NCBI GenBank assembly: GCA_018241325.1
Contig: JAFEEB010000033.1
Coordinates: 42,815-106,814, forward strand
Length of the DNA: 64,000 nt
Reading direction: 5' to 3'
Source: Pseudomonadota bacterium
GTDB lineage: Bacteria; Pseudomonadota; Gammaproteobacteria; Burkholderiales; Burkholderiaceae_C
Shown here: in pieces, positions 1-64,000 of the stretch
Position numbering within the stretch: the first letter of the stretch is position 1
Layout of the letters: every line of letters begins with the position of its first letter
The notes under the pieces: generated by a model
What the model was told of the DNA's origin: nothing
Database searches by the model: none
What the model saw: only the letters and a program-made list of their open reading frames with translations
Translations under genes and position numbers: made by a program

Positions 1-1
1 G

Positions 2-166
2 GCGGCCGCGTTCACGCTGGCATTGCTGGTGCTGGGCGCGGCGCGTGGCACGGTGGTCCTGAGCCGCAACCGTGGCTGGGCGCGCGCGCAGCACTGCGTC
101 ATGGCCACCGTGCTGGGCCTGCTGGCGCTGCGCCTGCTGCTGCCGGTGGGAACGGGCGGGGCATAA
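2..166 (+). CDS. C-terminal end of a membrane protein (partial, 5' end outside window)
   Basis: An open frame runs from the first bases of the window to a TAA at 164-166, giving 54 residues. It contains two hydrophobic stretches (about residues 3-20 and 33-48) separated by a short basic loop rich in Arg, Asn and Trp, so it reads as the last two membrane helices of an integral inner-membrane protein. The chain ends in a short Gly-rich tail. The fragment is too short to place in a family; a LysE-like or other small exporter is possible but only a guess. It is followed by a strong terminator at 237-267, so it ends a transcription unit and is not joined to guaC. Confidence 0.55.
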   Translation, partial: AAAFTLALLVLGAARGTVVLSRNRGWARAQHCVMATVLGLLALRLLLPVGTGGA

Positions 167-236
167 CCACCTCCGTCCAGCGCCACCGGGGTGGCAGCGG
201 GCCGCATCCCGGCGGCGAAGCCCCTACAATCAACCA

Positions 237-267
237 CCGGGCCCAAGATTTCTTGGCCCGGTTTTTT
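237..267 (+). terminator. Rho-independent terminator upstream of guaC
   Basis: A GC-rich stem (left arm starting CCGGGCC, right arm ending GGCCCGG, one bulged C, loop ATTT) is followed directly by six T residues. It lies between the membrane-protein fragment and guaC and should end transcription of the former. Confidence 0.8.
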
Positions 268-349
268 GTGCCCGCGCCACGCGCGGGCGCAAGACCGGCC
301 GCCAGACCAAGCGCCCTCTTCCGCAACCCCGAATGGAGCTTGGACCCTC

Positions 350-1327
350 ATGGAAATCTTCGACTACGACCACATCCTGCTGCTGCCGCGCAAGTGCCGC
401 GTGCAAAGCCGCAGCGAATGCGACGCCGGCATCGACTTTGGCGGGCGCCGCTTCAAGCTGCCGGTGGTGCCCTCCAACATGAAGACGGTGGTGGACGAGC
501 CGCTGTGCGCCTGGCTGGCCGAGCACGGCTACTTCTACGTGATGCACCGGTTCGATCTCGACAACGTCGTGTTCGTGCGCGAGATGAAGCAAAAGGGCCT
601 GTTCGCCAGCATCTCGCTGGGCGTGAAGGCGCCCGACTACGCCACGGTGGACCAGCTGGCCGCCGAGGGCCTGGCGCCCGAATACATCACCATCGACATC
701 GCCCACGGCCATGCCGACGCCGTGCGCGACATGATCGGCCACATCAAGGCCAAGCTGCCCCAATCCTTCGTGATTGCCGGCAACGTGGCCACGCCCGAGG
801 CCGTGATCGACCTGGAGACCTGGGGAGCCGACGCCACCAAAGTGGGCGTGGGCCCGGGCAAGGTGTGCATCACCAAGCTCAAGACGGGCTTTGGCACCGG
901 CGGCTGGCAGTTGTCGGCGCTCAAGTGGTGCGCGCGCGTGGCCACCAAGCCCATCATTGCCGACGGCGGCATCCGCAGCCACGGCGACATCGCCAAGAGC
1001 ATCCGCTTTGGCGCCTCGATGGTGATGATCGGCTCGCTGTTTGCGGGCCACGAAGAGTCGCCCGGCCGCACGGTGGAGGTGGACGGCGAGCTGTTCAAGG
1101 AATACTACGGCTCGGCCAGCGACTTCAACAAGGGCGAGTACCGCCACGTCGAAGGCAAGCGCATCCTGGAGCCCATCAAGGGCAAGCTGGCCGACACCCT
1201 GATCGAGATGGAGCAGGACGTGCAAAGCTCCATCAGCTACGCCGGGGGCACCAAACTGATGGACGTGCGCAAGGTCAACTACGTGATCCTGGGCGGCGAC
1301 AACGCGGGCGAGCACCTGTTCATGTGA
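350..1327 (+). CDS. guaC: GMP reductase
   Basis: NADPH-dependent reductive deamination of GMP to IMP, in cytosolic purine salvage. The 325-residue product is the usual size for the bacterial/eukaryotic short GMP reductases, without the CBS insertion of IMP dehydrogenase. It has the IMPDH/GMPR active-site loop [11 protein letters not shown] with catalytic Cys near residue 173, followed by a GFGTGG motif, a DGGI phosphate-binding strand and a [11 protein letters not shown] motif. The ATG at 350 starts the conserved [13 protein letters not shown] sequence; the frame is open upstream to 191, but that stretch crosses the terminator and is not coding. The gene appears monocistronic. Confidence 0.96.
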
Positions 1328-1374
1328 CGGCCCCGGGCGGCGGCTGCCATCAATCCGGTTCAGAAGAAAAACAG

Positions 1375-1420
1375 CCGCTTGCGCTTGCAGAACAAGCGCA
1401 GGCAGCTACGTTTTTGATAG
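1375..1420. repeat. Dispersed Comamonadaceae-type palindromic repeat, intergenic copy
   Basis: Between guaC and the convergent hydrolase lies a short imperfect palindrome: a GCTTGCGCTTG stem pairing with CAAGCGCAGGC, then CAGCTACGTTTTTGATAG. The same GCGC stem plus GATAGCTGC-like block recurs at about 15245, 15985, 19420, 24335, 26590, 32770, 40790, 49443 and 55202. Here it could also help end transcription from both flanks. Confidence 0.7.
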
Positions 1421-1436
1421 TGACCGATGTTCCACG

Positions 1437-2324
1437 TCAACCGATGAGGTCGCGCACCATGCGGTTCAGCCGATGGCCCGGGGTGGCCAGGGCTTCGACG
1501 ATGCTGAAGTGGTTGAGCCCCGGCAGGGCCAGCGCCTGCGGCACGCGCTCGCGGCCCCAGGCCTGCTGGATGGCGCGGTTCAGGCGCAGGTATTCGCCGC
1601 TTTCCTGGCTGCCCACCACGGCCAGCAGTTGCCCCTGGGCCGGTGCGGGCAAGCGCACGGGGCTGGCCTGGTGCACCTGTTGCGGCGTCAGGCGCAACAC
1701 CTCTTGCAGACTGGGCGTGTTCATCAGCGGCTCCAGGTCGTACAGGCCCGACAGGCCCACGGCCGACCGCACCACGTGCGCCGGCAAACCGGCATCCAGC
1801 ACGTTCCATGCGCAGGCCAGCATCATGGCCGCCAACTGGCCGCCGGCCGAATGGCCGATCACCGTCAGGCGGCGCGGGTCGGCGTTCAAAGTCCTGGCAT
1901 TGCGCCAGGCCCAGGCCACCGAGCGCGCCACCTGCAGCGTGATCTGCGCAATGCTGGCCTGCGGGCACAGCGTGTAGTTGGGCAGCACCGCCGCCGCGCC
2001 CATGTCATGCAGCGCACCGGCAACAAAGCTGTGCTGCGACTTGTCCATCGACTTCCAGTAGCCGCCGTGCACGAACACCACCAGCGGCGCGCCACGCCGC
2101 GGCGCTGCAAACGCATCCAGCCGCTCGCGCGGGGCCTTGCCATACGGCACGTCCAGCGCGCCCGCCAGCGCGCCGCGCACCAGCGCGGACTGCGCCACCC
2201 AGCGCGCAAAGTACTCGCCGTGCTCGGGCACCCGCATGCGGTTGTTGTACATCCGCTCCAGCCATTGCGGGTCGGGCTGGGTGGGGGCCGGAAAGCGGTG
2301 GGGCAAGTCGTCGGGGCGGGGCAT
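1437..2324 (-). CDS. Alpha/beta hydrolase of the kynurenine formamidase (arylformamidase)-like group
   Basis: A 295-residue cytosolic serine hydrolase. It carries the HGGYW oxyanion-hole motif (about residue 83) characteristic of the arylformamidase/esterase branch, the nucleophile elbow GHSAGG with Ser near residue 159, an acidic segment GSQESGEY and the C-terminal catalytic His in LNHFS. The ATG at 2324 was chosen because it starts the conserved MPRPDDLPHRF region; the open frame to 2390 is an extension. No tryptophan-degradation genes are near, so the substrate is unknown; a general carboxylesterase is equally possible. It converges with guaC. Confidence 0.8.
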   Translation of the reverse strand: MPRPDDLPHRFPAPTQPDPQWLERMYNNRMRVPEHGEYFARWVAQSALVRGALAGALDVPYGKAPRERLDAFAAPRRGAPLVVFVHGGYWKSMDKSQHSFVAGALHDMGAAAVLPNYTLCPQASIAQITLQVARSVAWAWRNARTLNADPRRLTVIGHSAGGQLAAMMLACAWNVLDAGLPAHVVRSAVGLSGLYDLEPLMNTPSLQEVLRLTPQQVHQASPVRLPAPAQGQLLAVVGSQESGEYLRLNRAIQQAWGRERVPQALALPGLNHFSIVEALATPGHRLNRMVRDLIG

Positions 2325-2533
2325 GGTCAGGCGCGATTTTGGCGCAAACGGCAACAGCACCCTGGCGCACCGGTTGCGGCAGAATGCCAATCATTTTGCG
2401 CGTCGGTTGCGCGGGCCCGGGCAATGCGTGCACGCCGGCTTGCGGCGTGCGGGTCATGACGCAAAGGCTGCCGCGGCCGGTGCCTGGCCTGGGCGCGTTG
2501 CCACCCGCCACGGACCCTTGAGGACATCCGCCC

Positions 2534-3880
2534 ATGAGCCTGTACCAGCAACTGCAGCAACGCGCCGCCGCCGGCCGCCCCATCCGCGTCGGCCTGATCG
2601 GCGCCGGCAAGTTCGGCTCCATGTACCTGGCGCAGGTGCCGCGCACGCCCGGCGTGCACCTGGCCGCCATTGCCGACCTGTCACCCGACGGCGCGCGCGC
2701 CAACCTGGCGCGCGTGGGTTGGCCCACCGAGCGCGCCAGCGCCGCCAGCATCGATGAGGCGCTCAAGCTCGGCAGCACCCATGTGGGCGAAGACTGGCAA
2801 GCCCTGGTGCGCCACCCCGCCATCGACGTGGTGGTCGAATGCACCGGCCACCCGATCGCCGCGGTCGATCACTGCCTGGCGGCCTTCGCGCACGGCAAGC
2901 ACGTGGTCAACGTCACCGTCGAGGCCGACGCCTTTTGCGGCCCGCTGCTGGCGCGCCGCGCGCAAGAGGCGGGCGTGGTCTATTCCATGGCCTTTGGCGA
3001 CCAGCCCGCGCTGATCTGCGACTTGGTGGACTGGGCGCGCACTTGCGGCTTTCCGGTGGTGGCGGCCGGGCGCGGCCACAAATGGTTGCCGCATTTTTGC
3101 GAGAGCACGCCCGAGACCGTGTGGGGCCACTACGGCCTGACGCCCGAGCAGGCCGCGCGCGGCGGGCTCAACCCCAAGATGTTCAACAGCTTTCTGGACG
3201 GCAGCAAGCCCGCCATCGAAAGCACGGCGGTGGCCAACGCCACCGGCCTGGCCGTGCCGGCGGACGGCCTGCGCTATCCGCCCGGCAGCATCGCCGACAT
3301 CCCCAACCTGACGCGGCCCCGCGGCGAAGGCGGCGTGCTGGACAAGAAGGGCATGGTCGAGGTCATCTCCAGCCTGCGTGCGGACGGCACGCCCATCGAC
3401 TACGACATCCGCATGGGCGTGTGGGTCACCGTCGAGGCCGAGACCGACTACATCAAGCACTGCTTCGAGGAATACAACGCCCACACCGACGACTCGGGTC
3501 GCTACTTCACCCTGTACAAGCGCTGGCACCTGATCGGCCTGGAAGTGGGCCAAAGCGTGGCCAGCGTCGCGCTGCGCCGCGAGGCCACCGGCGTGGCGCA
3601 AGGCTGGCACGCCGACGTGGTGGCCACCGCCAAGCGCGACCTGAAGCCCGGCGACGTGCTGGACGGCGAAGGCGGCTATACGGTATGGGGCAAGCTGCAG
3701 CCCGTGGCCACATCCGTGGCCACGGGCGGCCTGCCGCTGGGCCTGGCGCACGACGTCAAGGTGCTGCGCCCGGTCGCCAAAGGCCAGTGTCTGACCTGGG
3801 CCGACGTGGCCATGGACACCACCACGCGCGCCTGGCAAATCCGCCGGCAGATGGAAGATGCCTTCAAGCCCGCCATCTGA
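2534..3880 (+). CDS. NAD(P)-binding Gfo/Idh-like oxidoreductase with C-terminal SAF domain
   Basis: The 448-residue product has an N-terminal Rossmann fold (GAGKFG near residues 23-28, then an IADLS second strand) resembling homoserine dehydrogenase and Gfo/Idh/MocA enzymes. A central catalytic-type domain follows, with a C-terminal SAF segment from about residue 350 (RDLKPGDVLDGEGGYTV). Rossmann plus SAF is a recurring bacterial architecture, and members occur in branched-sugar-acid catabolism, but this copy has no sugar genes next to it, so the substrate is not assignable. A GAGGA ribosome-binding site lies about ten bases before the ATG. It is followed 26 bases later by a tRNA gene. Confidence 0.8.
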   Translation: MSLYQQLQQRAAAGRPIRVGLIGAGKFGSMYLAQVPRTPGVHLAAIADLSPDGARANLARVGWPTERASAASIDEALKLGSTHVGEDWQALVRHPAIDVVVECTGHPIAAVDHCLAAFAHGKHVVNVTVEADAFCGPLLARRAQEAGVVYSMAFGDQPALICDLVDWARTCGFPVVAAGRGHKWLPHFCESTPETVWGHYGLTPEQAARGGLNPKMFNSFLDGSKPAIESTAVANATGLAVPADGLRYPPGSIADIPNLTRPRGEGGVLDKKGMVEVISSLRADGTPIDYDIRMGVWVTVEAETDYIKHCFEEYNAHTDDSGRYFTLYKRWHLIGLEVGQSVASVALRREATGVAQGWHADVVATAKRDLKPGDVLDGEGGYTVWGKLQPVATSVATGGLPLGLAHDVKVLRPVAKGQCLTWADVAMDTTTRAWQIRRQMEDAFKPAI

Positions 3881-3906
3881 TATGCGATAGAATATTGATC
3901 CCTTGT

Positions 3907-3982
<76 letters not shown>

Positions 3983-3996
3983 CAAACCTAGCAAAC

Positions 3997-4024
3997 AAGC
4001 GGCTTCCGGGCCGCTTTTGCTTTT
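3997..4024 (+). terminator. Element-borne terminator downstream of tRNA-Ala
   Basis: AAGCGGC and GCCGCTT form a seven-base stem around TTCCGG, followed by TTTGCTTTT. It sits 15 bases past the tRNA and replaces the tRNA's native terminator, which integration moved to the far side of the element. Confidence 0.7.
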
Positions 4025-4031
4025 CTACCCA

Positions 4032-4045
4032 TTGTTTTACCCATG
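4032..4045 (+). repeat. Possible integrase arm-type site, left end
   Basis: TTGTTTTACCCATG matches 13 of 14 bases of 9369-9382 (TTGTCTTACCCATG), in the same orientation at the other end of the element. Shared short direct repeats near both att cores are typical of tyrosine-integrase arm-binding sites. Confidence 0.45.
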
Positions 4046-4109
4046 CCGCGCGCGCCAGTGTCAGGCCATCGCCACACGGCCAGCACCTGCACGGCCACCG
4101 GGCGGCCTC

Positions 4110-4132
4110 TCACTTGAAACGGTTTCAAGTGA
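4110..4132. promoter_or_regulatory. Perfect 23-base palindrome near left end of element
   Basis: TCACTTGAAAC and its exact complement GTTTCAAGTGA flank a single G. A further CACTTGAA half-site is found at about 4168. No gene starts nearby, so the palindrome may be a protein-binding site or a replication/processing structure rather than an ordinary operator. Confidence 0.6.
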
Positions 4133-4287
4133 CGCGCGGCCAGCAGGCAATCAAGCGGCAACGTTGCCACTTGAAGATGCGCCCTCCACGCGCCCGCTGG
4201 TGCCCGTGATGCGCTCCAGGTCATCGCCCAGGGCACGGCGCGGGCGGCTTGCTGGCCTCACGCTGGCGCTCGATACGTTGCAGGCGC

Positions 4288-4509
4288 TCAGTGAATCGCT
4301 TCATGGTCAATCTCCTTTCGCAATTCGGCCTGCTGCTTTTTTGCTAGCACGGCCCATTCATCGGCGGGCAACACGTCGCCAATCACCAGAATCGGCCAGG
4401 TGACGCCAGCGCGCAAGGCATCGGCCACGCTGGGCCAAACGATGCGCCGGTGCTGGTGCTGGGCACGCCGGTACTCCACGGCGGCCAGGCGGCGGGCAAG
4501 TGCTTTCAT
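4288..4509 (-). CDS. Small hypothetical protein of the integrated element (73 aa)
   Basis: A 73-residue product I do not recognise. It is basic at the N-terminus (KALARRLAAVEYRRAQHQHRR), with a hydrophobic middle (WPILVIGD) and an acidic, amphipathic C-terminal helix (LAKKQQAELRKEIDHEA). Its ATG overlaps the stop of the upstream 70-aa gene by four bases, so the two are translationally coupled. It is the last gene of the element's operon. The N-terminal helix resembles that of the preceding small protein, so these may be related short adaptor-type proteins. Confidence 0.55.
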   Translation of the reverse strand: MKALARRLAAVEYRRAQHQHRRIVWPSVADALRAGVTWPILVIGDVLPADEWAVLAKKQQAELRKEIDHEAIH

Positions 4510-4718
4510 GGCGCGAACACCTCCACCAGCGCGGCCAGCGGATCATCCGCTTCACCGATGGCAAGCACGCTGTCGCCACGCGCACGGCGGCGCTCCACGT
4601 CGGCCAGTACCTGGGCGCGGTCGGGGCCATCGGGCACGATGATGATGGTGGGCAACCCGCCGGGCACCACGCGGCGGCGGCGCTCGATTTTTGTCAGGCG
4701 GTCAGTGAGTCGTTGCAT
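4506..4718 (-). CDS. Small hypothetical protein of the integrated element (70 aa)
   Basis: A 70-residue unknown protein. It begins with a very basic helix (MQRLTDRLTKIERRRR), continues with a strand-like segment LPTIIIVPDGPDRAQ, and ends in an acidic C-terminus (GEADDPLAALVEVF). The start overlaps the end of the 85-aa gene by 17 bases and its own stop overlaps the next start by four, so three genes form one coupled block. No motif reveals a function. Confidence 0.55.
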   Translation of the reverse strand: MQRLTDRLTKIERRRRVVPGGLPTIIIVPDGPDRAQVLADVERRRARGDSVLAIGEADDPLAALVEVFAP

Positions 4719-4959
4719 TGCGGGCCTCGCTTTCTTCGATTGCCGTCAGGCGCTTTTCCAGGTCGCTGCCTTCGATCAACCTGCCCAGCAGCGCAAGCAC
4801 GTTCGCCAGGCGGGACACGTCGGCAACGTCGCGTAGCCCGGCCTTGCCCTCACGGTACAGGCGGGCCATCTCAGCGCGTACATCGTCGATTGTTTTCAGC
4901 TTGATGCGCAGTCGGGGGGGCGCAGCGGGTGCGCTTTGCTCCTTGCGGGGTCTGGGCAT
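4702..4959 (-). CDS. Small hypothetical protein of the integrated element (85 aa)
   Basis: An 85-residue protein starting MPRPRKEQ, basic and Pro/Ala-rich at first, then mainly helical (VRAEMARLYREGKAGL and LANVLALLGRLIEGSDLEKRLTAIEE). Small proteins of this layout are common in prophages of this group, sometimes next to DNA-packaging genes, but none of those are here and I assign no function. AAAGGA lies nine bases before the ATG at 4959; the TTG at 4977 sits at that Shine-Dalgarno and was rejected as start. Confidence 0.6.
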   Translation of the reverse strand: MPRPRKEQSAPAAPPRLRIKLKTIDDVRAEMARLYREGKAGLRDVADVSRLANVLALLGRLIEGSDLEKRLTAIEESEARNATTH

Positions 4960-4983
4960 GTTCGGTAGTCCTTTCAAAACCTT

Positions 4984-5024
4984 CTACAGCGCCCTACAGC
5001 GCGTTTTCTTGGCGCGCTGCAGGG
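4984..5024. repeat. Hairpin with doubled CTACAGCGC between element genes
   Basis: CTACAGCGC occurs at 4984-4992 and 4994-5002. The second copy, as CCCTACAGCGCG, pairs with CGCGCTGCAGGG at about 5013-5024 with one mismatch. It lies in the 75-bp gap between the 260-aa and 85-aa genes and could attenuate, process or regulate the distal three genes. Confidence 0.5.
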
Positions 5025-5034
5025 GTTTGTGGCA

Positions 5035-5817
5035 TCAGGCCTGTTCAGCGCCTTGTGCGGCCTTTCTGGCCTCTGCAACGCGCACGCCCTGGGCGATGGC
5101 AGCATCATCGAAGCCAAACACGCGCGCGCCCTCAAGTGCCACGCCGCCAGCATCAGCCAGCACGTCCAGAATCTCCGCGCGGCTCAAGCCAACGGAACCG
5201 CTGGCGATGCCTGCGACGTGACCCAAAACGCGCTCGCTCCAATCGTGGGCGCGGTGCAGGGCATCAATGGTCAACGCTTCAGCCGGGTTGTCCAAACGCC
5301 GGGTCTGTTTCCACAGCTCGGCCAGGTGCTTGACTTCCATGTCAGGCAGCGGGACGGGGGAGCGCAGCAGGGCCATTTGTAGGCGCTCGTACTTTTGCGC
5401 GGCGGCGGGATCATCCTGCAACGCCTCCATGATTTTGGTGCGCTCGGCAACGGGTAGGCCACGCCACCAGGCGCGGGCTTCGGCATCCTCAGCGGCCAGC
5501 GCGCCAGCCGTCGGATGAAGCTGCGGAACCTGGGTCAGTGCGGCGTCCCGGCGCTCGGCTTCGCGCAAGTCTTCCCGCGCCAGCGCTGCGATGCTGGCGA
5601 TGCCGCGCACGATGCCCTCGCGCAGCGGGCGGGCCTGGGCGTCCTTGCCCATCTGAGACAAGTTTGGGTCGTTCGTGACGCGCTCAATGTCTGCCAGCGC
5701 GGATTGCAGTGCGGCCACGGCGGCGCGGGCGTTTTTGGGGCCGCTGGCGTGCAGCTCGTCGCCGGGTGGCAGCTCAGGGGCTTCAAACGTGTGTTGTCCG
5801 ATGTTGAATTTTTGCAT
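5035..5817 (-). CDS. Hypothetical phage-type protein of the integrated element (260 aa)
   Basis: A 260-residue soluble, largely helical, acidic protein. It is Ala-rich with a long predicted helical region (about residues 28-100), a central ARAWWRGLPVAERTKIMEAL segment, then LLRSPVPLPDMEVKHLAELW and a C-terminal helical bundle. The central motif pattern (Trp-rich, LLRSPVPL) is familiar from uncharacterised prophage proteins, but I cannot name a function; no catalytic motif, membrane span or signal is visible. A GAAAGA Shine-Dalgarno precedes the ATG. It lies 94 bp downstream of the putative initiator gene in the same direction. Confidence 0.65.
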   Translation of the reverse strand: MQKFNIGQHTFEAPELPPGDELHASGPKNARAAVAALQSALADIERVTNDPNLSQMGKDAQARPLREGIVRGIASIAALAREDLREAERRDAALTQVPQLHPTAGALAAEDAEARAWWRGLPVAERTKIMEALQDDPAAAQKYERLQMALLRSPVPLPDMEVKHLAELWKQTRRLDNPAEALTIDALHRAHDWSERVLGHVAGIASGSVGLSRAEILDVLADAGGVALEGARVFGFDDAAIAQGVRVAEARKAAQGAEQA

Positions 5818-5911
5818 GTCGGTCTTTCAAAAAAAAAGGATGGATCAGGGGCGCGCCATGGGTGAAAGTGTGGGTAATCCAGCCGCGCCCGCGTGCAAGC
5901 GGTGCCAGCGC

Positions 5912-6688
5912 TTAGGCAACGGCGGAAAGGCCCTCCGTTTTCAGGTGGCCAGCGCGGGCCGCTCGGGGTTTTGTTGGGGCCCTCCCCTTGCCCTTCACAC
6001 CTTCACCATCGCCCGTAGGGATGGCAACGTATAAAGGTGGTACATCAGGTGTCCTATGGCTTGGTTTTTCAGGTGCAGGGCCAAACTCGCCGGAAACCCG
6101 CGCGGGCATTGGCTTTGCGCCCTTTTCAGCCATGGTCACGGCGTGTCCTAGTCCGTCGTTCCATGTGTCACGGCGTGTCCTAGTTTTCGGCCCGACTAGG
6201 ACACTTGGTGACGTGGTATCTGTCACGGGGTGTCCTAGGGTTTTCGTTTTTGCCTCAGCGTCGGCAATCAGCGAAAGCCCATGCTCGCGGGACGTGGTGC
6301 GCTTCCATTCGTCGGTCGCTGGCCGGGCCTCGATATGCTTTGCGGGCACTTCGAAACACTCACGGTCGGTCAGGCGGTACAGCGTGGGCAGGCGCTGCCC
6401 GCCCTTGGTGCATCCGCCCTTGCGGGTGATGGCAATCAAGCCCACGGCGCACAAGGCGCGCAGGGCGCGCGCCAGGGTGACATGGTGGCCGATACCGCAG
6501 CGTTTGGCGCGGCTCAGGGGCAGGCTCAAATCGCCGTTGTTGAAGCCCCTCAGCTCGCGTAGCAGGGCAAGGTAGGCCAGCACGTCAAACGGCCCCAGCG
6601 CGGCCCATGCGTGGCTGTCGTACACGTCGGCATAGACGCGCAGACTGTGCCCGCGTGGGTCACGGAATTTCGCCTTGTCGCGGCCCAT
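5912..6688 (-). CDS. Putative replication initiator (winged-helix protein) with iterons inside its gene
   Basis: A 258-residue basic protein. Residues about 20-110 look like a winged-helix DNA-binding domain (helical segment YADVYDSHAWAALGPFDVLAYL, recognition-type helix HHVTLARALRALCAVGLI, wing-like ITRKGGCTKGGQRLPTLYRL). Residues about 110-230 are low-complexity, and the C-terminus is basic and Ala/Pro-rich. Four 18-bp DNA repeats lie inside codons about 150-185 (6135-6239). An N-terminal DNA-binding domain with iterons in the gene's own middle is the arrangement of the lambda O initiator and origin; sequence homology to O is not claimed. The ATG at 6688 overlaps the upstream stop region. 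A plain transcriptional regulator is the alternative. Confidence 0.6.
   Translation of the reverse strand: MGRDKAKFRDPRGHSLRVYADVYDSHAWAALGPFDVLAYLALLRELRGFNNGDLSLPLSRAKRCGIGHHVTLARALRALCAVGLIAITRKGGCTKGGQRLPTLYRLTDRECFEVPAKHIEARPATDEWKRTTSREHGLSLIADAEAKTKTLGHPVTDTTSPSVLVGPKTRTRRDTWNDGLGHAVTMAEKGAKPMPARVSGEFGPAPEKPSHRTPDVPPLYVAIPTGDGEGVKGKGRAPTKPRAARAGHLKTEGLSAVA
6135..6239. repeat. Cluster of four 18-bp iterons (candidate replication origin) inside a coding region
   Basis: GTCACGGCGTGTCCTAGT occurs at 6135-6152 and 6167-6184, a variant at 6222-6239 (GTCACGGGGTGTCCTAGG), and an inverted variant at 6195-6212. Centres are 32, 28 and 27 bp apart. The core GTGTCCTA occurs once more at 6049-6056. 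The copies fall in different reading frames and one is inverted, so the DNA rather than the protein is conserved. Confidence 0.75.
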
Positions 6689-6690
6689 GG

Positions 6691-7062
6691 TCAAACCGCC
6701 TTGCCGCGCTGCGCCAGCCAGCGATGGATGGCCTTGCGGCCCGGCTCGGTCAGGCTATACACGCCAGGTCGGCACACCACGCCATCGCGGTCTATGACGT
6801 GAATACGCGTGCAGGGTAGGTGCTCCTTGCCCAGCCCCAGCGCGCGCACGTTTGCCACCAGGTCGGGGCCATTTGCTGCGCCTGCTTCGCTATCGACGGC
6901 CTCACGCGAAACGCTCGGGCGGCGCAGCAAAAGATGGATCAGGCGCAGCTCGCGCGGGTTGCAGGTGCCTTTGAAAACGGGCGGCTTGCCGGTACAATTC
7001 GGGGTGCTAGGTTCCTCGAAAAATCCCGTTTGCGCCATGGCCGGTGCAGCGGGTTTTTTCAT
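6691..7062 (-). CDS. Small winged-helix/HTH protein of the integrated element (123 aa)
   Basis: A 123-residue protein with an unstructured 30-residue start and a compact domain: NPRELRLIHLLLRRPSVSREAVDSEAG, then NGPDLVANVRALGL, LPCTRIHVIDRDG, and VCRPGVYSLTEPGRKAIHRWL. The order helix, HTH, beta wing, final helix is that of winged-helix proteins found widely in betaproteobacterial prophages. The start overlaps the stop of the AlpA-like gene (TAATG), and its stop lies three bases from the initiator's ATG, so the three are one translational unit. It may act in element replication or gene control. Confidence 0.7.
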   Translation of the reverse strand: MKKPAAPAMAQTGFFEEPSTPNCTGKPPVFKGTCNPRELRLIHLLLRRPSVSREAVDSEAGAANGPDLVANVRALGLGKEHLPCTRIHVIDRDGVVCRPGVYSLTEPGRKAIHRWLAQRGKAV

Positions 7063-7262
7063 TACTGCACCTCCACTTTCTGAGCGTCACGCCACGCCAG
7101 CAGCTCGCCGGTATCGAAAACCGTGCAACGTGCAGACAGGCGGCGCGGACGTGGGAAGTCGTGGCGTTCAGCCACCCAGCGCCATAGCGTGGCCTCGCCA
7201 ATGTCGAACAGCTTCGCGGCCTTCTTGGGGCGAATCGACGGGGGAAATTGGATTACTTGCAT
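7062..7262 (-). CDS. AlpA/excisionase-like transcriptional regulator
   Basis: A 66-residue protein with a MerR/AlpA-type helix-turn-helix: RPKKAAKLFDIGEATLWRWV, followed by the characteristic RHDFPRPRR strand and a C-terminal FDTGELLAWRDAQK helix. AlpA-type proteins act as activators or excisionases in P4-like and phage-inducible islands. Start ATG 7262 has a good GAAAGG Shine-Dalgarno; the upstream in-frame start at 7286 was rejected because it would overlie that site. It is the first gene of the element's main operon, directly downstream of the repeat-rich control region. Confidence 0.85.
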   Translation of the reverse strand: MQVIQFPPSIRPKKAAKLFDIGEATLWRWVAERHDFPRPRRLSARCTVFDTGELLAWRDAQKVEVQ

Positions 7263-7428
7263 CACGACCTTTCGTAAGGTCTGCAAAGCTCCTGATTGGC
7301 CTTGCAGTGATGCGTGTTGTCAGGGCGCAACCCCAGTTGCGGTCAAACCGCAACCCCTATTGCGGCTCGCAAAGCCTTATTTCATGCGGGTTTCGGGGCA
7401 GCAGGCGCAACCCCTCCCGCAACCCCTG
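7263..7428 (-). promoter_or_regulatory. Control region of the element with four GCAACCCC repeats
   Basis: The 166-bp gap upstream of the AlpA-like gene holds two inverted repeats, CGCAA-CCCCAG-TTGCG (7326-7341) and CCGCAA-CCCCTA-TTGCGG (7348-7365), 22 bp apart start to start. Two further CGCAACCCCT copies are at 7406-7415 and 7419-7428, the last adjoining the stop codon of the 220-aa gene. The spacing suggests operator sites for a regulator of the main operon. Confidence 0.6.
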
Positions 7429-8091
7429 CTATTTCATTCGGTGCGAAAAAACGGAGTAACCGGCAGCTTTCGCGGGTGTCTTTTTTTCGCCGGGCAGTAG
7501 AGCGCGGATGCGCGCCTTACTTATCCCAAAACGCTTTGCAGCTTCTTGGATACCGTGCTTCTGGCGGTAGCTGGCAAGTTCGCGCAGGCGCTCGGGTGTC
7601 CACTTTTTGGCGGTGCCTGCATTTGCTATTGCTGGCGTGGCTTCGGTGGGCGCATCCATCGCCAGCGGTTTGCCATAGTGGCCGGGCGTCAGTCCGACAA
7701 ATTCAGCAAGGTCGCTGCGAACTGCAAACTGTCTCGACATTGCCCACTCGACACCAGCTTTCGGCGTGAACACCTCGGGAAGCTCACCGGCCTTCTGCGC
7801 CAGTTCCACGGCTCGCAGCGCGCGCGCAGGATCAGGGAACGTCAACGGATCAACAATCGCGCCTGCAAGTTCAGCAGCGCCCCAATATGGCAAGCTGCAA
7901 AGTTCATAGCACTCCAGAAACTCGCGCGCCTCGGTTTTGGTCTTGCTGAACGCGCTTTCAAATGCCGGGTCAGGCTCGGTTTCAAGCGCTTCACGCACGA
8001 TTGCCGCTGCGACAAAATGAACGCCGGAAACGGTCAGGAACTGCGCCAGGTTGTCGCCGTCGCCTTGCGGCGGTTTTACCTTCTTGCCCAT
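7429..8091 (-). CDS. Hypothetical protein with C-terminal HTH, next to the integrase (220 aa)
   Basis: A 220-residue protein. Residues 1-165 are helical and acidic without a motif I recognise (includes ARALRAVELAQKAGELPEVF). Residues about 166-210 form a probable helix-turn-helix: KKWTPERLRELASYRQ, then IQEAAKRFGISKARIRALL, with a basic tail. Its ATG lies one base past the integrase stop (TGA-A-ATG), so it is co-translated with int. It ends within the GCAACCCC repeat region and is therefore a good candidate for the protein that binds those repeats, possibly as repressor or excision-control factor. Confidence 0.65.
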   Translation of the reverse strand: MGKKVKPPQGDGDNLAQFLTVSGVHFVAAAIVREALETEPDPAFESAFSKTKTEAREFLECYELCSLPYWGAAELAGAIVDPLTFPDPARALRAVELAQKAGELPEVFTPKAGVEWAMSRQFAVRSDLAEFVGLTPGHYGKPLAMDAPTEATPAIANAGTAKKWTPERLRELASYRQKHGIQEAAKRFGISKARIRALLPGEKKTPAKAAGYSVFSHRMK

Positions 8092-8092
8092 T

Positions 8093-9358
8093 TCACGCCT
8101 CCCGTGCGCTGCGAATCGGCACCACGTCTGCCGGGGCCTGCACGGTGTCGCAGTGCGCGGCCCAATCGGCCATCAATGCGCGGCGTTTTTCAAACAGCGT
8201 AGAGCGCAGATAGGCGGCTTCTACCTTGTCGGGCAACTGGTGCGCCAGCGCGTGTTCTGCCACTTCACGCGGGTAGTTCGTGGCCTCTGCGGCCCATACC
8301 CGGAACGTGCTGCGAAAGCCATGCACAAGGGCGGGCTTGCCGGTGCGGTCTGTCCAGATTGGATCAGGCGCGTTCATCCTGCGGATCACGGCCAGCAGGG
8401 ACATATCCGACAACGCGGCACCATGGCGGCCTTTGAAAATCAAGCCCTCCATGCCATCGGCCTGCACGGCCTGCAACACGCGCAGCGCGGCGGCGCTCAG
8501 GGGTACATCGTGCGGCTTGCTTGCCTTCATGCGCTCGCCCGGGACGTGCCACACGCCTGCATCAAAGTCGATTTCGGCCCACGCTGCGCCGCGCACTTCG
8601 CCTGAACGTGCGGCGGTCAGGATGGCAAATTCCAGCGCCCGCGCGGCCTCGCCTTGACGCTGGCGAAGCGCCTGCATGAAAGCGCCCGCTTGCTGCCATG
8701 GCAGCGCCGGATGGTTCTCAACTTTCGCCACCTTGGACGGCTTGGGCAACAGCTTGTCTAGGTGGCCTTTCCAGCGGGCCGGGTTGTCGCCAGCTCGAAA
8801 ACCTTGCACGCGGCACCAATCGAGGATGCTTTCAATGCGCCCTCGCAGGCGTGAAGCGGTTTCGCTTTTGCTTGTCCAGATGGGCAACAGCACGCGCGAT
8901 ATTTCCGCCGTGCCAACGTCGGCAACGTTCATTGATCCAATCACCGGATTGGCGAAATTCTCAATGGTGCTGCGCCATTGGTAGCCGTGCTTGGCGTTGC
9001 GCCAGCCTGATTCATGGGCGGCGATGTAGCGGCTTGCAGCGTCACGAAACAGCAGCGCCTTTGCCTCAGCGCGGCGGCGTTCGCGCTGCGCCTCTTGCCG
9101 GGCCTCGATAGGGTCTATCTTGTCGGTCAGCAGCTTGCGGGCCTCGCGTGCCCTCTCGCGTGCCTCAGCCAGCGTAAAGGCGTTCAGGCCACCCAAGCCC
9201 ATCTCTCGCGTGCGCTTGTCACGGGTGAAGCGCAGTACCCACGATTTGCTGCCACCGGGGGCAACCTGCAAATACAGCCCGGCACCATCGGCGTAGTAGC
9301 CCGGCTTCTTGGTGCGTGTGACCTGCAGCGCGTTCAGCCTCTCAATTGCCCTTGCCAT
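8093..9358 (-). CDS. int: Phage-type tyrosine integrase (P4-like)
   Basis: Site-specific recombinase that would insert and excise the element at tRNA-Ala. The 421 residues show an N-terminal arm-binding domain (about 1-90, GYYADGAGLYLQV and TLAEARERAREAR), a central SAM-like core-binding domain (about 105-200), and a catalytic domain with Arg251 in TAARSGEVRG, His346-x-x-Arg349 in HGFRSTF, a downstream His in HALAH (about 373) and nucleophile Tyr383 in AAYLRST. All catalytic positions are present, so it should be active. The gene faces inward from the attR end, and possible arm sites lie just upstream of it. Confidence 0.95.
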   Translation of the reverse strand: MARAIERLNALQVTRTKKPGYYADGAGLYLQVAPGGSKSWVLRFTRDKRTREMGLGGLNAFTLAEARERAREARKLLTDKIDPIEARQEAQRERRRAEAKALLFRDAASRYIAAHESGWRNAKHGYQWRSTIENFANPVIGSMNVADVGTAEISRVLLPIWTSKSETASRLRGRIESILDWCRVQGFRAGDNPARWKGHLDKLLPKPSKVAKVENHPALPWQQAGAFMQALRQRQGEAARALEFAILTAARSGEVRGAAWAEIDFDAGVWHVPGERMKASKPHDVPLSAAALRVLQAVQADGMEGLIFKGRHGAALSDMSLLAVIRRMNAPDPIWTDRTGKPALVHGFRSTFRVWAAEATNYPREVAEHALAHQLPDKVEAAYLRSTLFEKRRALMADWAAHCDTVQAPADVVPIRSAREA

Positions 9359-9368
9359 CGCTTACCCC

Positions 9369-9492
9369 TTGTCTTACCCATGATCTAGAGCGCGATTGTA
9401 CGGGACTAACTGGGACAATGCAAGATAACGAATCAGCCTGCAACCCGCACCAATCCTAGGTTTTTCAGACTGAGCGGGACAACGTGGGACAA
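9369..9492. promoter_or_regulatory. Integrase arm-site region between int and attR
   Basis: GGGACTA at 9402 and GGGACAA at 9412, 9476 and 9486 form two pairs, each with exactly 10-bp spacing, 74 bp apart. TTGTCTTACCCATG at 9369-9382 matches the left-end motif at 4032-4045. This is the usual place for integrase arm-binding sites and the int promoter. Confidence 0.55.
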
Positions 9493-9505
9493 CCTTTGCG
9501 GCAGA

Positions 9506-9522
9506 CCTCCTCTCCACCACAA
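9506..9522 (+). other. attR: distal core attachment site
   Basis: Exact 17-bp copy of the tRNA 3' end (CCTCCTCTCCACCACAA). Directly beyond it, at 9526-9557, lies a strong terminator that would have followed the tRNA before integration. Confidence 0.9.
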
Positions 9523-9525
9523 TTC

Positions 9526-9557
9526 AAAAGCCAACCGTTTGCGGTTGGCTTTTTTTT
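9526..9557 (+). terminator. Original tRNA-Ala terminator, displaced by the element
   Basis: AAAGCCAACCG and CGGTTGGCTTT pair around TTTG and are followed by a run of seven T. It starts four bases past attR; in the empty chromosome it would have lain directly behind tRNA-Ala. The reverse strand also has A-rich/T-rich ends, so it may act both ways. Confidence 0.8.
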
Positions 9558-9740
9558 CGCCCGCGCCCGGTCCCCCGTGGTCATGCGCAAAAAGACAGTG
9601 TGACGCCTCCGTTGCCGCAAAATGAAGGCACCCGTGATGGTGGGCAGCCGAGCAACGCGCTCTCGAGCACGTTGACGATGCCGCTGCATTTGATCCAACG
9701 ACCACTGTCAATGGCATGACGAGACCGCAAGGAGAGGGGC

Positions 9741-10820
9741 ATGGATACTCGAAATCTGGTGGTTGGAAGCCGTGTCGATTCCGGTGAACTCGGCACGGGG
9801 ACAGTGACTTTCGTCGGCGCAGATCGCATCGGTATTGCCTTCGACGGCGGCAGCGAAATGTTGGTGCACCGCGAGAATCTGGAGCGTGAGGCACGCGCTC
9901 AGCCGGCATCGGCCGCGCCGCCACGTACCGGCCTGCCGTGGCCTGCCTCCACCTTCGTGTCGGACGACGACGTTGCTGAGCACTTTCTTGGCTCGCACTG
10001 GGATCCGTTTGTCGATGACGCATCAGAGTTGCTCAAGCGACTGCCGCAGATGCTGCAAGAGTCCGAGATTCAGAACGGTTTCGCCTCAGTGCACGGCGTT
10101 CCGCGGCGTGATCCTGCGGACTGGGTGAAGGGCTTTACGTTGGTCTGGCCCGACGCCAAGCAGGGGTTGGCAGCGGCGTCGCGCATCGAACCGGAGCGCA
10201 CGTTGCTGATCAGCCTGTTTCCGTTTTTCGCCCTGGGCAGCCAACACACCCTGACACTGCGCGAGGTGAGAGTCTGGAAAAGCGGCGTGGAAGCCCAGGT
10301 CACGGCCGACTGGGCCCGGGGCGAGGTGACTTTTTTCGACACCCATTTTCTGATCAACCGCGCCTGGTATGACACGGGAAAACCTTACGACTTCATCCTC
10401 GCTGGTCTGGCCTACAGTGCCGGTCCGGCACATCAGCGGCAGTGGGAAATCGACAGACACCCCGACGAAGTAGCGTGGCTGAACCAGCAACGGACACCCG
10501 GCGAAGCGCCCCACGAGGCACGCTACACGCTCGGGCTTGACGGCGCCGCCGTGCTGCTGCCTGTCGATGACTGGGATGTGGACGACTTCAGCTTTCACGC
10601 TCCTGTGAAATCCGTGACCGAGTTCAAGGACTGGCTGGGACAAGATGGCTGGCGCGTGCGTGCCACCGTGATGCGCATGGGCGACGAGGATGGCGACCTG
10701 GACATCCTGATTACCCGACGCGCCTGGTCTGGCGTGGCCCCGCCTCAGGTTGGGCACGACATCGAAGGCCGCTTGTGGCTGCAAGGACGGCTGTGGACGC
10801 CCTTGTCGAAACACGGGTGA
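9741..10820 (+). CDS. Hypothetical protein (359 aa), function unknown
   Basis: A 359-residue cytosolic protein I do not recognise. Residues about 5-45 look like a small SH3/KOW-like barrel (VGSRVDSGELGTGTVTFVG then RIGIAFDGG). The rest is acidic and aromatic-rich mixed alpha/beta (LLISLFPFFALG, VTFFDTHFLINRAWYDTGKPYDFILAGLAYS, DDWDVDDFSFHAP) without a catalytic motif. A strong AAGGAGAG Shine-Dalgarno lies before the ATG. It stands alone just outside attR and is a little less GC-rich than the neighbouring core genes, so it may itself be accessory DNA near the tRNA hotspot. Confidence 0.65.
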   Translation: MDTRNLVVGSRVDSGELGTGTVTFVGADRIGIAFDGGSEMLVHRENLEREARAQPASAAPPRTGLPWPASTFVSDDDVAEHFLGSHWDPFVDDASELLKRLPQMLQESEIQNGFASVHGVPRRDPADWVKGFTLVWPDAKQGLAAASRIEPERTLLISLFPFFALGSQHTLTLREVRVWKSGVEAQVTADWARGEVTFFDTHFLINRAWYDTGKPYDFILAGLAYSAGPAHQRQWEIDRHPDEVAWLNQQRTPGEAPHEARYTLGLDGAAVLLPVDDWDVDDFSFHAPVKSVTEFKDWLGQDGWRVRATVMRMGDEDGDLDILITRRAWSGVAPPQVGHDIEGRLWLQGRLWTPLSKHG

Positions 10821-10878
10821 ACACGCACACAAGCGAACTGCCCAAGCCGCCGCACCGCCTCCATTACAATCCGCGCGT

Positions 10879-11040
10879 CATTGGGGAGTAGCCGCTCTTC
10901 ACCCCCGAAGAGGCTGACGTCAACACACTTGACCCGCTCGGGTCATGGCGTCAGCGGTTCCCACGCTTGGCAAGACCTTTGACCACCATGCCTCCGATTC
11001 GGCCGGGGATGCGTGGTGGTCAATCGTCTGCAACACCGGC
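10879..11040 (+). ncRNA. yybP-ykoY (Mn2+) riboswitch
   Basis: Leader with the class signature TTGGGGAGTAGCCG, a CTCTTC/GAAGAG hairpin, GTCAACACACTTGACCCG, the matching GGCGTCAGCGGTT return strand and GGCAAGACC. It is followed by a 10-bp stem TTGACCACCA/TGGTGGTCAA (about 10979-11024) that may be the expression platform. It precedes a GDT1/MneA-type exporter, the textbook target. Boundaries are approximate. Confidence 0.85.
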
Positions 11041-11052
11041 CTGGAACCCATC

Positions 11053-11631
11053 ATGGAAGCCCTCCTCGTCTCCACCGGCGTCGTCGCGTTGGCCGAAATC
11101 GGCGACAAGACCCAGCTGCTGGCCTTCATCCTGGCCGCCCGCTTCAAGAAGCCCGTGCCCATCGTGCTGGGCATTCTGGCGGCCACGCTCGTCAACCATG
11201 GCCTGGCCGGCGCGCTGGGGGCCTGGATCATGGCGGTGGTCAGCCCCGGCGTGCTGCGCTGGGTGCTGGGCCTGTCCTTTCTGGCCATGGCGGTGTGGAC
11301 GCTGATCCCGGACAAGATCGAGGAGGAAGAAACGCAGGTGGCGCAGCACTTCGGCGTGTTCGGCGCCACCTTGGTGACCTTCTTTCTGGCCGAGATGGGC
11401 GACAAGACCCAGATCGCCACCGTGGCCATGGCGGCGCACTACGGCACGCCGCTGCTGGTGGTCATCGGCACCACGCTGGGCATGCTGATCGCCGACGTGC
11501 CGGCGGTGTTCGTGGGCGACAGGCTGGCCGCGCGCATCCCGATGAAGCTGGTGCACTCGATCGCCGCGGCCATCTTCGCGCTGCTGGGCGTGGCCACCTT
11601 GCTGGGAGCGGGGGCGAGCTTCGGGATCTGA
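11053..11631 (+). CDS. mneA: Manganese exporter of the TMEM165/GDT1 (MneA) family
   Basis: A 192-residue inner-membrane protein with six predicted helices in two homologous halves. Each half carries the family signature E-x-G-D-K-T: EIGDKTQLLA near residue 14 and EMGDKTQIAT near residue 115. Family members export Mn2+ (MneA) or act as cation/H+ exchangers. Control by the upstream Mn2+ riboswitch fits an efflux role under Mn excess. The ATG at 11053 starts the conserved MEALLVSTG; the earlier in-frame ATG at 10945 lies inside the riboswitch and was rejected. No strong Shine-Dalgarno is visible. Confidence 0.9.
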   Translation: MEALLVSTGVVALAEIGDKTQLLAFILAARFKKPVPIVLGILAATLVNHGLAGALGAWIMAVVSPGVLRWVLGLSFLAMAVWTLIPDKIEEEETQVAQHFGVFGATLVTFFLAEMGDKTQIATVAMAAHYGTPLLVVIGTTLGMLIADVPAVFVGDRLAARIPMKLVHSIAAAIFALLGVATLLGAGASFGI

Positions 11632-11655
11632 CCGCGGCCCGGCAACAGGCCAGAG

Positions 11656-14262
11656 TCAGTCCACCGCCTGCCGCAAGGTCTGCACCACCGGCCGGCGCAA
11701 CACGTCGCGCAGGCTCCACCAGCCAGCCACCCAAGCCAGCAGCGCGCCCGCCAGCGCGCCGCCCAGCGCCACCCACGGCGGCGGCGCCCAGGCAAAGTCG
11801 AACACCTGGCGCGCCAACGCCCAGCCCACGGCCATGGCCGCCAAACTGGCCAGCAGGCCCGCCAGCAAGCCCACGCCGGCCAGTTCGGCGCGCTGGACCT
11901 GGCGCAGCAGCTGGCCGCTGGCGCCCACGGCGCGCATGATGGCGAACTCGCGCGCGCGCTCCTCGCGCGTGGCGCTCACGGCCGCGAACAGCACGATCAG
12001 GCCCGCCACCAGGGTAAAGCCGAACAGGAACTCCACCGCCCGGATCACCTGATCCATCACACGCTGGATCTGGGCGATGGTGGCGCTCATGTCGACGTTG
12101 GTGATGTTGGGAAACCGGTGCACCAGGGCGTTGTCGAAGCCAGCACTTCCATCGCCGGGCCGCCCCAAGGTGGAAGGCGCCCCCCCGGGGGGCAGCGAAT
12201 CATGCGAAGCAGAGGAGCGTGGGGGCCACGTTTCCGGCGCGCGGTAGGCAGCGATGTAGGTGATGGGCACGTCGGGCATTTCGGCCACCGGGAACATGAC
12301 GAAGAAGTTGACGTGCATCGAGGCCCAGTCCACCTTGCGCAGTGAGGTGATGCGCGCCTCGGTCGGCGAGCCCGCGATGTCGAACCTGAGCGTGTCACCC
12401 AGCTTCAGACCCAGCGTCTCGGCCAGCCCCGACTCGACGCTGATCGCGCCGGCCTCGCCGCTCGTCCAGCGGCCGGCGGAGACGTCGTTGTGGCCGGGCG
12501 GCTCGGCCGCGTGCGAAAGGTTGAACTCGCGCTCCACCAGCCGCTGGGCGCGATCGTCGGCATAGTCGCCCGGCGACACGGCCCGACCGTTGATCGCCAC
12601 CAGGCGGCCGCGAAACATCGGGTACCAGTCGAGCTGGCTCACGCCCGCGCCCCGCAGCGCGGCGCGAAACGCATCGGCCTGATCGGGCATGACGTTGATG
12701 ACGAAGCGGTTGGGCGCGTTGGCCGGCGTGGCGGCACGCCAGCTGTCGACCAGATCGGTGCGCAACAACACCAGCAGCACCAGCGCCAGCAGACCCACCG
12801 CCAGGCTGCTGACCTGCACCACGGCATAGACCGGCCGCGCCGAGAGCTGCCGCGTGGCCAGTACCAGCCAGCGCGGTGCGGTCTGCTCGTTGACCAGCGG
12901 CCGCAGCAGCTTGACGGCGCACCAGGACAGCAGCGCGAACAGCGCCACCGCGCCGGCGAAGCCGCCGACGGCGATCAGGCCCAGCTTCAGGTCGGAGCTC
13001 GCCGCCAACAGCAGCGCGGCAAAGCCCAGCACACCCAGCGCCAGCACGGCCAGCGACGCCGGCCGCAGCGCGCCGACGTCGCGCCGGATCACGCGCAGCG
13101 GCGGCACCTGGGCCAACTGCAACACCGGCGGCAGGCCGAATGCGACCAGCAGGGTCAGCCCGATCCCGAGGCCGAACAGCAGCGGCCACGCGCTGGGCGG
13201 CGGCAGCGCGCTTTCGACCAGGCCCGCCAGCAGCAGCACGAACACGTGATGCACGGCATAGCCGATCAGCACGCCGGCCAGGCTGGCGACCAGGCCGACC
13301 AGAAGAAACTCGAACGTGTAAGCGGCGGCGATGCGCCGCTGCGGCTGGCCCAGCACGCGCAGCATGGCCGAGGCGTCCAGATGGCGCGCCGCGAACCCGC
13401 GCGCCGCCAGCGCCACCGCCACCGCCGACAGCAGCGCCGCCAGCAGCGCCACCAGGTTGAGGAACTTCTCGGCGCGGTCGAGCGTGGTGCGCATCTCGGG
13501 GCGGCCGGTGGACAGCGACTCCAGGCGCACGCCGCGCACTTCGGGCTTTTTCAGCTCGGCGTCGGCCCAACCCAGATAGCGCTGCACCGCCGCGTCCGGG
13601 CCCGCCAGCGCCAGCCGCCAGGTGATGCGGCTGGCCGGCTGCACCAGTCCGGTGGCCGGCAGATCGGCCGCGCGCATCATCACGCGCGGCGCGAAGTTCA
13701 TGAAACCGGCGCCGCGATCGGGCTCGAGCGCGATCAGCTCGGCAATCCGAAAAGCCGCATCGCCCAGCAGCAGTTGATCGCCCAGCTTCAGGCCCAGCGC
13801 CTCGAGCAGCGGCGGCGCGACCCAGACCTCGCCGGGCGCGGGAATGCTGTCGGTCGGTACGTCCGTGGTGTCCTGCGCATCGCGCGTCAGGCGCAACTGG
13901 CCGCGCAGCGGGTAGCCCTGATCGACCGCCTTCAGCGCCACCAGGCGCGTGGCGCCGCCCTGCGCGTCGGGGGCTCGACCCATGGTCGGAAAGCCCAGCG
14001 TGAGTGCCTGCTCCAACCCAAGCGCACGCGCCTGGTCAAGCCACGCCGCTGCCGGCGGGTTGTCGCTGACGACCACCGCATCACCGCCCAGCAACTGGCG
14101 CGCGTCGCGCTCCAGGCCGGACTTCAGCCGGTCTGAGAAAAAGCCCACCGCCGCCAGCGCCGCCACCGCCAGCGCCACGGCCAGCATCAGCAGGCGCAAC
14201 TCACCGGCCCGCACATCGCGCCACAGGCTGCGCCAGCCCAGGGCAAACCACGAAATGTTCAT
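11656..14262 (-). CDS. FtsX-type ABC transporter permease (YbbP-like), with repeat-derived insertion
   Basis: An 868-residue inner-membrane permease of the MacB/FtsX class with eight to ten helices: one near residues 20-42, a group at about 260-470, another near 495, and three at the C-terminus (about 735-860). Large periplasmic domains follow the first helix and lie around 515-730. The size and layout match YbbP of the YbbAP exporter. Its ATPase (YbbA) is not in the window. Residues about 676-708 (WPPRSSASHDSLPPGGAPST) are translated from a dispersed genomic repeat inserted in frame at 12139-12235, absent from the expected fold. The start overlaps the stop of a 47-codon ORF. Confidence 0.88.
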   Translation of the reverse strand: MNISWFALGWRSLWRDVRAGELRLLMLAVALAVAALAAVGFFSDRLKSGLERDARQLLGGDAVVVSDNPPAAAWLDQARALGLEQALTLGFPTMGRAPDAQGGATRLVALKAVDQGYPLRGQLRLTRDAQDTTDVPTDSIPAPGEVWVAPPLLEALGLKLGDQLLLGDAAFRIAELIALEPDRGAGFMNFAPRVMMRAADLPATGLVQPASRITWRLALAGPDAAVQRYLGWADAELKKPEVRGVRLESLSTGRPEMRTTLDRAEKFLNLVALLAALLSAVAVALAARGFAARHLDASAMLRVLGQPQRRIAAAYTFEFLLVGLVASLAGVLIGYAVHHVFVLLLAGLVESALPPPSAWPLLFGLGIGLTLLVAFGLPPVLQLAQVPPLRVIRRDVGALRPASLAVLALGVLGFAALLLAASSDLKLGLIAVGGFAGAVALFALLSWCAVKLLRPLVNEQTAPRWLVLATRQLSARPVYAVVQVSSLAVGLLALVLLVLLRTDLVDSWRAATPANAPNRFVINVMPDQADAFRAALRGAGVSQLDWYPMFRGRLVAINGRAVSPGDYADDRAQRLVEREFNLSHAAEPPGHNDVSAGRWTSGEAGAISVESGLAETLGLKLGDTLRFDIAGSPTEARITSLRKVDWASMHVNFFVMFPVAEMPDVPITYIAAYRAPETWPPRSSASHDSLPPGGAPSTLGRPGDGSAGFDNALVHRFPNITNVDMSATIAQIQRVMDQVIRAVEFLFGFTLVAGLIVLFAAVSATREERAREFAIMRAVGASGQLLRQVQRAELAGVGLLAGLLASLAAMAVGWALARQVFDFAWAPPPWVALGGALAGALLAWVAGWWSLRDVLRRPVVQTLRQAVD
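12139..12235. repeat. Dispersed repeat (CCCCCCGGGGGG type) inserted in frame in the permease gene
   Basis: The segment holds GGCCGCCCCAAGG, the palindrome GCCCCCCCGGGGGG and AGCGAATCATGCGAAGC-AGAGGAGCGTGGGGG. A relative with the same order of blocks sits between genes at about 39950-40020. It keeps the reading frame open and adds some 30 residues to a periplasmic region. Confidence 0.7.
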
Positions 14263-14402
14263 GCGCCCGACGATAGCGCAAACCGCCGTTCAAGGCCGCG
14301 ACCCCGCCGCGATGCAAACAGAGCGCCAGTCATGCGGGCCTTCTGCACCATCCGCACGGTGCGCTCAGGCTCCTGTGCCGAAAAATCCGTCGCGTTGCTC
14401 AT
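14259..14402 (-). CDS. Short ORF (47 aa) coupled to the permease gene
   Basis: ATG at 14402 has a strong GAGAGGAG Shine-Dalgarno, and the TGA overlaps the permease ATG (ATGA), so it may couple translation. The product, MSNATDFSAQEPERTVRMVQ then a basic tail RRGRGLERRF, matches no family I know. It could be a genuine small protein, a translational leader, or the remnant of a larger gene whose start survived. Confidence 0.45.
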   Translation of the reverse strand: MSNATDFSAQEPERTVRMVQKARMTGALFASRRGRGLERRFALSSGA

Positions 14403-14479
14403 GGCTCGCTCCTCTCAAGCATTTGAGCCTCTCCCGAACCCGGGGCGATTCACGAGCGGTCGGCCGCGCACTCGCGAGT

Positions 14480-15217
14480 TCACTTGCCCGTGAAGTTCGC
14501 TTTCCGCTTTTCCTTGAACGCTGCCACGCCTTCCTTGTAGTCCTCGCTCGTGGCGATCTCGGTCAGGTAGCCCATTTGAGGATAGGCGATCTCCGCGGGG
14601 GACTTGGGCAGGGTCTCCAGCGTGGCGCGCTTGATGGTTTGCAGCACCAGCGGGGCGGCGGCGGCCAGGCGCTGGGCCATCTCCAGTGCGGTGGCGTGGG
14701 CGCCACCCTTGGGCACGACGCGGTTGACCAGGCCGACCTCGTAGGCGCGCTGGGCGGGCAGCGGCTCGCCCAGCATCATGAACTCGACCGCCACCTTGTG
14801 CGGGATGCGCGACACCAGGCCGGCGGTGATGCCGCCGAACAGGCCCAGCTTGGCCTCGGGAAACATGAACTGCGCCGTCTCGTCGACGACGCACAGATCG
14901 CTCATCATCGTCAGCGTGAAGCCCGCGCCAACGGCCCAGCCCTGCACGGCGCTGATGAGCGGCTTGTCGATCTTCACGCCGACGTTGGGCACGCCTTTCC
15001 ACGCCTCTTTGGACGGATCGGTCACGTCCACACCGGCGCAAAAATGATCGCCCTCGGCGCTGAGCAGCGCCACGCGATCGTCGCTGGCGGCAAAGCGCCG
15101 AAAGGACTCGTTGAGCAGCGCGGTCATCTCCGCGCTGAGGGCGTTGCGCCGCTCGGGCCGGCGCAGGGTGATGTGGGCGATGCGGTCTATGGATTCGTAG
15201 GTGATGGGTTTGGACAT
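14480..15217 (-). CDS. Enoyl-CoA hydratase/isomerase family protein
   Basis: A 245-residue crotonase-fold enzyme. It has the oxyanion-hole segments DHFCAGVDV (near residue 57) and GWAVGAGFTL (near residue 93), and the second acidic region PEAKLGLFGG (near residue 120). The Glu usual in the first hydratase position is Met/Ser-like here (TMMSDL), so isomerase or hydrolase chemistry is as likely as hydration. It ends the operon Bug protein, acyl-CoA synthetase, hydratase, separated from the synthetase gene by a repeat (15244-15290). The context suggests uptake, CoA activation and beta-oxidation of an organic acid. Confidence 0.88.
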   Translation of the reverse strand: MSKPITYESIDRIAHITLRRPERRNALSAEMTALLNESFRRFAASDDRVALLSAEGDHFCAGVDVTDPSKEAWKGVPNVGVKIDKPLISAVQGWAVGAGFTLTMMSDLCVVDETAQFMFPEAKLGLFGGITAGLVSRIPHKVAVEFMMLGEPLPAQRAYEVGLVNRVVPKGGAHATALEMAQRLAAAAPLVLQTIKRATLETLPKSPAEIAYPQMGYLTEIATSEDYKEGVAAFKEKRKANFTGK

Positions 15218-15243
15218 GGTGACTCCGGCAATGACAGATCGAG

Positions 15244-15290
15244 TTTTGCTATATTTAAAGCAGCTGCCCGCGCTTGTCTGGCAGGCGCGG
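15244..15290. repeat. Dispersed palindromic repeat, intergenic copy
   Basis: TTTGCTATATTTAAAGCAGC followed by a CCCGCGCTTG/CAGGCGCGGG stem, the same family as at 1375-1420. It fills most of the gap between the synthetase and hydratase genes. Confidence 0.65.
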
Positions 15291-15313
15291 GAGCCCGATT
15301 CGATTCAAAACAA

Positions 15314-17443
15314 TCAGACGCGCCACACGGCCCGTGCATCGGCCACGACCAGGCTGTCGCCGGCCACCATGACCGGGTTGGCCTCGCACTCGGGCAGGCG
15401 CTCGCCCAGCTGCGTGGCCAGTTGGCCGAAGCGCTGCGCCACGCCCACCAGCGCGTCCAGCTTGGCGCGCGGCTTGCCGCGGTAGCCGTCCAGCAGCGGA
15501 AACAGGCGCAGCCCTTCAACGGCGCGGCGGATGGCGTGCGGGCCGGCGCTGGCGGGCAGCAGGGCGGTGTCCTTGAGCAGCTCGACCAGCGTGCCGCCGA
15601 TGCCGATCATCAGCATGGCGCCGAACTGCGGGTCCCAGTGCGTGCCGATCAGCACCTCGACATCCGCGCGCGCCTGCTGCTGCACCAGGCAGCCGTCGAA
15701 CGTGGCGCCGCCGGGCACATTTTTCACCGCCTGCTGCAGGGCGCGAAAGTGGCTGCGCACGGCATGGGCGTCGGTCACGTTCAGCACCACGCCGCCGACG
15801 TCGCTCTTGTGCGAGATCTGCGCGGAGACCAGCTTCATCACCACCGGCCAGCCGATGGCGGCGGCGGCCTGCACCGCTTCGTCCTCGCTGCGGGCCAACT
15901 CGCCGCGCGTGACCGGGATGCCGGCCGCGGCCAGCAGGCGCTTGGCGTCGAACTCGCTCACCAGGCCGGGCTGGAACCCGTTTACTATGGTTTTGATAGC
16001 TGTCTGCGCTCTTGAATCGGGCGCCAGCGCCTCATTGTCATATCGCTCCCAGGCCAGCCGGTTGCGCAGGTAGCCCAGCGCTTCCTTGATGTTGGCGAAG
16101 TTCACCAGGCCCTCGGCCTTCAGCTTGGCGCCGGCTTCGGCACCGGCGCTGCTGGCCGCGTTGACAAAGGCGACCGGCTTGGCGCTCGCGCGGTTGATGT
16201 CGACCACCGTGGCGGCGGTGGCCGCCATCTCGGGCATGGTCGTCATGAGGAACAGGCCCGCGCCCACGTCGGGATCGGCCAGCATGGTCTCGAGCACCTG
16301 GCGCAGCCAATCCGGCGTCGCGCGGGACGGACCGGGGACGGCGCCCAGATCGAACGGCAGGTGCGCGCCGGCCTCGGGCATCAACGCAAGCAACGTCTGC
16401 ACCGTGGCGGGCGACAGCGTGGCGGCCTGCAGGCCGGACTCGCCCACCAGGTCGCTCGCCACCGCGCCACCACCGCCCGAGCCCGAGAGCACGGCCACCT
16501 GCGGACCGCTCGGGGCGGGCAGGCGCGTCCAGGCCGCCGCCTGGGCGACCAGTTCGAGAAAATCATCGACCAGCACGGCGCCCGCATGGCGCACCTGCGA
16601 CTCAAAAGCGCGAAATTCGCCCGCCAGGCTGGCGGTGTGGGACTGCACGGCCTGTTGGCCCAGCGCGGTGCGTCCGGCCTTGACGATCAGCACCGGCTTG
16701 CCGGCGGCGCGCGCGCGGCGCAGCAGATCGACGAAGCGCGCGCCGTCCTTGACCCCTTCGACATAGAGCGCGATGACGCGCGAATGCGCATCGTCGATCG
16801 CGTGCTCGAGAAAGTCGCACACCTCCAGGTCAGCCTGGTTGCCCAGCGACACGCAAAACGAAAACCCCACGCCCAGGTCATACGCGCGCGCCAGCATGGC
16901 GCCGGCCAGCGCGCCGCTCTGGCTGATCAGCGCGACCTCGCCCTTGATGAGCCGGTCGTTGCGCATCAGGGCCTGCGAATTGAGCAGGCTCATGTCGGCA
17001 TGGCTGTTGAAGTAGCCCATGCAGTTGGGACCGATGATGCGCATGCCGGCGCGGCGCGCGATGGCCAGCAGCCGGTCTTGCAGGGCCGCGCCCTCGGCGC
17101 CGCTTTCGGCGAACTGCGAGGTGACCATCAGGATGACCTTCACGCCGGCGGCGGCGCAGTCCTCGAACGCGGCTTCCGTGCGTTGCTGCGGCACGGCGAT
17201 CAGGGCCACGTCCACCGGCTGGCCGATGGCCTGCACGCTGGGCCAGGCCTTCATGCCCTGCACCAAGTCGGCGCGGGGGTTGACGGGATACACCGCACCA
17301 CGAAAGCCGAACTTGCGCAGCAGCGCCAGCATGCTGCCGCCCCACTTCGTCAGCTCGTCGGATGCGCCCAGCACCGCGATGGCACGCGGATCGAGCGCGG
17401 TGCGCACCGCCTGCAAGGACGCGGCGATTTCAACGGGTGCCAT
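15314..17443 (-). CDS. Acyl-CoA synthetase (NDP-forming), acetate-CoA ligase/acetyltransferase-like
   Basis: A 709-residue cytosolic enzyme with an N-terminal CoA-binding Rossmann domain (IAVLGASDELTKWGG near residue 23, VYPVNPRA), succinyl-CoA-synthetase-like flavodoxin domains (IIGPNCMGYFN; ISQSGALAGAML; SLGNQADLEVCDFLEH) and a C-terminal ATP-grasp domain from about residue 490 (GIPVTRGELARSEDEA, KLVSAQISHKSDVGGV). It should form an acyl-CoA with hydrolysis of ATP to ADP. Residues about 470-487 (NEALAPDSRAQTAIKTIV) come from a dispersed repeat that joins the two halves in frame. It starts four bases past the Bug gene; substrate unknown. Confidence 0.9.
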   Translation of the reverse strand: MAPVEIAASLQAVRTALDPRAIAVLGASDELTKWGGSMLALLRKFGFRGAVYPVNPRADLVQGMKAWPSVQAIGQPVDVALIAVPQQRTEAAFEDCAAAGVKVILMVTSQFAESGAEGAALQDRLLAIARRAGMRIIGPNCMGYFNSHADMSLLNSQALMRNDRLIKGEVALISQSGALAGAMLARAYDLGVGFSFCVSLGNQADLEVCDFLEHAIDDAHSRVIALYVEGVKDGARFVDLLRRARAAGKPVLIVKAGRTALGQQAVQSHTASLAGEFRAFESQVRHAGAVLVDDFLELVAQAAAWTRLPAPSGPQVAVLSGSGGGGAVASDLVGESGLQAATLSPATVQTLLALMPEAGAHLPFDLGAVPGPSRATPDWLRQVLETMLADPDVGAGLFLMTTMPEMAATAATVVDINRASAKPVAFVNAASSAGAEAGAKLKAEGLVNFANIKEALGYLRNRLAWERYDNEALAPDSRAQTAIKTIVNGFQPGLVSEFDAKRLLAAAGIPVTRGELARSEDEAVQAAAAIGWPVVMKLVSAQISHKSDVGGVVLNVTDAHAVRSHFRALQQAVKNVPGGATFDGCLVQQQARADVEVLIGTHWDPQFGAMLMIGIGGTLVELLKDTALLPASAGPHAIRRAVEGLRLFPLLDGYRGKPRAKLDALVGVAQRFGQLATQLGERLPECEANPVMVAGDSLVVADARAVWRV
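15981..16032. repeat. Dispersed palindromic repeat read through in frame in the acyl-CoA synthetase gene
   Basis: GTTTACTATGGTTTTGATAG, then CTGTCTGCGCTCTTGAATC and GGGCGCCAGCGCC: the same blocks as the intergenic copies at 32769 and 55202. It falls at the interdomain linker before the ATP-grasp region. Confidence 0.75.
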
Positions 17444-17447
17444 GGGG

Positions 17448-18443
17448 TCAGTTCTCCAGCTTCAGGCCGAGCTCGCGGATGGTCTTGCCGTACAGCTCGT
17501 CGTCGTGCGCCCACTGCTTCTCGAAAGCGGCCGGCCCGGCAAACGCCGGCGACATGGCATAGGGCTGCATGCGCGCGATCACATCCGGGTTCTTGAGCGC
17601 CTTTTCAAATGCAGCGGCCAGCTTGTCGATGATGGGCTGCGGCGTGCCCCTGGGCGCGAAGGCGCCGAACCAGGTGCCGGTGGCGCGCGGATCGGGCACG
17701 CCCGTTTCGGCCAGCGTGGGCACGTCCGGAAAGTCCGCCAGCCGCGTGGCCGATGCCGTGGCCAGCAGCCTGGCCTTGCCCTGCTTGACGTACTGCAGCA
17801 TGGTCACGTCGCTGCTCAGGTCGACCCGCCCCGCGATCAGGTCGATCGAGATCTCGGCGGCGCCCTTGTAGGGCACGTGGGTCATCTTGATGCCCCAGGC
17901 CTTTTGCAGCATCTCGCCGCCCAGATGCCCCTGCGATCCGACACCGGACGTCGCGTACGTCACCTTGCCCGGATGCGCCTTGGCGTAGGCGATGAACTCG
18001 GCCAGGGTCTTGACCGGCAGTGCGTTGCTGACGACGTAGGCGGAGGAGAACTCCGACAGCTTGGCCACCGCCACCAGGTCCTTGCGCGCGTCATAGGGCA
18101 GCTTGCGCAGGTGCGGCGTGATGGCCGAGATGCCGATCGGGCCGACGAACAGGGTGTAGCCGTCCGGCGCCGCCGTGGCCGCCGCATTGGCGGCGATGGA
18201 GCCGCCGGCGCCGGTGCGGTTCTCGACGATGAAAGGCTGGCCGGTGGACTTCTGCATGTCTTCGGCCATCACGCGCAGCACCACCTCCATGCCGCCGCCG
18301 GCGGCAAACGGGTACATGATGCGCACCGGCTTGACGGGGAACTTGTCCTCCGTCTGCGCCTGCGCTGCCGGCATTGCCAGCAGCGCCAGCGCCGCCAGAG
18401 CACTCAGCCGACCCACGTCGCGTCGCGACAAGGAACCATTCAT
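17448..18443 (-). CDS. Tripartite tricarboxylate transporter (Bug/TctC family) substrate-binding protein
   Basis: A 331-residue periplasmic protein. The N-terminus SRRDVGRLSALAALALLAMPAAQA is a secretion signal with twin Arg, possibly Tat. The mature part has the Bug signature KPVRIMYPFAAGGGMEVVLR and FIVENRTGAGG, then VPYKGAAEISIDL. Bug proteins bind carboxylates or amides for TctAB-type uptake or for sensing; no TctA or TctB gene is in the window. Start ATG 18443 follows GAGGTGA; the open frame extends upstream to 18509. It is first in the operon with acyl-CoA synthetase and enoyl-CoA hydratase, so its ligand is probably the acid they degrade. Confidence 0.92.
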   Translation of the reverse strand: MNGSLSRRDVGRLSALAALALLAMPAAQAQTEDKFPVKPVRIMYPFAAGGGMEVVLRVMAEDMQKSTGQPFIVENRTGAGGSIAANAAATAAPDGYTLFVGPIGISAITPHLRKLPYDARKDLVAVAKLSEFSSAYVVSNALPVKTLAEFIAYAKAHPGKVTYATSGVGSQGHLGGEMLQKAWGIKMTHVPYKGAAEISIDLIAGRVDLSSDVTMLQYVKQGKARLLATASATRLADFPDVPTLAETGVPDPRATGTWFGAFAPRGTPQPIIDKLAAAFEKALKNPDVIARMQPYAMSPAFAGPAAFEKQWAHDDELYGKTIRELGLKLEN

Positions 18444-18693
18444 GTCGTCACCTCTCGATTGCGTTGAACCCAAACGACGCAAACGATACCCGATCGCACC
18501 ACGCGCCATCGCGTGCGCTCACTTGCCCATGCGCGGCGCGCGCGTTCGGCGCAGGTGTCCGCGCCTCGCCGGGCAGGCCGTGGATGGCCGTGGCCGTCTT
18601 GTGCAGCCGGCGGCCCGAAAGGCCCTGCGTTGGCGACAAGCGCGGCGACTCCTAGAATGAACCGCGTCCGAACACGCATCCAAGGAGAATCCC

Positions 18694-19170
18694 ATGAAAG
18701 GCGACGCCGCCGTCATCAAGCACCTGCAGGCCCAGCTCAAGAACGAGCTGACCGCCATCAACCAGTATTTCCTGCACCAGCGCATCATGAAGCACTGGGG
18801 CTTGGGCAAGCTGGCCAAGAAGGAATACGAGGAATCCATCGGCGAGATGAAGCACGCCGACCGCCTGATGGACCGCATCCTGATGCTCGACGGCCTGCCC
18901 AACTTGCAGGACCTGGGCAAGCTGATGGTGGGCGAGGACGTACCCGAGATGCTGGCCTGCGACCTGAAGCTGGAGCAGGCGGCGCAGGCCACCATCAAGG
19001 ACGGCATGGCGCATTGCGAAAGCGTGCGCGACTACGTCTCGCGCGACTTGCTGCAAGACATCCTGGACGACACCGAGGAGCACATCGACTGGCTCGAGAC
19101 GCAGATCGAGCTGCTGGCCAAGGTGGGCCTGCAAAACTACCTGCAAAGCCAGATGAGCGAGGCCAGCTGA
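18694..19170 (+). CDS. bfr: Bacterioferritin
   Basis: A 158-residue heme-containing ferritin that stores iron as a 24-mer in the cytosol. Ferroxidase ligands fit the pattern: Glu18 in [11 protein letters not shown], Glu51 and His54 in [13 protein letters not shown], later Glu residues in [11 protein letters not shown]. The likely heme Met is in the EMKHAD motif, near residue 52. AAGGAG lies before the ATG. It has its own terminator at 19196-19217 and sits next to the Fur-controlled siderophore receptor, so this is an iron-handling neighbourhood. No ferredoxin (Bfd) gene is adjacent. Confidence 0.95.
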
Positions 19171-19195
19171 GCACCGCCTCACCGCGCTTGATCAC

Positions 19196-19217
19196 GGGGC
19201 CTTCGGGCCCCTTTTTC
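19196..19217 (+). terminator. Terminator of bfr
   Basis: GGGGCC-TTC-GGGCCCC hairpin followed by TTTTT, 26 bases past the bfr stop. Confidence 0.8.
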
Positions 19218-19248
19218 ATGTCCGCTTGTTGTCGAGTTGCAACAAATA

Positions 19249-19271
19249 ATAATGACAATGATTCTCATTTG
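19249..19271 (+). promoter_or_regulatory. Fur box upstream of siderophore receptor
   Basis: AATGACAATGATTCTCATTT closely matches the Fur consensus GATAATGATAATCATTATC. It lies in an A/T-rich stretch about 115 bp before the receptor start, expected to repress the receptor and the following PiuC-type gene when iron is plentiful. Confidence 0.85.
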
Positions 19272-19384
19272 CGTAGAATCACGCCTTTCATTGCCAGCCA
19301 GCCAGCGGCAGCCAGCGCCCGACCGGGCGCTCGCGTGCATCCCGTCAGCCAGCCGTCTCCCTTCCACCGCCTGCTGACCCGACC

Positions 19385-21706
19385 ATGCGCTCTGCCCAAA
19401 AATCCAAACCAATCAAGCCCCAAGCCCGCTCCCGACAAGCGCAGGCAGCTCCTGTTATCGAAGCAAGCCACGCCCCGCTGCTGCCCCTGGGTGCGATGCT
19501 GCTGGCCGGATCACTGGGCTCGGCCGCCCTCGCGCAGACCGCCGATCCGGCGCCCGCACCCACCCCCGCCAGTGCCGCATCGGCACCGGCTGGTACGGCC
19601 GGCACCCTGGGCACCGTCACCGTGCGCGACAAGGCCGAGGGCGACGGCTCCACCACCAGCAAGGCGCTGCTGCGCGCCACCAAGACCGAGATCGGCAAGG
19701 GCGAGCAAAAGCTGATGGACATCCCGCAAAGCGTGACGGTGATGACCGAAAAGCTGATCCAGGACCGCAAGCTCGACGACTTTCGCGACGTGCTGCGCGC
19801 CACCGCGGGCGTCACCTTCCAGGCCGGCGAGACGGGCGAGGAGGACGTGCGCCTGCGCGGCTTCTCGCTGGGCCAGGCGGGTGACATCTACCGCGACGGC
19901 ATGCGCGACGCGCCGCTGTACGAGCGCGACACCTTCGACGACGACCGCGTGGAGATCATCAAGGGCTCGGCCTCGATGCTGTTCGGCAAGGGCTCGACCG
20001 GCGGCGTGGTCAACCAGGTCAGCAAGCAGCCCTTCTTGATGACGCAGCACGAGGCGCAGGCCACCGTGGGCAGCGGCGGCATGAAGCGCGTGCAGGGCGA
20101 CTTCAACTGGCAGACCGGCCCCGACGCCGCCTTGCGCCTGAACGTGATGGGCCACGACGCCGACAACTGGGGCGCCTATCAACGCAAGTGGGGCATCGCA
20201 CCCACCTACCGCTGGGGCATCGGCACGCGCGACGAGTTCTCGGTCGGCCTGTACGCGCTGGACGTGCGCGGGCGGCCCAACTACGCCCACCCGTGGATCA
20301 TCAGCCCCGATGGCAGCATCAACCCCACGCTGCCGGCCAAGAACTTCTATGGCCTGGCGGGCGACCACCTGAACACCTCGGCCACCTACGCCACGCTGGG
20401 CAACGTGCACCGCTTCGACGACGGCGGCGAGCTCAAGACCCGCCTGCGTGCCGGCCGCTACACGCGCGACCTGCTGGGCAGCCCGATCGGCTTTGCCGCG
20501 CCGCGCCCCACGGTGCTGTCCGACATCACCAGCAGCACGGTGCTCTCGCGCAGCTCCAAAGGCCGCATCGGCGACAGCGACATCGCGATGCTGCAAAGCG
20601 ACTACAGCAACAGCTTCGACTGGGGCGGCAAGAAGCACGCGCTGCTGGCCGGCGTGGACGTGTTCGACGAACGCGCCAAACGCAACAACGCCTACGCGCT
20701 GCCCAACACGCCGGCGCGCCCCACGACGACGGTGGGCACGCCCAACGACGGCGCCTGGGTGCCCGACACCCGCGTGTTCCCGGTGCCCATGAACAGCTTC
20801 AAGTCGCGCAGCATCGGCACCTACGTGCAAGACACGATGTCGATCACCGACACCGTCAAGCTGGTGGGCGGCGTGCGCTTCGACCACTTCACGGGCTCGT
20901 ACCGCAACGCCGATGGCTCCTTGAGCAACGAGCGCACCGACAACCTGTGGAGCCCCCGCCTGGGCGTGCTCTACCAGCCCGACGAGCTCTCGTCCTACTA
21001 CATCTCCTACGGCACCTCGTTCAACACCTCGGGCGACGCTTACCAATACGGCGTGCAAGTCAACCCCGCGACCGGCCGCAGCGCCAAGACCCCGCCCGAG
21101 AAAAGCCGCAACATCGAGATCGGCGGCAAGTGGGAGCTGCTCGATCGCAAGGTGCTGGCCGGCGCCGCCTTGTTCTTCAGCCAGAAGTACAACGAGCGCA
21201 ACACCGACCCCGACACCGCCGCGCAGCAGGAGCTGCTGTCGGGCCGCCGTCACGCAGCGGGCATGGAGTTCAACCTGGCCGGGCGCATCACGCCCGCGTG
21301 GGAGGTGTTCTGGAACCACACCTGGATTCCCAGCGCCAAGATCGACCAGAGCAACGTGCGACTCAGCGCCAGCGGCACCGGCGCGCAGGTGCAGGGCGAC
21401 CGCCCCGCCCTCACCCCACGCCACAGCGGCAGCGTGTGGACCACCTACCGCATCAACCCGCAATGGCGCCTGGGCGTGGGCGCCAACTACCGCAGCAGCC
21501 AGAACCCCGAGGGCCAGCGCACCTACCGTGCCAAGGGCTTTGCCACCTTCGACGCCATGGCCGAATACAGCATCAGCGAAACCGTGTCGCTGCGCCTGAA
21601 CGTCACCAACCTGGCCAACCGGCTCTACGCCGACACGCTGTACCGCGGCTTTTATCAACCCGGCGCGGCCCGGCGCGTGGACCTGACGCTGAAGGTCATG
21701 TTCTGA
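19385..21706 (+). CDS. TonB-dependent catecholate siderophore receptor (Fiu/PiuA-like)
   Basis: A 773-residue outer-membrane receptor. A long N-terminus precedes the hydrophobic signal LLPLGAMLLAGSLGSAALAQ (about residues 32-51). Then come an Ala/Pro linker, the plug domain (IPQSVTVMTEKLIQDRKLDD, VRLRGFSLGQ, DDRVEIIKGSASMLFGKGSTGGVVNQVSKQP), and a 22-strand barrel ending in the aromatic VDLTLKVMF. A dispersed-repeat relative encodes part of the residues before the signal core (19419-19465). It is paired with a PiuC-type hydroxylase and a Fur box, as in Pseudomonas PiuA, which suggests catechol siderophore uptake. A later start inside the N-region is possible. Confidence 0.93.
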   Translation: MRSAQKSKPIKPQARSRQAQAAPVIEASHAPLLPLGAMLLAGSLGSAALAQTADPAPAPTPASAASAPAGTAGTLGTVTVRDKAEGDGSTTSKALLRATKTEIGKGEQKLMDIPQSVTVMTEKLIQDRKLDDFRDVLRATAGVTFQAGETGEEDVRLRGFSLGQAGDIYRDGMRDAPLYERDTFDDDRVEIIKGSASMLFGKGSTGGVVNQVSKQPFLMTQHEAQATVGSGGMKRVQGDFNWQTGPDAALRLNVMGHDADNWGAYQRKWGIAPTYRWGIGTRDEFSVGLYALDVRGRPNYAHPWIISPDGSINPTLPAKNFYGLAGDHLNTSATYATLGNVHRFDDGGELKTRLRAGRYTRDLLGSPIGFAAPRPTVLSDITSSTVLSRSSKGRIGDSDIAMLQSDYSNSFDWGGKKHALLAGVDVFDERAKRNNAYALPNTPARPTTTVGTPNDGAWVPDTRVFPVPMNSFKSRSIGTYVQDTMSITDTVKLVGGVRFDHFTGSYRNADGSLSNERTDNLWSPRLGVLYQPDELSSYYISYGTSFNTSGDAYQYGVQVNPATGRSAKTPPEKSRNIEIGGKWELLDRKVLAGAALFFSQKYNERNTDPDTAAQQELLSGRRHAAGMEFNLAGRITPAWEVFWNHTWIPSAKIDQSNVRLSASGTGAQVQGDRPALTPRHSGSVWTTYRINPQWRLGVGANYRSSQNPEGQRTYRAKGFATFDAMAEYSISETVSLRLNVTNLANRLYADTLYRGFYQPGAARRVDLTLKVMF

Positions 21707-21771
21707 TGCCGTGCCGCTGATCCCCGGCGCAGCCGCCCCTCGGGGCGGCTGTGTGCCTTTGCGAGTCTCCC

Positions 21772-22461
21772 ATGTTGATTCACCTCAAGCAGTTGCTCAC
21801 CCCCGATGAACTGGCCCAGGCCCGCGCCCTGCTGCAAGCGGCCGACGCCCCCTGGATCGACGGTCGGCGCAGCGCCGGCGCGCAAGCCGTGCAGGCCAAG
21901 AACAACGAGCAGCTGGCGCAGGACTCGCCCAGCGCCACCACCCTGCGCGCGCTGGTTCTGGCGGCCGTGCAGCGCGACCCGCTGTTCTTCTCCGCCGCGC
22001 TGCCGCGCAAGATCTTCAACCCGCTGTTCAACCGCTATGGCGGCGGCATGAATTTTTATGGCGCGCACGTGGACAACGCCGTGCTGCATTCGCGCGCGCC
22101 CGACCAATGGGTGCGCACCGACGTGTCATGTACCGTGTTCCTGGCCGATCCCGACGAATACGAGGGTGGCGAGTTGGTGGTGCACGACACCTACGGCCAG
22201 CAGGCCGTCAAGCTGCCCGCCGGCGACGCCGTGCTCTACCCCGGCGCCAGCGTGCACGAGGTGCGCCCCGTCACGCGCGGCGCGCGCCTGGCCAGCTTCT
22301 TCTGGGTGGAAAGCATGGTGCGCAGCGACGAGCAGCGGCGCCTGCTGTTCGAGCTGGACATGGCCTTGCTGGCGCTGCGCAAGACCCAAGGCGAAAGCGC
22401 CGAGGCCACCCGCCTGACGGGCGTCTATCACAACCTGCTGCGCATGTGGGCCAGCACCTGA
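21772..22461 (+). CDS. piuC: Fe2+-dependent PKHD-type hydroxylase (PiuC/YbiX family)
   Basis: A 229-residue 2-oxoglutarate/Fe(II) dioxygenase-fold protein. Iron ligands follow the pattern His-x-Asp...His: HVDN near residue 100 and HEVRPV near residue 163, with the 2-oxoglutarate-binding Arg in [26 protein letters not shown] motif and [13 protein letters not shown] are typical. The family is regularly found beside Fiu/PiuA receptors, as here, and is thought to act on the imported siderophore, though its reaction is not established. The start is the ATG at 21772, after a GC hairpin (21732-21749); Shine-Dalgarno weak. Confidence 0.92.
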
Positions 22462-22474
22462 GCGCTGGAGCTGC

Positions 22475-22990
22475 TCACCCCTTGCCTTGGCAACTCGCGC
22501 CCACCCAGCGCCCGCGCATCTCGGTGTGGATCGTGCCGCCGGTGCTCAGCTTCCCGTCGGCCGTCATGGCCATGGCCTGCGGACTGATCGCCTGAACGAC
22601 CACGTGCATGCTCACGCTGGCCGGCCCCACGCCGCAGCTCTGCTCCAGCTCGACCCGCGTGCCCGTCTTGGACAGCACCTTGCGGGTGCACCGCTCGTTG
22701 GCGCCCCTTTCAAGGTACTGGTCCTCGTCCAGGTCCTTTTGCGTCACGCAGTAGCTGTGGCTGCTGGTGTGCGGCTGACCGGAGCGCGCGCCCATCGCCT
22801 GCTCCACCTTCGCGCGCTGCTCAGGCGTCAACTTGGCCAGCAGCTCGGGGGGCATGGTGAGGCCGGTGGTGGTGGACGTGATGGTCGACTCCCAGGCGCC
22901 GGTCTTCACGTTCAGCGACTGGGCCTGCGCGCCCGCGGCCAGCAGCGCCAGCGCGGCGACGGCGCACAAAGACAATGGGCGATGGGACAT
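22475..22990 (-). CDS. DUF3617 family exported protein
   Basis: A 171-residue protein with signal peptide (AVAALALLAAGAQAQ, cleavage near residue 24). The mature domain is DUF3617-like: NVKTGAWESTITSTTTG at the start, and Cys-containing segments HSYCVTQKDL, NERCTRKVL and EQSCGVGP typical of the family, with a final GRWVGASC. Probably periplasmic and stabilised by disulfides; function unknown in the family. It is convergent with piuC and otherwise alone. Confidence 0.85.
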   Translation of the reverse strand: MSHRPLSLCAVAALALLAAGAQAQSLNVKTGAWESTITSTTTGLTMPPELLAKLTPEQRAKVEQAMGARSGQPHTSSHSYCVTQKDLDEDQYLERGANERCTRKVLSKTGTRVELEQSCGVGPASVSMHVVVQAISPQAMAMTADGKLSTGGTIHTEMRGRWVGASCQGKG

Positions 22991-23138
22991 GGCGACCCCT
23001 TGGCATCTGGCGGATTGGGCAGGGTATCAAACAAGCATCCTGCGGGGCCGCATTGTGCGCGTCGCTGGGCCGTTTGCGCCCCGGCGCACGGGCAGGCGCC
23101 ACCTACAATGCCCACCACCCGTTTCAAGGATTTCAGCC

Positions 23139-23474
23139 ATGGCCCCCTGCATCGTCATCTGCCACTTCCCCCTGCCCGCGCCGAGCGAGGAGCAACTGAT
23201 CGAAATCGCCAAGAAATCGGCTCCAAAGTTTCGCCAACTGGGCGGCCGCGGACTGATCAGCAAGGACTACGTGCGCAACGAGCACGGCGCCGGCGGCGTC
23301 TATGTGTGGGACAGCCGCGCCGCCGCCCAGGCCTGGTTCACCGAAGACAAGCTCACCGAGTACACGCAGGTCTTCGGCGCCCGCCCCACCCTGACCTGGT
23401 ACGACGCCAACCTGACGGTGGACAACAAGGCGGGGCGAACGCGGGTCAATGGCCAGCCCGTGGCCGAAGCCTGA
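23139..23474 (+). CDS. Small monooxygenase-like (YdhR/ABM-fold) protein
   Basis: A 111-residue protein with a dimeric alpha-beta-barrel look: N-terminal strand [10 protein letters not shown], helix [16 protein letters not shown], strand [10 protein letters not shown], then [20 protein letters not shown] and a C-terminal strand [12 protein letters not shown]. This is the pattern of YdhR-like putative monooxygenases. A good AAGGA Shine-Dalgarno precedes the ATG. It lies directly upstream of thyA in the same direction (31 bp gap). No cofactor motif is visible, as is normal for the group; substrate unknown. Confidence 0.75.
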
Positions 23475-23505
23475 ACCCCCTCGCCTGCGACTGCCTGAAC
23501 CCCCC

Positions 23506-24330
23506 ATGCCCGTCGATCCCAAGCGCCCCATTCGCCATCCCTACGAAGACTTCATGCGCCACGTGCACGAGCACGGGGTGTTCAAAGCCGACCGCACGGG
23601 CACCGGCACCAAAAGCGTGTTCGGCCACCAGATGCGCTTTGACCTGCGCGAAGGCTTTCCGCTGGTCACCACCAAGAAGGTGCACCTGAAAAGCATCATC
23701 TACGAGCTGCTGTGGTTTTTGCGCGGCGACGGCAACGCGCGCTGGCTGCAAGAGCGCGGCGTGACGATCTGGAACGAATGGGCCGACCCGCAGACGGGCG
23801 ACCTGGGCCCCGTGTATGGCGTGCAGTGGCGCAGCTGGCCCACCCCGGACGGCGGGCACATCGACCAGATCGCGCAGGTGGTGCAGCAGCTCAAGTCCAA
23901 CCCGGACAGCCGCCGCATCATCGTGAGCGCCTGGAACGTGGCCGACCTGCCCCAGATGGCGCTGATGCCCTGCCACGCCTTCTTTCAGTTCTACGTCGCC
24001 GAAGGCAAGCTGAGTTGCCAGCTCTACCAGCGCAGCGCCGACATCTTTCTGGGCGTGCCCTTCAACATCGCGTCGTACGCGCTGCTGACGCACATGCTGG
24101 CGCAGCAGTGCGATTTGCAGGTGGGCGAGTTCATCTGGACCGGCGGCGACTGCCACATCTACAGCAACCACGCCGCGCAGGTGCAAGAGCAGCTCAGCCG
24201 CGTGCCCTACCCCTATCCCACGCTGCACATCAAACGCCGGCCAGCCTCGATCTTCGACTACGAATTTGAGGATTTTGAAGTGCTGAACTACCAGCATCAT
24301 CCGGCCATCAAGGCGCCGGTGGCGGTTTGA
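23506..24330 (+). CDS. thyA: Thymidylate synthase
   Basis: Makes dTMP from dUMP with methylene-tetrahydrofolate. The 274-residue ThyA has [17 protein letters not shown] near the start, the catalytic Cys156 in [12 protein letters not shown], the signature [20 protein letters not shown] and the C-terminal IKAPVAV end. The start at 23506 gives the normal length; the frame is open to 23449 within the preceding gene. No clear Shine-Dalgarno is seen. folA, its functional partner, lies about 2 kb further down with a dehydrogenase E1 pair in between. Confidence 0.97.
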
Positions 24331-24332
24331 GT

Positions 24333-24398
24333 TTTCAAGTCAACTCCTGCTCCAGCGCCCTCCAGTCAAGCGTTGGTAGCTCTTGTTTTCATAGTTAA
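24333..24398. repeat. Dispersed palindromic repeat, intergenic copy between thyA and E1 alpha
   Basis: GAGTTTTCAAGTCAACTCCT, then CTCCAGCGCCCTCCAGTCAAGCG and TTGGTAGCTCTTGTTTTCATAG: degenerate copy of the GATAGC/GCGC repeat. It occupies nearly the whole gap and abuts the start codon of the next gene, leaving no visible Shine-Dalgarno. Confidence 0.6.
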
Positions 24399-24401
24399 CC
24401 A

Positions 24402-25403
24402 ATGACCGATCTCTTATCGCTTTACCGCACCATGGTGCGCATCCGCGCCTTCGAGGACGCGGCCGAAGCTGCCAGCCAGGGCGGCGTGTCCTGGGGCGGC
24501 GCGGCCACCGGCGGCGGCGAGGTGCGCGTCAAGGGTCCGCTGCACCTCTCGACCGGGCAAGAGGCCGTGGCCGCCGGCGTGTGCGCGCACCTGCGCCCCG
24601 CCGACCTGCTGACCAGCACCCACCGCGGCCACGGCCACACGCTGGCCAAGGGCGCCGACACCACGCGCATGATGTGCGAGCTGTTCGGCCGCGCCCCTGG
24701 CACCAACGGCGGCAAGGGCGGCTCGATGCACATCGCCGATTTCTCGGTCGGCATGCTGGGCGCCAACGGCGTGGTGGCCGCCGGCCTGCCGATTGCGGTG
24801 GGCGCGGCGCAGGGGCTGAAGATTCGCGGTCAGGATGCGATCGCGGTGTGCTTTTTCGGCGACGGCGCCATCAACCGCGGGCCCTTCATGGAAGCACTGA
24901 ACTGGGCCGGCGTCTACCAGTTGCCGGTGCTGTTCGTGTGCGAGGACAACCGCGTCTCGGCCACCACCGACAGCAGCGCGATGACTGCCGGCCCCGGCGC
25001 CAGCGCGCGCGCCGCCGCCATGGGCATTGCCGCGATGCAGGTGGACGGCACGGATGTGCAGGCCGTGTCGGACGCCGCCGCCCAGTTGATCGCCGACATC
25101 CGCGCCGGCCACGGCCCGCGCCTGCTGCACGCGCTGACCGACCGGCACAAGGGCCACGTGTCGGTGGACCCGGCCACCTACCGCAAGCCCGAGGACGTGG
25201 CGGCCGCGCTGGCACGCGACGGCATCGCCCGCGCCCGCGCGCGCCTGGTCGAACAAGGCCAGGGGACGCAGGCGGAGCAGATCGAGCGCGCGGCCAAGGC
25301 CGAGATCGATGCCGCCGTGTCCGCCGCCAGCGCCGCACCACCGCCCGAGCCGAGCGCGGCCTACACCGACGTGCAGACCATTGGTGCGGGGGTGTGGGCA
25401 TGA
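24402..25403 (+). CDS. Thiamine-dependent 2-oxoacid (pyruvate/acetoin-type) dehydrogenase E1 alpha subunit
   Basis: A 333-residue E1 alpha chain. It has THRGHGHTLAKG, GTNGGKGGSMHIAD, and the thiamine-diphosphate motif GDGAINRGPFMEALNWA...EDN near residues 152-185. With the beta chain it would decarboxylate a 2-oxoacid or acetoin and pass the acyl group to a lipoyl E2. The tail (ADH-like, Ala/Pro-rich from about 300) may be a linker. The stop overlaps the E1 beta start (ATGA). No E2 or E3 gene lies in the window, so the complex must use components made elsewhere. Confidence 0.9.
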   Translation: MTDLLSLYRTMVRIRAFEDAAEAASQGGVSWGGAATGGGEVRVKGPLHLSTGQEAVAAGVCAHLRPADLLTSTHRGHGHTLAKGADTTRMMCELFGRAPGTNGGKGGSMHIADFSVGMLGANGVVAAGLPIAVGAAQGLKIRGQDAIAVCFFGDGAINRGPFMEALNWAGVYQLPVLFVCEDNRVSATTDSSAMTAGPGASARAAAMGIAAMQVDGTDVQAVSDAAAQLIADIRAGHGPRLLHALTDRHKGHVSVDPATYRKPEDVAAALARDGIARARARLVEQGQGTQAEQIERAAKAEIDAAVSAASAAPPPEPSAAYTDVQTIGAGVWA

Positions 25404-26380
25404 GCGCGATGCAAATGACTTATGCCCAAGCCGCCGCCTTGGCCTTGGCGCAAACCATGGACAAAGACCCCACCGTCATCGCCCTGGGCGAAGACCTGGG
25501 CCGCGGCGGCGTGTTCGGCCAGTACCGCGGCGCCGACGGCGCGCCGCTGGCGCAGCGCTTCGGCGCCGATCGCATCATCGACACCCCCATTTCCGAGGCC
25601 ACCATCGTCGGCGCCGCCGTGGGCATGGCGCTGGCCGGCTGCACGCCGGTGGTCGAGCTGCGCGTGGTCGACTTCGCCCTGTGCGCCATCGACGAGATCG
25701 TCAACCAGGCCGCCAAGAACCGCTACATGTTCGGCGGCCAGGGGCGCGTGCCCATGGTGATGCGCATGCCCATCGGCATCTGGTCGTCGTCGGCCGCGCA
25801 GCACAGCCAGTCGCTGGAGGCGTGGTTCGCGCACATCCCCGGTCTGGTCGTGGTCACGCCCGGCACCCCGGCCGACAACCACGGCCTGCTGCTGGCCGCG
25901 CTGGCGTCGGGCGACCCGGTGGTCTACATGGAGCACAAGGAGCTGTGGGGCACGCAAGGCGAAGTCACGCCTGGCGCCATGGTGCCGCTGGGCCAGGCGC
26001 GCGTGGTGCGCGAAGGCGCCGACGTGACCCTCGTGTCCTGGTCGCGCCAGATGCAGGCCTGCGAGCAAGCCGCCGCCCAACTGGCCGCGCAGGGCGTGCA
26101 GACCGAGCTGATCGACTTGCGCACGCTCTGGCCCTGGGACAAGGACGCCGTGCTGGCCAGCGTGGCCAAGACCGGCCGCCTGCTGGTGGTGCACGAGGCC
26201 GTGCAGGTGGCCGGCTTCGGCGCCGAAATCGCCGCCACCGTGGCCGAGCACACGGCAGCTCGCGTGGCCCGACTGGGCGCGCCGCGCATTCCCGTGGGCT
26301 ATGCCCCCGGCCTGGAGGCCGAATCGCGCATCGGCGCCGACAAGATCGCCGCGGCCGTCCACCGCTTGATCGAGCGATGA
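25400..26380 (+). CDS. Thiamine-dependent 2-oxoacid dehydrogenase E1 beta subunit
   Basis: A 326-residue transketolase-like chain: VIALGEDLGRGGVFGQYRG near residue 25, the interface segment DTPISEATIVGAAVGMALAG, and the pattern SWSRQMQACEQAAAQLAAQG before the C-terminal domain LIDLRTLWPWDKD. It forms an alpha2beta2 E1 with the preceding gene, with which it overlaps by four bases. It also overlaps the start of folA by four bases (ATGA), an unusual operon partner. Pyruvate, acetoin or branched-chain oxoacid are all possible substrates. Confidence 0.9.
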   Translation: MSAMQMTYAQAAALALAQTMDKDPTVIALGEDLGRGGVFGQYRGADGAPLAQRFGADRIIDTPISEATIVGAAVGMALAGCTPVVELRVVDFALCAIDEIVNQAAKNRYMFGGQGRVPMVMRMPIGIWSSSAAQHSQSLEAWFAHIPGLVVVTPGTPADNHGLLLAALASGDPVVYMEHKELWGTQGEVTPGAMVPLGQARVVREGADVTLVSWSRQMQACEQAAAQLAAQGVQTELIDLRTLWPWDKDAVLASVAKTGRLLVVHEAVQVAGFGAEIAATVAEHTAARVARLGAPRIPVGYAPGLEAESRIGADKIAAAVHRLIER

Positions 26381-26874
26381 AAGTCGGCCTGATCTGGGCG
26401 CAGGCGCGCGGCGGCGTCATCGGCAAGGATGGCGTGATGCCCTGGCATCTGCCCGAAGACCTGGCGCACTTCAAGCGCGTCACGCTGAACCACCCGGTCA
26501 TCATGGGGCGCAAGACTTGGGACTCGATCCCGCCGCGCTTTCGCCCCCTGCCCGGGCGCCGCAACATCGTCGTCACCCGCCAGACAAATCTGAATCAAAC
26601 AGGCCTGGAGCCAGCGACCAATCTGCGCGAGGCGCTACAATTTTGTGAGAATTCACCGCAAGTCTGGATTATCGGCGGCGCGCAGATCTACGCCCAGGCG
26701 CTGCCGCTGGCCGACGAGCTGGTGGTGACCGAGATCGACGCCGACCTTGAGGGCGATGCCTTTGCCCCCGCCATCGGCGCCGATTGGCAGGAGGTGGCGC
26801 GCGAGCCGTTCAACTCCAGCACAGGGCTGCGCGGCGCCTTCGTCACCTGGCGGCGCAAGGCATCGCGCACGTGA
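26377..26874 (+). CDS. folA: Dihydrofolate reductase
   Basis: Reduces dihydrofolate with NADPH, regenerating the cofactor used by ThyA. 165 residues: IWAQARGGVIGKDGVMPWHLPEDLAHFK (the substrate-binding Asp is in the LPEDL segment), VIMGRKTWDSIP, LPGRRNIVVTR, then the NADPH loop IIGGAQIYAQAL. Residues about 70-90 (NLNQTGLEPATNLREALQFC) are encoded by DNA resembling the dispersed repeat, yet the length matches the normal helix, so the enzyme should be functional. Start overlaps the E1 beta stop. Confidence 0.96.
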   Translation: MKVGLIWAQARGGVIGKDGVMPWHLPEDLAHFKRVTLNHPVIMGRKTWDSIPPRFRPLPGRRNIVVTRQTNLNQTGLEPATNLREALQFCENSPQVWIIGGAQIYAQALPLADELVVTEIDADLEGDAFAPAIGADWQEVAREPFNSSTGLRGAFVTWRRKASRT

Positions 26875-26932
26875 CTGCGGGGCGGCACCTCGATGCCACA
26901 CAATGCATCGGTCCCGCCCACCGCCACGCGCC

Positions 26933-28489
26933 ATGATCACCCCCGCATCCGACGCCCCCTTTCGCACCTTGCCCGATCTGATCGGCGAGCACGCCCGCCT
27001 GCGCCCCGACCATCCGGCCCTGCGCGACGAACACGACACGCTCAGCTACGCCGAGCTCGACGCGCTGATGGACCGCATCGCCGCCGCCTTGCAGCGCGAT
27101 GGCGTGCAGCCCGGCCAGGCCATCGCCATCTGCGCCGGCGCTTCGGTGCGCTACGCCGCCCTGTTCATGGGCGCGCTGCGCGCCGGCGCGGTGGTGGCGC
27201 CGCTGGCACCGTCCAGCACGGCCGAGGCCCTGGCCTTGATGCTGCGCGATGCCGAGGCACGCCTGCTGTTTGTCGACGCCGGCACCGCCGAGCGCCTGCC
27301 CGCGCCCGATCCTGCGCTACCGCGCATCGCGCTGGACGGCAGCGCCGGCGGCCGCGCCTGGGGCGACTGGCTGGCCCCCGCCGGCGCGCGCCCGCAGCCA
27401 GTGGCCATCGCGCCCGACGCGCCCTTCAACATCATCTATTCCAGCGGCACCACCGGCACGCCCAAGGGCATCGTGCAGTCGCACGGCATGCGCTGGTCGC
27501 ACATCCAGCGCGGCAGCGTGTACGACTACGGCCCGCAGGGCAGCACGCTGCTGGCCACGCCGCTGTACTCCAACACCACGCTGGTGGTCTTCGTGCCCAC
27601 GCTGGCCTATGGCGGCTGCGTGGTGCTGATGCCCAAATTCGACGCCCTGCACTACCTGCAACTGGCCCAGCAGCACCGCATCACGCACACCATGCTGGTG
27701 CCGGTGCAGTACCAGCGCATCATGGCGCTGCCGCAGTTTGGCCAGTTCGACCTGGGCGCCTTCCGCGACAAGTTTTGCACCAGCGCGCCGTTTCGCGCCG
27801 AGCTCAAGGCCGACGTGCTGGCGCGCTGGCCGGGCGGCCTGGTCGAGTTCTACGGCATGACCGAGGGCGGCGGCACCTGCATCCTCGACGCCCATCTGCA
27901 CCCCACCAAGCTGCACACCGTGGGCCGCCCCGCCGCCACCAGCGACATCCGCCTGATCGACGAGGACGGCCACGAGGTGGCGCCCTTTGATGCCGGCGAG
28001 GTGGTCGGCCACTCGCCCGGCATGATGACCGGCTATCACGGCCAGCCCGCCAAGACGCGCGAGGCCGAGTGGTTCGACGCGACCGGCAAGCGCTTCATCC
28101 GCACCGGCGACGTGGGACGCTTTGACGCCGACGGCTTTTTGACCCTGATCGACCGGCGCAAGGACATGATCATCAGCGGCGGCTTCAACATCTACCCCAG
28201 CGATCTGGAAGCCGCCCTGCGCCAGCACCCCGCCGTGCACGACGTGGCCGTGGTCGGCGTGCCCAGCGAGCAGTGGGGCGAAACCCCCGTGGCCTTTGTC
28301 GTGCCGAACACCGGCGCCACGGCCACGGCCGGCGAGCTCAAGGACTGGTACAACCAGCGCGCCGGCAAGACCCAGCGCCTGTCTGATCTGCGCCTTGTCG
28401 ATGCGCTGCCGCGCAGCGCCATCGGCAAGGTGCTCAAGCGCGAGCTGCGCGAGGCGTACGCTGTGGGGGAGCCGCGATCGCCGTCATAA
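26933..28489 (+). CDS. Acyl-CoA ligase (class I AMP-forming synthetase)
   Basis: A 518-residue adenylate-forming enzyme: P-loop-like YSSGTTGTPKGIVQSH near residue 170, EFYGMTEGGGT (A5), RTGDVGRFDADGFLTLIDRRKDMIISGG (A7/A8), PSDLEAALRQHPAV, and the catalytic Lys in AIGKVLKRELRE near the C-terminus. It should activate a carboxylic acid to the acyl-AMP and then acyl-CoA. The ATG at 26933 starts the conserved N-terminus; the open frame further upstream overlaps folA. The downstream Bug-type binding protein in the same direction suggests that an imported acid is the substrate. Confidence 0.88.
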   Translation: MITPASDAPFRTLPDLIGEHARLRPDHPALRDEHDTLSYAELDALMDRIAAALQRDGVQPGQAIAICAGASVRYAALFMGALRAGAVVAPLAPSSTAEALALMLRDAEARLLFVDAGTAERLPAPDPALPRIALDGSAGGRAWGDWLAPAGARPQPVAIAPDAPFNIIYSSGTTGTPKGIVQSHGMRWSHIQRGSVYDYGPQGSTLLATPLYSNTTLVVFVPTLAYGGCVVLMPKFDALHYLQLAQQHRITHTMLVPVQYQRIMALPQFGQFDLGAFRDKFCTSAPFRAELKADVLARWPGGLVEFYGMTEGGGTCILDAHLHPTKLHTVGRPAATSDIRLIDEDGHEVAPFDAGEVVGHSPGMMTGYHGQPAKTREAEWFDATGKRFIRTGDVGRFDADGFLTLIDRRKDMIISGGFNIYPSDLEAALRQHPAVHDVAVVGVPSEQWGETPVAFVVPNTGATATAGELKDWYNQRAGKTQRLSDLRLVDALPRSAIGKVLKRELREAYAVGEPRSPS

Positions 28490-28666
28490 ACAGCCGAACG
28501 CAGAGGACGCAAAGGATTCGCAAAGGGCGCAAAAAATACCGGGAATTTGCTTTCAAAAAGATAGCCTATGGACGTTGTTTTAAGCCGATTTCATCGTATT
28601 CAAGAAATTTTTCTGAATTTTTTACGCCCTCTGCGTGATCTTCGCGCCCTCTGCGTTCGGCTGTTT
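28488..28666. repeat. 179-bp element with 50-bp terminal inverted repeats (MITE-like or large palindromic repeat)
   Basis: Left arm 28488-28537 starts AAACAGCCGAACGCAGAGG; right arm 28617-28666 ends CCTCTGCGTTCGGCTGTTT. The arms match over their 50 bp with a few mismatches and frame a 79-bp A/T-rich centre. The inner parts hold tandem CGCAAAGG/CGCAGAGGG units, a motif of widespread bacterial repeats. The left end includes the last two bases of the ligase stop codon. Confidence 0.8.
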
Positions 28667-28708
28667 ATTTCCCTCTCGTCTGCAAAGACCTTCAACCCGG
28701 AGACGACC

Positions 28709-29668
28709 ATGCAACGCCGCCCCTTCACCCTCGCCCTCGCCTGCACCGCGGCCCTGGCCGCCGCCGGCGCCCACGCGCAGGCCGACTGGCCCAGCCAGCC
28801 CATCACGATCATCGTGCCCTACGCCCCCGGTGGCACCACCGACGTCGTGGGCCGCGCGCTGGCCGCGGGCCTGACCCGGCAACTCAATCAATCGGTCATC
28901 GTCGAGAACAAGCCCGGCGCCGGCGGCACCCTGGGCATGGGCGAGATGCAGCGCGCCAAGCCCGACGGCTATCGCCTGACCCTGGTGCCCGTGAGCGTAT
29001 TTCGCCAGCCGTATGTGCAGAAGGTGAACTACGACCCCGTCAAGGACCTCGCGTACATCGCGTCTTTCACGGCCTACGACTTCATTCTGGCGGTGGCGGC
29101 CGATTCGCCGTTCAAAACCGTCAAGGACGTGGTGGATGCCGCCAAGGCCGACAAGAAGGGCCTGAGCTACGGCACGCCGGGCAAGTTCACCGGCAACCAC
29201 GTCACCATGTCGCTGCTGGGCAAAGCCGCGGGTGTCACCTTCATCCACGTGCCCTACAAGGGCGACTCCGAGGCCACCAACGCCCTGCTGGGCGGCCACG
29301 TGCAGGCCATCGTCAGCACCAACGGCATTCGCAATTTCATGGACTCGGGCAAGGTGCGCGCACTGGCCATCGCCGCCGAGCAGCGCCCGCCCGCCTTTGC
29401 CCAGGTGCCCACCTTCAAGGAGGCCGGCTACGACGTGGTCGTGCCCTCCCCGCTGGGCCTGGCCGGGCCCAAGGGCCTGCCCGCGCCCATCGTCGAAAAG
29501 CTCGACGCCGCCATCAAGGCCGTGCTGGCCACGCCCGAGTGGCAGCGCACCATCGAGACCTACGGCATTCGCAGCGACTACCGCGACCACCGCGCCTACG
29601 CCGACTTCGCGCGCACGAGCTTTGCGGCCGAGAAGGCGATCGTGGAGTCGATCGGGTTGAATGACTGA
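28709..29668 (+). CDS. Bug/TctC family substrate-binding protein
   Basis: A 319-residue periplasmic binding protein with signal LALACTAALAAAGAHAQ (cleavage near residue 24), then the family motifs QPITIIVPYAPGGTTDVVGR, VIVENKPGAGGTLGMGE and HVPYKGDSEATNALLGG. The start ATG has an adjacent GGAGA; a longer open frame upstream runs through the inverted-repeat element and was rejected. It probably feeds the acyl-CoA ligase encoded just upstream, although no membrane transport subunits are present. Confidence 0.92.
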   Translation: MQRRPFTLALACTAALAAAGAHAQADWPSQPITIIVPYAPGGTTDVVGRALAAGLTRQLNQSVIVENKPGAGGTLGMGEMQRAKPDGYRLTLVPVSVFRQPYVQKVNYDPVKDLAYIASFTAYDFILAVAADSPFKTVKDVVDAAKADKKGLSYGTPGKFTGNHVTMSLLGKAAGVTFIHVPYKGDSEATNALLGGHVQAIVSTNGIRNFMDSGKVRALAIAAEQRPPAFAQVPTFKEAGYDVVVPSPLGLAGPKGLPAPIVEKLDAAIKAVLATPEWQRTIETYGIRSDYRDHRAYADFARTSFAAEKAIVESIGLND

Positions 29669-29804
29669 GCGCACCAACATCCGCGCTCACGCCTGCCCCT
29701 CGCGATTGAGCCGATGACTGAAAAGACGAAAGGCCGGCGTGCTGGCGCGCGGACCGAAGGCGGCGGCGCGCACCCCCTCAGGTGCGCATGACGGACGCCC
29801 TCTG

Positions 29805-30818
29805 TCAGGGCTGCTTGATGCCTGCGACCCGGACGAGACGCGACCAGCGGTCGATCTCCTTCGAGACATAGCTGGCATACAACTGGGAACCTTGAGCGGG
29901 GATGGTGAAACCGTTGGGCTCCATGAACTGCTTGATCGACGGGCTGGCCATGATCTTGGCCAGCTCGGTTTCCAACCGGGCCACGATGGCGGGCGGTGTG
30001 GCCTTGGCCACCGAGATGCCGGACCATGACACGGCCTCGAACCCGAAGTACCCGGCTTCGGACATGGTGGGCACGTCCGGCAGCAAACGGCTCCGGGCCC
30101 GGCTGCTGACCGCCAGCGGCTTGATTTGGCCGTCCTTGATGTAGCGCTCGGCCGCATCCACGTTGATGAAGATGGCATCGACATCGCCCTTCACGACGGC
30201 ATCCAGCAGGGGTTTTCCGCCGCTGTACGGGACGCCGCGGAACTTGCCGCCCATGCAGAGCTTTTCGCCTTTGTCCCCACGAATGCAGGTCTGCTGCATC
30301 TGAATCATCAGCTCCATCGCCATGTGGCCCGAGGCGGCCGGCGTATAGCCGTACTTGATGCCGGCGCCGTTCTTGCTGCCGTCGATGAGGGCCTTGACGC
30401 TTTGGTACGCACTGTCGGGCTTGACCACCAGGACGTTCGGCCCCTCATGCACCTGCGTGACATGAACGAAATCCTTGACCGAGTCGTAACCGACCGAGGG
30501 GTTCAATGCATGGGCCACGGCGTTCTGGCCGATTCCGGACTGGATCAGCGTGTAGCCATCCGCCGGTCGCTTGAGCGCGGCCAGCGTGCCCGTGACACCC
30601 CCCGCCCCGGCCAGGTTCTCGACCTTGACCGGCTGGCCCAGGGCCTTTTCCAGCTCGCTGGCCACCAGGCGCCCCATCTTGTCGCTGGTCCCTCCCGGCG
30701 GGAAGGGGACGACCAGCGTCAACGGCTTGCCCGGCCAAACACCTTGCTGCGCAACCGCCGCCGTCACGGCCACGAGCAGCGAAACGCCACAAACCAGCAT
30801 TCGCACCGTCTTTCGCAT
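29805..30818 (-). CDS. Bug/TctC family substrate-binding protein
   Basis: A 337-residue periplasmic binding protein. Signal peptide RMLVCGVSLLVAVTAAVAQ, then KPLTLVVPFPPGGTSDKMGR, VKVENLAGAGGVTGTLA and a Cys pair in MQQTCIRGDKGEKLCMGG that is unusual for the family and may form a disulfide loop. The start at 30818 follows GAAAGG; the frame is open much further upstream but only through A/T-rich intergenic DNA. It converges with the other Bug gene. Ligand unknown. Confidence 0.9.
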   Translation of the reverse strand: MRKTVRMLVCGVSLLVAVTAAVAQQGVWPGKPLTLVVPFPPGGTSDKMGRLVASELEKALGQPVKVENLAGAGGVTGTLAALKRPADGYTLIQSGIGQNAVAHALNPSVGYDSVKDFVHVTQVHEGPNVLVVKPDSAYQSVKALIDGSKNGAGIKYGYTPAASGHMAMELMIQMQQTCIRGDKGEKLCMGGKFRGVPYSGGKPLLDAVVKGDVDAIFINVDAAERYIKDGQIKPLAVSSRARSRLLPDVPTMSEAGYFGFEAVSWSGISVAKATPPAIVARLETELAKIMASPSIKQFMEPNGFTIPAQGSQLYASYVSKEIDRWSRLVRVAGIKQP

Positions 30819-31205
30819 TTTCGACCTTTCTTGATGCAGGATTTCGGAATTGGAGAGAGCACCGGCTGGACAGAGCCGGAACCGGGGCGCGCGACCTGGC
30901 CTGCGCGGCAACACCGCACCGCGGGCAACGACCCGATTCGCGATTTTTGTGTTTATTGTATTCCTTTGTATCAATTTTACGGGCGCGATCGGCACCGAAT
31001 TGCATCGATATTCTGGTTTTGCCAAAAATTGCCGGGTTCGCGTTGCACACCAGTCACCGACCCGCAGCGCACCGCCCATTTCGTGAGCAGCGCTCCAGAA
31101 ATGCCCCTGCCGGGCATCGCCTGACCTCGACGGCAACAGGGACTGCGCAGCCCTCGCCGGAACCGCCCACAATGGGTGCGCAGGCACAACAAGCGCCCCA
31201 CCGCC
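30819..31205. promoter_or_regulatory. 387-bp intergenic region with A/T-rich divergent promoter
   Basis: No gene. The middle (about 30940-31035) is the most A/T-rich stretch around here. On the minus strand it contains TTGATA and TACAAT-like elements. The sequence ATTGTATTCCTTTGTATCAA has two TTGTAT half-sites in tandem, of the kind bound by GntR-type regulators. It should hold promoters for the Bug gene (minus) and the DUF2945 operon (plus). Confidence 0.45.
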
Positions 31206-31421
31206 ATGACCACACCCTACAAAGTCGGCGATCGCGTGACGTGGAACTCCGAAGCGGGCCACGTCAGCGGTCGCATCACCAAAGTCCACCGGTCCGACTT
31301 CGACTGGAAGGGCTACACGCACCACGCCAGCGCGCACGACCCACAGTACGAGATCAAGAGCGACAAGACCGATCACGTGGCGGTGCACAAGGGCTCGGCG
31401 CTGCGCCGCAAGAGCGACTGA
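31206..31421 (+). CDS. DUF2945 (HVA1/TUDOR-like) family protein
   Basis: A 71-residue cytosolic protein of the DUF2945 family: YKVGDRVTWNSEAGHVSGRITKVH, then a strand-rich core, DPQYEIKSDKTDHVAVHKGSALRR. The fold is a small SH3/Tudor-like barrel; no function is known. The start at 31206 begins MTTPYKVGD; the in-frame ATG ten codons earlier lacks a conserved N-terminus. The stop lies four bases before the DUF488 gene, so they form an operon. Confidence 0.85.
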   Translation: MTTPYKVGDRVTWNSEAGHVSGRITKVHRSDFDWKGYTHHASAHDPQYEIKSDKTDHVAVHKGSALRRKSD

Positions 31422-31425
31422 GGCC

Positions 31426-31980
31426 ATGGCCGAGCGCCTGCCCTACTTCACCATCGGCCACTCGACGCTCTCGGTGGACGAGCTGGCCGCACACCTGCAC
31501 GCGGCGGGCGTGACGCGGCTGATCGACGTGCGCACCATCCGCCGCTCGCGCACCAACCCGCAGTTCAACCAGGACACACTGCCGCTGGCCCTGGCCGCGC
31601 ACGGCATCGGCTACGAGGCCATGGCCGACCTGGGCGGGCGGCGCGGCCGCCAGCGGGCGATAGCGCCCGAGGTCAACGGCCATTGGGACAACGCCAGCTT
31701 TCACAACTACGCCGACTGGGCACTGCAGGCGCCCTTTCGCACCGCGCTGCAAGAGCTGCGCGACAAGGGCCAGCGCGAGCGCTGCGCGGTGATGTGCGCC
31801 GAAGCCGTGTGGTGGCGCTGCCATCGCCGCATCATTGCCGACCACCTGCTGGCCGCGGGCGAGTCAGTGCGCCACATCATGGACGGGCACATCGACGAAG
31901 CCCATTTCAATGCCGGCGCGCAGGTGCAGGACGACGGCACGGTAAGCTACCCGGCTGCGCAGCAAGCACTGGATGTGTAG
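31426..31980 (+). CDS. DUF488 family protein
   Basis: A 184-residue cytosolic protein. Family motifs: FTIGHSTLSVDELAAHLHAAGV and LIDVRTIRRSRTNPQFN at the N-terminus, YEAMADLGGRR in the middle, and CAVMCAEAVWWRCHRRIIADHL near residue 125, whose Cys, Glu, Arg and His are the conserved polar set. DUF488 proteins are often linked with DNA repair or heme/iron stress, but the activity is unsettled. It is followed seven bases later by the exonuclease III gene. Confidence 0.9.
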   Translation: MAERLPYFTIGHSTLSVDELAAHLHAAGVTRLIDVRTIRRSRTNPQFNQDTLPLALAAHGIGYEAMADLGGRRGRQRAIAPEVNGHWDNASFHNYADWALQAPFRTALQELRDKGQRERCAVMCAEAVWWRCHRRIIADHLLAAGESVRHIMDGHIDEAHFNAGAQVQDDGTVSYPAAQQALDV

Positions 31981-31987
31981 CCCCATC

Positions 31988-32770
31988 ATGAAGATCGCCA
32001 CCTGGAACGTCAACTCCCTCACCGCCCGCCTGCAGCACGTGCTGGATTGGCTGGCCACCAACCCGGTGGACGTGCTGGCGCTGCAAGAACTCAAGCTCAC
32101 GGACGACAAGTTTCCGCATGAGGTGCTGCGCGCGGCCGGCTACGAGGCGGCGGTGTTCGGCCAGAAGACCTACAACGGCGTCGCCCTGCTGACGCGCGCG
32201 CCGCTGCAGGCCCAGGACGTGGCGCGCAACATCGCCGGCTTTGCCGACGACAACGCCCGCCTGATCGCCGCCACGCTGGATGCGCCGGGCGGGCCGCTGC
32301 GCCTGGTCAACGGCTATTTCGTCAACGGCCAGGCGCCGGGCACGGACAAGTTCGACTACAAGATGAGCTGGCTGCGCGCGCTGCGCGACCACCTGCGCGA
32401 GGAGCTGGCCGCGCACCCGCGCCTGGTGCTGGTGGGCGACTTCAACATCGTGCCCGAGGACCGCGACAGCTACGACCCCATCGGGCTGGCCGGCACCATC
32501 TTGCACACCGACGAGGAGCGCGGGCACTTCCAGGCGCTGCTGGGCCTGGGCCTCGTCGATTCGTTTCGCCTGTTCGAGCAGCCCGACAAGAGCTTTTCGT
32601 GGTGGGACTACCGCATGCTGGGCTACCAGAAGAACCGCGGCCTGCGCATTGACCACGTGCTGGTCAGCGCGCCGCTGCGGCCGCAGGTGCGGGCCTGCAC
32701 CATCGACCGCGTGCCGCGCAAATGGCCCAAGCCCAGCGACCATGCGCCCGTGACCATCACCCTCGGTTGA
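31988..32770 (+). CDS. xthA: Exodeoxyribonuclease III (AP endonuclease)
   Basis: A 260-residue EEP-fold nuclease for base-excision repair: cuts at abasic sites and removes 3' blocks. Catalytic set: Asn7 and Glu34 (KIATWNVNSL, ALQELKL), Tyr in YFVNGQAP, Asp/Asn in VGDFNIVPEDRD, the RIDHVLVS strand and C-terminal SDHAPV with the final His. The start at 31988 is the conserved MKIATWNVNS; five codons upstream remain open. Downstream lies a dispersed repeat that could end the operon. Confidence 0.96.
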   Translation: MKIATWNVNSLTARLQHVLDWLATNPVDVLALQELKLTDDKFPHEVLRAAGYEAAVFGQKTYNGVALLTRAPLQAQDVARNIAGFADDNARLIAATLDAPGGPLRLVNGYFVNGQAPGTDKFDYKMSWLRALRDHLREELAAHPRLVLVGDFNIVPEDRDSYDPIGLAGTILHTDEERGHFQALLGLGLVDSFRLFEQPDKSFSWWDYRMLGYQKNRGLRIDHVLVSAPLRPQVRACTIDRVPRKWPKPSDHAPVTITLG

Positions 32771-32830
32771 TATCAATTTGATAGCTGCTCGCGCCTTTGT
32801 GACGGTCGATGCAGCCTGATTTGACCTTTT
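32769..32830. repeat. Dispersed palindromic repeat, intergenic copy
   Basis: GATATCAATTTGATAGCTGC, TCGCGCCTTTGTGACGGTCGA and TGCAGCCTGATTTGACC: the clearest complete copy of the family in the window, directly behind the xthA stop. Confidence 0.8.
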
Positions 32831-32976
32831 ATTTGCCGGTGGCGGCCAAGGTCCAGCGCGCCGCGCGCGCCGCCGCCGGTAACCTGCACCGCCGTCAGGG
32901 TCACGTTTGCCGGTCAGCGGGAACGCCCCGACGCCTGCGTAGCATCCAATGACTGTCCGCAAGCAAGGAGTCCGGC

Positions 32977-34143
32977 ATGGAACACGCATTCGACCATCTC
33001 ATCGTGGGGGCCGGCATGGCCGGCGCGGCCGCGGCCGTGGCCTTGCGCCAGGCCGACGCCACGGCCAGCATCGCGCTGCTGGGCGCCGAGCCCCACCTGC
33101 CGTACGACCGCCCGCCGCTGTCCAAGGCCTTGTGGAAGGACGGCAAGGAGGACGACATCTGGCGCCCGATCCGGGACGCCCGCGCCACCGTGCAACCCGG
33201 GCGCCGCGCCGTGGCCATCGACCGCGCGGCCCACACCGTGCGTGACGACGCCGGCGACACCTGGCGCTACCGCAAGCTGCTGCTGGCCACCGGCGGCGCG
33301 CCGCGCACCCTGCCCTTCGGCGCGGACTTCATCTACCTGCGCACGCTGGATGACTACCGGCGCCTGCGCCAGGCCGTCAAGCCCGGCGCCCGCGCGGTGG
33401 TGATCGGCGGCGGCTTCATCGGCAGCGAGATCGCCGCCGCGCTGGCGCTGAACGGCGCCCAGGTGACCATGCTGTTCCCCGAAGCGGCCATCGGCGCGCG
33501 CGCCTACCCGAAGGCGCTGGCCGACTCGGTCACCGCGTACTACCGCGACAAAGGCGTGGACGTGCGCGCGGGCGTCTCCGTCCAGGGCGCGCGCGGCAAC
33601 ACGCTGGAGCTGACCGACGGCGGCACGCTGGCCTGTGACGTGGTGGTGGCCGGCCTGGGCATCACGCCCAACGTGCAATTGGCGCAGGACGCGGGCCTGG
33701 CGGTGGACAACGGCATCGTGGTGGACGCGCAGCTGCGCACGTCCGACCCCGACATCTTTGCCGCCGGCGACGTGGCGAACTTTCCCGCCGCCGCGCTGGG
33801 CCGGCGCCTGCGCGTGGAGCACGAGAACGCGGCGCTCACCATGGGCGAGCGCGCCGGCCAGGGCATGGCGGGGCGGGACGCGCCGTATGACGAGCTGCCT
33901 TACTTCTACTCCGACCTGTTCGACCTCGGCTACGAGGCCGTGGGCACGCTGGACGCGCGGCTGCAAACGGTGGAGCAGTGGGTGACGCCGTGTCGCGAGG
34001 GCGTGGTGTACTACCTCGACGCCGGCCGCGTGCGCGGCGTGCTGCTGTGGAACACCTGGGACCAGGTTGACGCGGCCCGCCGGTTGATTGCCGAGCCGGG
34101 GCCCTTCGACGCCACCAGCGTGCGCGGGCGCCTGCCGCAGTAG
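32977..34143 (+). CDS. FAD-dependent NAD(P)H reductase (rubredoxin/ferredoxin-reductase type)
   Basis: A 388-residue flavoprotein with an N-terminal FAD Rossmann motif (HLIVGAGMAGAAAAVAL), the LPYDRPPLSK signature of oxygenase-coupled ferredoxin reductases, an NAD(P) Rossmann motif (VVIGGGFIGSEIAAAL near residue 142) and the second FAD motif TSDPDIFAAGDVANFP near residue 257. It would pass electrons from NAD(P)H to a ferredoxin or rubredoxin. No oxygenase or ferredoxin gene is next to it. GGAG-type Shine-Dalgarno present. Monocistronic. Confidence 0.88.
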   Translation: MEHAFDHLIVGAGMAGAAAAVALRQADATASIALLGAEPHLPYDRPPLSKALWKDGKEDDIWRPIRDARATVQPGRRAVAIDRAAHTVRDDAGDTWRYRKLLLATGGAPRTLPFGADFIYLRTLDDYRRLRQAVKPGARAVVIGGGFIGSEIAAALALNGAQVTMLFPEAAIGARAYPKALADSVTAYYRDKGVDVRAGVSVQGARGNTLELTDGGTLACDVVVAGLGITPNVQLAQDAGLAVDNGIVVDAQLRTSDPDIFAAGDVANFPAAALGRRLRVEHENAALTMGERAGQGMAGRDAPYDELPYFYSDLFDLGYEAVGTLDARLQTVEQWVTPCREGVVYYLDAGRVRGVLLWNTWDQVDAARRLIAEPGPFDATSVRGRLPQ

Positions 34144-34173
34144 AGCCTGCGCGGCGCAACGGCAGCGCCACGG

Positions 34174-34749
34174 TCACTTGACGCGGTGCAAGGTGTTCTT
34201 GTCCGTGTGGTGCATTTCGGCGCCGGTGGCCGCCAGCTTGAGCACCAGGTCGGCCGTATAGCTCAGGGTGTCGGCGTCGACGATGGTGAAGGTGCTCTTG
34301 AAGTCCATCAGCTGCGCGCGCTCCGACAAATACTTGTTCTGCAAAATGCCGTAGTTGGGCGAGCCCGGCACGGCATCGAAGTGCAGCACGGTGTCGCGCG
34401 GCTTGGCGTCGCCGCCGGCCAGGATGGCGATGCCGCGCCCGAACACCACCGCGCGCATGATCTGGCCGGTGGCCTTTTCCCACAGCAGGTAACCCACCTC
34501 GTCGTGGAAGGGGTCCATCGCCTCTTCGCCGTGGCGCCAGGCGGTCATCTTGTAGTTCAGGCCTTCCAGCGACTGCTTGCCGTTCTCGGTGACGGGAATG
34601 GGGTGGAACCAGGCCTTCTCGAAGTAGCCGGTGCGTCCGGTCTCGTCGTCCTTGTTGTGGTAGGACAGATCGATTCCGACGTTGCCCTCCCATTCGCCGA
34701 CCAGCGGCGTGAGCGGGCCCAGGCGTTGCGGACCGTGGATTTCAGCCAT
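34174..34749 (-). CDS. Heme-binding beta-barrel (nitrobindin/THAP4-like) domain protein
   Basis: A 191-residue soluble protein of the FABP/nitrobindin-like barrel group: LGPLTPLVGEWEGNVGIDLS at the N-terminus (the LxGxWxG signature), YFEKAWFHPIP, GYLLWEKATGQIMRAVVFGRG, and a C-terminal YTADLVLKL strand followed by MHHTDKNTLHRV, whose His residues could supply the heme ligand. The start ATG 34749 has GGAGAG upstream; the in-frame ATG at 34776 lies before that site. Converges with the reductase gene. Heme or other ligand not proven. Confidence 0.75.
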   Translation of the reverse strand: MAEIHGPQRLGPLTPLVGEWEGNVGIDLSYHNKDDETGRTGYFEKAWFHPIPVTENGKQSLEGLNYKMTAWRHGEEAMDPFHDEVGYLLWEKATGQIMRAVVFGRGIAILAGGDAKPRDTVLHFDAVPGSPNYGILQNKYLSERAQLMDFKSTFTIVDADTLSYTADLVLKLAATGAEMHHTDKNTLHRVK

Positions 34750-34848
34750 GATGGCTCTCCTTGTCTTGGTTGCCAAGCGGCCAGCTTAGCCCTGGCGCAT
34801 TGACATCACTGACAAGTCATGATTGGGCCCCCGAGGGGCCCGGCACGC

Positions 34849-35370
34849 TCAGGGCCCGTAGCGTTTGAGCTCGCGCTGGATACCTTCGATGTCGGCCTGG
34901 TTGCGCGCGATGGAGGCCTTGAGCTCGGCCACGCGGTCCAGGTACTTCTGGTAGTTGCGCGCCTCGCCGCCGATCTTGTCGGGCTCGCCGTTGTTGTATT
35001 CCTTGGCCAGGTCGGCCTGGCGCGCCTGCGCGCGGCGCAGCTCCTGCTCCAGGATGGCCTTGGCGTCTGCGTCGCGCGCGCGCTGCTCGGCCGGGTCCAC
35101 CCGCGGGGCCGACGCCGGTGCGGTGACCACCGGCTTGGCCGTGCCGGCGCCCGCGCCAGACGCCGGTGCCGGCGTCGGCGAGGTGCCGCGCACCACCGTC
35201 ACGTTGCCGCCCTCCACCAGCTTGCAGTCGCTGCGACCCTTGATCTGGTTGGTGTATTCGTTGCCGCAGCGGTAGATGCGGCTTTGCGCGCCAGCGGGCG
35301 CGGGCACAACGACCGCCCCGGCCAGCACGGCCAGGCAAGCAAGTGTCGAAACCAGCGGGGTGCGCTTCAT
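34849..35370 (-). CDS. DUF4124-like exported protein with coiled coil
   Basis: A 173-residue protein. The signal peptide LVSTLACLAVLAGAVVVPAPAGAQ is followed by the short DUF4124-type domain SRIYRCGNEYTNQIKGRSDCKLVEGG, an Ala/Pro linker (about residues 62-90), and a long charged coiled coil (EQRARDADAKAILEQELRRAQ to the end). Probably periplasmic; members are common in Comamonadaceae with unknown role. A GAGGGT precedes the ATG. It lies downstream of glnA on the same strand but behind a terminator. Confidence 0.85.
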   Translation of the reverse strand: MKRTPLVSTLACLAVLAGAVVVPAPAGAQSRIYRCGNEYTNQIKGRSDCKLVEGGNVTVVRGTSPTPAPASGAGAGTAKPVVTAPASAPRVDPAEQRARDADAKAILEQELRRAQARQADLAKEYNNGEPDKIGGEARNYQKYLDRVAELKASIARNQADIEGIQRELKRYGP

Positions 35371-35483
35371 ATGGAAACCCTCAACGGAGCACGCCGCCCG
35401 CGCGCGCGGCGCCGGACGGGCACAAAAACCAAAGTATCGGCGCAATTGAGTGCGCTGACCCGGTTGCGTTCCCCCGCCCGCAT

Positions 35484-35512
35484 GAAAAAAGGCGGCCCAG
35501 GCCGCCTTTTTG
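35484..35512 (-). terminator. Terminator between glnA and the DUF4124-like gene
   Basis: AAAAAAGGCGGCC-CAG-GCCGCCTTTTT: a stem with A-run on one side and T-run on the other, working in either direction; here it ends glnA transcription 16 bases after the stop. Confidence 0.85.
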
Positions 35513-35528
35513 GCACGCTGTGCCCGGA

Positions 35529-36944
<1,416 letters not shown>

Positions 36945-36996
36945 CTTGGGTTTCTCCGGTTGGGGGTAGTCTGAAAAAGAGGGTTCTGACAAATCA

Positions 36997-37012
36997 AGCA
37001 GGTTTCATGCCA
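36997..37012 (-). promoter_or_regulatory. Sigma-54 (-24/-12) promoter of glnA
   Basis: On the minus strand TGGCATGAAACCTGCT matches the RpoN consensus TGGCACG-N4-TTGCT at all key bases (GG and GC 10 bp apart) except one T to C. It lies 53 bp upstream of the glnA start. Confidence 0.8.
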
Positions 37013-37117
37013 GCATCGAAACCCAGGCGGGCGGCAGCGCAGGCCCTCGCCAGTGCGCATTCTCGCCTGCTTTGGCCCGCCGCCGGCTGCAAAACAAGGC
37101 CTCGCTCATCCGCCGGC

Positions 37118-37147
37118 GCACCACTTTGATGCGCACCCATTCGGTGC
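37118..37147. promoter_or_regulatory. Two NtrC-binding sites upstream of glnA
   Basis: GCACC-CATTC-GGTGC at 37133-37147 is a perfect NtrC palindrome (GCACC-N5-GGTGC). The adjoining GCACCACTTTGATGC at 37118-37132 is a weaker copy. They are about 120-135 bp upstream of the sigma-54 promoter, normal enhancer distance. Confidence 0.78.
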
Positions 37148-37178
37148 ATGCGCCGGCGCGGGCCCAGGATGGTGCGCA

Positions 37179-38012
37179 TCACGGTCGCACGATTTCGGGG
37201 CCATAGCGCAGACCGAAGGGCTCCAGCCAGCGGCGCAGATCGGCATAGGCCGGCGCCACGGCCTCGGGCGCGCCCTTGACGCCCAGGTCGATGTGGGCGC
37301 CGTACTGCGGATGATCGACGCTGGGCAGGCTAAACACCTTGACCTGCGGGTGCGCCGCCTCCACCCGCTGCATCACGGGCGTCAGCGTGCCTTCCATGGC
37401 GCCCAGGATGATGACCGAGCGCTCCTGCCAGGTGCCGGCGCTGAACCAGTGGCGATAGTTTGTATCGAGCACCCACTCGATCATCGGCCAGGCCATGACC
37501 GGGAACCCGGGTGTGAAATGGATAGCGCCTCCCGCAGGGCTGGCGCAGGAAAACCCCGGAATCTTGTTGTAAGAATTGGGAATCAGCGTGGCGCCCTGCG
37601 GAAACACGCCCATGTTCAGCCGGTGCAGGTTGTCGGGCCGCTCGGGCTCGTAGGGCTCGCCGCGCTCGCGTGCGGTGTCCTGCATGCGCGCCTGGATCAG
37701 GGCCTTGGCCTCGGGGTGCAGCACCAGGGGCACGCCCAGCGCGGCGGCGGCGCAGGGGCGGGTGTGGTCGTCGGGCGTGGCGCCGATGCCGCCGGTGCAA
37801 AACACCGCGTCACCCGAGGCGAAGGCGCGCCGCAGCACGGCGGTGATGCGCGCCGGCTCGTCGCCCACGTATTCGGCCCAGGCCAGCTGCAGGCCGCGCG
37901 CGCCCAGCAGCTCGATCACCCGGGCCAGGTGCTTGTCGGCGCGGCGGCCCGAGAGGATCTCGTCGCCGACGATGATCAGGCCGAAGGTGGGCCGGACGCT
38001 TTCAGGGCTCAT
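37179..38012 (-). CDS. CinA/MoaB-like molybdopterin-binding domain protein
   Basis: A 277-residue protein with one MoCF_biosynth domain: FGLIIVGDEILSGRRADKHLARVIELL, VGDEPARITAVLRRA and VFCTGGIGATPDDHTRPCAAAALG, the signature of CinA N-terminal and MogA-type domains. The C-terminal deamidase (PncC) half of full CinA is absent; the rest (about 170-277) is the family's extra alpha/beta region. Such short CinA homologues may be nucleotide pyrophosphatases acting on damaged cofactors, but that is inference. Its start overlaps the end of the EI24 gene by 11 bases. Confidence 0.85.
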   Translation of the reverse strand: MSPESVRPTFGLIIVGDEILSGRRADKHLARVIELLGARGLQLAWAEYVGDEPARITAVLRRAFASGDAVFCTGGIGATPDDHTRPCAAAALGVPLVLHPEAKALIQARMQDTARERGEPYEPERPDNLHRLNMGVFPQGATLIPNSYNKIPGFSCASPAGGAIHFTPGFPVMAWPMIEWVLDTNYRHWFSAGTWQERSVIILGAMEGTLTPVMQRVEAAHPQVKVFSLPSVDHPQYGAHIDLGVKGAPEAVAPAYADLRRWLEPFGLRYGPEIVRP

Positions 38013-38880
38013 GGGGCAAGGCCGGCACGGCGGCGCTTTCGGGCTTCAACACCGGCTCGATCGCGGTCCATGGCGGCGCTTCGGGCACGCCCTGGCGCAG
38101 CGCCTGCAAGGCCGCCAGGACGTAGTGCGTGAACCACAGTGCCGAAAACGCGAACACCAGCGTGTAGATCCACAGCCCCAGCGGCAACAGCAGCGGAAAG
38201 GCCACGGCAAACAGCGTGAACGAGGCCCACACCACCGCCGGCGCGGCGCCCAGGTAGCCGCAGATGACGCCGATGGCCAAAAGCGGCATGCGGTGCTGGC
38301 GCAAGAGGGTGCGGCGCTCGTCCCGGGTGGCGTGCAGGTCCAGGGCGTCGTGGCTCATCACGCGGTAGTTCAGCCAGCCCCAGATCAGTGGCGGCACGAT
38401 CAGGATCAGCGGCGGCACCAGCCACAGCGGCAGCGACAGCACCAAGGCGAACAATGCCAGCACCGTGTTCCCCAGTGACCACAGCGCGGCGCCCAGCATC
38501 GAGTTGGCGCCGCGCCGCTCCAGCGCCGGAAAGCGCCGCTCGGCCACCAGGCGCAGCACGGCCGGCGTCATCAACAGCGCCACCAGCAGCAGCGCGCCCA
38601 CCACGACCAGCGGCGTGACGGCCAGCACCAGCAGCAGCGGCGCGATGATGCCGCGCACGTTGCCCCCGCCCAGCTGCACCAGCCAGCCCGACACCACGGC
38701 CCAGATGCTGGACGCGTCCAGCCAGGTGGCAATCGACGCCACCGCCGCGCCCCAGAAAAAGTAGCCCAGCGCCGCGCTGACCGCCAGCATGATGACCAGC
38801 GGCAGCAGCGACAGCAGGATCACGCGCGGATGCAGGCAGTAGGCCGCGGCGCGCCAGAATGAATCCAGAAACAGGGGCAT
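38002..38880 (-). CDS. EI24/CysZ-like inner-membrane protein
   Basis: A 292-residue integral membrane protein with about six helices (roughly residues 20-45, 65-105, 130-165, 200-245). Family features include the N-terminal DSFWRAAAYCLHPRVILLSLLPL and the mid-protein RYPALERR-like and MSHDALDLHATRDERRTL segments. CysZ homologues move sulfate or affect it, but the EI24 superfamily is wider and no sulfur genes are nearby, so I leave the substrate open. It is translationally coupled to the CinA-like gene. Confidence 0.82.
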   Translation of the reverse strand: MPLFLDSFWRAAAYCLHPRVILLSLLPLVIMLAVSAALGYFFWGAAVASIATWLDASSIWAVVSGWLVQLGGGNVRGIIAPLLLVLAVTPLVVVGALLLVALLMTPAVLRLVAERRFPALERRGANSMLGAALWSLGNTVLALFALVLSLPLWLVPPLILIVPPLIWGWLNYRVMSHDALDLHATRDERRTLLRQHRMPLLAIGVICGYLGAAPAVVWASFTLFAVAFPLLLPLGLWIYTLVFAFSALWFTHYVLAALQALRQGVPEAPPWTAIEPVLKPESAAVPALPHEP

Positions 38881-38895
38881 GGGCGCAAGAATACG

Positions 38896-39849
38896 TCAGG
38901 CCCGGCCGGCCAGGCGCCTGAGGCCCTGCCACTGCTGCGCCCAGAACCCGCGCCCATAGTCGCGCCCCTGCTCGACCTGGTCGCGGATGCCGGTGGGCTC
39001 GAGCCGCGCACCGAAGTCGGCCGAGTCGAATGCCGCATCCCACCAGGGCAGCAACACTCCGAAGTTGACGCCTCGCAAGGACCCGTGGGTGCCGATCTCG
39101 TGCCCCAGGCCGATGGCATGGTGACGCCGGTGAAAGCGCGGGCTGACCAGCAGGCGCTCGCCCAGGCGGCCGAAGTGGCAACGCAGGTTGGCGTGTTGCA
39201 GGCTTTGCATCAGCTGCGTCACGGCCACCAGCCACACGAACTGCGAGGGCGCCACGCCGATGGCAATCGCCACGACGACGAAGATGGCGTCGGTCAGCGC
39301 GCTGTCGAGCAGGTGGTTGCGGTCGTCGCTCCACATCGTCATCTGCCGCTGCGAGTGGTGCACGGCGTGCAGGCGCCACCACCATTCCCACTGGTGCTGC
39401 GCGCGATGCACCCAGTAGCCGATGAAGTCGAACACCAGCAGGTAAATGGCGAAGCTGACCAGGGCCTGATCCGTCACGCCGGGCCACAACTGGTCCAGTT
39501 GCAGCGTGGGCATGCCGTGGGCGCGCAGCACGCCGATGCCGCCGGTGAGCCAGGCCTCGACGGTGAAGAACATCGCCAGCTTGAACACGCCCAGGCGGTG
39601 CAGCAGGGTGTAGAGCACATCGACGCGCACGGCGGCGCGGTCGCGCACGGCCTCGACCGGCCAGCGCCGCTCGGCCGGGCCGATCAGCAGCAGCAACGTA
39701 GCGATCTGCAACAGGCCCACCAGCACCCAGCCGGCGGCGACAAAACCGTCCTCCAGCAGGTTGCCCAGGCCCAGGGCAAAGGCCGTGGGCTCGATCACGG
39801 CCTCGAACAGCCACTGCTGGGCGGCGGCAAACAGGTCGGCGGGGGTCAT
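38896..39849 (-). CDS. Sterol desaturase/fatty acid hydroxylase family protein
   Basis: A 317-residue membrane protein with four or more helices and the three-part His box of diiron membrane hydroxylases: HRAQH (near residue 148), HAVHHSQRQ (near residue 160) and HRRHH near residue 240, plus the downstream GTHGSLRGVNFG typical of bacterial alkylglycerol-monooxygenase/desaturase-like members. It probably hydroxylates a lipid. Start at 39849 is the first in-frame ATG behind a repeat-rich leader; 19 codons of open frame upstream were rejected. It ends 15 bp before the EI24 gene, possibly the same operon. Confidence 0.88.
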   Translation of the reverse strand: MTPADLFAAAQQWLFEAVIEPTAFALGLGNLLEDGFVAAGWVLVGLLQIATLLLLIGPAERRWPVEAVRDRAAVRVDVLYTLLHRLGVFKLAMFFTVEAWLTGGIGVLRAHGMPTLQLDQLWPGVTDQALVSFAIYLLVFDFIGYWVHRAQHQWEWWWRLHAVHHSQRQMTMWSDDRNHLLDSALTDAIFVVVAIAIGVAPSQFVWLVAVTQLMQSLQHANLRCHFGRLGERLLVSPRFHRRHHAIGLGHEIGTHGSLRGVNFGVLLPWWDAAFDSADFGARLEPTGIRDQVEQGRDYGRGFWAQQWQGLRRLAGRA

Positions 39850-39934
39850 CTCAGTTGTCCATGGCGCTGCGCGCCACCCGCAGCCGATGAAACGCAAAGA
39901 GCCCAATGGCCGCGGAGCAGGCCAAGCCAGCGAT

Positions 39935-40022
39935 CGCCGTGGAAGGGCTTGGCCCGCCCACAGGCGATGCCCCCTTGAGGGGGGAGGCGGAACATCGCGC
40001 AGCGAGTGGAGACTGGGGGTGT
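39935..40022. repeat. Dispersed repeat (GCCCCCTTGAGGGGGG type), intergenic copy
   Basis: GGGCTTGGCCCGCCCACAGG, the hairpin CCCCCTTGAGGGGGG and GCGGAACATCGCGCAGCGAG-TGGAGACTGGGGG are the same ordered blocks as at 12139-12235 in the permease gene. It fills most of the gap between the deacetylase and desaturase genes. Confidence 0.7.
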
Positions 40023-40028
40023 TTCATC

Positions 40029-40829
40029 TCAACCGCCATGTTGCGCGATCCAGGGCGCGTAGTTCGGGTGCTCGCGCAGGGTGCGAAAGCAAAAGCCGCG
40101 CGCTTTCAGGCCTTCGATCAGCGGCTCCAGGTCGGCCGGCGCCCACGGGTCCTGGCGCGACCAGATGCCCAGGTGCGCCAGCAGGATGTCGCCGGCGCGA
40201 ATGTGCTTGAGCGCTCGCTCCAGCAGCACGGTGTTGGGGTATTTGTCGCTGGGCAACTCGTCGCCCAGAAAGCCGGCGGGCGACCAGCCCACGTGCTTGT
40301 AGCCGCAGGCCTCGGCGGCGGCCAGCAGGCGCGGCGAGGTCTTGCCGCCCGGCGCGCGAAACAGCGGCAGGGTCTTTTTGCCGCTGTAGTAGGCCAGGCG
40401 CTCGCTGGCCTGCTCGATGTTGTCGCAGTACTGCCGCGCGGTCCAGGTGAACTCGCGCCCGGCAAAGGCCCCGGCCGAGGGCCGGATGCGAAAGAGCGGC
40501 TCGCGCCCGGGCAAGTCGCCGCGCCAGTAGGCGTGGTCCCAGGTGTGCGAGGCCAGCTCGTGCCCTTCGGCGGCACGCGCCTTCCACCACGGGCCCCAGT
40601 AGCGGCCCAGGCTGCCGTCGCCCTCCTGCGTGCGCTCGTTGGCGGCAAAAAACGTCACGCGGACCTGCTGGCGGCGCAGCACGTCGGCCACCAGGTTGGC
40701 GATGCCCATGTGGCCGGTGTCGAAGGTGAGGTACACCGGCGCGTCGCAGGTGTTTGAATGATTGTGGGCCGCAGCGCCCGCGGGAAGAGCGCTGAGCGCT
40801 ACCAATTGAATAGCGATTCGTCGTTGCAT
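40029..40829 (-). CDS. Polysaccharide deacetylase (NodB-fold) family exported protein
   Basis: A 266-residue periplasmic or surface enzyme. Signal peptide RRIAIQLVALSALPAGAAA is partly encoded by a dispersed repeat. NodB motifs: LTFDTGH near residue 35 (usual form TFDDG; the catalytic Asp is kept but the metal Asp is Thr, followed by His), ASHTWDH (metal His pair), RAPGGKTSP, and AHLGIW near the end. It lies 10 bp behind the beta-propeller gene on the same strand. Substrate unknown; the changed metal site could mean a variant ligand set. Confidence 0.85.
   Translation of the reverse strand: MQRRIAIQLVALSALPAGAAAHNHSNTCDAPVYLTFDTGHMGIANLVADVLRRQQVRVTFFAANERTQEGDGSLGRYWGPWWKARAAEGHELASHTWDHAYWRGDLPGREPLFRIRPSAGAFAGREFTWTARQYCDNIEQASERLAYYSGKKTLPLFRAPGGKTSPRLLAAAEACGYKHVGWSPAGFLGDELPSDKYPNTVLLERALKHIRAGDILLAHLGIWSRQDPWAPADLEPLIEGLKARGFCFRTLREHPNYAPWIAQHGG
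40788..40820. repeat. Dispersed-repeat relative encoding part of a signal peptide
   Basis: AGCGCTGAGCGCTACCAATT then GAATAGCGATTCG resembles the GCGC stem plus GATAGC block. It codes on the minus strand for IAIQLVALSAL of the deacetylase signal peptide. Confidence 0.5.
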
Positions 40830-40839
40830 GATCGCTGCC

Positions 40840-41859
40840 TCACACACGACCTGCATGGTCCAGCGTCCACACGCCATGCGGCGACTTGCCGACCTTGACC
40901 TGGTACACCACGCGGCGCTTGGCCACATCGATCAGCGTGAGCTTGCCGGCCCAGCGCGAGCCCACCATGATCAGCGTGCCGTCGGCCGACACATCCATGC
41001 AGTCGGGCCCCGAAGGCGCCGGAAACTCGGCCACCACCGTCATGCGCGTGTAGTCGATCTGGCTGATGGTGTTGGCCACCCGGTTGCTGACCAGCACGTG
41101 GCGGTGGTCGCCCATGGCACGAAACGCGTGCGCGCCCTTGCCGGTGGCGATCTGGCCCACCAGCGTGGGCGCCTTGCCCCCTTCGACGTCGAACACCTGC
41201 ACGCCGGTGCCGCCGGTCAGACCCACCAGCAGGTGGCGGTCGTCGGGCGTGCCGAACACGTCGGCGGGCATCGGCCCGGTCTGGACGCGATGCACCAGGG
41301 TTTGCGTGGCCAGATCGATCGCCACCAGCTCATCGCTGTCCTGCATGCTGGAGTACACCGTGGTGCTGCGGCTGTCGATCCACAGGTGGCTGGGCGTGCG
41401 CCCGGTCGGGATGCGCTTGACCAGCGTGGGGTTTTCGCCATCCCAGCGGTACAGGTCGATGTGGTTCAGCCGGTTGGCCGCCGTGACGAACCACTTCATG
41501 TCGGGCGAAAAGCGCAGGTGGTACGGGTCGATCATGCCGCGCAGTGTGCGCTGCACCTGGGCCGTGCGCGGGTCGATGAAGGTCAGCGAGTCGCTGCCGG
41601 CATTGGCCACGATGACCGACTTCTCGTCGGGCGTCATGTACAGGTGGTGCGGCTCGCGGCCGGTGGGGATGCGCGCCAGCTCCACGAAGCGCGTGCCGTC
41701 GATCACGCTCACGTTGCCGTCCAGCGAGTTGAGCACGAAGATGGGTGCGCGCTGGACGGGCCGGGACTGGGCATGGGCATGGGCCGCGGCCGCGCCCGCA
41801 CCCAGGCCCAGCGCCAGCAGGCGCCGGCGCGTCAGTTGGGCCCATCGATCATCACGCAT
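40840..41859 (-). CDS. YVTN-type beta-propeller protein with Tat signal
   Basis: A 339-residue periplasmic protein. Twin-arginine signal TRRRLLALGLGAGAAAAHAHA, then some seven propeller blades with the repeated pattern V(S/T)VID...IPTGREPHHLYMTPDEKSV and HLWIDSRS..YSSMQDSDELVAID, ending HGVWTLDH. Such propellers bind ligands or partner proteins and are common beside redox or cell-surface enzymes. The following deacetylase gene starts 10 bp later, so the two probably act together outside the cytoplasm. Start ATG 41859 was chosen to place the Tat motif at the N-terminus. Confidence 0.85.
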   Translation of the reverse strand: MRDDRWAQLTRRRLLALGLGAGAAAAHAHAQSRPVQRAPIFVLNSLDGNVSVIDGTRFVELARIPTGREPHHLYMTPDEKSVIVANAGSDSLTFIDPRTAQVQRTLRGMIDPYHLRFSPDMKWFVTAANRLNHIDLYRWDGENPTLVKRIPTGRTPSHLWIDSRSTTVYSSMQDSDELVAIDLATQTLVHRVQTGPMPADVFGTPDDRHLLVGLTGGTGVQVFDVEGGKAPTLVGQIATGKGAHAFRAMGDHRHVLVSNRVANTISQIDYTRMTVVAEFPAPSGPDCMDVSADGTLIMVGSRWAGKLTLIDVAKRRVVYQVKVGKSPHGVWTLDHAGRV

Positions 41860-41963
41860 CGCAGTCACAGCAGTCGCCTTTGCACAGTCACGCCTTCGCC
41901 GTCCGGAAATCAGGCGGGCGTGAGTGTACGCCGTGGCGCGCCAAGTTCCCCTAACATCGCCCC

Positions 41964-42743
41964 ATGCAAGCAATCGACATCGACGGCGTCCGGCTCGAGG
42001 TGGCCGCCATCGCGGCGCCCGCAGGCAGCCCGCCCGGCCGCGCACCGCTGGTTTTTTTGCACGAAGGCCTGGGTTCGGTCGCCCAGTGGCGCGACTGGCC
42101 CGCGCAGTTGTGCGCCGCCACCGGGCGCGCCGGCTGGGCTTATTCACGCCGCGGCTACGGCCGCTCCAGCCCCGTGCCCGACGTGCGCGGCGCCGGCCGC
42201 CTGCAGCCCGACTACATGCACCGCGAGGCCCTGCACGTGCTGCCGCGCCTGCTGGCCGCGCTGGGCGTGGAGCAGCCGGTGCTGGTGGGCCATTCCGACG
42301 GCGCCACCATCGCGCTGATCCACGCCGCCCACCACCGGCTCACCGCCTGCGTCGTGATGGCCCCGCACCTGATGGTCGAGGACGTGTCGGTGCGCTCCAT
42401 CGAGCAGGCGCGCCAGGCCTTCGAACACGGGCCGCTGCGCCAGCGCTTGGCGCGCTTTCACGACGACGTGGACGGCGCCTTCTCGCAGTGGAACGACATC
42501 TGGCTGAGCCCGGCGTTCCGCGCCTTCGACATCCGCGACGAATGCCGCGCCATCACCGCCCCGCTGCTGGCCATCCAGGGCCTTCAAGATGAGTACGGCA
42601 CGCTGGCGCAAATCCACGACCTGCAACGCGCCGTGCCGCACGCGCGGCTGCTGGAAGTGCCCGCCTGCGGCCACTCCCCGCACCGCGACCAGCCGGCTGC
42701 GGTCAACGCGGCGATTGCGGCGTTTCTGGGCAGCATCGCCTGA
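41964..42743 (+). CDS. Alpha/beta hydrolase
   Basis: A 259-residue cytosolic hydrolase: oxyanion motif FLHEGLGSVAQW near residue 33, YSRRGYGRSS, nucleophile elbow VGHSDGATIAL with Ser near residue 111, acid in LLAIQGLQDEYGT (near 208) and catalytic His in CGHSPHRDQP near residue 236. All three triad positions are present. Family members hydrolyse esters, lactones or C-C bonds; the substrate here is not indicated. It is convergent with the pseudouridine synthase gene, four bases apart at their stops. Confidence 0.88.
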   Translation: MQAIDIDGVRLEVAAIAAPAGSPPGRAPLVFLHEGLGSVAQWRDWPAQLCAATGRAGWAYSRRGYGRSSPVPDVRGAGRLQPDYMHREALHVLPRLLAALGVEQPVLVGHSDGATIALIHAAHHRLTACVVMAPHLMVEDVSVRSIEQARQAFEHGPLRQRLARFHDDVDGAFSQWNDIWLSPAFRAFDIRDECRAITAPLLAIQGLQDEYGTLAQIHDLQRAVPHARLLEVPACGHSPHRDQPAAVNAAIAAFLGSIA

Positions 42744-42747
42744 ACCA

Positions 42748-43485
42748 TCACGCGGGCGGCGCCGCCAGCAAGGCCAGATCGCCCTCGTCCAGCCAGCGCC
42801 ACTGCCCCGGCGCCAGATCGCCGGGCAAGTCCAGGGCCCCGATGCGCGAGCGGTGCAGTGCGTCGACGCGGTTGCCCACCGCCGCCACCATGCGCTTGAC
42901 CTGGTGGTACTTGCCCTCGGTCAGGGTCAGGCGCAGGTGCGTGTCGCTGACCGGCTCGGCCGCCGCGGCGCGCACCGGGCGCGGGTCGTCGTCCAGCACC
43001 ACGCCGGCGCGCAGGCGCTCCAGTTGCCGCTCGTCCAATGGGTGCTTGGTGGTCACCTCGTAGACCTTGGGCACGTGGCGGCGCGGTGAATTCATGCGGT
43101 GGATGAAGGCGCCGTCGTCCGACAGCAGCAACAGGCCCGTGGTGTCCTGATCCAGCCGGCCCACCGCCTGCACGCCCTGCACCTTGCCGGGCGCGGGGCG
43201 CTGGCGCAGCGGCGCCGGCAGCAGGGTGTAGATGCTGGGCCAGGCGCCGGGACGGTGCGAGCACTCGGTGCCGGCCGGCTTGTGCAGCATCAGGTAGGCG
43301 CGCTCGCGGTACGGCCACGTGACGCCTTGCACGGCAAAGGCGAAGCCCGGGTCGGCGATGTCCATGAACGCTCCCGGATCGGTGCAGGGCTGCCCGCCCA
43401 CGTTGACCAGGCCGCGCTCGATCAGGCCGGCGCACACGCGCCGCGTGCCGAAGCCCTGTGAAAACAGCAAATCGTCCAACCGCAT
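42748..43485 (-). CDS. RsuA-type pseudouridine synthase
   Basis: A 245-residue enzyme that isomerises uridine in 16S (RsuA) or a related rRNA. It has a short N-terminal S4-like domain (LDDLLFSQGFGTRRVCAGLIERGLVNVGG), the catalytic GRLDQDTTGLLLLSDDG with Asp near residue 101, KVYEV, and the C-terminal LTEGKYHQVKRMVAAVGN and LHRSRIGAL motifs. Start ATG 43485 begins MRLDDLLFSQG, with AAAGGCGAG upstream; a much longer open frame to 44097 is not supported. RsuA is the best guess over RluE/F-type enzymes. Confidence 0.9.
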   Translation of the reverse strand: MRLDDLLFSQGFGTRRVCAGLIERGLVNVGGQPCTDPGAFMDIADPGFAFAVQGVTWPYRERAYLMLHKPAGTECSHRPGAWPSIYTLLPAPLRQRPAPGKVQGVQAVGRLDQDTTGLLLLSDDGAFIHRMNSPRRHVPKVYEVTTKHPLDERQLERLRAGVVLDDDPRPVRAAAAEPVSDTHLRLTLTEGKYHQVKRMVAAVGNRVDALHRSRIGALDLPGDLAPGQWRWLDEGDLALLAAPPA

Positions 43486-43705
43486 CGCTCGCCTTTGTAC
43501 CACCTTGGCCGGGGGCCGGATCGCCCCGGCTTGACCTGCATCCAATTGTGACTTTCTATGCAGATGGCTCGACTTTCGTCCCCGCCAGGCCACTGTCTCG
43601 CCTTCGCGGCAAGGCAAAGTCAGACTAAAGTTGCAAAACGCTGATCGCTCAGTGGACATGCACAAAAACAAGCCGGATACGGCAATCTGCTCAGGGAAAA
43701 ACACG

Positions 43706-44410
43706 ATGAACGCGATGGGGCAAGGGTTGGGGCTGGGTCTGCTGCTGGCAGCGGCCGCGCTGGGCGCGGTGTGGCTGTCGCAGCGCGCCGCCGCCCGCCG
43801 GCAAAAGGCGCGCCGCGCACCGGGCGCGGTCACGGTGCGGCCGCGCCCGATGCTGGGCCGCGGCGAGTTGCCGATCTGGCACTGGCTGCGCCAGGTGTTT
43901 CCCGAGCACGCGATCATGGTCAAGCTGCCGCTCACGCGCTTTTCCATGCCGCGCGACACCGCCGCGGCCAATGACCTGTTTGCCATGCTGGGCGGGGTGT
44001 ATTGCACCTTTACCCTGTGCGACAACCGGGGGCGCGCCGTCGGCTGCGTGGACGTGATCGGCGTGCGCAAGCTCTCGCGCGGCAACCGCCAGCTCAAGCA
44101 AACGCTGCTGTCGCAGTGCCGCGTCGGCTACTGGGTGATGACGGCCGATACCCTGCCCGAGCCCTGGGCGATCCGCGCGGAGTTTCTGGGCCACGGCGCC
44201 GACGGTACGCAGCCGCCCGGGACGACCGAGCCTGATGAGCTGAGAACGGCGCGCGACAACCTGGTCGAGACGCTGGACCGCAAGCGCAGCGACCGCCGCT
44301 CGCAAATGGCGCCGCTCGAGGCCGGCGACGACGCCTCGCGCATCACCGACTGGGGCCAACCCGACTCGTTTCCGGTGCCGCTGGACGACTCGCGCACGAC
44401 GGTGCGCTGA
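43706..44410 (+). CDS. DUF2726-like membrane-anchored protein
   Basis: A 234-residue protein with one N-terminal helix (QGLGLGLLLAAAALGAVWLS, about residues 5-25) and a cytosolic domain: RPMLGRGELPIWHWLRQVFPEH, MVKLPLTRFSM, FTLCDNRGRAVGCVDVIG, and KQTLLSQCRVGYWVM. This resembles DUF2726, a nuclease-like fold of unknown role. The C-terminal 60 residues are charged and disordered. The ATG at 43706 has AGGGA before it; an earlier in-frame start at 43631 is possible. Confidence 0.72.
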   Translation: MNAMGQGLGLGLLLAAAALGAVWLSQRAAARRQKARRAPGAVTVRPRPMLGRGELPIWHWLRQVFPEHAIMVKLPLTRFSMPRDTAAANDLFAMLGGVYCTFTLCDNRGRAVGCVDVIGVRKLSRGNRQLKQTLLSQCRVGYWVMTADTLPEPWAIRAEFLGHGADGTQPPGTTEPDELRTARDNLVETLDRKRSDRRSQMAPLEAGDDASRITDWGQPDSFPVPLDDSRTTVR

Positions 44411-44434
44411 CGCCGGCCCACGCACCCCCGGTGT

Positions 44435-45025
44435 TCATTCGGCCAGGCGGATGAAATCGCGCCGGTAGTGCTCCAGCTCGTCGATGGACTCGTGCACGTC
44501 GGCCAGCGCGGTGTGCAGCTGCCGCTTCTTGAAGGCCTGCATCACCTCGGGGCGCCAGCGCCGCGCCAGCTCCTTGAGCGTGCTCACGTCGATGTTGCGG
44601 TAGTGAAAAAACGCCTCCAGCCGCGGCATGTACTTGACCAGAAAGCGCCGATCCTGCCCGATGGTGTTGCCGCACAGCGGTGACTGCCCCTTGCCCACGT
44701 AGCGCTGCAAAAAAGCCAGCACCTGGTCCTCGGCCTGCGCCTCGGTCAGGGTGGACGCCTTGACCCGGGCCGTCAGGCCGCTGCGCCCGTGGGTGCCCTG
44801 GTTCCAGCTGTCCATGGCGTCCAGCACCGCATCGCTTTGGTGGATCACCAGCACCGGGCCTTCGACGCGCGGCGTCAGTTGCGGGCCGGTGACGATCACG
44901 GCGATCTCGATGATGCGCTCCTTCTCCGGGTCCAGCCCGGTCATCTCGCAGTCGAGCCACACCAGGTTCTGCTCGGATTTGGCCAGCTCGGCGCTGGTTT
45001 GGGGGGCTTGGGCGGTTTCAGTCAT
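44435..45025 (-). CDS. orn: Oligoribonuclease
   Basis: A 196-residue DEDDh 3'-5' exonuclease that degrades short RNAs and pGpG. Motifs: [21 protein letters not shown] (Asp and Glu of Exo I, about residues 25-27), [20 protein letters not shown] (Exo II) and [14 protein letters not shown] (His and Asp of Exo III, near residue 170). The family's typical QRx[13 protein letters not shown] segment is present. It is divergently placed to the Ste24-like protease gene, with about 95 bp between starts, as in many betaproteobacteria. Confidence 0.96.
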
Positions 45026-45119
45026 GGCCCGGATTGTCCACGGGCGCGGCGCCGCCTCGGTTCGCCGCCGCGCGAGCCCCTACACTGCATGGCTGAACCC
45101 TGATTTTCGAGCCCGCCCC

Positions 45120-46421
45120 TTGATCGACCTGCCTCCCGCCTATCTGACCACCGTCGCGTTCGGCGCCGCGCTGCTGCTGAACGTGCTGACCAAGCTGTGG
45201 CTGGCCTCGCGCCAGATTCGCGCCGTGGCGCGCCACCGCGGCGCCGTGCCGCCCGAGTTTGCCGGCACCATCGCGCTGGGCACCCACCAGCGCGCCGCCG
45301 ACTACACGGTGGCGCGCCTGCGCTTTGGTTTGCTCGAACTGGCCCTGGGCGCCGCCGTGCTGCTGGGCTGGACGCTGCTGGGCGGGCTGGACGCGCTCAA
45401 CGGCGCCCTGCTGGACTGGCTGGGCCCGCGCCCGCTGGTGCAGCCGCTGGCGCTGGGGGTGGCCTTTGCGCTCATCAACGGCCTGATCGAGCTGCCGGCG
45501 AGTTGGTGGCAAACCTTCGTCATCGAGCAGCGCTTTGGCTTCAACCGCATGAGCGCCCGGCTGTGGTGGGCCGACCTGCTCAAGTCGGTGGTGCTGGGCG
45601 TCGTCATCGGCGTGCCGCTGGCCGCCGGCGTGCTGTGGCTGATGCAGGCCACGGGCGATGCCTGGTGGCTGTGGACCTGGGGCGCCTGGATGGCGTTTTC
45701 GCTGCTGATGCTGGTGCTCTACCCCACGCTGATCGCGCCGCTGTTCAACAAATTCGAGCCGCTGCACGATGCGGCTCTGCGCGAGCGCGTGGCCAGCCTG
45801 ATGGCGCGCTGCGGCTTTGCCGCCAAGGGCTTGTTCGTGATGGACGGCAGCCGGCGCAGCGCCCATGCCAACGCCTACTTCACCGGCTTTGGCGCCGCCA
45901 AGCGCGTGGTGTTTTTCGACACACTGCTCACGCAGCTGAACCCGCCTGAGGTGGAGGCCGTGCTGGCGCACGAGCTGGGGCACTTCAAGCACAAGCACAT
46001 CGTGCAGCGCATCGCCCTGCTGTTCGCGCTCAGCCTGGCGGGCCTTGCCTTGCTGGGCTGGCTGGCCGGGCAAAGCTGGTTTTACGCCGGGCTGGGCGTC
46101 ACGCCCAACCTGCCGGCGAGCATGGGCGGCGCGGTGCCCAACCACGCGCTGGCGCTGCTGCTGTTCGTGGGCGTGGTGCCGGTGTTCACGTTCTTCGTCT
46201 CGCCGCTGGCCGCCCAGCTGTCGCGCCGGCACGAGTTTCAGGCCGACGCCTACGCCGCCCGCCAGTCCAGCGCGCAGGCGCTGTGCGACGCGCTGGTCAA
46301 GCTGTACAAGGACAACGCCAGCACGCTCACGCCCGACCCGCTGTACGTGCGCTTTTACTACTCGCACCCGCCGGCCAGCGAGCGCATCGCCCACCTGGGC
46401 GCGCAGGTGCCTGCCGCTTGA
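45120..46421 (+). CDS. M48 (Ste24/CAAX-protease-like) membrane metalloprotease
   Basis: A 433-residue inner-membrane zinc protease with about seven helices. The zinc motif HELGHFKHKH lies at residues 284-293, and the third ligand Glu in RRHEFQADAYA near residue 375. N-terminal helices YLTTVAFGAALLLNVLTKLW and the FEQRFGFNRM-like segment (IEQRFGFNRMSA) are Ste24-type. The best start is TTG at 45120 giving (M)IDLPPAYLTT, as no ATG in frame precedes the conserved part. Its stop overlaps the TTG start of rsgA by four bases. Probably membrane-protein quality control. Confidence 0.88.
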   Translation: MIDLPPAYLTTVAFGAALLLNVLTKLWLASRQIRAVARHRGAVPPEFAGTIALGTHQRAADYTVARLRFGLLELALGAAVLLGWTLLGGLDALNGALLDWLGPRPLVQPLALGVAFALINGLIELPASWWQTFVIEQRFGFNRMSARLWWADLLKSVVLGVVIGVPLAAGVLWLMQATGDAWWLWTWGAWMAFSLLMLVLYPTLIAPLFNKFEPLHDAALRERVASLMARCGFAAKGLFVMDGSRRSAHANAYFTGFGAAKRVVFFDTLLTQLNPPEVEAVLAHELGHFKHKHIVQRIALLFALSLAGLALLGWLAGQSWFYAGLGVTPNLPASMGGAVPNHALALLLFVGVVPVFTFFVSPLAAQLSRRHEFQADAYAARQSSAQALCDALVKLYKDNASTLTPDPLYVRFYYSHPPASERIAHLGAQVPAA

Positions 46422-47554
46422 GCCGGCCCCGAGGCCCCGTCGCCGCCGCGTCCGGCCCCACGCGCGAGGGCCTGGTCGTGTCGGCCCACGGCCGTCACTG
46501 CGTGGTGGAGACACCGGGCGGCGCGCGGGTGCGCTGCCATCCGCGCGGCAAGAAGCTGGAGGTGGTGGTGGGCGACCGCGTGCAGTGGCTGCCCTCGCAA
46601 GACGAGGGCACGATCGAGCGCATCGCGCCGCGCCGCAACTGGCTGTACCGCCAGGACGAGGTGCGCACCAAGTCCTTTGCCGCCAACCTGGACCAGGTGC
46701 TGATCCTGCTGGCGGCCGAGCCCGAGTTCTCCGAGCACCAGCTCGCGCGCGCGCTGATCGCCTGCGAGGCCGCGCACATCGAGCCGCTGATCGTGCTGAA
46801 CAAGGCCGACCTGGCGGCGCCCTTTGCGCGCGCATGGCAGCGTCTGGCGCCCTACCGCGCCATGGGCTATGCCGTGCTGCCGCTCTGCGCCAAGCTCTTG
46901 CTCCCTCGCCCCTCGGGGGCTGAAGGCCGCGGCTCCAGTTCCGCCTGCGCGGAACTGGACGGCCTGAACAGCGGCGGCGTCTCGCCGCCAGCACCGGCTG
47001 GGGTGAGGGGTGACGGCGAGGGGTGTGGCGAGCCGGATCACCCTCACCCCAACGCTCTCCCGCATGCGGGAGAGGGAGCCGACGACGTGCCCCCGGACGA
47101 CGGCCTGGCCGCGCTGGCCGAGCGCCTGCAGGGCCGCGCCACGCTCATCCTGGGCCCCTCGGGCGCCGGCAAGAGCACGCTGATCAACCGCCTGGTGCCC
47201 GGCGCCCAGGCGGCCACGGGCGAGCTCTCGCAGGCGCTGAACACGGGCCGCCACACCACCACGGTGACCACCTGGTACTGGCTGGACGAAGCGCGGCGCA
47301 GCGCGCTGATCGACTCCCCGGGCTTTCAGGAATTCGGCCTGCGCCACATCGACCCGATGCAGCTGGCCGCCTGCATGCCCGACATCGAGGCCCATGCGGC
47401 CGAGTGCCGCTTCTACAACTGCACGCACCTGCACGAGCCGGGTTGCGGCGTGATTTCAGCGGTGCAATCGGCCTCTGGCGCGCACCCGATCAGCGCGAAC
47501 AGATACAAAATCTATAGCGACTTGTTTGCCGACATCCGCGCGATCCGGCGATGA
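46418..47554 (+). CDS. rsgA: Ribosome small subunit-dependent GTPase A, with repeat-derived insertion
   Basis: A circularly permuted GTPase for late 30S assembly. 378 residues against about 300-330 usual. OB domain (residues 1-70, GRHCVVETPGGARVRCHPRGKKLEVVVGDRVQW), G4 NKADL near 128, then G5 written VLPLCAK rather than SA, G1 GPSGAGKSTLIN near 246, G3 DSPGFQEFG near 290, and the zinc finger CRFYNCTHLHEPGCGV. Residues about 158-226 are encoded by three dispersed palindromes in frame (46890-47095), lying between G5 and G1. The start is TTG at 46418, overlapping the protease stop. Confidence 0.92.
   Translation: MSRPRGPVAAASGPTREGLVVSAHGRHCVVETPGGARVRCHPRGKKLEVVVGDRVQWLPSQDEGTIERIAPRRNWLYRQDEVRTKSFAANLDQVLILLAAEPEFSEHQLARALIACEAAHIEPLIVLNKADLAAPFARAWQRLAPYRAMGYAVLPLCAKLLLPRPSGAEGRGSSSACAELDGLNSGGVSPPAPAGVRGDGEGCGEPDHPHPNALPHAGEGADDVPPDDGLAALAERLQGRATLILGPSGAGKSTLINRLVPGAQAATGELSQALNTGRHTTTVTTWYWLDEARRSALIDSPGFQEFGLRHIDPMQLAACMPDIEAHAAECRFYNCTHLHEPGCGVISAVQSASGAHPISANRYKIYSDLFADIRAIRR
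46890..47095. repeat. Composite palindromic repeat inserted in frame in rsgA
   Basis: It contains a perfect 10-bp hairpin CCAGTTCCGC/GCGGAACTGG (46934-46957), an inverted pair GGGGTGAGGGGTGA and TCACCCTCACCCC (about 46999-47050), and the 20-base palindrome CTCTCCCGCATGCGGGAGAG (47055-47074). These are repeat types normally found between genes. Together they add about 68 codons without breaking the frame. Confidence 0.8.
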
Positions 47555-47580
47555 CGAACCACCCGTTCGCGCCGTTGCGC

Positions 47581-47766
47581 TCAGGCGCCTGGCTTGCGCC
47601 GGCCCGAGCCGGAGCGCTTGCCGCCCCCGTCCTGCTTGTTGACCGTGGCCCAGGCGATGCGCTCGGCGTCTTCCTTGCTGCGGCCTTTCTTGCGCTCACT
47701 GTCCTCGATGTGCTCGGCCTGCCGGCGTTGCTTGTCGGTATAGGCGGATTTGTCACCTTGCGGCAT
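47581..47766 (-). CDS. Small basic protein of the 'plasmid stabilization'/KGG-like group (61 aa)
   Basis: A 61-residue highly charged protein: MPQGDKSAYTDKQRRQAEHI, EDSERKKGRSKEDAERIAWATVNKQ and a basic Gly/Ser tail GGGKRSGSGRRK. Short proteins of this pattern are often labelled plasmid stabilization protein, but the gene is usually chromosomal and the true role is unknown, perhaps stress-related nucleic-acid binding. Start ATG at 47766. It follows the 178-aa membrane protein gene on the same strand (22-bp gap). Confidence 0.75.
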   Translation of the reverse strand: MPQGDKSAYTDKQRRQAEHIEDSERKKGRSKEDAERIAWATVNKQDGGGKRSGSGRRKPGA

Positions 47767-47788
47767 TGCAGTTCTCCAGCGGGCGCGC

Positions 47789-48325
47789 CTACAGCGTGGT
47801 ATGGACTTCGGCGCTGCGCACCCGCAGGGCGTTGCGCACCGCCTCGGTTTGCGCGGCATCGATGGGGTGAAAGATCACCCCCCACTGACCGGCGCGCAAG
47901 CGGCTGCGCAGTTCGACGAACAAGATCGACTGGTCCGGACGCAAGGTGACCAAGCCCGCGCCCAGCATGCCGAAAGTGACGCCAAAGCCGGCCAGCGCCA
48001 CCAGCGCCATCAGCGGCGTGCTGGCCACGAGCGGGTGCGACATCAGGGCCCACCAGACGATGACGCCCAGCAGTCCACCGACGGCGCCCAGCACCAGGTG
48101 CGAACGCACGAAGGTGCGCAAGATGCCCCGGCTTTCGGGCTGCACCTTCTCGCCGAATGCATCCAGCCGCGAGCGCTGCGCATCGGCGGGGCCGAGGATG
48201 TTCACCTGCGACTCGCTCAGCCCCGCGCTGTTCATCACGCCCATCGCCGCCTCGTGCGCCGCCGCTTCCGTGAGAAACACCGACGCCACCTTGGTGGACG
48301 AATTTTCCTGGACAAGCCAATTCAT
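47789..48325 (-). CDS. Hypothetical membrane protein with two central helices (178 aa)
   Basis: A 178-residue protein. An N-terminal alpha/beta segment (VASVFLTEAAAHEAAMGVMN, SQVNILGP) resembles general-stress membrane proteins that sense or bind through a small ferredoxin-like domain. Two adjacent helices follow (SHLVLGAVGGLLGVIVWWAL and LMALVALAGFGVTFGMLGAGL, about residues 75-125), then a C-terminal strand/helix unit (ILFVELRS, AQTEAVRNALRV). GGAGG Shine-Dalgarno is strong. It probably forms a small stress-type operon with its neighbours; function unknown. Confidence 0.7.
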   Translation of the reverse strand: MNWLVQENSSTKVASVFLTEAAAHEAAMGVMNSAGLSESQVNILGPADAQRSRLDAFGEKVQPESRGILRTFVRSHLVLGAVGGLLGVIVWWALMSHPLVASTPLMALVALAGFGVTFGMLGAGLVTLRPDQSILFVELRSRLRAGQWGVIFHPIDAAQTEAVRNALRVRSAEVHTTL

Positions 48326-48373
48326 GGGGCCTCCATGCGACCTGCGATCGACCGATGCGATCTGCGATCCGGT

Positions 48374-48694
48374 TCAGTTGCGATCCGCCTTGGGCGCGCG
48401 CATACCCGGGGACGATGTGGACGAGCGCGTGTCGGCACGGCCTGAGCCCATCGTTCCCGCGTTCGTTCCCGACATGCCCGCGCCGGACTGGCGGGCGCCA
48501 GAGGCCGCCCTCTCCGGCGACGAAGCGGCCGGCATGCTCGTGCTGCTCTGCCCCATGGGCTGCGCGGCGCTGGAGCCCTGGGCCATTTCACTCGCCGTGC
48601 CACTGGGCGGCTGTGGCGACGATTGGGCCAGCGCGGCGCTGGACAAGGCCATGGCGCCACACAGGGCGCTGGCACCAATGAGAAGACGGTTCAT
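48374..48694 (-). CDS. Small exported Ser/Ala/Gly-rich protein
   Basis: A 106-residue protein with signal peptide LLIGASALCGAMALSSAALAQ (cleavage near residue 24), after which the chain is low-complexity and disordered, rich in Ser, Ala, Gly, Pro and Met (SGTASEMAQGSSAAQPMG, GMSGTNAGTMGSG). No domain is recognisable. A GGAGCG site precedes the ATG at 48694. It is the first of three consecutive minus-strand genes; likely periplasmic, perhaps envelope-stress related. Confidence 0.6.
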   Translation of the reverse strand: MNRLLIGASALCGAMALSSAALAQSSPQPPSGTASEMAQGSSAAQPMGQSSTSMPAASSPERAASGARQSGAGMSGTNAGTMGSGRADTRSSTSSPGMRAPKADRN

Positions 48695-48840
48695 GACGCG
48701 CTCCAATGCATGTGACAGGAAGCCCCATGCTGCCCCCGGCCATGCGCGATGTCTGTCGGAATGCGCGCCGTTCGCCTGTGCGCGCGCACCGACGCGGGCG
48801 CTGGCGAACCGCTCGCCAGCGGACGCCCGCTTGCCGACGC

Positions 48841-49494
48841 TCAGCGTGGTGCCGAAGGTGCGATGAGTGTCATGCGCCGCTGGATGCGCGTGGCTTCTTC
48901 GGTGTCACCCCGTTGCTCGGCCCCGCGCGCCTGCGCGCCCAGCCAGGCCAGCAAAGGGCGGCGCCAGCCTTGGTTCGACGCCGTGTCGACCGCCGCGGCC
49001 ACCACGTCGGGCGCGGCCTTGTGTTCGCGCAGCAAGACGGCGGCGGCGATCAGGCGCGCCAGCGGGTCCTCGATGGCGCCCACACCGCCACCGCCCGTCG
49101 CGACGGCCCGGTGCTGCGCGGGCAACAGCGCGACGTCGGCTGCGCGCGCCTGGCCCGCCAGATAGCGGGCGTAGGCGCGCTCCGGCTCACCGGCGTCGGC
49201 GGCCAGCGCGTCGAAGCCGGTGCACGGCTCGAAGTCCAGGCTCGCCACGCGCACGGCGCAGCGATTGAGCTCGACGCGCGCCACCAGGTCGGGGCGGCCG
49301 GTGCGCGCCGTCTCGGCTCGGGCCCGATCGAATTCGCGCGCGGCCACGCGGCTGTCGCCGCGCAAATACGCTTCGGAAAAGCGCTCAACGTGCCCGACGG
49401 CGTTGACGCTCCAATCCGGCACTTTCTGGCCCCCAGCGCACGCTGACAAAGCGCAAGCAGCTATCAAAATTGTAGCGGACCAGGGCCGCTTCAT
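48841..49494 (-). CDS. Lipoprotein, third gene of the MlaE/MlaD operon
   Basis: A 217-residue lipoprotein. The signal WSATILIAACALSACAGG has a lipobox LSAC with Cys near residue 19, and the ILIAACALSA part is translated from a copy of the dispersed repeat. The mature part is helical (VERFSEAYLRGDSRVAAREFDRAR, PERAYARYLAGQARAAD), like TPR-type or periplasmic helical proteins, without a recognisable Mla domain. Its start overlaps the MlaD-like gene end by four bases, so it belongs to the same transporter unit. Possibly an outer-membrane or periplasmic partner. Confidence 0.75.
   Translation of the reverse strand: MKRPWSATILIAACALSACAGGQKVPDWSVNAVGHVERFSEAYLRGDSRVAAREFDRARAETARTGRPDLVARVELNRCAVRVASLDFEPCTGFDALAADAGEPERAYARYLAGQARAADVALLPAQHRAVATGGGGVGAIEDPLARLIAAAVLLREHKAAPDVVAAAVDTASNQGWRRPLLAWLGAQARGAEQRGDTEEATRIQRRMTLIAPSAPR
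49441..49476. repeat. Dispersed-repeat copy encoding a lipoprotein signal core
   Basis: CGCTGACAAAGCGCAAGCAG followed by CTATCAAAATTGTAG is a recognisable copy of the GATAGCTGC/GCGC family. On the minus strand it is read as ATILIAACALSA, which supplies the hydrophobic core and first part of the lipobox of the following lipoprotein. Confidence 0.7.
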
Positions 49495-50462
49495 GGCAGC
49501 GTCACCTTCTGCTCCTTGGGCGCAAACGGCCATTTTCGATTCAGCTCGGTGATCAGCGCGTCGATCTTGCCCAGGCTGGATTCGACGTCGGCACGCAGGT
49601 CCCCCAGGTTGACCGTGGCCTCGCGCGCATTGCCGGCCACGCCCTGCACCTCCTTGAGCACCGCGTCCACCTTCTGCACGCTTTGGCGCACGTCCTGCAA
49701 CAGTCCGTTCAGCTGGCGCACCGTGGCTTGCGTGTCCGCCACCAGGCCCTCGCGGCCCAGCAACTGCTGGTCGGCCTTGCCGACGGCGGCATCCACGCGC
49801 CGCAGCACTTGGTTGGCCTGCGCCAGCAACTCGCCCACGCGGCGCGCGTCGGCCGCGTTGCCGGTCAGCGCGCCCACCAGGCCGCCCTGCGCGCTGTTCA
49901 GGCGCCCACTGAAGGTCTTGAGCTCGACCAGGGTCTGGCCCAGGGCGCCATCGTCGGCCGTGAGCTGGGCCACGTTCTGCAGCACGTCGCGCGCGTCGGA
50001 CACCATCTTGGGAATCTCGGCCGACACGTCGCCGCGCAGCACCACGCGCTCGGCGCCGGCAGGCAGGCGCGCGTCGTCCGGGATGCCGGTGAAGGCGCGC
50101 AACCGCGCGGCGCCGACCAGGCCGCGCTCGAGCGTATAGACGCTGGAGACACGCAGCCAATGCGCGTCCTTGACCGGCACGTCGACCTGGATGCGCACCG
50201 TGCCGGCGCCCACCAGTTCGATCTTGCGCACGCGTCCGATCGGAAAGCCGGCGAAGGTCAGATCCATCCCCACCAGCACGCCGTCGGAGTCGTCGGTGGT
50301 CAGGTACAGGGGCTGCGTGGCCTCGAAAGCGCCGCGCACCCACATCAGGTACAGCGCGCTGCTGGCCAGGATCAGCGCCATCATGAGCAGCAGAAGCAGC
50401 GCGCGCCAGCGCAGGCGGCGCTCGTCGAGCGCATCGGGCGGGAGGGGATCGGGGCTGTCCAT
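49491..50462 (-). CDS. MlaD/MCE-domain lipid transport protein
   Basis: A 323-residue periplasmic protein anchored by one helix (LLLLLMMALILASSALYLMW, about residues 22-41). It has an MCE domain (about 50-125: VLVGMDLTFAGFPIGRVRKIEL, VDVPVKDAHWLR) and a long coiled-coil C-terminus (ADARRVGELLAQANQVLRRVD, VRQLNGLLQDVRQSVQKVD). MCE proteins form hexameric rings carrying phospholipids between membranes with an MlaE permease. It follows the permease gene by seven bases and overlaps the lipoprotein gene. This is a paralogue system rather than core mlaFEDCB. Confidence 0.88.
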   Translation of the reverse strand: MDSPDPLPPDALDERRLRWRALLLLLMMALILASSALYLMWVRGAFEATQPLYLTTDDSDGVLVGMDLTFAGFPIGRVRKIELVGAGTVRIQVDVPVKDAHWLRVSSVYTLERGLVGAARLRAFTGIPDDARLPAGAERVVLRGDVSAEIPKMVSDARDVLQNVAQLTADDGALGQTLVELKTFSGRLNSAQGGLVGALTGNAADARRVGELLAQANQVLRRVDAAVGKADQQLLGREGLVADTQATVRQLNGLLQDVRQSVQKVDAVLKEVQGVAGNAREATVNLGDLRADVESSLGKIDALITELNRKWPFAPKEQKVTLP

Positions 50463-50469
50463 GGCGGGA

Positions 50470-51276
50470 TCAATAGTAGTTGCCGACCAGCGAGGCGATT
50501 TCGATCACCAGCATCAGCACCAGCATCTGCACCAGTCCCTGCAGCTCCACGCTGGTGCGCGAGGGCCGGTGCGCGATGTCGCGCAGGGCGTTGGCCATGG
50601 GCAGCAGGGCCACGGCCACGGCGAACAAAAAGGTCTTGAGCACGAATATCAGCGTCACCGCCGGGTTGAAGATGTGCCCCACCGCCCGATTGAAGGAGGC
50701 CACACCAGCCGTGGTAAATCCATGCACGGCCACGTAGGTCAGCACCAGCGAGATGACGCAACTGAGCGCGGCCAGCAGCAGCACCGCGAACACGGCGCCC
50801 AGCACGCGCGGCAGCACCTCGTGCGTCAGCGGGTCGTAGCCGGCGGCGCGCAGCCGCTGCAGCCCGCCGTCGCGGCGCAGCTTGTACAGCTGCGAGCCGC
50901 CGGCGATGCTGTACTCCACCGCCACATACAGCGCCGCGGCCAGCGGAATCAGCTCCAGCACCAGCACCCGCACCACGGCGTCGAGCGCGTACTGGGTCAG
51001 GCCATAGGCAAAGGCCGTCACCACCACGATGCGGATCACCACCACGTTGAACAGCGCCATCAGCAGGGTGAAGCCGGGCAGCCCGGGCGCGGTCGCCTCG
51101 TCGATGTGGCGCAACACCTGCGCGCGCGGGTGGCCGCGCCAGCTGGACGGCGACAGCGTCAGGACCGCCAGTTGCGCGCCCACGAACAGCACCTGCCACC
51201 AGCCGCCCACCCAGCGCCAAGCGCCGCGCCCGACCCCGAGCACCGCGTTGGAGAGGGCCGAAGCGGGTGTCGTCAT
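50470..51276 (-). CDS. MlaE-type ABC transporter permease
   Basis: A 268-residue inner-membrane permease of the MlaE/YrbE family. Helices are at about residues 20-40, 65-115, 150-180, 200-225 and 240-265. The family core is LPGFTLLMALFNVVVIRIVVV, GLQRLRAAGYDPLTHEVLPRVLG (the EQ-type cytoplasmic coupling segment) and RDIAHRPSRTSVELQGLVQ. It heads the operon with MlaD-like and lipoprotein genes. The ATPase (MlaF) expected with it is not in the window. ATG 51276 was preferred to upstream open frame. It is divergent from phaZ. Confidence 0.88.
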   Translation of the reverse strand: MTTPASALSNAVLGVGRGAWRWVGGWWQVLFVGAQLAVLTLSPSSWRGHPRAQVLRHIDEATAPGLPGFTLLMALFNVVVIRIVVVTAFAYGLTQYALDAVVRVLVLELIPLAAALYVAVEYSIAGGSQLYKLRRDGGLQRLRAAGYDPLTHEVLPRVLGAVFAVLLLAALSCVISLVLTYVAVHGFTTAGVASFNRAVGHIFNPAVTLIFVLKTFLFAVAVALLPMANALRDIAHRPSRTSVELQGLVQMLVLMLVIEIASLVGNYY

Positions 51277-51426
51277 GGCGACGATGATAGCGACGCCGTG
51301 CCGCGGCCCTCGCTGGCCCCCCGGACGGCTCCAGTGGCCGCAGGTGTTGCCTCCATCACGAAAACGGCCTTTGCAACGCACTTTAGGCCCGCGCCCCCAG
51401 TGCAAAGCGCCGCGCGCTGCGCTATA

Positions 51427-51437
51427 TTGCATTGCAA
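51427..51437. promoter_or_regulatory. Short palindrome in the phaZ promoter region
   Basis: TTGCA-T-TGCAA, next to a TATATT element and 24 bp before the phaZ start. TTGCA-type palindromes are the kind of site bound by the PHB regulator PhaR, so control by polymer status is plausible but unproven. Confidence 0.4.
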
Positions 51438-51460
51438 CAATTTGCTTTCCGACTGCCGTC

Positions 51461-52813
51461 ATGCTCTACCACATCTACGAAGCGCAGCGCGCCCTCATCG
51501 AGCCGTTTGCCGAAATCGCCGACGCCACGGCCAAGCTCTTCAACAACCCGCACATGCCCTTCGGCCAGATGCCGATGTCGCAGCGCGTGGCGGCCTCCTA
51601 CGCACTGCTCCATCGCCTGGGCAAGGACTATGAAAAGCCCGAGTTCGGCATCCGCCAGGTGCCGGTGGACGGCGTGATGGTCGCCATCGACGAGCGCATC
51701 GAAATCGACAAGCCGTTTTGCGAGCTGCGCCGCTTCAAGCGCTTCTCCGACGACCCCGCGACCTTGACCAAGCTCAAGACGCAGCCCCCGGTGCTGATCG
51801 TCGCGCCCCTGTCGGGCCATCACGCCACGCTGCTGCGCGACACCGTGCGCACCATGCTGCAAGACCACAAGGTGTACATCACCGACTGGAAGAACGCGCG
51901 CCTGGTGCCGATGTCCGAGGGTGAATTCCATCTGGACGACTACATCAACTACGTGCAGGAGTTCATCCGCCACCTGCAGGCCAAGTACGGCAACTGCCAC
52001 GTGGTCAGCGTGTGCCAGCCCACCGTGCCGGTGCTGGCCGCCGTCTCGCTGATGGCCAGCCGCGGCGAGAGCACGCCGCTGACCATGACCATGATGGGCG
52101 GGCCCATCGACGCGCGCCGCTCGCCCACCCAGGTCAACAACCTGGCCACGCAGCGCAGCTTCTCGTGGTTCGAGAACAACGTGATCTACCGCGTGCCGCA
52201 CAACTTTCCGGGCGCGGGCCGGCGCGTGTACCCCGGCTTCATGCAGCACTCGGGCTTCGTGGCCATGAACCCCGACCGCCACGCCACCAGCCACTGGGAC
52301 TACTTCCGCGACCTGGTGCGCGGCGACGAGTCCAGCGCCGAGACGCACCGCAAGTTCTACGACGAGTACAACGCCGTGCTCGACATGGACGCCGACTATT
52401 ACCTGGAGACCATCAAAACGGTGTTCCAGGACTTCAGCCTGATGCAAGGCACCTGGGACGTGCGCTCGCCCCAGGGCAAGCCCGAGCGCGTGCGCCCGCA
52501 GGACATCAAGGACACCGCCCTGCTCACCATCGAGGGCGAGCTGGACGACATCTCCGGCTCCGGCCAGACCCGTGCCGCGCACGACCTGTGCACCGGCATC
52601 GAGGACAAGCCGGCCAAGCACTACGAGGTGCCCGGCGCCGGCCACTACGGCATCTTCAGCGGCCGCCGCTGGCGCCAGCAGGTGTACCCGCGCGTCAAGG
52701 CCTTCATTGCCGAGAACTCGCCGCCCTCGGGCGCCGCGCACACCGCCAGCGTGACGCCGCTGAACGCGCCACCGGCCGCCAAGCGCCGCAGCGACGCCCG
52801 CAAGGCCGCCTGA
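51461..52813 (+). CDS. phaZ: Intracellular polyhydroxyalkanoate (PHB) depolymerase
   Basis: Mobilises stored PHB granules. A 450-residue enzyme of the PhaZ1 (Cys-nucleophile) type: APLSGHHATLLRDTV near residue 113, YITDWKNARLVP, nucleophile in VVSVCQPTVPVLAAVS with Cys185 in place of the Ser of lipases, DALLTIEGELDDISGSGQT (acid, near residue 355), and GAGHYGIFSGRRW with the catalytic His near residue 388. The C-terminus is Ala/Pro-rich. Start ATG 51461. No phaC or phasin genes are in the window. Confidence 0.94.
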   Translation: MLYHIYEAQRALIEPFAEIADATAKLFNNPHMPFGQMPMSQRVAASYALLHRLGKDYEKPEFGIRQVPVDGVMVAIDERIEIDKPFCELRRFKRFSDDPATLTKLKTQPPVLIVAPLSGHHATLLRDTVRTMLQDHKVYITDWKNARLVPMSEGEFHLDDYINYVQEFIRHLQAKYGNCHVVSVCQPTVPVLAAVSLMASRGESTPLTMTMMGGPIDARRSPTQVNNLATQRSFSWFENNVIYRVPHNFPGAGRRVYPGFMQHSGFVAMNPDRHATSHWDYFRDLVRGDESSAETHRKFYDEYNAVLDMDADYYLETIKTVFQDFSLMQGTWDVRSPQGKPERVRPQDIKDTALLTIEGELDDISGSGQTRAAHDLCTGIEDKPAKHYEVPGAGHYGIFSGRRWRQQVYPRVKAFIAENSPPSGAAHTASVTPLNAPPAAKRRSDARKAA

Positions 52814-52858
52814 ACCGGGGTTTCGCATCGCGCGCCGGCGCGCGGCGCACGTCCTGCC

Positions 52859-53533
52859 GTGACGACCCCCATCCACAGTCCAGGCGCGGCCCCGCTGGCT
52901 GCGCGCCTGCTGGACGCGCTGCCGCAGACCCAGTGCACGCGCTGCGGTTACCCCGACTGCGCGGGCTACGCGCAGGCCATGGCTGCGGGTGCGGCTGCCA
53001 TCAACCAATGCCCGCCCGGCGGCGCCGAAGGCGTGCGGCGACTGGCGGCGTTGACCGGCCAGGCCGAGCGGCCGCTCAACCCGGCCAACGGCCTGGAGGG
53101 CCCGCGAGGCGTGGCCTGGATCGACGAAGCCTGGTGCATCGGCTGCACCCTGTGCATCAGCGCCTGCCCGGTGGACTGCATCGTCGGCAGCCACAAGCGC
53201 ATGCACACCGTGATCGAGATGGAGTGCACCGGCTGCGAGCTGTGCGTGCCGGCCTGCCCGGTCGATTGCATTCACATGGAAAGCGTGACGGGCGAACGCA
53301 CCGGTTGGGCAGCCTGGTCCCCCGAAGAGGCGCGGTCGGCGCGCGCGCGCCATGCCGCCACGCAACGGCGGCGCCAGCCAACGCCCGGCCTCGCGGGCGA
53401 GCCCCCATGCGACGATGCCCCCGCGCCATCCGCCGGCGATGCAGCGACCGCCGGTGACACCGCGCCCGAGCGCAAGCGCGCCCTGATCGAGGCGGCGCTG
53501 GCGCGCGCGCGCCAGAACCGTCCCGCCGCCTGA
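52859..53533 (+). CDS. RnfB/RsxB-like ferredoxin protein
   Basis: A 224-residue iron-sulfur protein. An RnfB-type Fe-S domain comes first (ALPQTQCTRCGYPDCAGYAQA with CPPGG, about residues 20-52), then a bacterial 2[4Fe-4S] ferredoxin domain (CIGCTLCISACPVDC and CTGCELCVPACPVDC, about 92-135), and a disordered basic C-terminus. The membrane anchor of true RnfB and the other Rnf genes are lacking, so it is a stand-alone soluble member, possibly an electron carrier. The start is probably GTG at 52859; no clear Shine-Dalgarno. Lies 45 bp behind phaZ. Confidence 0.88.
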   Translation: MTTPIHSPGAAPLAARLLDALPQTQCTRCGYPDCAGYAQAMAAGAAAINQCPPGGAEGVRRLAALTGQAERPLNPANGLEGPRGVAWIDEAWCIGCTLCISACPVDCIVGSHKRMHTVIEMECTGCELCVPACPVDCIHMESVTGERTGWAAWSPEEARSARARHAATQRRRQPTPGLAGEPPCDDAPAPSAGDAATAGDTAPERKRALIEAALARARQNRPAA

Positions 53534-53625
53534 ATCAAGCCAAGGTTCGCGCTCGTCGCCGGCGACGCCTTCTTCAAGGGACGACGCGCCGCGCCGCGCA
53601 ACGCATGTTGCCCCGCAGCGGGTGG

Positions 53626-55179
53626 TCAGTGCGCCCCGCCCGCGTCGGGCGCCGCCGCGCCGCGCACCCGCCGCGTCAGCCACACCAGCGGGATCAGCGC
53701 CAGAAACAGCAGCGCCGACAGGTAGAAGATTTCCTGCGTCGAGATCATGTAGGCCTGCTGCGTCGTCAGCCGGTCGATGAAGCCCAGCGCCTGCTCGTGG
53801 CTCATGCCGCTGGCCTGCAACTGGCCCAGGGTCTGCTCCACCACCGGGCGGCCGGCGTTGATGTGCTCGGCCAAATGCGCGTGATGCAGCGTGGCGCGGT
53901 CCTCCCAGGCGGTGGTGGCGATCGACACGCCAAACGCCCCCGCCGTGATGCGCGTGAAGTTGGACAGGCCCGCCGCCGCCGGAATGCGCGAGGGGTGCAG
54001 TCCCGACAGCGTGATGGTGACCAGCGGGATGAAGAAGCCCGCCATGCCGATGCCCTGGATCAGCGTGGGGATCATGATGGTGACGAAATCGGTCTCGACC
54101 GTGAACAGCGAGCGCAACCAGAACACCAGGCCGAACACCAGGAACGACGCCGTCACGTACAGGCGCGGGTCCACCCTGTTCATGGTCGTTCCCACCACGG
54201 GCGAGAGCACGATCGCCAGCAGCCCCACCGGCGCCAGCACCATGCCCGCCTGCGTGGCGGTGTAGCCCATGAACTGCTGCAACCACAAGGGCAGCAACAC
54301 CACGTTGCCGAAGAACAGGCCATAGGCCACCGCCGTGGTCAGGGCGCCCGACCAGAAGTTGCGCAGCCGAAACAGCGACAAGTCCACCACCGGGTGCTTG
54401 TCTGTCAGCTCCCAGACCAGGAAGAACAGGAAGCCCACCACGGCCACCACCGCAAACGTGACGATCTGCGGCGAGGAAAACCAGTCCAGCTCCTTGCCCT
54501 TGTCCAGCATCAGCTGCAGCGCGCCCACCCACAGCACCAGCAGCGCCAGGCCCACGTAGTCGATCGGCAGGCGCAGCGTGGGCGTTTCGCGTTCGCGGTA
54601 GATGGCCCACGTGAGGGCCGCCGCCACCAGGCCCACCGGCACGTTGATGAAGAAGATCCAGGGCCAGCTGATGTTGTCGGTAATCCAGCCGCCCAGCAGC
54701 GGCCCCATGACGGGTGCCACCAGCGTGGTGATGGCCCACATGGCCATGGCCAGCCCTGCTTTCTCGGGCGGATAGCTGGACAGCAGCAGCGTCTGCGACA
54801 GCGGAATCATCGGCCCCGCCACAAAGCCCTGCAGCACGCGAAACACGATCAGCAGGGTCATGTTGGGTGCCATGCCGCACAGCCAGGACGCCAGCAAGAA
54901 CATCAGCACGCTGGCCATGAACAAGCGCACCTGCCCGATGCGCTGTGTCAGCCAGCCCGTCAGCGGCACGGCAATGGCGTTGGCCACGGCAAAACTGGTG
55001 ATGACCCAGGTGCCCTGCACCGGGCTCACGCCCAAGTCGCCCGCGATGGCCGGCAGCGAGACGTTGGCGATGGACGAGTCCAGCACGTTCATGAACGTGG
55101 CGGCCGACAGCGCCAGCGTGCCCAGCACGCGCGCGCTGCCCTGCAGCGGCGGATGGGCGGCAACGTGAGGGGTACTCAT
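53626..55179 (-). CDS. emrB: EmrB/QacA-type multidrug efflux transporter (DHA2 MFS family)
   Basis: A 517-residue inner-membrane drug/proton antiporter with 14 predicted helices. It has DHA2 motifs: LDSSIANVSLPAIAGDLGVS in helix 1, WVITSFAVANAIAVPLTGWL, RVLQGFVAGPMIPLSQ, and motif C GPLLGGWITDNISWPWIFFINVP. With EmrA and the NodT-type channel it should form a tripartite pump across both membranes. It is the last gene of the MarR-led operon, about 80 bp behind emrA across a dispersed repeat (55202-55257). Confidence 0.93.
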   Translation of the reverse strand: MSTPHVAAHPPLQGSARVLGTLALSAATFMNVLDSSIANVSLPAIAGDLGVSPVQGTWVITSFAVANAIAVPLTGWLTQRIGQVRLFMASVLMFLLASWLCGMAPNMTLLIVFRVLQGFVAGPMIPLSQTLLLSSYPPEKAGLAMAMWAITTLVAPVMGPLLGGWITDNISWPWIFFINVPVGLVAAALTWAIYRERETPTLRLPIDYVGLALLVLWVGALQLMLDKGKELDWFSSPQIVTFAVVAVVGFLFFLVWELTDKHPVVDLSLFRLRNFWSGALTTAVAYGLFFGNVVLLPLWLQQFMGYTATQAGMVLAPVGLLAIVLSPVVGTTMNRVDPRLYVTASFLVFGLVFWLRSLFTVETDFVTIMIPTLIQGIGMAGFFIPLVTITLSGLHPSRIPAAAGLSNFTRITAGAFGVSIATTAWEDRATLHHAHLAEHINAGRPVVEQTLGQLQASGMSHEQALGFIDRLTTQQAYMISTQEIFYLSALLFLALIPLVWLTRRVRGAAAPDAGGAH

Positions 55180-55201
55180 GGAATGCGATCGATCGGCAGG
55201 T

Positions 55202-55257
55202 TACTACTATTTTGATAGCTGCTGGCGCCCGCTGCGTGCGCGCCAGCGGTCGATTCA
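55202..55257. repeat. Dispersed palindromic repeat between emrA and emrB
   Basis: TACTACTATTTTGATAGCTG, then CTGGCGCCCGCTGCGTGCGC and GCCAGCGG: stem GCTGGCGC/GCGCCAGC with the GATAGCTGC block. It occupies the gap inside the operon and could modulate emrB expression or RNA stability. Confidence 0.8.
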
Positions 55258-55258
55258 A

Positions 55259-56536
55259 TCACGAATCCTTGGCCATGCGATGGCCCAGGTTGCGCTCGAT
55301 GATCTGGCGCACGCGCTGCTCGGCGCCGGCGTCGGTGTCGGCATACACCTGCGTCTGCGCCAGCGGCTCGTGGCGCACCACGCCGGCCAGCTCGGGCCCG
55401 CTCTGGTCGGCCACGTCCACGCGCGCTTCCATCGACAAGCCCACCCGCAGGGGGTGGTCCTTGAGCTGCGCCGGATCGAGCGTGATGCGCACCGGCACCC
55501 GCTGCACCACCTTGATCCAGTTGCCGGTGGCGTTTTGCGCCGGCAGCAGGGCCGAGGCGGCGCCCGTGGCAATGCCCAGGCCGCTGACCTTGCCGTCGTA
55601 CACCACCTTGCCGCCATAGGCGTCGGCCGTCAGCCGCACCGGCTGGCCGATGCGGATGCGGCGCAGCTGGTTTTCCTTGAAGTTGGCGTCCACCCAGACC
55701 TCGTGCAGCGGCACCACCGTGAGCAGCGGCGCGCCGGCCGCCACGCGCTGGCCCAGTTGCACGGTGCGCTTGCCCACGTAGCCGGACACCGGTGCCGGCA
55801 AGGCGGTGCGGTGCACGGCCAGCCAGGCCTCGCGCAGCTTGGCGGCGGCGGCCAGCACGCTGGGGTGCTGCTCCACCGGCGTGCCGTCGGTCAGCGCCTC
55901 GTTGCTGGCGCGCTGCTCGCTGGCCGCGCTGACGGCGGCCTGCGCTGCCGCCAGCGTGCTTTGCGCCGCGGCCACCTGCGCCTTGGCGTGCGCCAACTCC
56001 TCGCCCGACACCGCGCCGCCGCCGGCCAAGCCCTGGCGGCGCGCCAGGTCCTGCTCGGCGCTGGCCAGTTGCGTGCGCGCCTTGCCGACGTCGGCCTCGC
56101 GCAGGCGCACCTGCGCCGCCAGCGAGGCGTTGTTGACGTACAGCGTGCGCACCTGGCGCACCGCCTGCCCCAGCGCGGCCTCGGCCTGCGCCAGCGCGAT
56201 CCGGGCGTCGGCCCCGTCGAGCTGGACCAGCGGCGCGCCGGCTTGCACGCGGTCCATTTCGTCGGCGTAGATCGCCGTCACCGTGCCGCTGATCTGGGGC
56301 GTGATCTGCACCACGTTGCCCTGCGCGTAGGCGTTGTCGGTTTCCTCGAAGTGCGCCAGCACCAGTTGGTCATACACCCCCCAGGCCAGGCCGCACAGCA
56401 CGATCACGGCGGCCAGGCCGAGCAGCAGGCGCTTGCGCCGCGAGCCATTGGGTGCCTTTGCGGCCGGCCCCTGGGTTGCTTCGCTTTCAGGAGCATCCGG
56501 CGCTGTCTTGGTGCTGGCTTGCGATGAATCGGACAT
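55259..56536 (-). CDS. emrA: EmrA-type membrane fusion (HlyD family) protein
   Basis: A 425-residue periplasmic adaptor. A disordered N-terminus is followed by one inner-membrane helix (LLLGLAAVIVLCGLAWGVYD, about residues 38-57), then the biotinyl-lipoyl-like half TDNAYAQGNVVQITPQISGTV, a long coiled-coil hairpin (about 110-215, Ala/Gln-rich), the return lipoyl half LPAPVSGYVGKRTVQLGQRV, and the barrel domain VDANFKENQLRRIRIGQPV. It links EmrB with the outer-membrane channel. Start ATG 56536, 20 bases past the NodT gene stop. Confidence 0.93.
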   Translation of the reverse strand: MSDSSQASTKTAPDAPESEATQGPAAKAPNGSRRKRLLLGLAAVIVLCGLAWGVYDQLVLAHFEETDNAYAQGNVVQITPQISGTVTAIYADEMDRVQAGAPLVQLDGADARIALAQAEAALGQAVRQVRTLYVNNASLAAQVRLREADVGKARTQLASAEQDLARRQGLAGGGAVSGEELAHAKAQVAAAQSTLAAAQAAVSAASEQRASNEALTDGTPVEQHPSVLAAAAKLREAWLAVHRTALPAPVSGYVGKRTVQLGQRVAAGAPLLTVVPLHEVWVDANFKENQLRRIRIGQPVRLTADAYGGKVVYDGKVSGLGIATGAASALLPAQNATGNWIKVVQRVPVRITLDPAQLKDHPLRVGLSMEARVDVADQSGPELAGVVRHEPLAQTQVYADTDAGAEQRVRQIIERNLGHRMAKDS

Positions 56537-56556
56537 GAATTTCTTTCTTCGGTATC

Positions 56557-58029
56557 TCAGGAACGCGGCGCGGCCTGCGGCTCGCGGGCGTGAACGGCAG
56601 GCCCGGTCTCGAGCGCCGGCTCGGGCTGCCAGCCGCCCCCCATGGCCTGCGCCAGGCCCACCTGCGCCAGCAGCGCCTGCGCCGCCAGGTCCACCGTCTG
56701 GCGGCGCTGCGCCAGCACGGCGGACTCGGCCACCAGCACGTTCAGGTAGGTGCCCAGCCCCGCGCCGTAGCGCTGGCGGGCGATGTCCCACGCGCCCTCG
56801 GCGGCGCCCACGGCGTGGGCCTGCTCGCCTTGCTGGCGCGCCACCGCGCGCATCGCCAGCGCCTGGTCGGCCACCTCGCGCATGGCGTCGATGACGGTGG
56901 CGTTGTAGCTCTCGACGGCGGCGTCCACGTCGGCCGTGCGTCCGCGCAGGTTGGCGCGCAGGCGCCCGCCTTCGAAGATCGGCAGGGACAGCGCCGGGCC
57001 CACGCCCCACTCCACGCTGCCGCCGCGCAGCAGGTTGCCAAAGCCCAGGCTTTGCAGGCCGACAAAGCCCGCCAGGTTGATGTTGGGGTAGAACTGCGCG
57101 CGCGCTGCCTGCACCTCGCCTTGCGTCGCCTGCACGCGCCAGCGCGCGGCGGCAATGTCGGCACGCTGGCCCAGCCAGTTGGCGTCCAGCTGCTGCGGCA
57201 GGGCCAGGGTGCCCAGTTGCGCCAATCGGGGCACGCTCACGTCGGCTGGCAAGCGCGGTTGCCCCAGCAGCGCGGCCAGCGCGTGGCCGGTGGCGTCGAT
57301 CTGCTGCTCCAGCGCGGCGATCTGGGTGCGCGTGTCGGCGCGGCCGGTCTCGTTCTGGCGCAGCTCCAGCTGGTTGTCCAGCCCGGCGCGCACGCGCTCG
57401 TGCACCAGGGTCAGCATCTGCTGGCGCTGCGCCAGCGCCTGTTGCGCCAGCGCGCGCTGGTCATGCAGCCGCGCCCATTGCACATAGTTGCGCACCACGT
57501 TGGCCGCCAGCAGCACGCGCGCGGCGCCCTGCTCGGCCTGGGCCGCGCGGGCTTGGCCGACGGCCGCTTGCAGCGCGCCGGCGTTGCGCCCAAAAAAATC
57601 CAGCGCCCAACTGCCCTGCGCTTGCAGGTTGCCGAGGTTTTGCACCGAGCCGCCCAGCGGGGGCGGATAGATGTAGTTTTCGGAGAAGCGTTGACGGTTC
57701 AGTCCCAGCGTGCCGTTGACCTGCGGCGCATCGGCCGCCTGCGCAACGGCGATGGCACTGTCGGCCTCGGCCACGCGGGCGGCGGCCACGTGCAGGCTGG
57801 GGTTGTCCTGCAGAGCCTGCGCCACCAGGCGGTCCAGCTGCGCGTCGCCCAGCTGGGTCCACCAGTCGGCAGCGGGTGCGGGGACGGCATCGGCGGACGC
57901 TGCCGGCAAGCCCAGTGCGGCAGCGTCGCGCGCCGTGGCGCCCGGCTGAATGCCGCCGAGGTCGGCGCAGCCCGACAGCAAACCGGCCAACAGCGCCGCA
58001 GCCAGCGCGCTTGAACGTGAAACACTCAT
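56557..58029 (-). CDS. NodT-family outer-membrane efflux channel lipoprotein
   Basis: A 490-residue TolC-like channel. Lipoprotein signal SALAAALLAGLLSGCADLGG (lipobox LSGC, Cys near 21), then two repeats of the outer-membrane efflux fold, with strand segments (LNRQRFSENYIYPPPLGGS) and long helices (AAARVAEADSAIAVAQAA; VLLAANVVRNYVQWARLHDQ). The motifs FYPNINLAGFVGLQSLG and LSLPIFEGGRLRANL are typical of NodT. The start overlaps the MarR stop (ATGA), so regulator and channel are coupled. It completes the tripartite pump. Confidence 0.92.
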   Translation of the reverse strand: MSVSRSSALAAALLAGLLSGCADLGGIQPGATARDAAALGLPAASADAVPAPAADWWTQLGDAQLDRLVAQALQDNPSLHVAAARVAEADSAIAVAQAADAPQVNGTLGLNRQRFSENYIYPPPLGGSVQNLGNLQAQGSWALDFFGRNAGALQAAVGQARAAQAEQGAARVLLAANVVRNYVQWARLHDQRALAQQALAQRQQMLTLVHERVRAGLDNQLELRQNETGRADTRTQIAALEQQIDATGHALAALLGQPRLPADVSVPRLAQLGTLALPQQLDANWLGQRADIAAARWRVQATQGEVQAARAQFYPNINLAGFVGLQSLGFGNLLRGGSVEWGVGPALSLPIFEGGRLRANLRGRTADVDAAVESYNATVIDAMREVADQALAMRAVARQQGEQAHAVGAAEGAWDIARQRYGAGLGTYLNVLVAESAVLAQRRQTVDLAAQALLAQVGLAQAMGGGWQPEPALETGPAVHAREPQAAPRS

Positions 58030-58520
58030 GAAGCGTCCTTGTGGGCTGACAGGTTCTGCGCCGCCTCGGTCAGGCGCAGCAGCAGCGCGCGCAATTGCGC
58101 CCACTCCTGCAGCGAGAACCCGGCCAGCACCTGGTTGTAGACCTCGCACAGGATGTGCGGCACGCGCTCGGCCACGGCCACGCCGGCGGGGCTCAGTTCG
58201 ATGTGCACCACGCGCCGGTCGCTCTGGCTGCGCACGCGCTGGCACAGGCCCTTTTTCTCCAGGCGATCGAGCAGGCGCGTCATCGCGCCGGTATCGATCG
58301 TGCACACGCGCGCCAGCTCGGCCACCGTGTCGGCGTGCCCCGCATGCACCTTGTGCAGAGGCAGCCACTGAGGCAGGGTGGAGCCGGTCAGGTCGGCCCG
58401 CTCGTTGACACACTGCGAGACGGCCAGCAGCGCATCGCGCAGCATGTACATCAGCCCGTCTTCGGCACGCAGCGGCCGCGACGAATCGTAGGGCAGGGAC
58501 TGGGTGGCGGAGGGCGGCAT
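58026..58520 (-). CDS. MarR family transcriptional regulator of the efflux operon
   Basis: A 164-residue dimeric winged-helix repressor: helix TVAELARVCTIDTGAMTRLLDRLEKKGLCQRV (HTH, about residues 70-100) and wing RSQSDRRVVHIELSPAGVAVAERV. It heads the operon MarR, NodT channel, EmrA, EmrB, and most likely represses it until a toxic ligand binds. The start is placed at the ATG at 58520 because the ATG at 58580 lies between the -35 and -10 elements of the promoter. An operator-like palindrome sits in that promoter. Confidence 0.9.
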   Translation of the reverse strand: MPPSATQSLPYDSSRPLRAEDGLMYMLRDALLAVSQCVNERADLTGSTLPQWLPLHKVHAGHADTVAELARVCTIDTGAMTRLLDRLEKKGLCQRVRSQSDRRVVHIELSPAGVAVAERVPHILCEVYNQVLAGFSLQEWAQLRALLLRLTEAAQNLSAHKDAS

Positions 58521-58561
58521 GGCGGCGAGCCCGCCCCAACGAGAGGGCAGACCGGCCGGGA

Positions 58562-58590
58562 TTATTATTTGCCTATGCAAACATTGTCAA
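58562..58590 (-). promoter_or_regulatory. Efflux-operon promoter with MarR operator between -35 and -10
   Basis: On the minus strand TTGACA (58585-58590) and TAATAA (58562-58567) are separated by exactly 17 bp. The spacer contains the perfect palindrome TTTGC-ATAG-GCAAA (58568-58581). A regulator bound there would cover both promoter boxes. Confidence 0.8.
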
Positions 58591-58615
58591 GTCAATTTTC
58601 GTCGCCGCTGGAATT

Positions 58616-59671
58616 TCAGCGCCAGCCGGCATTGAGTTTGTCCAGCGCCGCCACACCGGGACACAGCTCGGCCGTGCCCAGGCTGTTGAGCGGCCTGGCG
58701 CTGGTGTTTTGCGCGGCGTGCAGATCGCCCGCCTCGGCCTCCAGGTACAGCAGGCCCGTCACCAGCTCGCCCTTGGCCGCGTGGCCCTGCATGTAGGCCA
58801 TGGCGGCAACCCGGTCGGTCGGATCGTAGTCGGCGTGCAGTTTTTTCAGGCGCAGGATCGTGCCGTCGTGCTGCTCGACGTCGATCACCTCGCCGGGCGC
58901 GTAGTCCACCGTGATTTCCTGGCGGCCCAGGATCAGGTCGATGCGGCTGACGGCCTCGTTGTGCTCGCGCACCCAGTCGTAGCTGCGGGTGGAACCGGCG
59001 TGGTTGTTGAAGGTGACGCAGGGGCTGATGACGTCGATGAAGGCCGCGCCGCCGTGCTGCATGGCCGCCTGAATGAGCGGCACCAGCTGCGCCTTGTCGC
59101 CCGAGAAGCTGCGCGCCACGAAGCTGGCGCCCAGCTGCATGGCCAGGCCCACCAGATCGACCGGGCTGTCGTTGTTGACGACGCCCTTCTTGCTCTTGCT
59201 GCCCTTGTCGGCGGTGGCCGAGAACTGGCCCTTGGTCAGGCCGTAGACGCCGTTGTTCTCGACGATGTAGACCATGTTGACGTTGCGCCGCATGGCGTGC
59301 GCGAACTGGCCCAGGCCGATGGAAGCCGAGTCGCCGTCGCCCGACACGCCCAGGTACAGCAGCTCGCGGTTGGCCAGGTTGGCGCCCGTGAGCACGCTGG
59401 GCATGCGCCCGTGCACCGAGTTGAAGCCGTGGCTGGCGCCCAAAAAATAGTCGGGCGTCTTGGACGAGCAGCCGATGCCCGAGAGCTTGGCCACGCGGTG
59501 CGGCTGGATGTCCAGCTCCCAGCAGGCCTGGATGATGGCCGCCGAGATCGAGTCGTGCCCGCAGCCGGCGCACAGGGTGGAGACCTTGCCCTCGTAGTCG
59601 CGCCGGGTGTAGCCGACCTTGTTGGGCGTGAGCGACGGGTGGTGCAGGCGGGGCTTGGCGATGTAGGTCAT
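58616..59671 (-). CDS. korB: 2-oxoglutarate (2-oxoacid):acceptor oxidoreductase, beta subunit
   Basis: A 351-residue thiamine-diphosphate subunit: TLCAGCGHDSISAAIIQA near residue 32, GIGCSSKTPDYFLGASHGFNSVHGR, and the TPP motif GVSGDGDSASIGLGQFAHAMRRN...VENNGVYGLTKGQ near residues 108-145. With KorA it would oxidise 2-oxoglutarate and coenzyme A to succinyl-CoA. It overlaps the KorA stop by four bases and is the third gene of the set. There is no ferredoxin domain in the beta chain itself. Confidence 0.93.
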   Translation of the reverse strand: MTYIAKPRLHHPSLTPNKVGYTRRDYEGKVSTLCAGCGHDSISAAIIQACWELDIQPHRVAKLSGIGCSSKTPDYFLGASHGFNSVHGRMPSVLTGANLANRELLYLGVSGDGDSASIGLGQFAHAMRRNVNMVYIVENNGVYGLTKGQFSATADKGSKSKKGVVNNDSPVDLVGLAMQLGASFVARSFSGDKAQLVPLIQAAMQHGGAAFIDVISPCVTFNNHAGSTRSYDWVREHNEAVSRIDLILGRQEITVDYAPGEVIDVEQHDGTILRLKKLHADYDPTDRVAAMAYMQGHAAKGELVTGLLYLEAEAGDLHAAQNTSARPLNSLGTAELCPGVAALDKLNAGWR

Positions 59672-61491
59672 GGAGCCTCCGGGGACACCACGGCATCGTG
59701 CACGTGGTCGGTGATGGCCTGGGTGATGAAGCGCGCGGTGATGGGCGTGCCGTCGAAGTGCAGCACGCGCTTGAGCTTGGCGGGGTTGATCTCCAGCTCA
59801 TTGACCAGCATCGAGCGCAGTTGGGCGTCGCGGTTTTGCTCGACCACGAACACCGTTTCGTGCGCGGCGATGAACTCATCCACGCTGGCCGCGAACGGAA
59901 ACGCGCGCAGCCGCAGGGCGTTGACGTGGATGCCCTGAGCAGCCAGGGTATCCAGGGCCTCGTGCATGGCGCAGCTGGTGGAGCCGAAAAAGATCACGCC
60001 CAGGCGCGTGCGCTTGGCGGCCGGGCGCGGCACGGGCTGCGGCACCAGGGTGGCGGCGGTGGCGAATTTTTTCAGCAGGCGCTGCACGTTGTACACGTAG
60101 TCCGGCCCGCGCTCGGAGTAGCGCGCATAGGCGTCGCGCGTGGTGCCGCGCGTGAAGAAGCTGCCGCGCGTGGGGTGCGTGCCCGGCAGCGTGCGCCACG
60201 GGATGCCGTCGCCGTCCACGTCCTTGTAGCGGCCGAAGTCGTGCGTCTCCAGGTCTTCGGCCGTCATCACCTTGCCGCGGTCGTATTGGCGCGCGTCGTC
60301 CCAAGTCAGCGGCTCGCACAGGCGCTGGTTCATGCCGATGTCGAGATCCGTCATCACGAACACCGGGGTTTGCAGGCGGTCGGCCAAGTCCAGCGCCGCG
60401 GCCGTGTGCTCGAAGCACTCGCGCGGGTCTTCGGGAAACAGCAGCACGTGCTTGGTGTCGCCGTGCGAGGCGTAGGCGCAGGCCAGCAGGTCGGCCTGCT
60501 GGGTGCGCGTGGGCATGCCCGTCGATGGCCCGCCGCGCTGCACGTTGACGAGGGTGACCGGGATCTCGGCGAAGTACGCCAGGCCGATGAACTCGGTCAT
60601 CAGCGAGATGCCCGGCCCCGAGGTGGCGGTAAAGGCCCGCGCGCCGTTCCAGCCCGCGCCCACCACCATGCCGATCGATGCCAGCTCGTCCTCGGCCTGC
60701 ACGATGGCGTACCGGTGGCGCCCCTGGTCATCGACGCGAAACTGGGCGCAATAGGCCATGAAGGCCTCGGCCACCGAGGTCGAGGGCGTGATGGGGTACC
60801 ACGCGCACACCGTGGCGCCGCCGTACACCGCCCCCAGGCCGGCGGCGGTGTTGCCGTCCAGGAACACCCGCTGGCCCACGCGGTGCGCGCGCTCCACCCG
60901 GATGGGCAGGGGATGCGCCACGTTTTCGTGCACGAAGTCGCGCCCCAGGTCCAGCGCCTGCACGTTGGAGGCGATCAGCTTTTCCTTGCCCTTGTACTGC
61001 TCGCCCAGCAGTTGCTCGATCACGGCCGCGTCCATGTCCAGCAGCATCGACAGCGCACCCAGCGCCATGATGTTCTTGAACAGCTGGCGCTGGCGCGGAT
61101 CGCTGTAGACGGCGTTGCAGATCTCGGTGAGCGGAATGCCGATCACCGTGACGTCGTCGCGCAGCTCCTCGCGCGGGCGCAGGCGCGTGCTGTCGTACAG
61201 CAGGTAGCCGCCGGGCTCGATCTCCTCCACGTCGGCGGCCCAGGTCTGCGGATTCATGGCCACCATCATGTCGATGCCGCCGCGCCGGCCCACGTAGCCC
61301 TTCTCGCTCACGCGCACCTCGTACCAGGTGGGCAGGCCCTGGATGTTGCTGGGAAAGATGTTGCGCGGGCTGACCGGCACGCCCATGCGCAGGATGGCCT
61401 TGGCAAACAGCTCGTTGGCGCTGGCCGAGCCCGAGCCGTTGACGTTGGCGAACTTGATGACGAAGTCGTTGACGGCGGTGATCTGCGTCAT
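59668..61491 (-). CDS. korA: 2-oxoglutarate (2-oxoacid):acceptor oxidoreductase, alpha subunit fused with gamma domain
   Basis: A 607-residue subunit. Residues about 1-190 form the gamma domain (VNDFVIKFANVNGSGSASAN, GRRGGIDMMVAMNP). Then comes the pyrimidine-binding alpha domain (GAVYGGATVCAWYPITPSTS near residue 213, QAEDELASIGMVVGAGWNGA, SGPGISLMTEFIGLAYFAEIP, RGGPSTGMPTRTQQADL) and the C-terminal domain II/III part. This two-in-one layout is the KorA type. Start ATG 61491 overlaps the KorC-like stop. Substrate 2-oxoglutarate rather than pyruvate is inferred from the family and gene order. Confidence 0.92.
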   Translation of the reverse strand: MTQITAVNDFVIKFANVNGSGSASANELFAKAILRMGVPVSPRNIFPSNIQGLPTWYEVRVSEKGYVGRRGGIDMMVAMNPQTWAADVEEIEPGGYLLYDSTRLRPREELRDDVTVIGIPLTEICNAVYSDPRQRQLFKNIMALGALSMLLDMDAAVIEQLLGEQYKGKEKLIASNVQALDLGRDFVHENVAHPLPIRVERAHRVGQRVFLDGNTAAGLGAVYGGATVCAWYPITPSTSVAEAFMAYCAQFRVDDQGRHRYAIVQAEDELASIGMVVGAGWNGARAFTATSGPGISLMTEFIGLAYFAEIPVTLVNVQRGGPSTGMPTRTQQADLLACAYASHGDTKHVLLFPEDPRECFEHTAAALDLADRLQTPVFVMTDLDIGMNQRLCEPLTWDDARQYDRGKVMTAEDLETHDFGRYKDVDGDGIPWRTLPGTHPTRGSFFTRGTTRDAYARYSERGPDYVYNVQRLLKKFATAATLVPQPVPRPAAKRTRLGVIFFGSTSCAMHEALDTLAAQGIHVNALRLRAFPFAASVDEFIAAHETVFVVEQNRDAQLRSMLVNELEINPAKLKRVLHFDGTPITARFITQAITDHVHDAVVSPEAP

Positions 61492-63317
61492 GCTGCGGCC
61501 CCCTCGCGCACGCCGATGGTGCCGGCCGCGCCACCGGCTTTGGTGGTGTGCAGCAAGAATTTTTGCATGTCCCAGGCTCCCGTCGGACAGCGCTCGGCGC
61601 ACAGGCCGCAGTGCAGGCACACGTCCTCGTCCTTGACCATCACGCGGCCGGTCTGCACCGCGTCGGAGACCAGCAGGTCCTGGGTCAGGTTCAGCGCCGG
61701 CGCGCTCAGGCGGCCGCGCAAATCGGCCTCCTCGCCGTTGTGGGTGAAGCTGATGCAGTCCATCGGGCAGATGTCCACGCAGGCATCGCACTCGATGCAC
61801 AGCCTGGGCGTGAACACCGTCTGCACGTCGCAGTTCAGGCACCGCGACGCCTCCTTGAAGGCGGTGCGCGCGTCGAAGCCCAGCTCCACCTCCACCTGGA
61901 TGCTGGCCAGCGCCGCCTCGGCCTTGGCCCAGGGCACCTTGTAGCGCAGGTCGTTGCTGGGGTCGTGGTCGTAGCTCCACTCGTGGATGCCCATTTTTTG
62001 CGACACCAGGTTGGCCCAGGGCGCGGGTCGCCGGGCCACGTCCTGCCCGGTCAAAAACAGATCGATCGACACCGCCGCCTCATGGCCATGCGCCACCGCG
62101 GTGATGATGTTCTTGGGCCCGAAGGCCGCATCGCCGCCAAAAAAAACACGCGGCAGCGTGGACTGGAACGTGGCCTCATCCACCACCGGCAGGCCCCATT
62201 CGCCAAACGCAACGCCGACGTCGCGCTCGATCCAGGGAAAAGCGTTTTCCTGGCCGACGGCAATCAGCACCTCGTCGCAGTCGAAAAAAACCTCGGGCGC
62301 GCCCGTGGGCACCAGACGGCGCCGGCCCGCGGCGTCATGTTCGGCGCGCACGACCTCGAAGTTCATGCCCACCAGTTTGCCGCCCTCATGCACGAAGGCC
62401 TTGGGCACGTGCATGTTGATGATCGGGATGCCCTCGTGCTGCGCGTCTTCCTTCTCCCAGGGCGAAGCCTTCATCTCGTCGAAGCCCGAGCGCACGATGA
62501 CCTTGACGTCCGCGCCGCCCAGGCGGCGCGCGGAGCGGCAGCAGTCCATGGCCGTGTTGCCGCCGCCCAGCACGATCACGCGCTGGCCAATGCTCTTGAC
62601 GTGGCCGAAGGACACCGAGGCCAGCCAGTCGATGCCGATGTGGATGTGCGCGCCCGCCTCCTGGCGACCCGGCAGGTCCAGATCGCGCCCGCGCGGCGCG
62701 CCGCTGCCGACGAACACCGCGTCCCAGCCTTCGGCCAGCAGCGCCTGCATCGAGTCGATGCGCTGGCCGCTTCTGAACTCGGCGCCCAGGGCAAAGACGT
62801 AGCCGGTTTCCTCGTCGATCACGCTCTCGGGCAGGCGAAAGCGCGGGATTTGCTGATGCATGAAGCCGCCCGCCTTGGCCTCGCCGTCGAACACGGTGAC
62901 CTCGTAGCCCAAGGGTGCCAGGTCGCGCGCGACCGTGAGCGATGCCGGTCCCGCGCCCACGCAGGCAATGCGCTTGCCGTTCTTGTGCGCGGCCGGCTGG
63001 GGCATGCGCGGGCGCACGTCGTCCTTCAAATCGGCGGCCACGCGCTTCAGGCGGCAAATCGCCACCGGCTCGGGCTTGGCGGCGTTGGCCTCTTCCACCC
63101 GGCCGCGCCGGCAGGCCGGCTCGCAGGGCCGGTCGCAGGTGCGCCCCAGGATGCCCGGAAACACGTTGGACACCCAGTTGACCATGTACGACTCGGCATA
63201 GCGTCCCTGCGCGATCAGCCGCAGGTATTCGGGCACGGGGGTGTGGGCGGGGCAGGCCCACTGGCAGTCCACCACCTTGTGGTAGTAGGCGGGGTCGCCG
63301 GTGTTCGTCGCGCGCAT
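61488..63317 (-). CDS. korC: NAD(P)H-linked FAD/Fe-S subunit (GltD-like) of the Kor complex
   Basis: A 609-residue protein built like the small glutamate-synthase subunit plus ferredoxin. N-terminal Cys clusters (CQWACPAHTPVPEYL and CDRPCEPACRRG, about residues 20-72), FAD Rossmann motif CVGAGPASLTVARDLAPLG near 122, NADP motif VIVLGGGNTAMDCCRSARRLGG near 258, FFGGDAAFGPKNIITAVAHGHEAA, then two [4Fe-4S] motifs CIECDACVDICPMDC and CLHCGLCAERCPTGAW. It would carry electrons between the KorAB site and NAD(P). Start ATG 63317 has AGGAGA. First gene of a three-gene overlapping operon. Confidence 0.85.
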   Translation of the reverse strand: MRATNTGDPAYYHKVVDCQWACPAHTPVPEYLRLIAQGRYAESYMVNWVSNVFPGILGRTCDRPCEPACRRGRVEEANAAKPEPVAICRLKRVAADLKDDVRPRMPQPAAHKNGKRIACVGAGPASLTVARDLAPLGYEVTVFDGEAKAGGFMHQQIPRFRLPESVIDEETGYVFALGAEFRSGQRIDSMQALLAEGWDAVFVGSGAPRGRDLDLPGRQEAGAHIHIGIDWLASVSFGHVKSIGQRVIVLGGGNTAMDCCRSARRLGGADVKVIVRSGFDEMKASPWEKEDAQHEGIPIINMHVPKAFVHEGGKLVGMNFEVVRAEHDAAGRRRLVPTGAPEVFFDCDEVLIAVGQENAFPWIERDVGVAFGEWGLPVVDEATFQSTLPRVFFGGDAAFGPKNIITAVAHGHEAAVSIDLFLTGQDVARRPAPWANLVSQKMGIHEWSYDHDPSNDLRYKVPWAKAEAALASIQVEVELGFDARTAFKEASRCLNCDVQTVFTPRLCIECDACVDICPMDCISFTHNGEEADLRGRLSAPALNLTQDLLVSDAVQTGRVMVKDEDVCLHCGLCAERCPTGAWDMQKFLLHTTKAGGAAGTIGVREGAAA

Positions 63318-63425
63318 GCAAGGGTCTCCTGGCTCAAGCGATCGTCGGCGCACGGCCGGACCGCACGCGTGTAACGATCAGTTTACGCCGGCAAACCGCT
63401 TGCCGCTGCTCTGGTCAACCCCAAG

Positions 63426-63896
63426 TCAAGCCAGCGCGGCAAAAGCGGCAACGACCTCGGGCGGTGCCTGCACCAGCTCGATCAGCACGCCCTCGCCGGC
63501 GATGGGAAACTCGCCGCTTGCCTTGGGATGCAAAAACGTGATGTCATACCCGGCGGCGCCCTTGCGGATGCCCCCTGGCGCAAAGCGCACGCCCTGGGCG
63601 GTGAGCCATTCGACGGCCCGGGGCAGGTCGTCGATCCACAGGCCCACGTGGTTGAGCGGCGTGGCGTGCACGGCGGGCTTCTTGTCGGCGTCGAGCGGCT
63701 GCATCAGATCGACCTCGACCTTGAACGGGCCGCTGCCCATGGCGCAGATGTCTTCGTCCACGTTCTCACGCTCGCTCTGGAACGTGCCGGTGGGCGTGAG
63801 ACCCAGCATGTCCACCCACAGGGTTTGCAGGCGCCGCTTGTCGGGACCGCCAATGGCCACTTGCTGAATGCCGAGAACCTTGAAAGGGCGTGACAT
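63426..63896 (-). CDS. VOC (glyoxalase/dioxygenase superfamily) protein
   Basis: A 156-residue metal-dependent VOC protein with two beta-alpha-beta modules: [27 protein letters not shown] and [23 protein letters not shown], ending [10 protein letters not shown]. The His/Glu ligands would come from QQVAIG (Gln here, where many glyoxalases have His), LNHVGL and LIELVQ. Lactoylglutathione lyase-like or methylmalonyl-CoA epimerase-like activity are possible. Start ATG 63896 has GAGGTC. It is upstream of korC, with about 110 bp between them. Confidence 0.85.
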
Positions 63897-63936
63897 GATG
63901 ACCTCGATGCTTGACGACAAGGCGGGCACGCCGCCA

Positions 63937-63970
63937 AGAAAAAAGCACCCGGCAGGACTGCCAGGTGCTT
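63937..63970 (-). terminator. Terminator of the minus-strand tRNA at the right edge
   Basis: AAGCACC and GGTGCTT with an inner GGCAG/CTGCC stem; on the minus strand it is followed by TTTTTTC. It lies nine bases past the tRNA 3' end and ahead of the VOC gene. Confidence 0.85.
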
Positions 63971-63978
63971 GATCATTT

Positions 63979-64000
63979 TGGTAGGCGCGATTGGATTCGA
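63979..64000 (-). tRNA. 3' end of a tRNA gene, probably tRNA-Val (GAC) (partial)
   Basis: The minus strand reads TCGAATCCAATCGCGCCTACCA up to 63979: T-loop end, T-stem CCAAT, acceptor strand CGCGCCT, discriminator A and encoded CCA. The acceptor end pattern (5' strand would be AGGCGCG) fits betaproteobacterial tRNA-Val(GAC) as I remember it; the anticodon is outside the window. A terminator follows at once. Confidence 0.7.

Follow-up and report, generated by a model that had tools for sequence, protein, structure and literature searches.

A putative replication initiator gene carrying its own iterons in a 5.5-kb island integrated at tRNA-Ala

Within the window, the stretch of 64,000 nucleotides analysed here, a gene for 258 amino acids (5912-6688) contains a cluster of repeats in its own coding sequence. 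What do these repeats do, and which protein reads them? We consider it very probable that the gene encodes a replication initiator and that its DNA also holds the origin of the island in which it lies.

An array of five dyads within the gene

With up to three mismatches, the 18-mer GTCACGGCGTGTCCTAGT occurred four times in the 64-kb window, all at 6135-6239 (6135-6152, 6167-6184, 6195-6212 in inverted orientation, and 6222-6239). The chance level was 0.04 copies on average, and none of 100 dinucleotide shuffles attained four; the four near-identical 18-bp repeats of the original prediction were thereby borne out. GTGTCCTA was found five times in the window, always within 6049-6237, against an expectation of 0.34. 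In the whole genome (3.82 Mb), the 16-base pattern TAGGACACNNNGTGWC with at most one mismatch gave five matches, four of them exact and all in the array, the fifth elsewhere with one mismatch; its reversed control gave three.

After re-centring, the repeats proved to be imperfect 13-bp dyads, GWCACNNNGTGWC, centred at 6228, 6206, 6173, 6141 and 6047, the last being a fifth copy with one weak half. The dyad centres are spaced 22/33/32/94 bp apart, close to 2, 3, 3 and 9 helical turns. These distances replace the 27-32 bp given originally, because the 18-mers sat off the symmetry axis. A "fifth core" noted earlier at 6049-6056 fits part of the fifth iteron, which has one strong half. The array occupies the distal half of the 258-aa gene, in DNA coding for a tail modelled as disordered:

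6222..6234, minus strand: iteron 1, GACACCCCGTGAC
6200..6212, minus strand: iteron 2, GTCACCAAGTGTC
6167..6179, minus strand: iteron 3, GACACGCCGTGAC
6135..6147, minus strand: iteron 4, GACACGCCGTGAC
6041..6053, minus strand: iteron 5, GACACCTGATGTA, one strong half; position conserved in homologues

The 5.5-kb island

The gene had been placed in a small island, and the flanks agree with this: a 17-bp att sequence at tRNA-Ala is duplicated, in two identical copies, and three congeners have the site empty. Among 29 genomes of the genus, own genome included, the joined flanks were unbroken in G787 (95%), G800 (91%) and G802 (90% up to base 113). The junction query split into 1-79 and 63-115 in the genome that holds the window. 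From the duplication and the empty-site junctions, the element is 5,537 bp long. It contains nine named ORFs, all on the minus strand: the integrase, AlpA-like, 220-aa, 123-aa and initiator genes and four others. The features of the island outside the array are as follows (the initiator gene and the box are listed further below):

3907..3982, plus strand: tRNA-Ala (CGC), integration target
3969..3985, no strand assigned: att copy at the tRNA 3' end, CCTCCTCTCCACCACAA, 17 bp, the overlap of the junction-query halves
4288..4509, minus strand: 73-aa ORF from the ORF list
4506..4718, minus strand: 70-aa protein, 47% identical to one in L012
4702..4977, minus strand: 91-aa protein, 72% identical to one in L012
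5035..5817, minus strand: 260-aa protein without convincing family match
5947..5968, minus strand: 22-bp stretch in the C-terminal codons of the initiator, identical in L012/L152
6691..7062, minus strand: 123-aa protein directly preceding the initiator; L016 and L018 have relatives (about 50% identical) in the same position before theirs
7062..7286, minus strand: AlpA-like excisionase/regulator, 74 aa (Pfam Phage_AlpA 2.9e-5, above cut-off; phrog_66)
7429..8091, minus strand: 220-aa protein with C-terminal helix-turn-helix (HTH Pfam models below cut-off)
8093..9358, minus strand: tyrosine integrase, 421 aa (Pfam Phage_integrase 2.4e-12, Arm-DNA-bind_3 4.8e-21)
9506..9522, no strand assigned: second att copy, 17-bp repeat, from the junction query

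The 220-aa protein also matched phrog_323, 'transcriptional regulator, D5-like', at 7e-4 over residues 159-197 only. Scans of the nine element proteins with Pfam and PHROGs identified neither a primase nor a helicase-loader gene, and no packaging genes were recognised in the window island. Rfam at the gathering threshold returned the tRNA only, PADLOC found no defence genes among the seven proteins tried, and the 260-aa protein had no relative in 50,697 phage records.

Two further elements were noted between and beside the genes. Four copies of CGCAACCCC (~7326, 7349, 7406 and 7418) lie in 7319-7430, between the AlpA and 220-aa genes, and are possibly operator sites for AlpA or the 220-aa protein. 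Directly after the second att copy, 9523-9560 holds a hairpin with a T run (AAAAGCCAACCG...CGGTTGGCTTTTTT), apparently the tRNA-Ala terminator separated from its gene by the insertion; the minus-strand reading of this hairpin was picked up by the island scan.

Related islands have their own borders. One with a distant initiator is ~5.9 kb long, lies at tRNA-His with a 49-bp att repeat, and has two small genes and the 22-bp stretch in common with the window island. The window sequence 5947-5968 is identical to 1528-1549 of L012, the initiators of the two being only distantly related. Together with the 91-aa and 70-aa genes shared with L012, this 22-bp stretch suggests, from sequence comparison, an exchange of replicon modules between islands; the shared 3' module was not found in IMG/VR. 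In L038 (5576-9682), a relative of the initiator stands beside genes for a major head protein, head protease, portal, HNH and terminase small subunit. Such a head module beside the initiator is as in capsid-forming PICIs.

The sites could be genuine origin iterons in an island that has decayed to a relic and no longer replicates or moves. We regard this as unlikely, although worth serious attention: packaging and primase genes are not recognisable, iteron 5 has one weak half, and none of the five other genomes of the genus in the family draw matched the initiator, which gives no hint that the island spread recently inside the genus. Set against decay, the integrase, AlpA-like and initiator genes are all open, the two 17-bp att copies are identical, and the four main iterons are intact. 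A Pelomonas relative with a 64%-identical initiator is equally small (~4.6 kb) and has its own att repeat, a duplicated tRNA-Thr end.

The putative initiator protein, its relatives and the conserved box

The gene and the parts of it that bear on DNA binding and origin function are these:

5912..6688, minus strand: putative initiator gene, 258 aa from ATG 6688 or 260 aa from TTG 6694; O-like PHROG match and homologues
6248..6631, minus strand: coding part of the predicted winged-helix fold (AlphaFold2; residues 22-149 counted from TTG)
6467..6487, minus strand: start of the predicted recognition helix, residues 70-76 (H H V T L A R), HHV being the candidate specificity motif
6019..6040, minus strand: putative conserved origin box, CCACCTTTATACGTTGCCATCC, follows iteron 5

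AlphaFold2 (23 sequences) predicted a confident winged helix over residues ~22-149, in line with the DNA-binding domain expected of a winged-helix protein; most ten-residue blocks had a pLDDT of at least 90, with one block at 74. The recognition helix of the model comprises residues 71-84. From residue ~156 the tail was of low confidence, without secondary structure, and modelled as disordered. An O-like C-terminal domain was not recognised in the window protein by AlphaFold2 or by Pfam and PHROGs profile scans.

Profile matches were weak and pointed mainly to replication. phrog_18020, 'replication initiation O-like', matched the window protein at 8.9e-4 over residues 40-96 only. No Pfam family matched the window protein at E 1 or better, and the 23 relatives gave one Pfam match, MarR_2 at 0.01. 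In PHROGs, these relatives hit scattered initiator, O-like and DnaD-like loader families, each matched by at most four members. Foldseek against the PDB gave nothing at E < 0.001, the entries listed being generic winged helices (MarR, CodY, replication terminator, DnaD). Against viral models its best matches, none below 0.001, were helix-turn-helix and replicon-initiation proteins. Comparison of the fold with lambda O and other winged helices thus gave weak structural matches, which include two viral entries annotated as lambda O N-terminal among the 50 best shown.

Homologues were collected by successive searches, each counting the own genome. A single-protein search at 0.001 found them in 15 of 399 genomes of the host's family, some marginal; a profile search of this family at 1e-8 raised this to 46 of 399. 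The profile at 1e-6 matched 35 of 399 genomes of the order (32 of the 159 genera in that draw), and a second profile at 1e-10 matched 14 of 350 genomes of the class. Another 19 named genome loci and 27 IMG/VR loci were added. The 143 loci with a match gave 95 proteins, window included, after removal of identical ones only, so that near-identical proteins (for example L038-L042 and L046-L049) still counted apart. The family was nearly missing from catalogues: four queries with initiator proteins gave 1, 1, 0 and 2 matches in 50,697 phage records, and two such queries gave one match each in 72,556 plasmid records. A search of open-licence PMC papers found none on the initiator family or its residue code.

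The sole phage-record match of both the window protein and the L038 protein was L062 (PP003913.1, 3747-4214), in a 16-kb Pseudomonas aeruginosa record with integrase and Rhs genes. This record looks more like an island than a phage.

An array was called significant when it consisted of 13-mers, lay in the 480 bases that follow codon 130 and beat at least 98 of 100 dinucleotide shuffles. With one of the 95 loci left out as too short, such an array was present in the same region in 75 of 94 homologous loci and absent in 19 by the same shuffle test. Among loci fetched later, 18 of 21 rows reached this significance, three of the rows repeating earlier loci. The closest homologue, L002 (same place as L016; 64% identical over residues 5-227), has five copies spaced 22/33/32/94. 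With this homologue and the 75 arrays, the repeats are neither absent nor scrambled in close homologues of the gene. In 23 loci compared, selected for having all five copies, the spacing of the close family was 22/33/32-33/94-105, give or take a base. Distant members have other regular layouts, such as 33/33/45 and 32/43/44, and L215, L217 and L220 are spaced ~22/43/44.

The gene ends before the array in L051, L215 and L220, and inside it in L062; in these four loci, all or most of the iteron DNA is non-coding, its distance being roughly the usual one. Since the gene stops before or inside the array in some loci, the position of the array does not depend on an open frame.

A second conserved element follows iteron 5. 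In all 34 loci in which iteron 5 had been placed, TRCCA starts 13-15 nt past it, against a background of 1.7% of positions for an 8-base window. In 19 aligned loci of the close family, iteron 5 is followed by C-A/T-C-C-T or similar, a short variable stretch and TRCCA. Distant members have the form CACC-TCTAGA or CTATAGA-TRCCATCT (pattern matched in 29 of 39 loci), and some class-level members CACCTTTATATAT-TRCCAT. A profile from 27 distant loci, whose training sites had been picked with a pattern already requiring TAG and RCCA, ranked the close-family site first among 2168 positions in 13 of the 34 loci and among the best three in 16; in L058, L037 and L042 the position so ranked was not the usual one. 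Because the profile trained on distant loci ranks few sites first, the members share the position and the core letters of the box to a greater degree than its full sequence.

We infer that the box is an opening or loading site. There is no strongly AT-rich tract around iteron 5 in the window, where the A+T content was 0.45-0.60 per 20-nt bin. A strongly AT-rich unwinding tract was rejected, as the bins reach 0.60 at most. A scan of the island listed no canonical sigma-70 promoter at the box.

Could the protein instead be a transcription regulator of its own or downstream genes, with the repeats as its operators at the gene end? The winged helix resembles the DNA-binding domains of MarR and CodY (one relative matching MarR_2, as above), the sites precede downstream genes, and a phased array would suit a repressor too. 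We nevertheless find this improbable. The four to five regular sites are a long way past the gene start, many homologues have them within the gene, and they are accompanied by a fixed box at which the sigma-70 island scan lists no promoter. Most profile matches are to replication initiators, and the phage-record relative carries the annotation replication protein O. Between iterons 4 and 5 of L029 and L045, inspection by eye showed a terminator-like hairpin with a T run. That the gene holds iterons read by its own product is well supported by the co-variation described below.

The constraint on the repeats was examined at the level of DNA and of peptide. As originally described, the copies occupy more than one reading frame and both orientations: relative to the gene strand, the iterons are in frames 1, 2, 2, 1 and 2, with one 18-mer inverted, and they encode five different peptides, GHPVT, TSPSV, RTRRD, GHAVT and RTPDV. 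Two frames and different peptides mean that the constraint acts on DNA. The tail codons were then redrawn synonymously 500 times from the gene's own codon usage. The window had a repeat score of 12, the best redraw reached 10, and none of the 500 matched the observed score, so the claim that the repetition is kept at the DNA level held. The 26 close loci tested all behaved alike, with no more than 5 of 500 redraws attaining the observed score in each. That the sites are constrained as peptide repeats of a low-complexity tail, with DNA repetition as a by-product, has practically no weight left and was rejected: similar peptides are read from the copies in several homologues (e.g. TDSDSEA/NDSDSEA in L038), but the frames, orientations and five peptides of the window, the failure of synonymous redraws to reproduce the arrays in 26 of 26 loci, and the L051 array wholly beyond the stop codon all contradict it.

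Half-site specificity and comparison with known systems

If the protein reads its iterons, its DNA-binding residues may change with them, and co-variation of the repeats with the N-terminal domain had been proposed as a check. With the half-sites superposed about the dyad axis, 60 of the 61 loci that have a clean dyad show a C at position d4. In these 61 of 94 loci (33 were dropped for a weak array or weak dyad), the column with the highest normalised mutual information, out of 132, was residue 72 for d3 and residue 71 for both d5 and d6; both residues lost their top ranks after product correction. In a window test with weighted sequences, corrected for how similar the remaining domain is, the top three of 128 five-column windows for the core d3/d5/d6 (1825 pairs) were 72-76, 71-75 and 70-74. 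Window 70-74 ranked first for the combined core when only the pairs above 35% identity (715) were used. Single bases gave a mixed picture: over all pairs, d5 has other windows ahead, and window 70-74 is at rank 51 for d3 with pairs above 35% identity.

By reading the sequences, we derived a rule for the close family (profile score of 200 or more). An A before T-L goes with TTCA and an S with TTCG; P followed by T, S or V goes with TACA; S/E-T goes with TGCA; and H-H, as in the window and L002, goes with GACA. In 41 of 42 close loci, this rule picks out the best-scoring of the five half-site types; shuffled labels gave a mean of 12.5 and a maximum of 24 in 10,000. It was right in 35 of 35 clean-dyad loci and in 6 of 7 loci dropped before; neither set was blind, and the arrays of the seven had been seen before the rule was written. 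A blind test on later loci gave 3 of 3 (L191, L205 and L207, the last two nearly identical); the loci fetched later included four new members of the close family, the motif of the fourth, L210, being outside the coverage of the rule. Outside the close family, none of four predictions was right, and extension of the rule to distant members was rejected.

Kinship was taken into account with a tree built without the recognition helix. Two later close loci (L191 and L205) were added and L207 left out, being nearly identical to L205, which gave 44 loci. Over these, the half-site requires at least 14 changes, the rule label 13, and both jointly 14; with shuffled tips the number was 21.5 on average and 16 at least. 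The difference between 14 and 21.5 indicates that kinship explains part of the code. The nearest relative shares the half-site in 28 of the 44 loci and the rule is right in 43; it is right in 15 of the 16 loci whose nearest relative differs in half-site. The sharpest contrast is between L044 and L047, 0.06 substitutions apart, with KASA/TTCA and TAPT/TACA, respectively.

Iterons 3 and 4 of L044 (locus 6841-7520) and iteron 3 of L048 (locus 6995-7675, close kin of L047) are hybrid sites with one half of each type. Judged by their letters, these iterons look like a specificity switch under way.

Branch co-change by Fitch parsimony placed residue 76 first of 132 for d5. Residue 72 ranked 11th for d3 and 4th for the combined core; residue 71 ranked 12th for d5, seventh for d5+d6 and 54th for the combined core. 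The top position for d3 went to residue 60. Co-variation with the N-terminal domain was thus upheld by the rule, the window test and the tree comparison, whereas the branch co-change ranks were mixed.

Taking the array, its DNA-level constraint, its near-regular spacing, the co-variation of residues and half-site, the box and the island borders with the fold as predicted, which we count among the computed results, our analysis best fits a lambda-O-like initiator-origin cassette in a minimal island, and we hold this with considerable confidence. In the proposed mechanism, the N-terminal winged helix would bind the five dyad iterons in the tail-coding DNA, probably as a dimer. Lined up on one helical face, the bound copies would assemble into a nucleoprotein complex, which may open the DNA at the CACC-AT-TRCCA box beside iteron 5 and may recruit the replicative helicase. 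The excised 5.5-kb island would then replicate as a circle, presumably in a satellite, helper-dependent way of life.

To a wider view we give about equal weight for and against: a widespread family of island replicons in which two or three residues at the start of the recognition helix specify the half-site, and in which the in-gene copies switch together, sometimes via hybrids. If this is true, the residue code would split islands into mutually blind replication groups, driven perhaps by rival elements or by initiator-mimicking phage nucleases. With this natural series of proteins and sites, an old question can be tested directly, namely how an initiator and the several copies of its site shift specificity jointly when the sites also encode the protein. 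Regularly spaced dyads with a TRCCA box provide a search signature for the replicons of unassigned islands. Origins inside initiator genes are already described for lambda and a few plasmids (PMC7466680, PMC3155836); here one layout recurs in elements almost missing from phage and plasmid catalogues.

In lambda-O type initiators, the C-terminal domain binds the helicase loader P. No P-like partner was recognised here. We propose that the window protein works like lambda O and do not claim that it belongs to the O family, because a C-terminal partner-binding domain and an AT-rich tract were sought and not found. The layout foreseen by the original prediction, iterons inside their own initiator gene, is found in the window and in homologues, and the expected lack of obvious sequence relation to lambda O agrees with O-like profile matches that are only weak. 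Unlike in lambda O, the iterons lie in a disordered tail, and past the stop codon in many relatives; the fifth iteron is 94-105 bp away, and a short CACC-AT-TRCCA box replaces the AT-rich tract. The lambda origin is described as lying in the middle of the O gene with four iterons, and lambdoid O/ori-lambda systems (lambda, Stx phages) likewise have several iterons within the initiator's own gene (PMC7466680); inhibition of the lambda origin is treated in PMC3349717.

Among plasmids, PMC3155836 describes origins inside the initiator gene for repABC (in repC), pAD1, pSX267, pAM-beta-1, pLS32, pSK1 and pSK41, with iterons there except in repABC. Unlike the present gene, repC is described there with an AT-rich tract and no iterons. 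These are plasmids, not integrated islands, and we liken them to our locus by their description only.

Gram-negative PICIs have a rep-ori with two sets of iterons around an AT-rich stretch, the presumed melting site (PMC6092414). As in these, int, alpA and a unidirectional gene order are present in the window island, and int, alpA and rep occur with the origin, a putative one here, on the 3' side of rep (PMC6092414). They differ in the primase-type Pri-Rep reported in that work, no primase domain being found in the nine element proteins here. The prototype PICMI of Vibrionaceae is described with six genes, including int and alpA, without capsid remodelling genes, and at fis (PMC10803314). The window island resembles it in its minimal gene set with int and alpA and without capsid remodelling genes; however, the models given in PMC10803314 require a primase gene (DUF3987 and DUF5906) and the prototype lies at fis, neither of which was seen here.

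The PLE satellites of Vibrio cholerae offer a likeness to the co-variation. Their RepA domains co-vary with the origins, replication is confined to cognate pairs, and the initiator is mimicked by a phage nuclease (PMC8263062). In both systems, the DNA-binding domain of the initiator co-varies with its origin or, here, its putative origin. According to the PLE account, the initiator there has a RepA_N domain, the iterons are non-coding, and the PLEs compared fall into two sequence groups (PMC8263062); here, in contrast, a few residues are resolved over five half-site types, and the putative origin lies within the gene.
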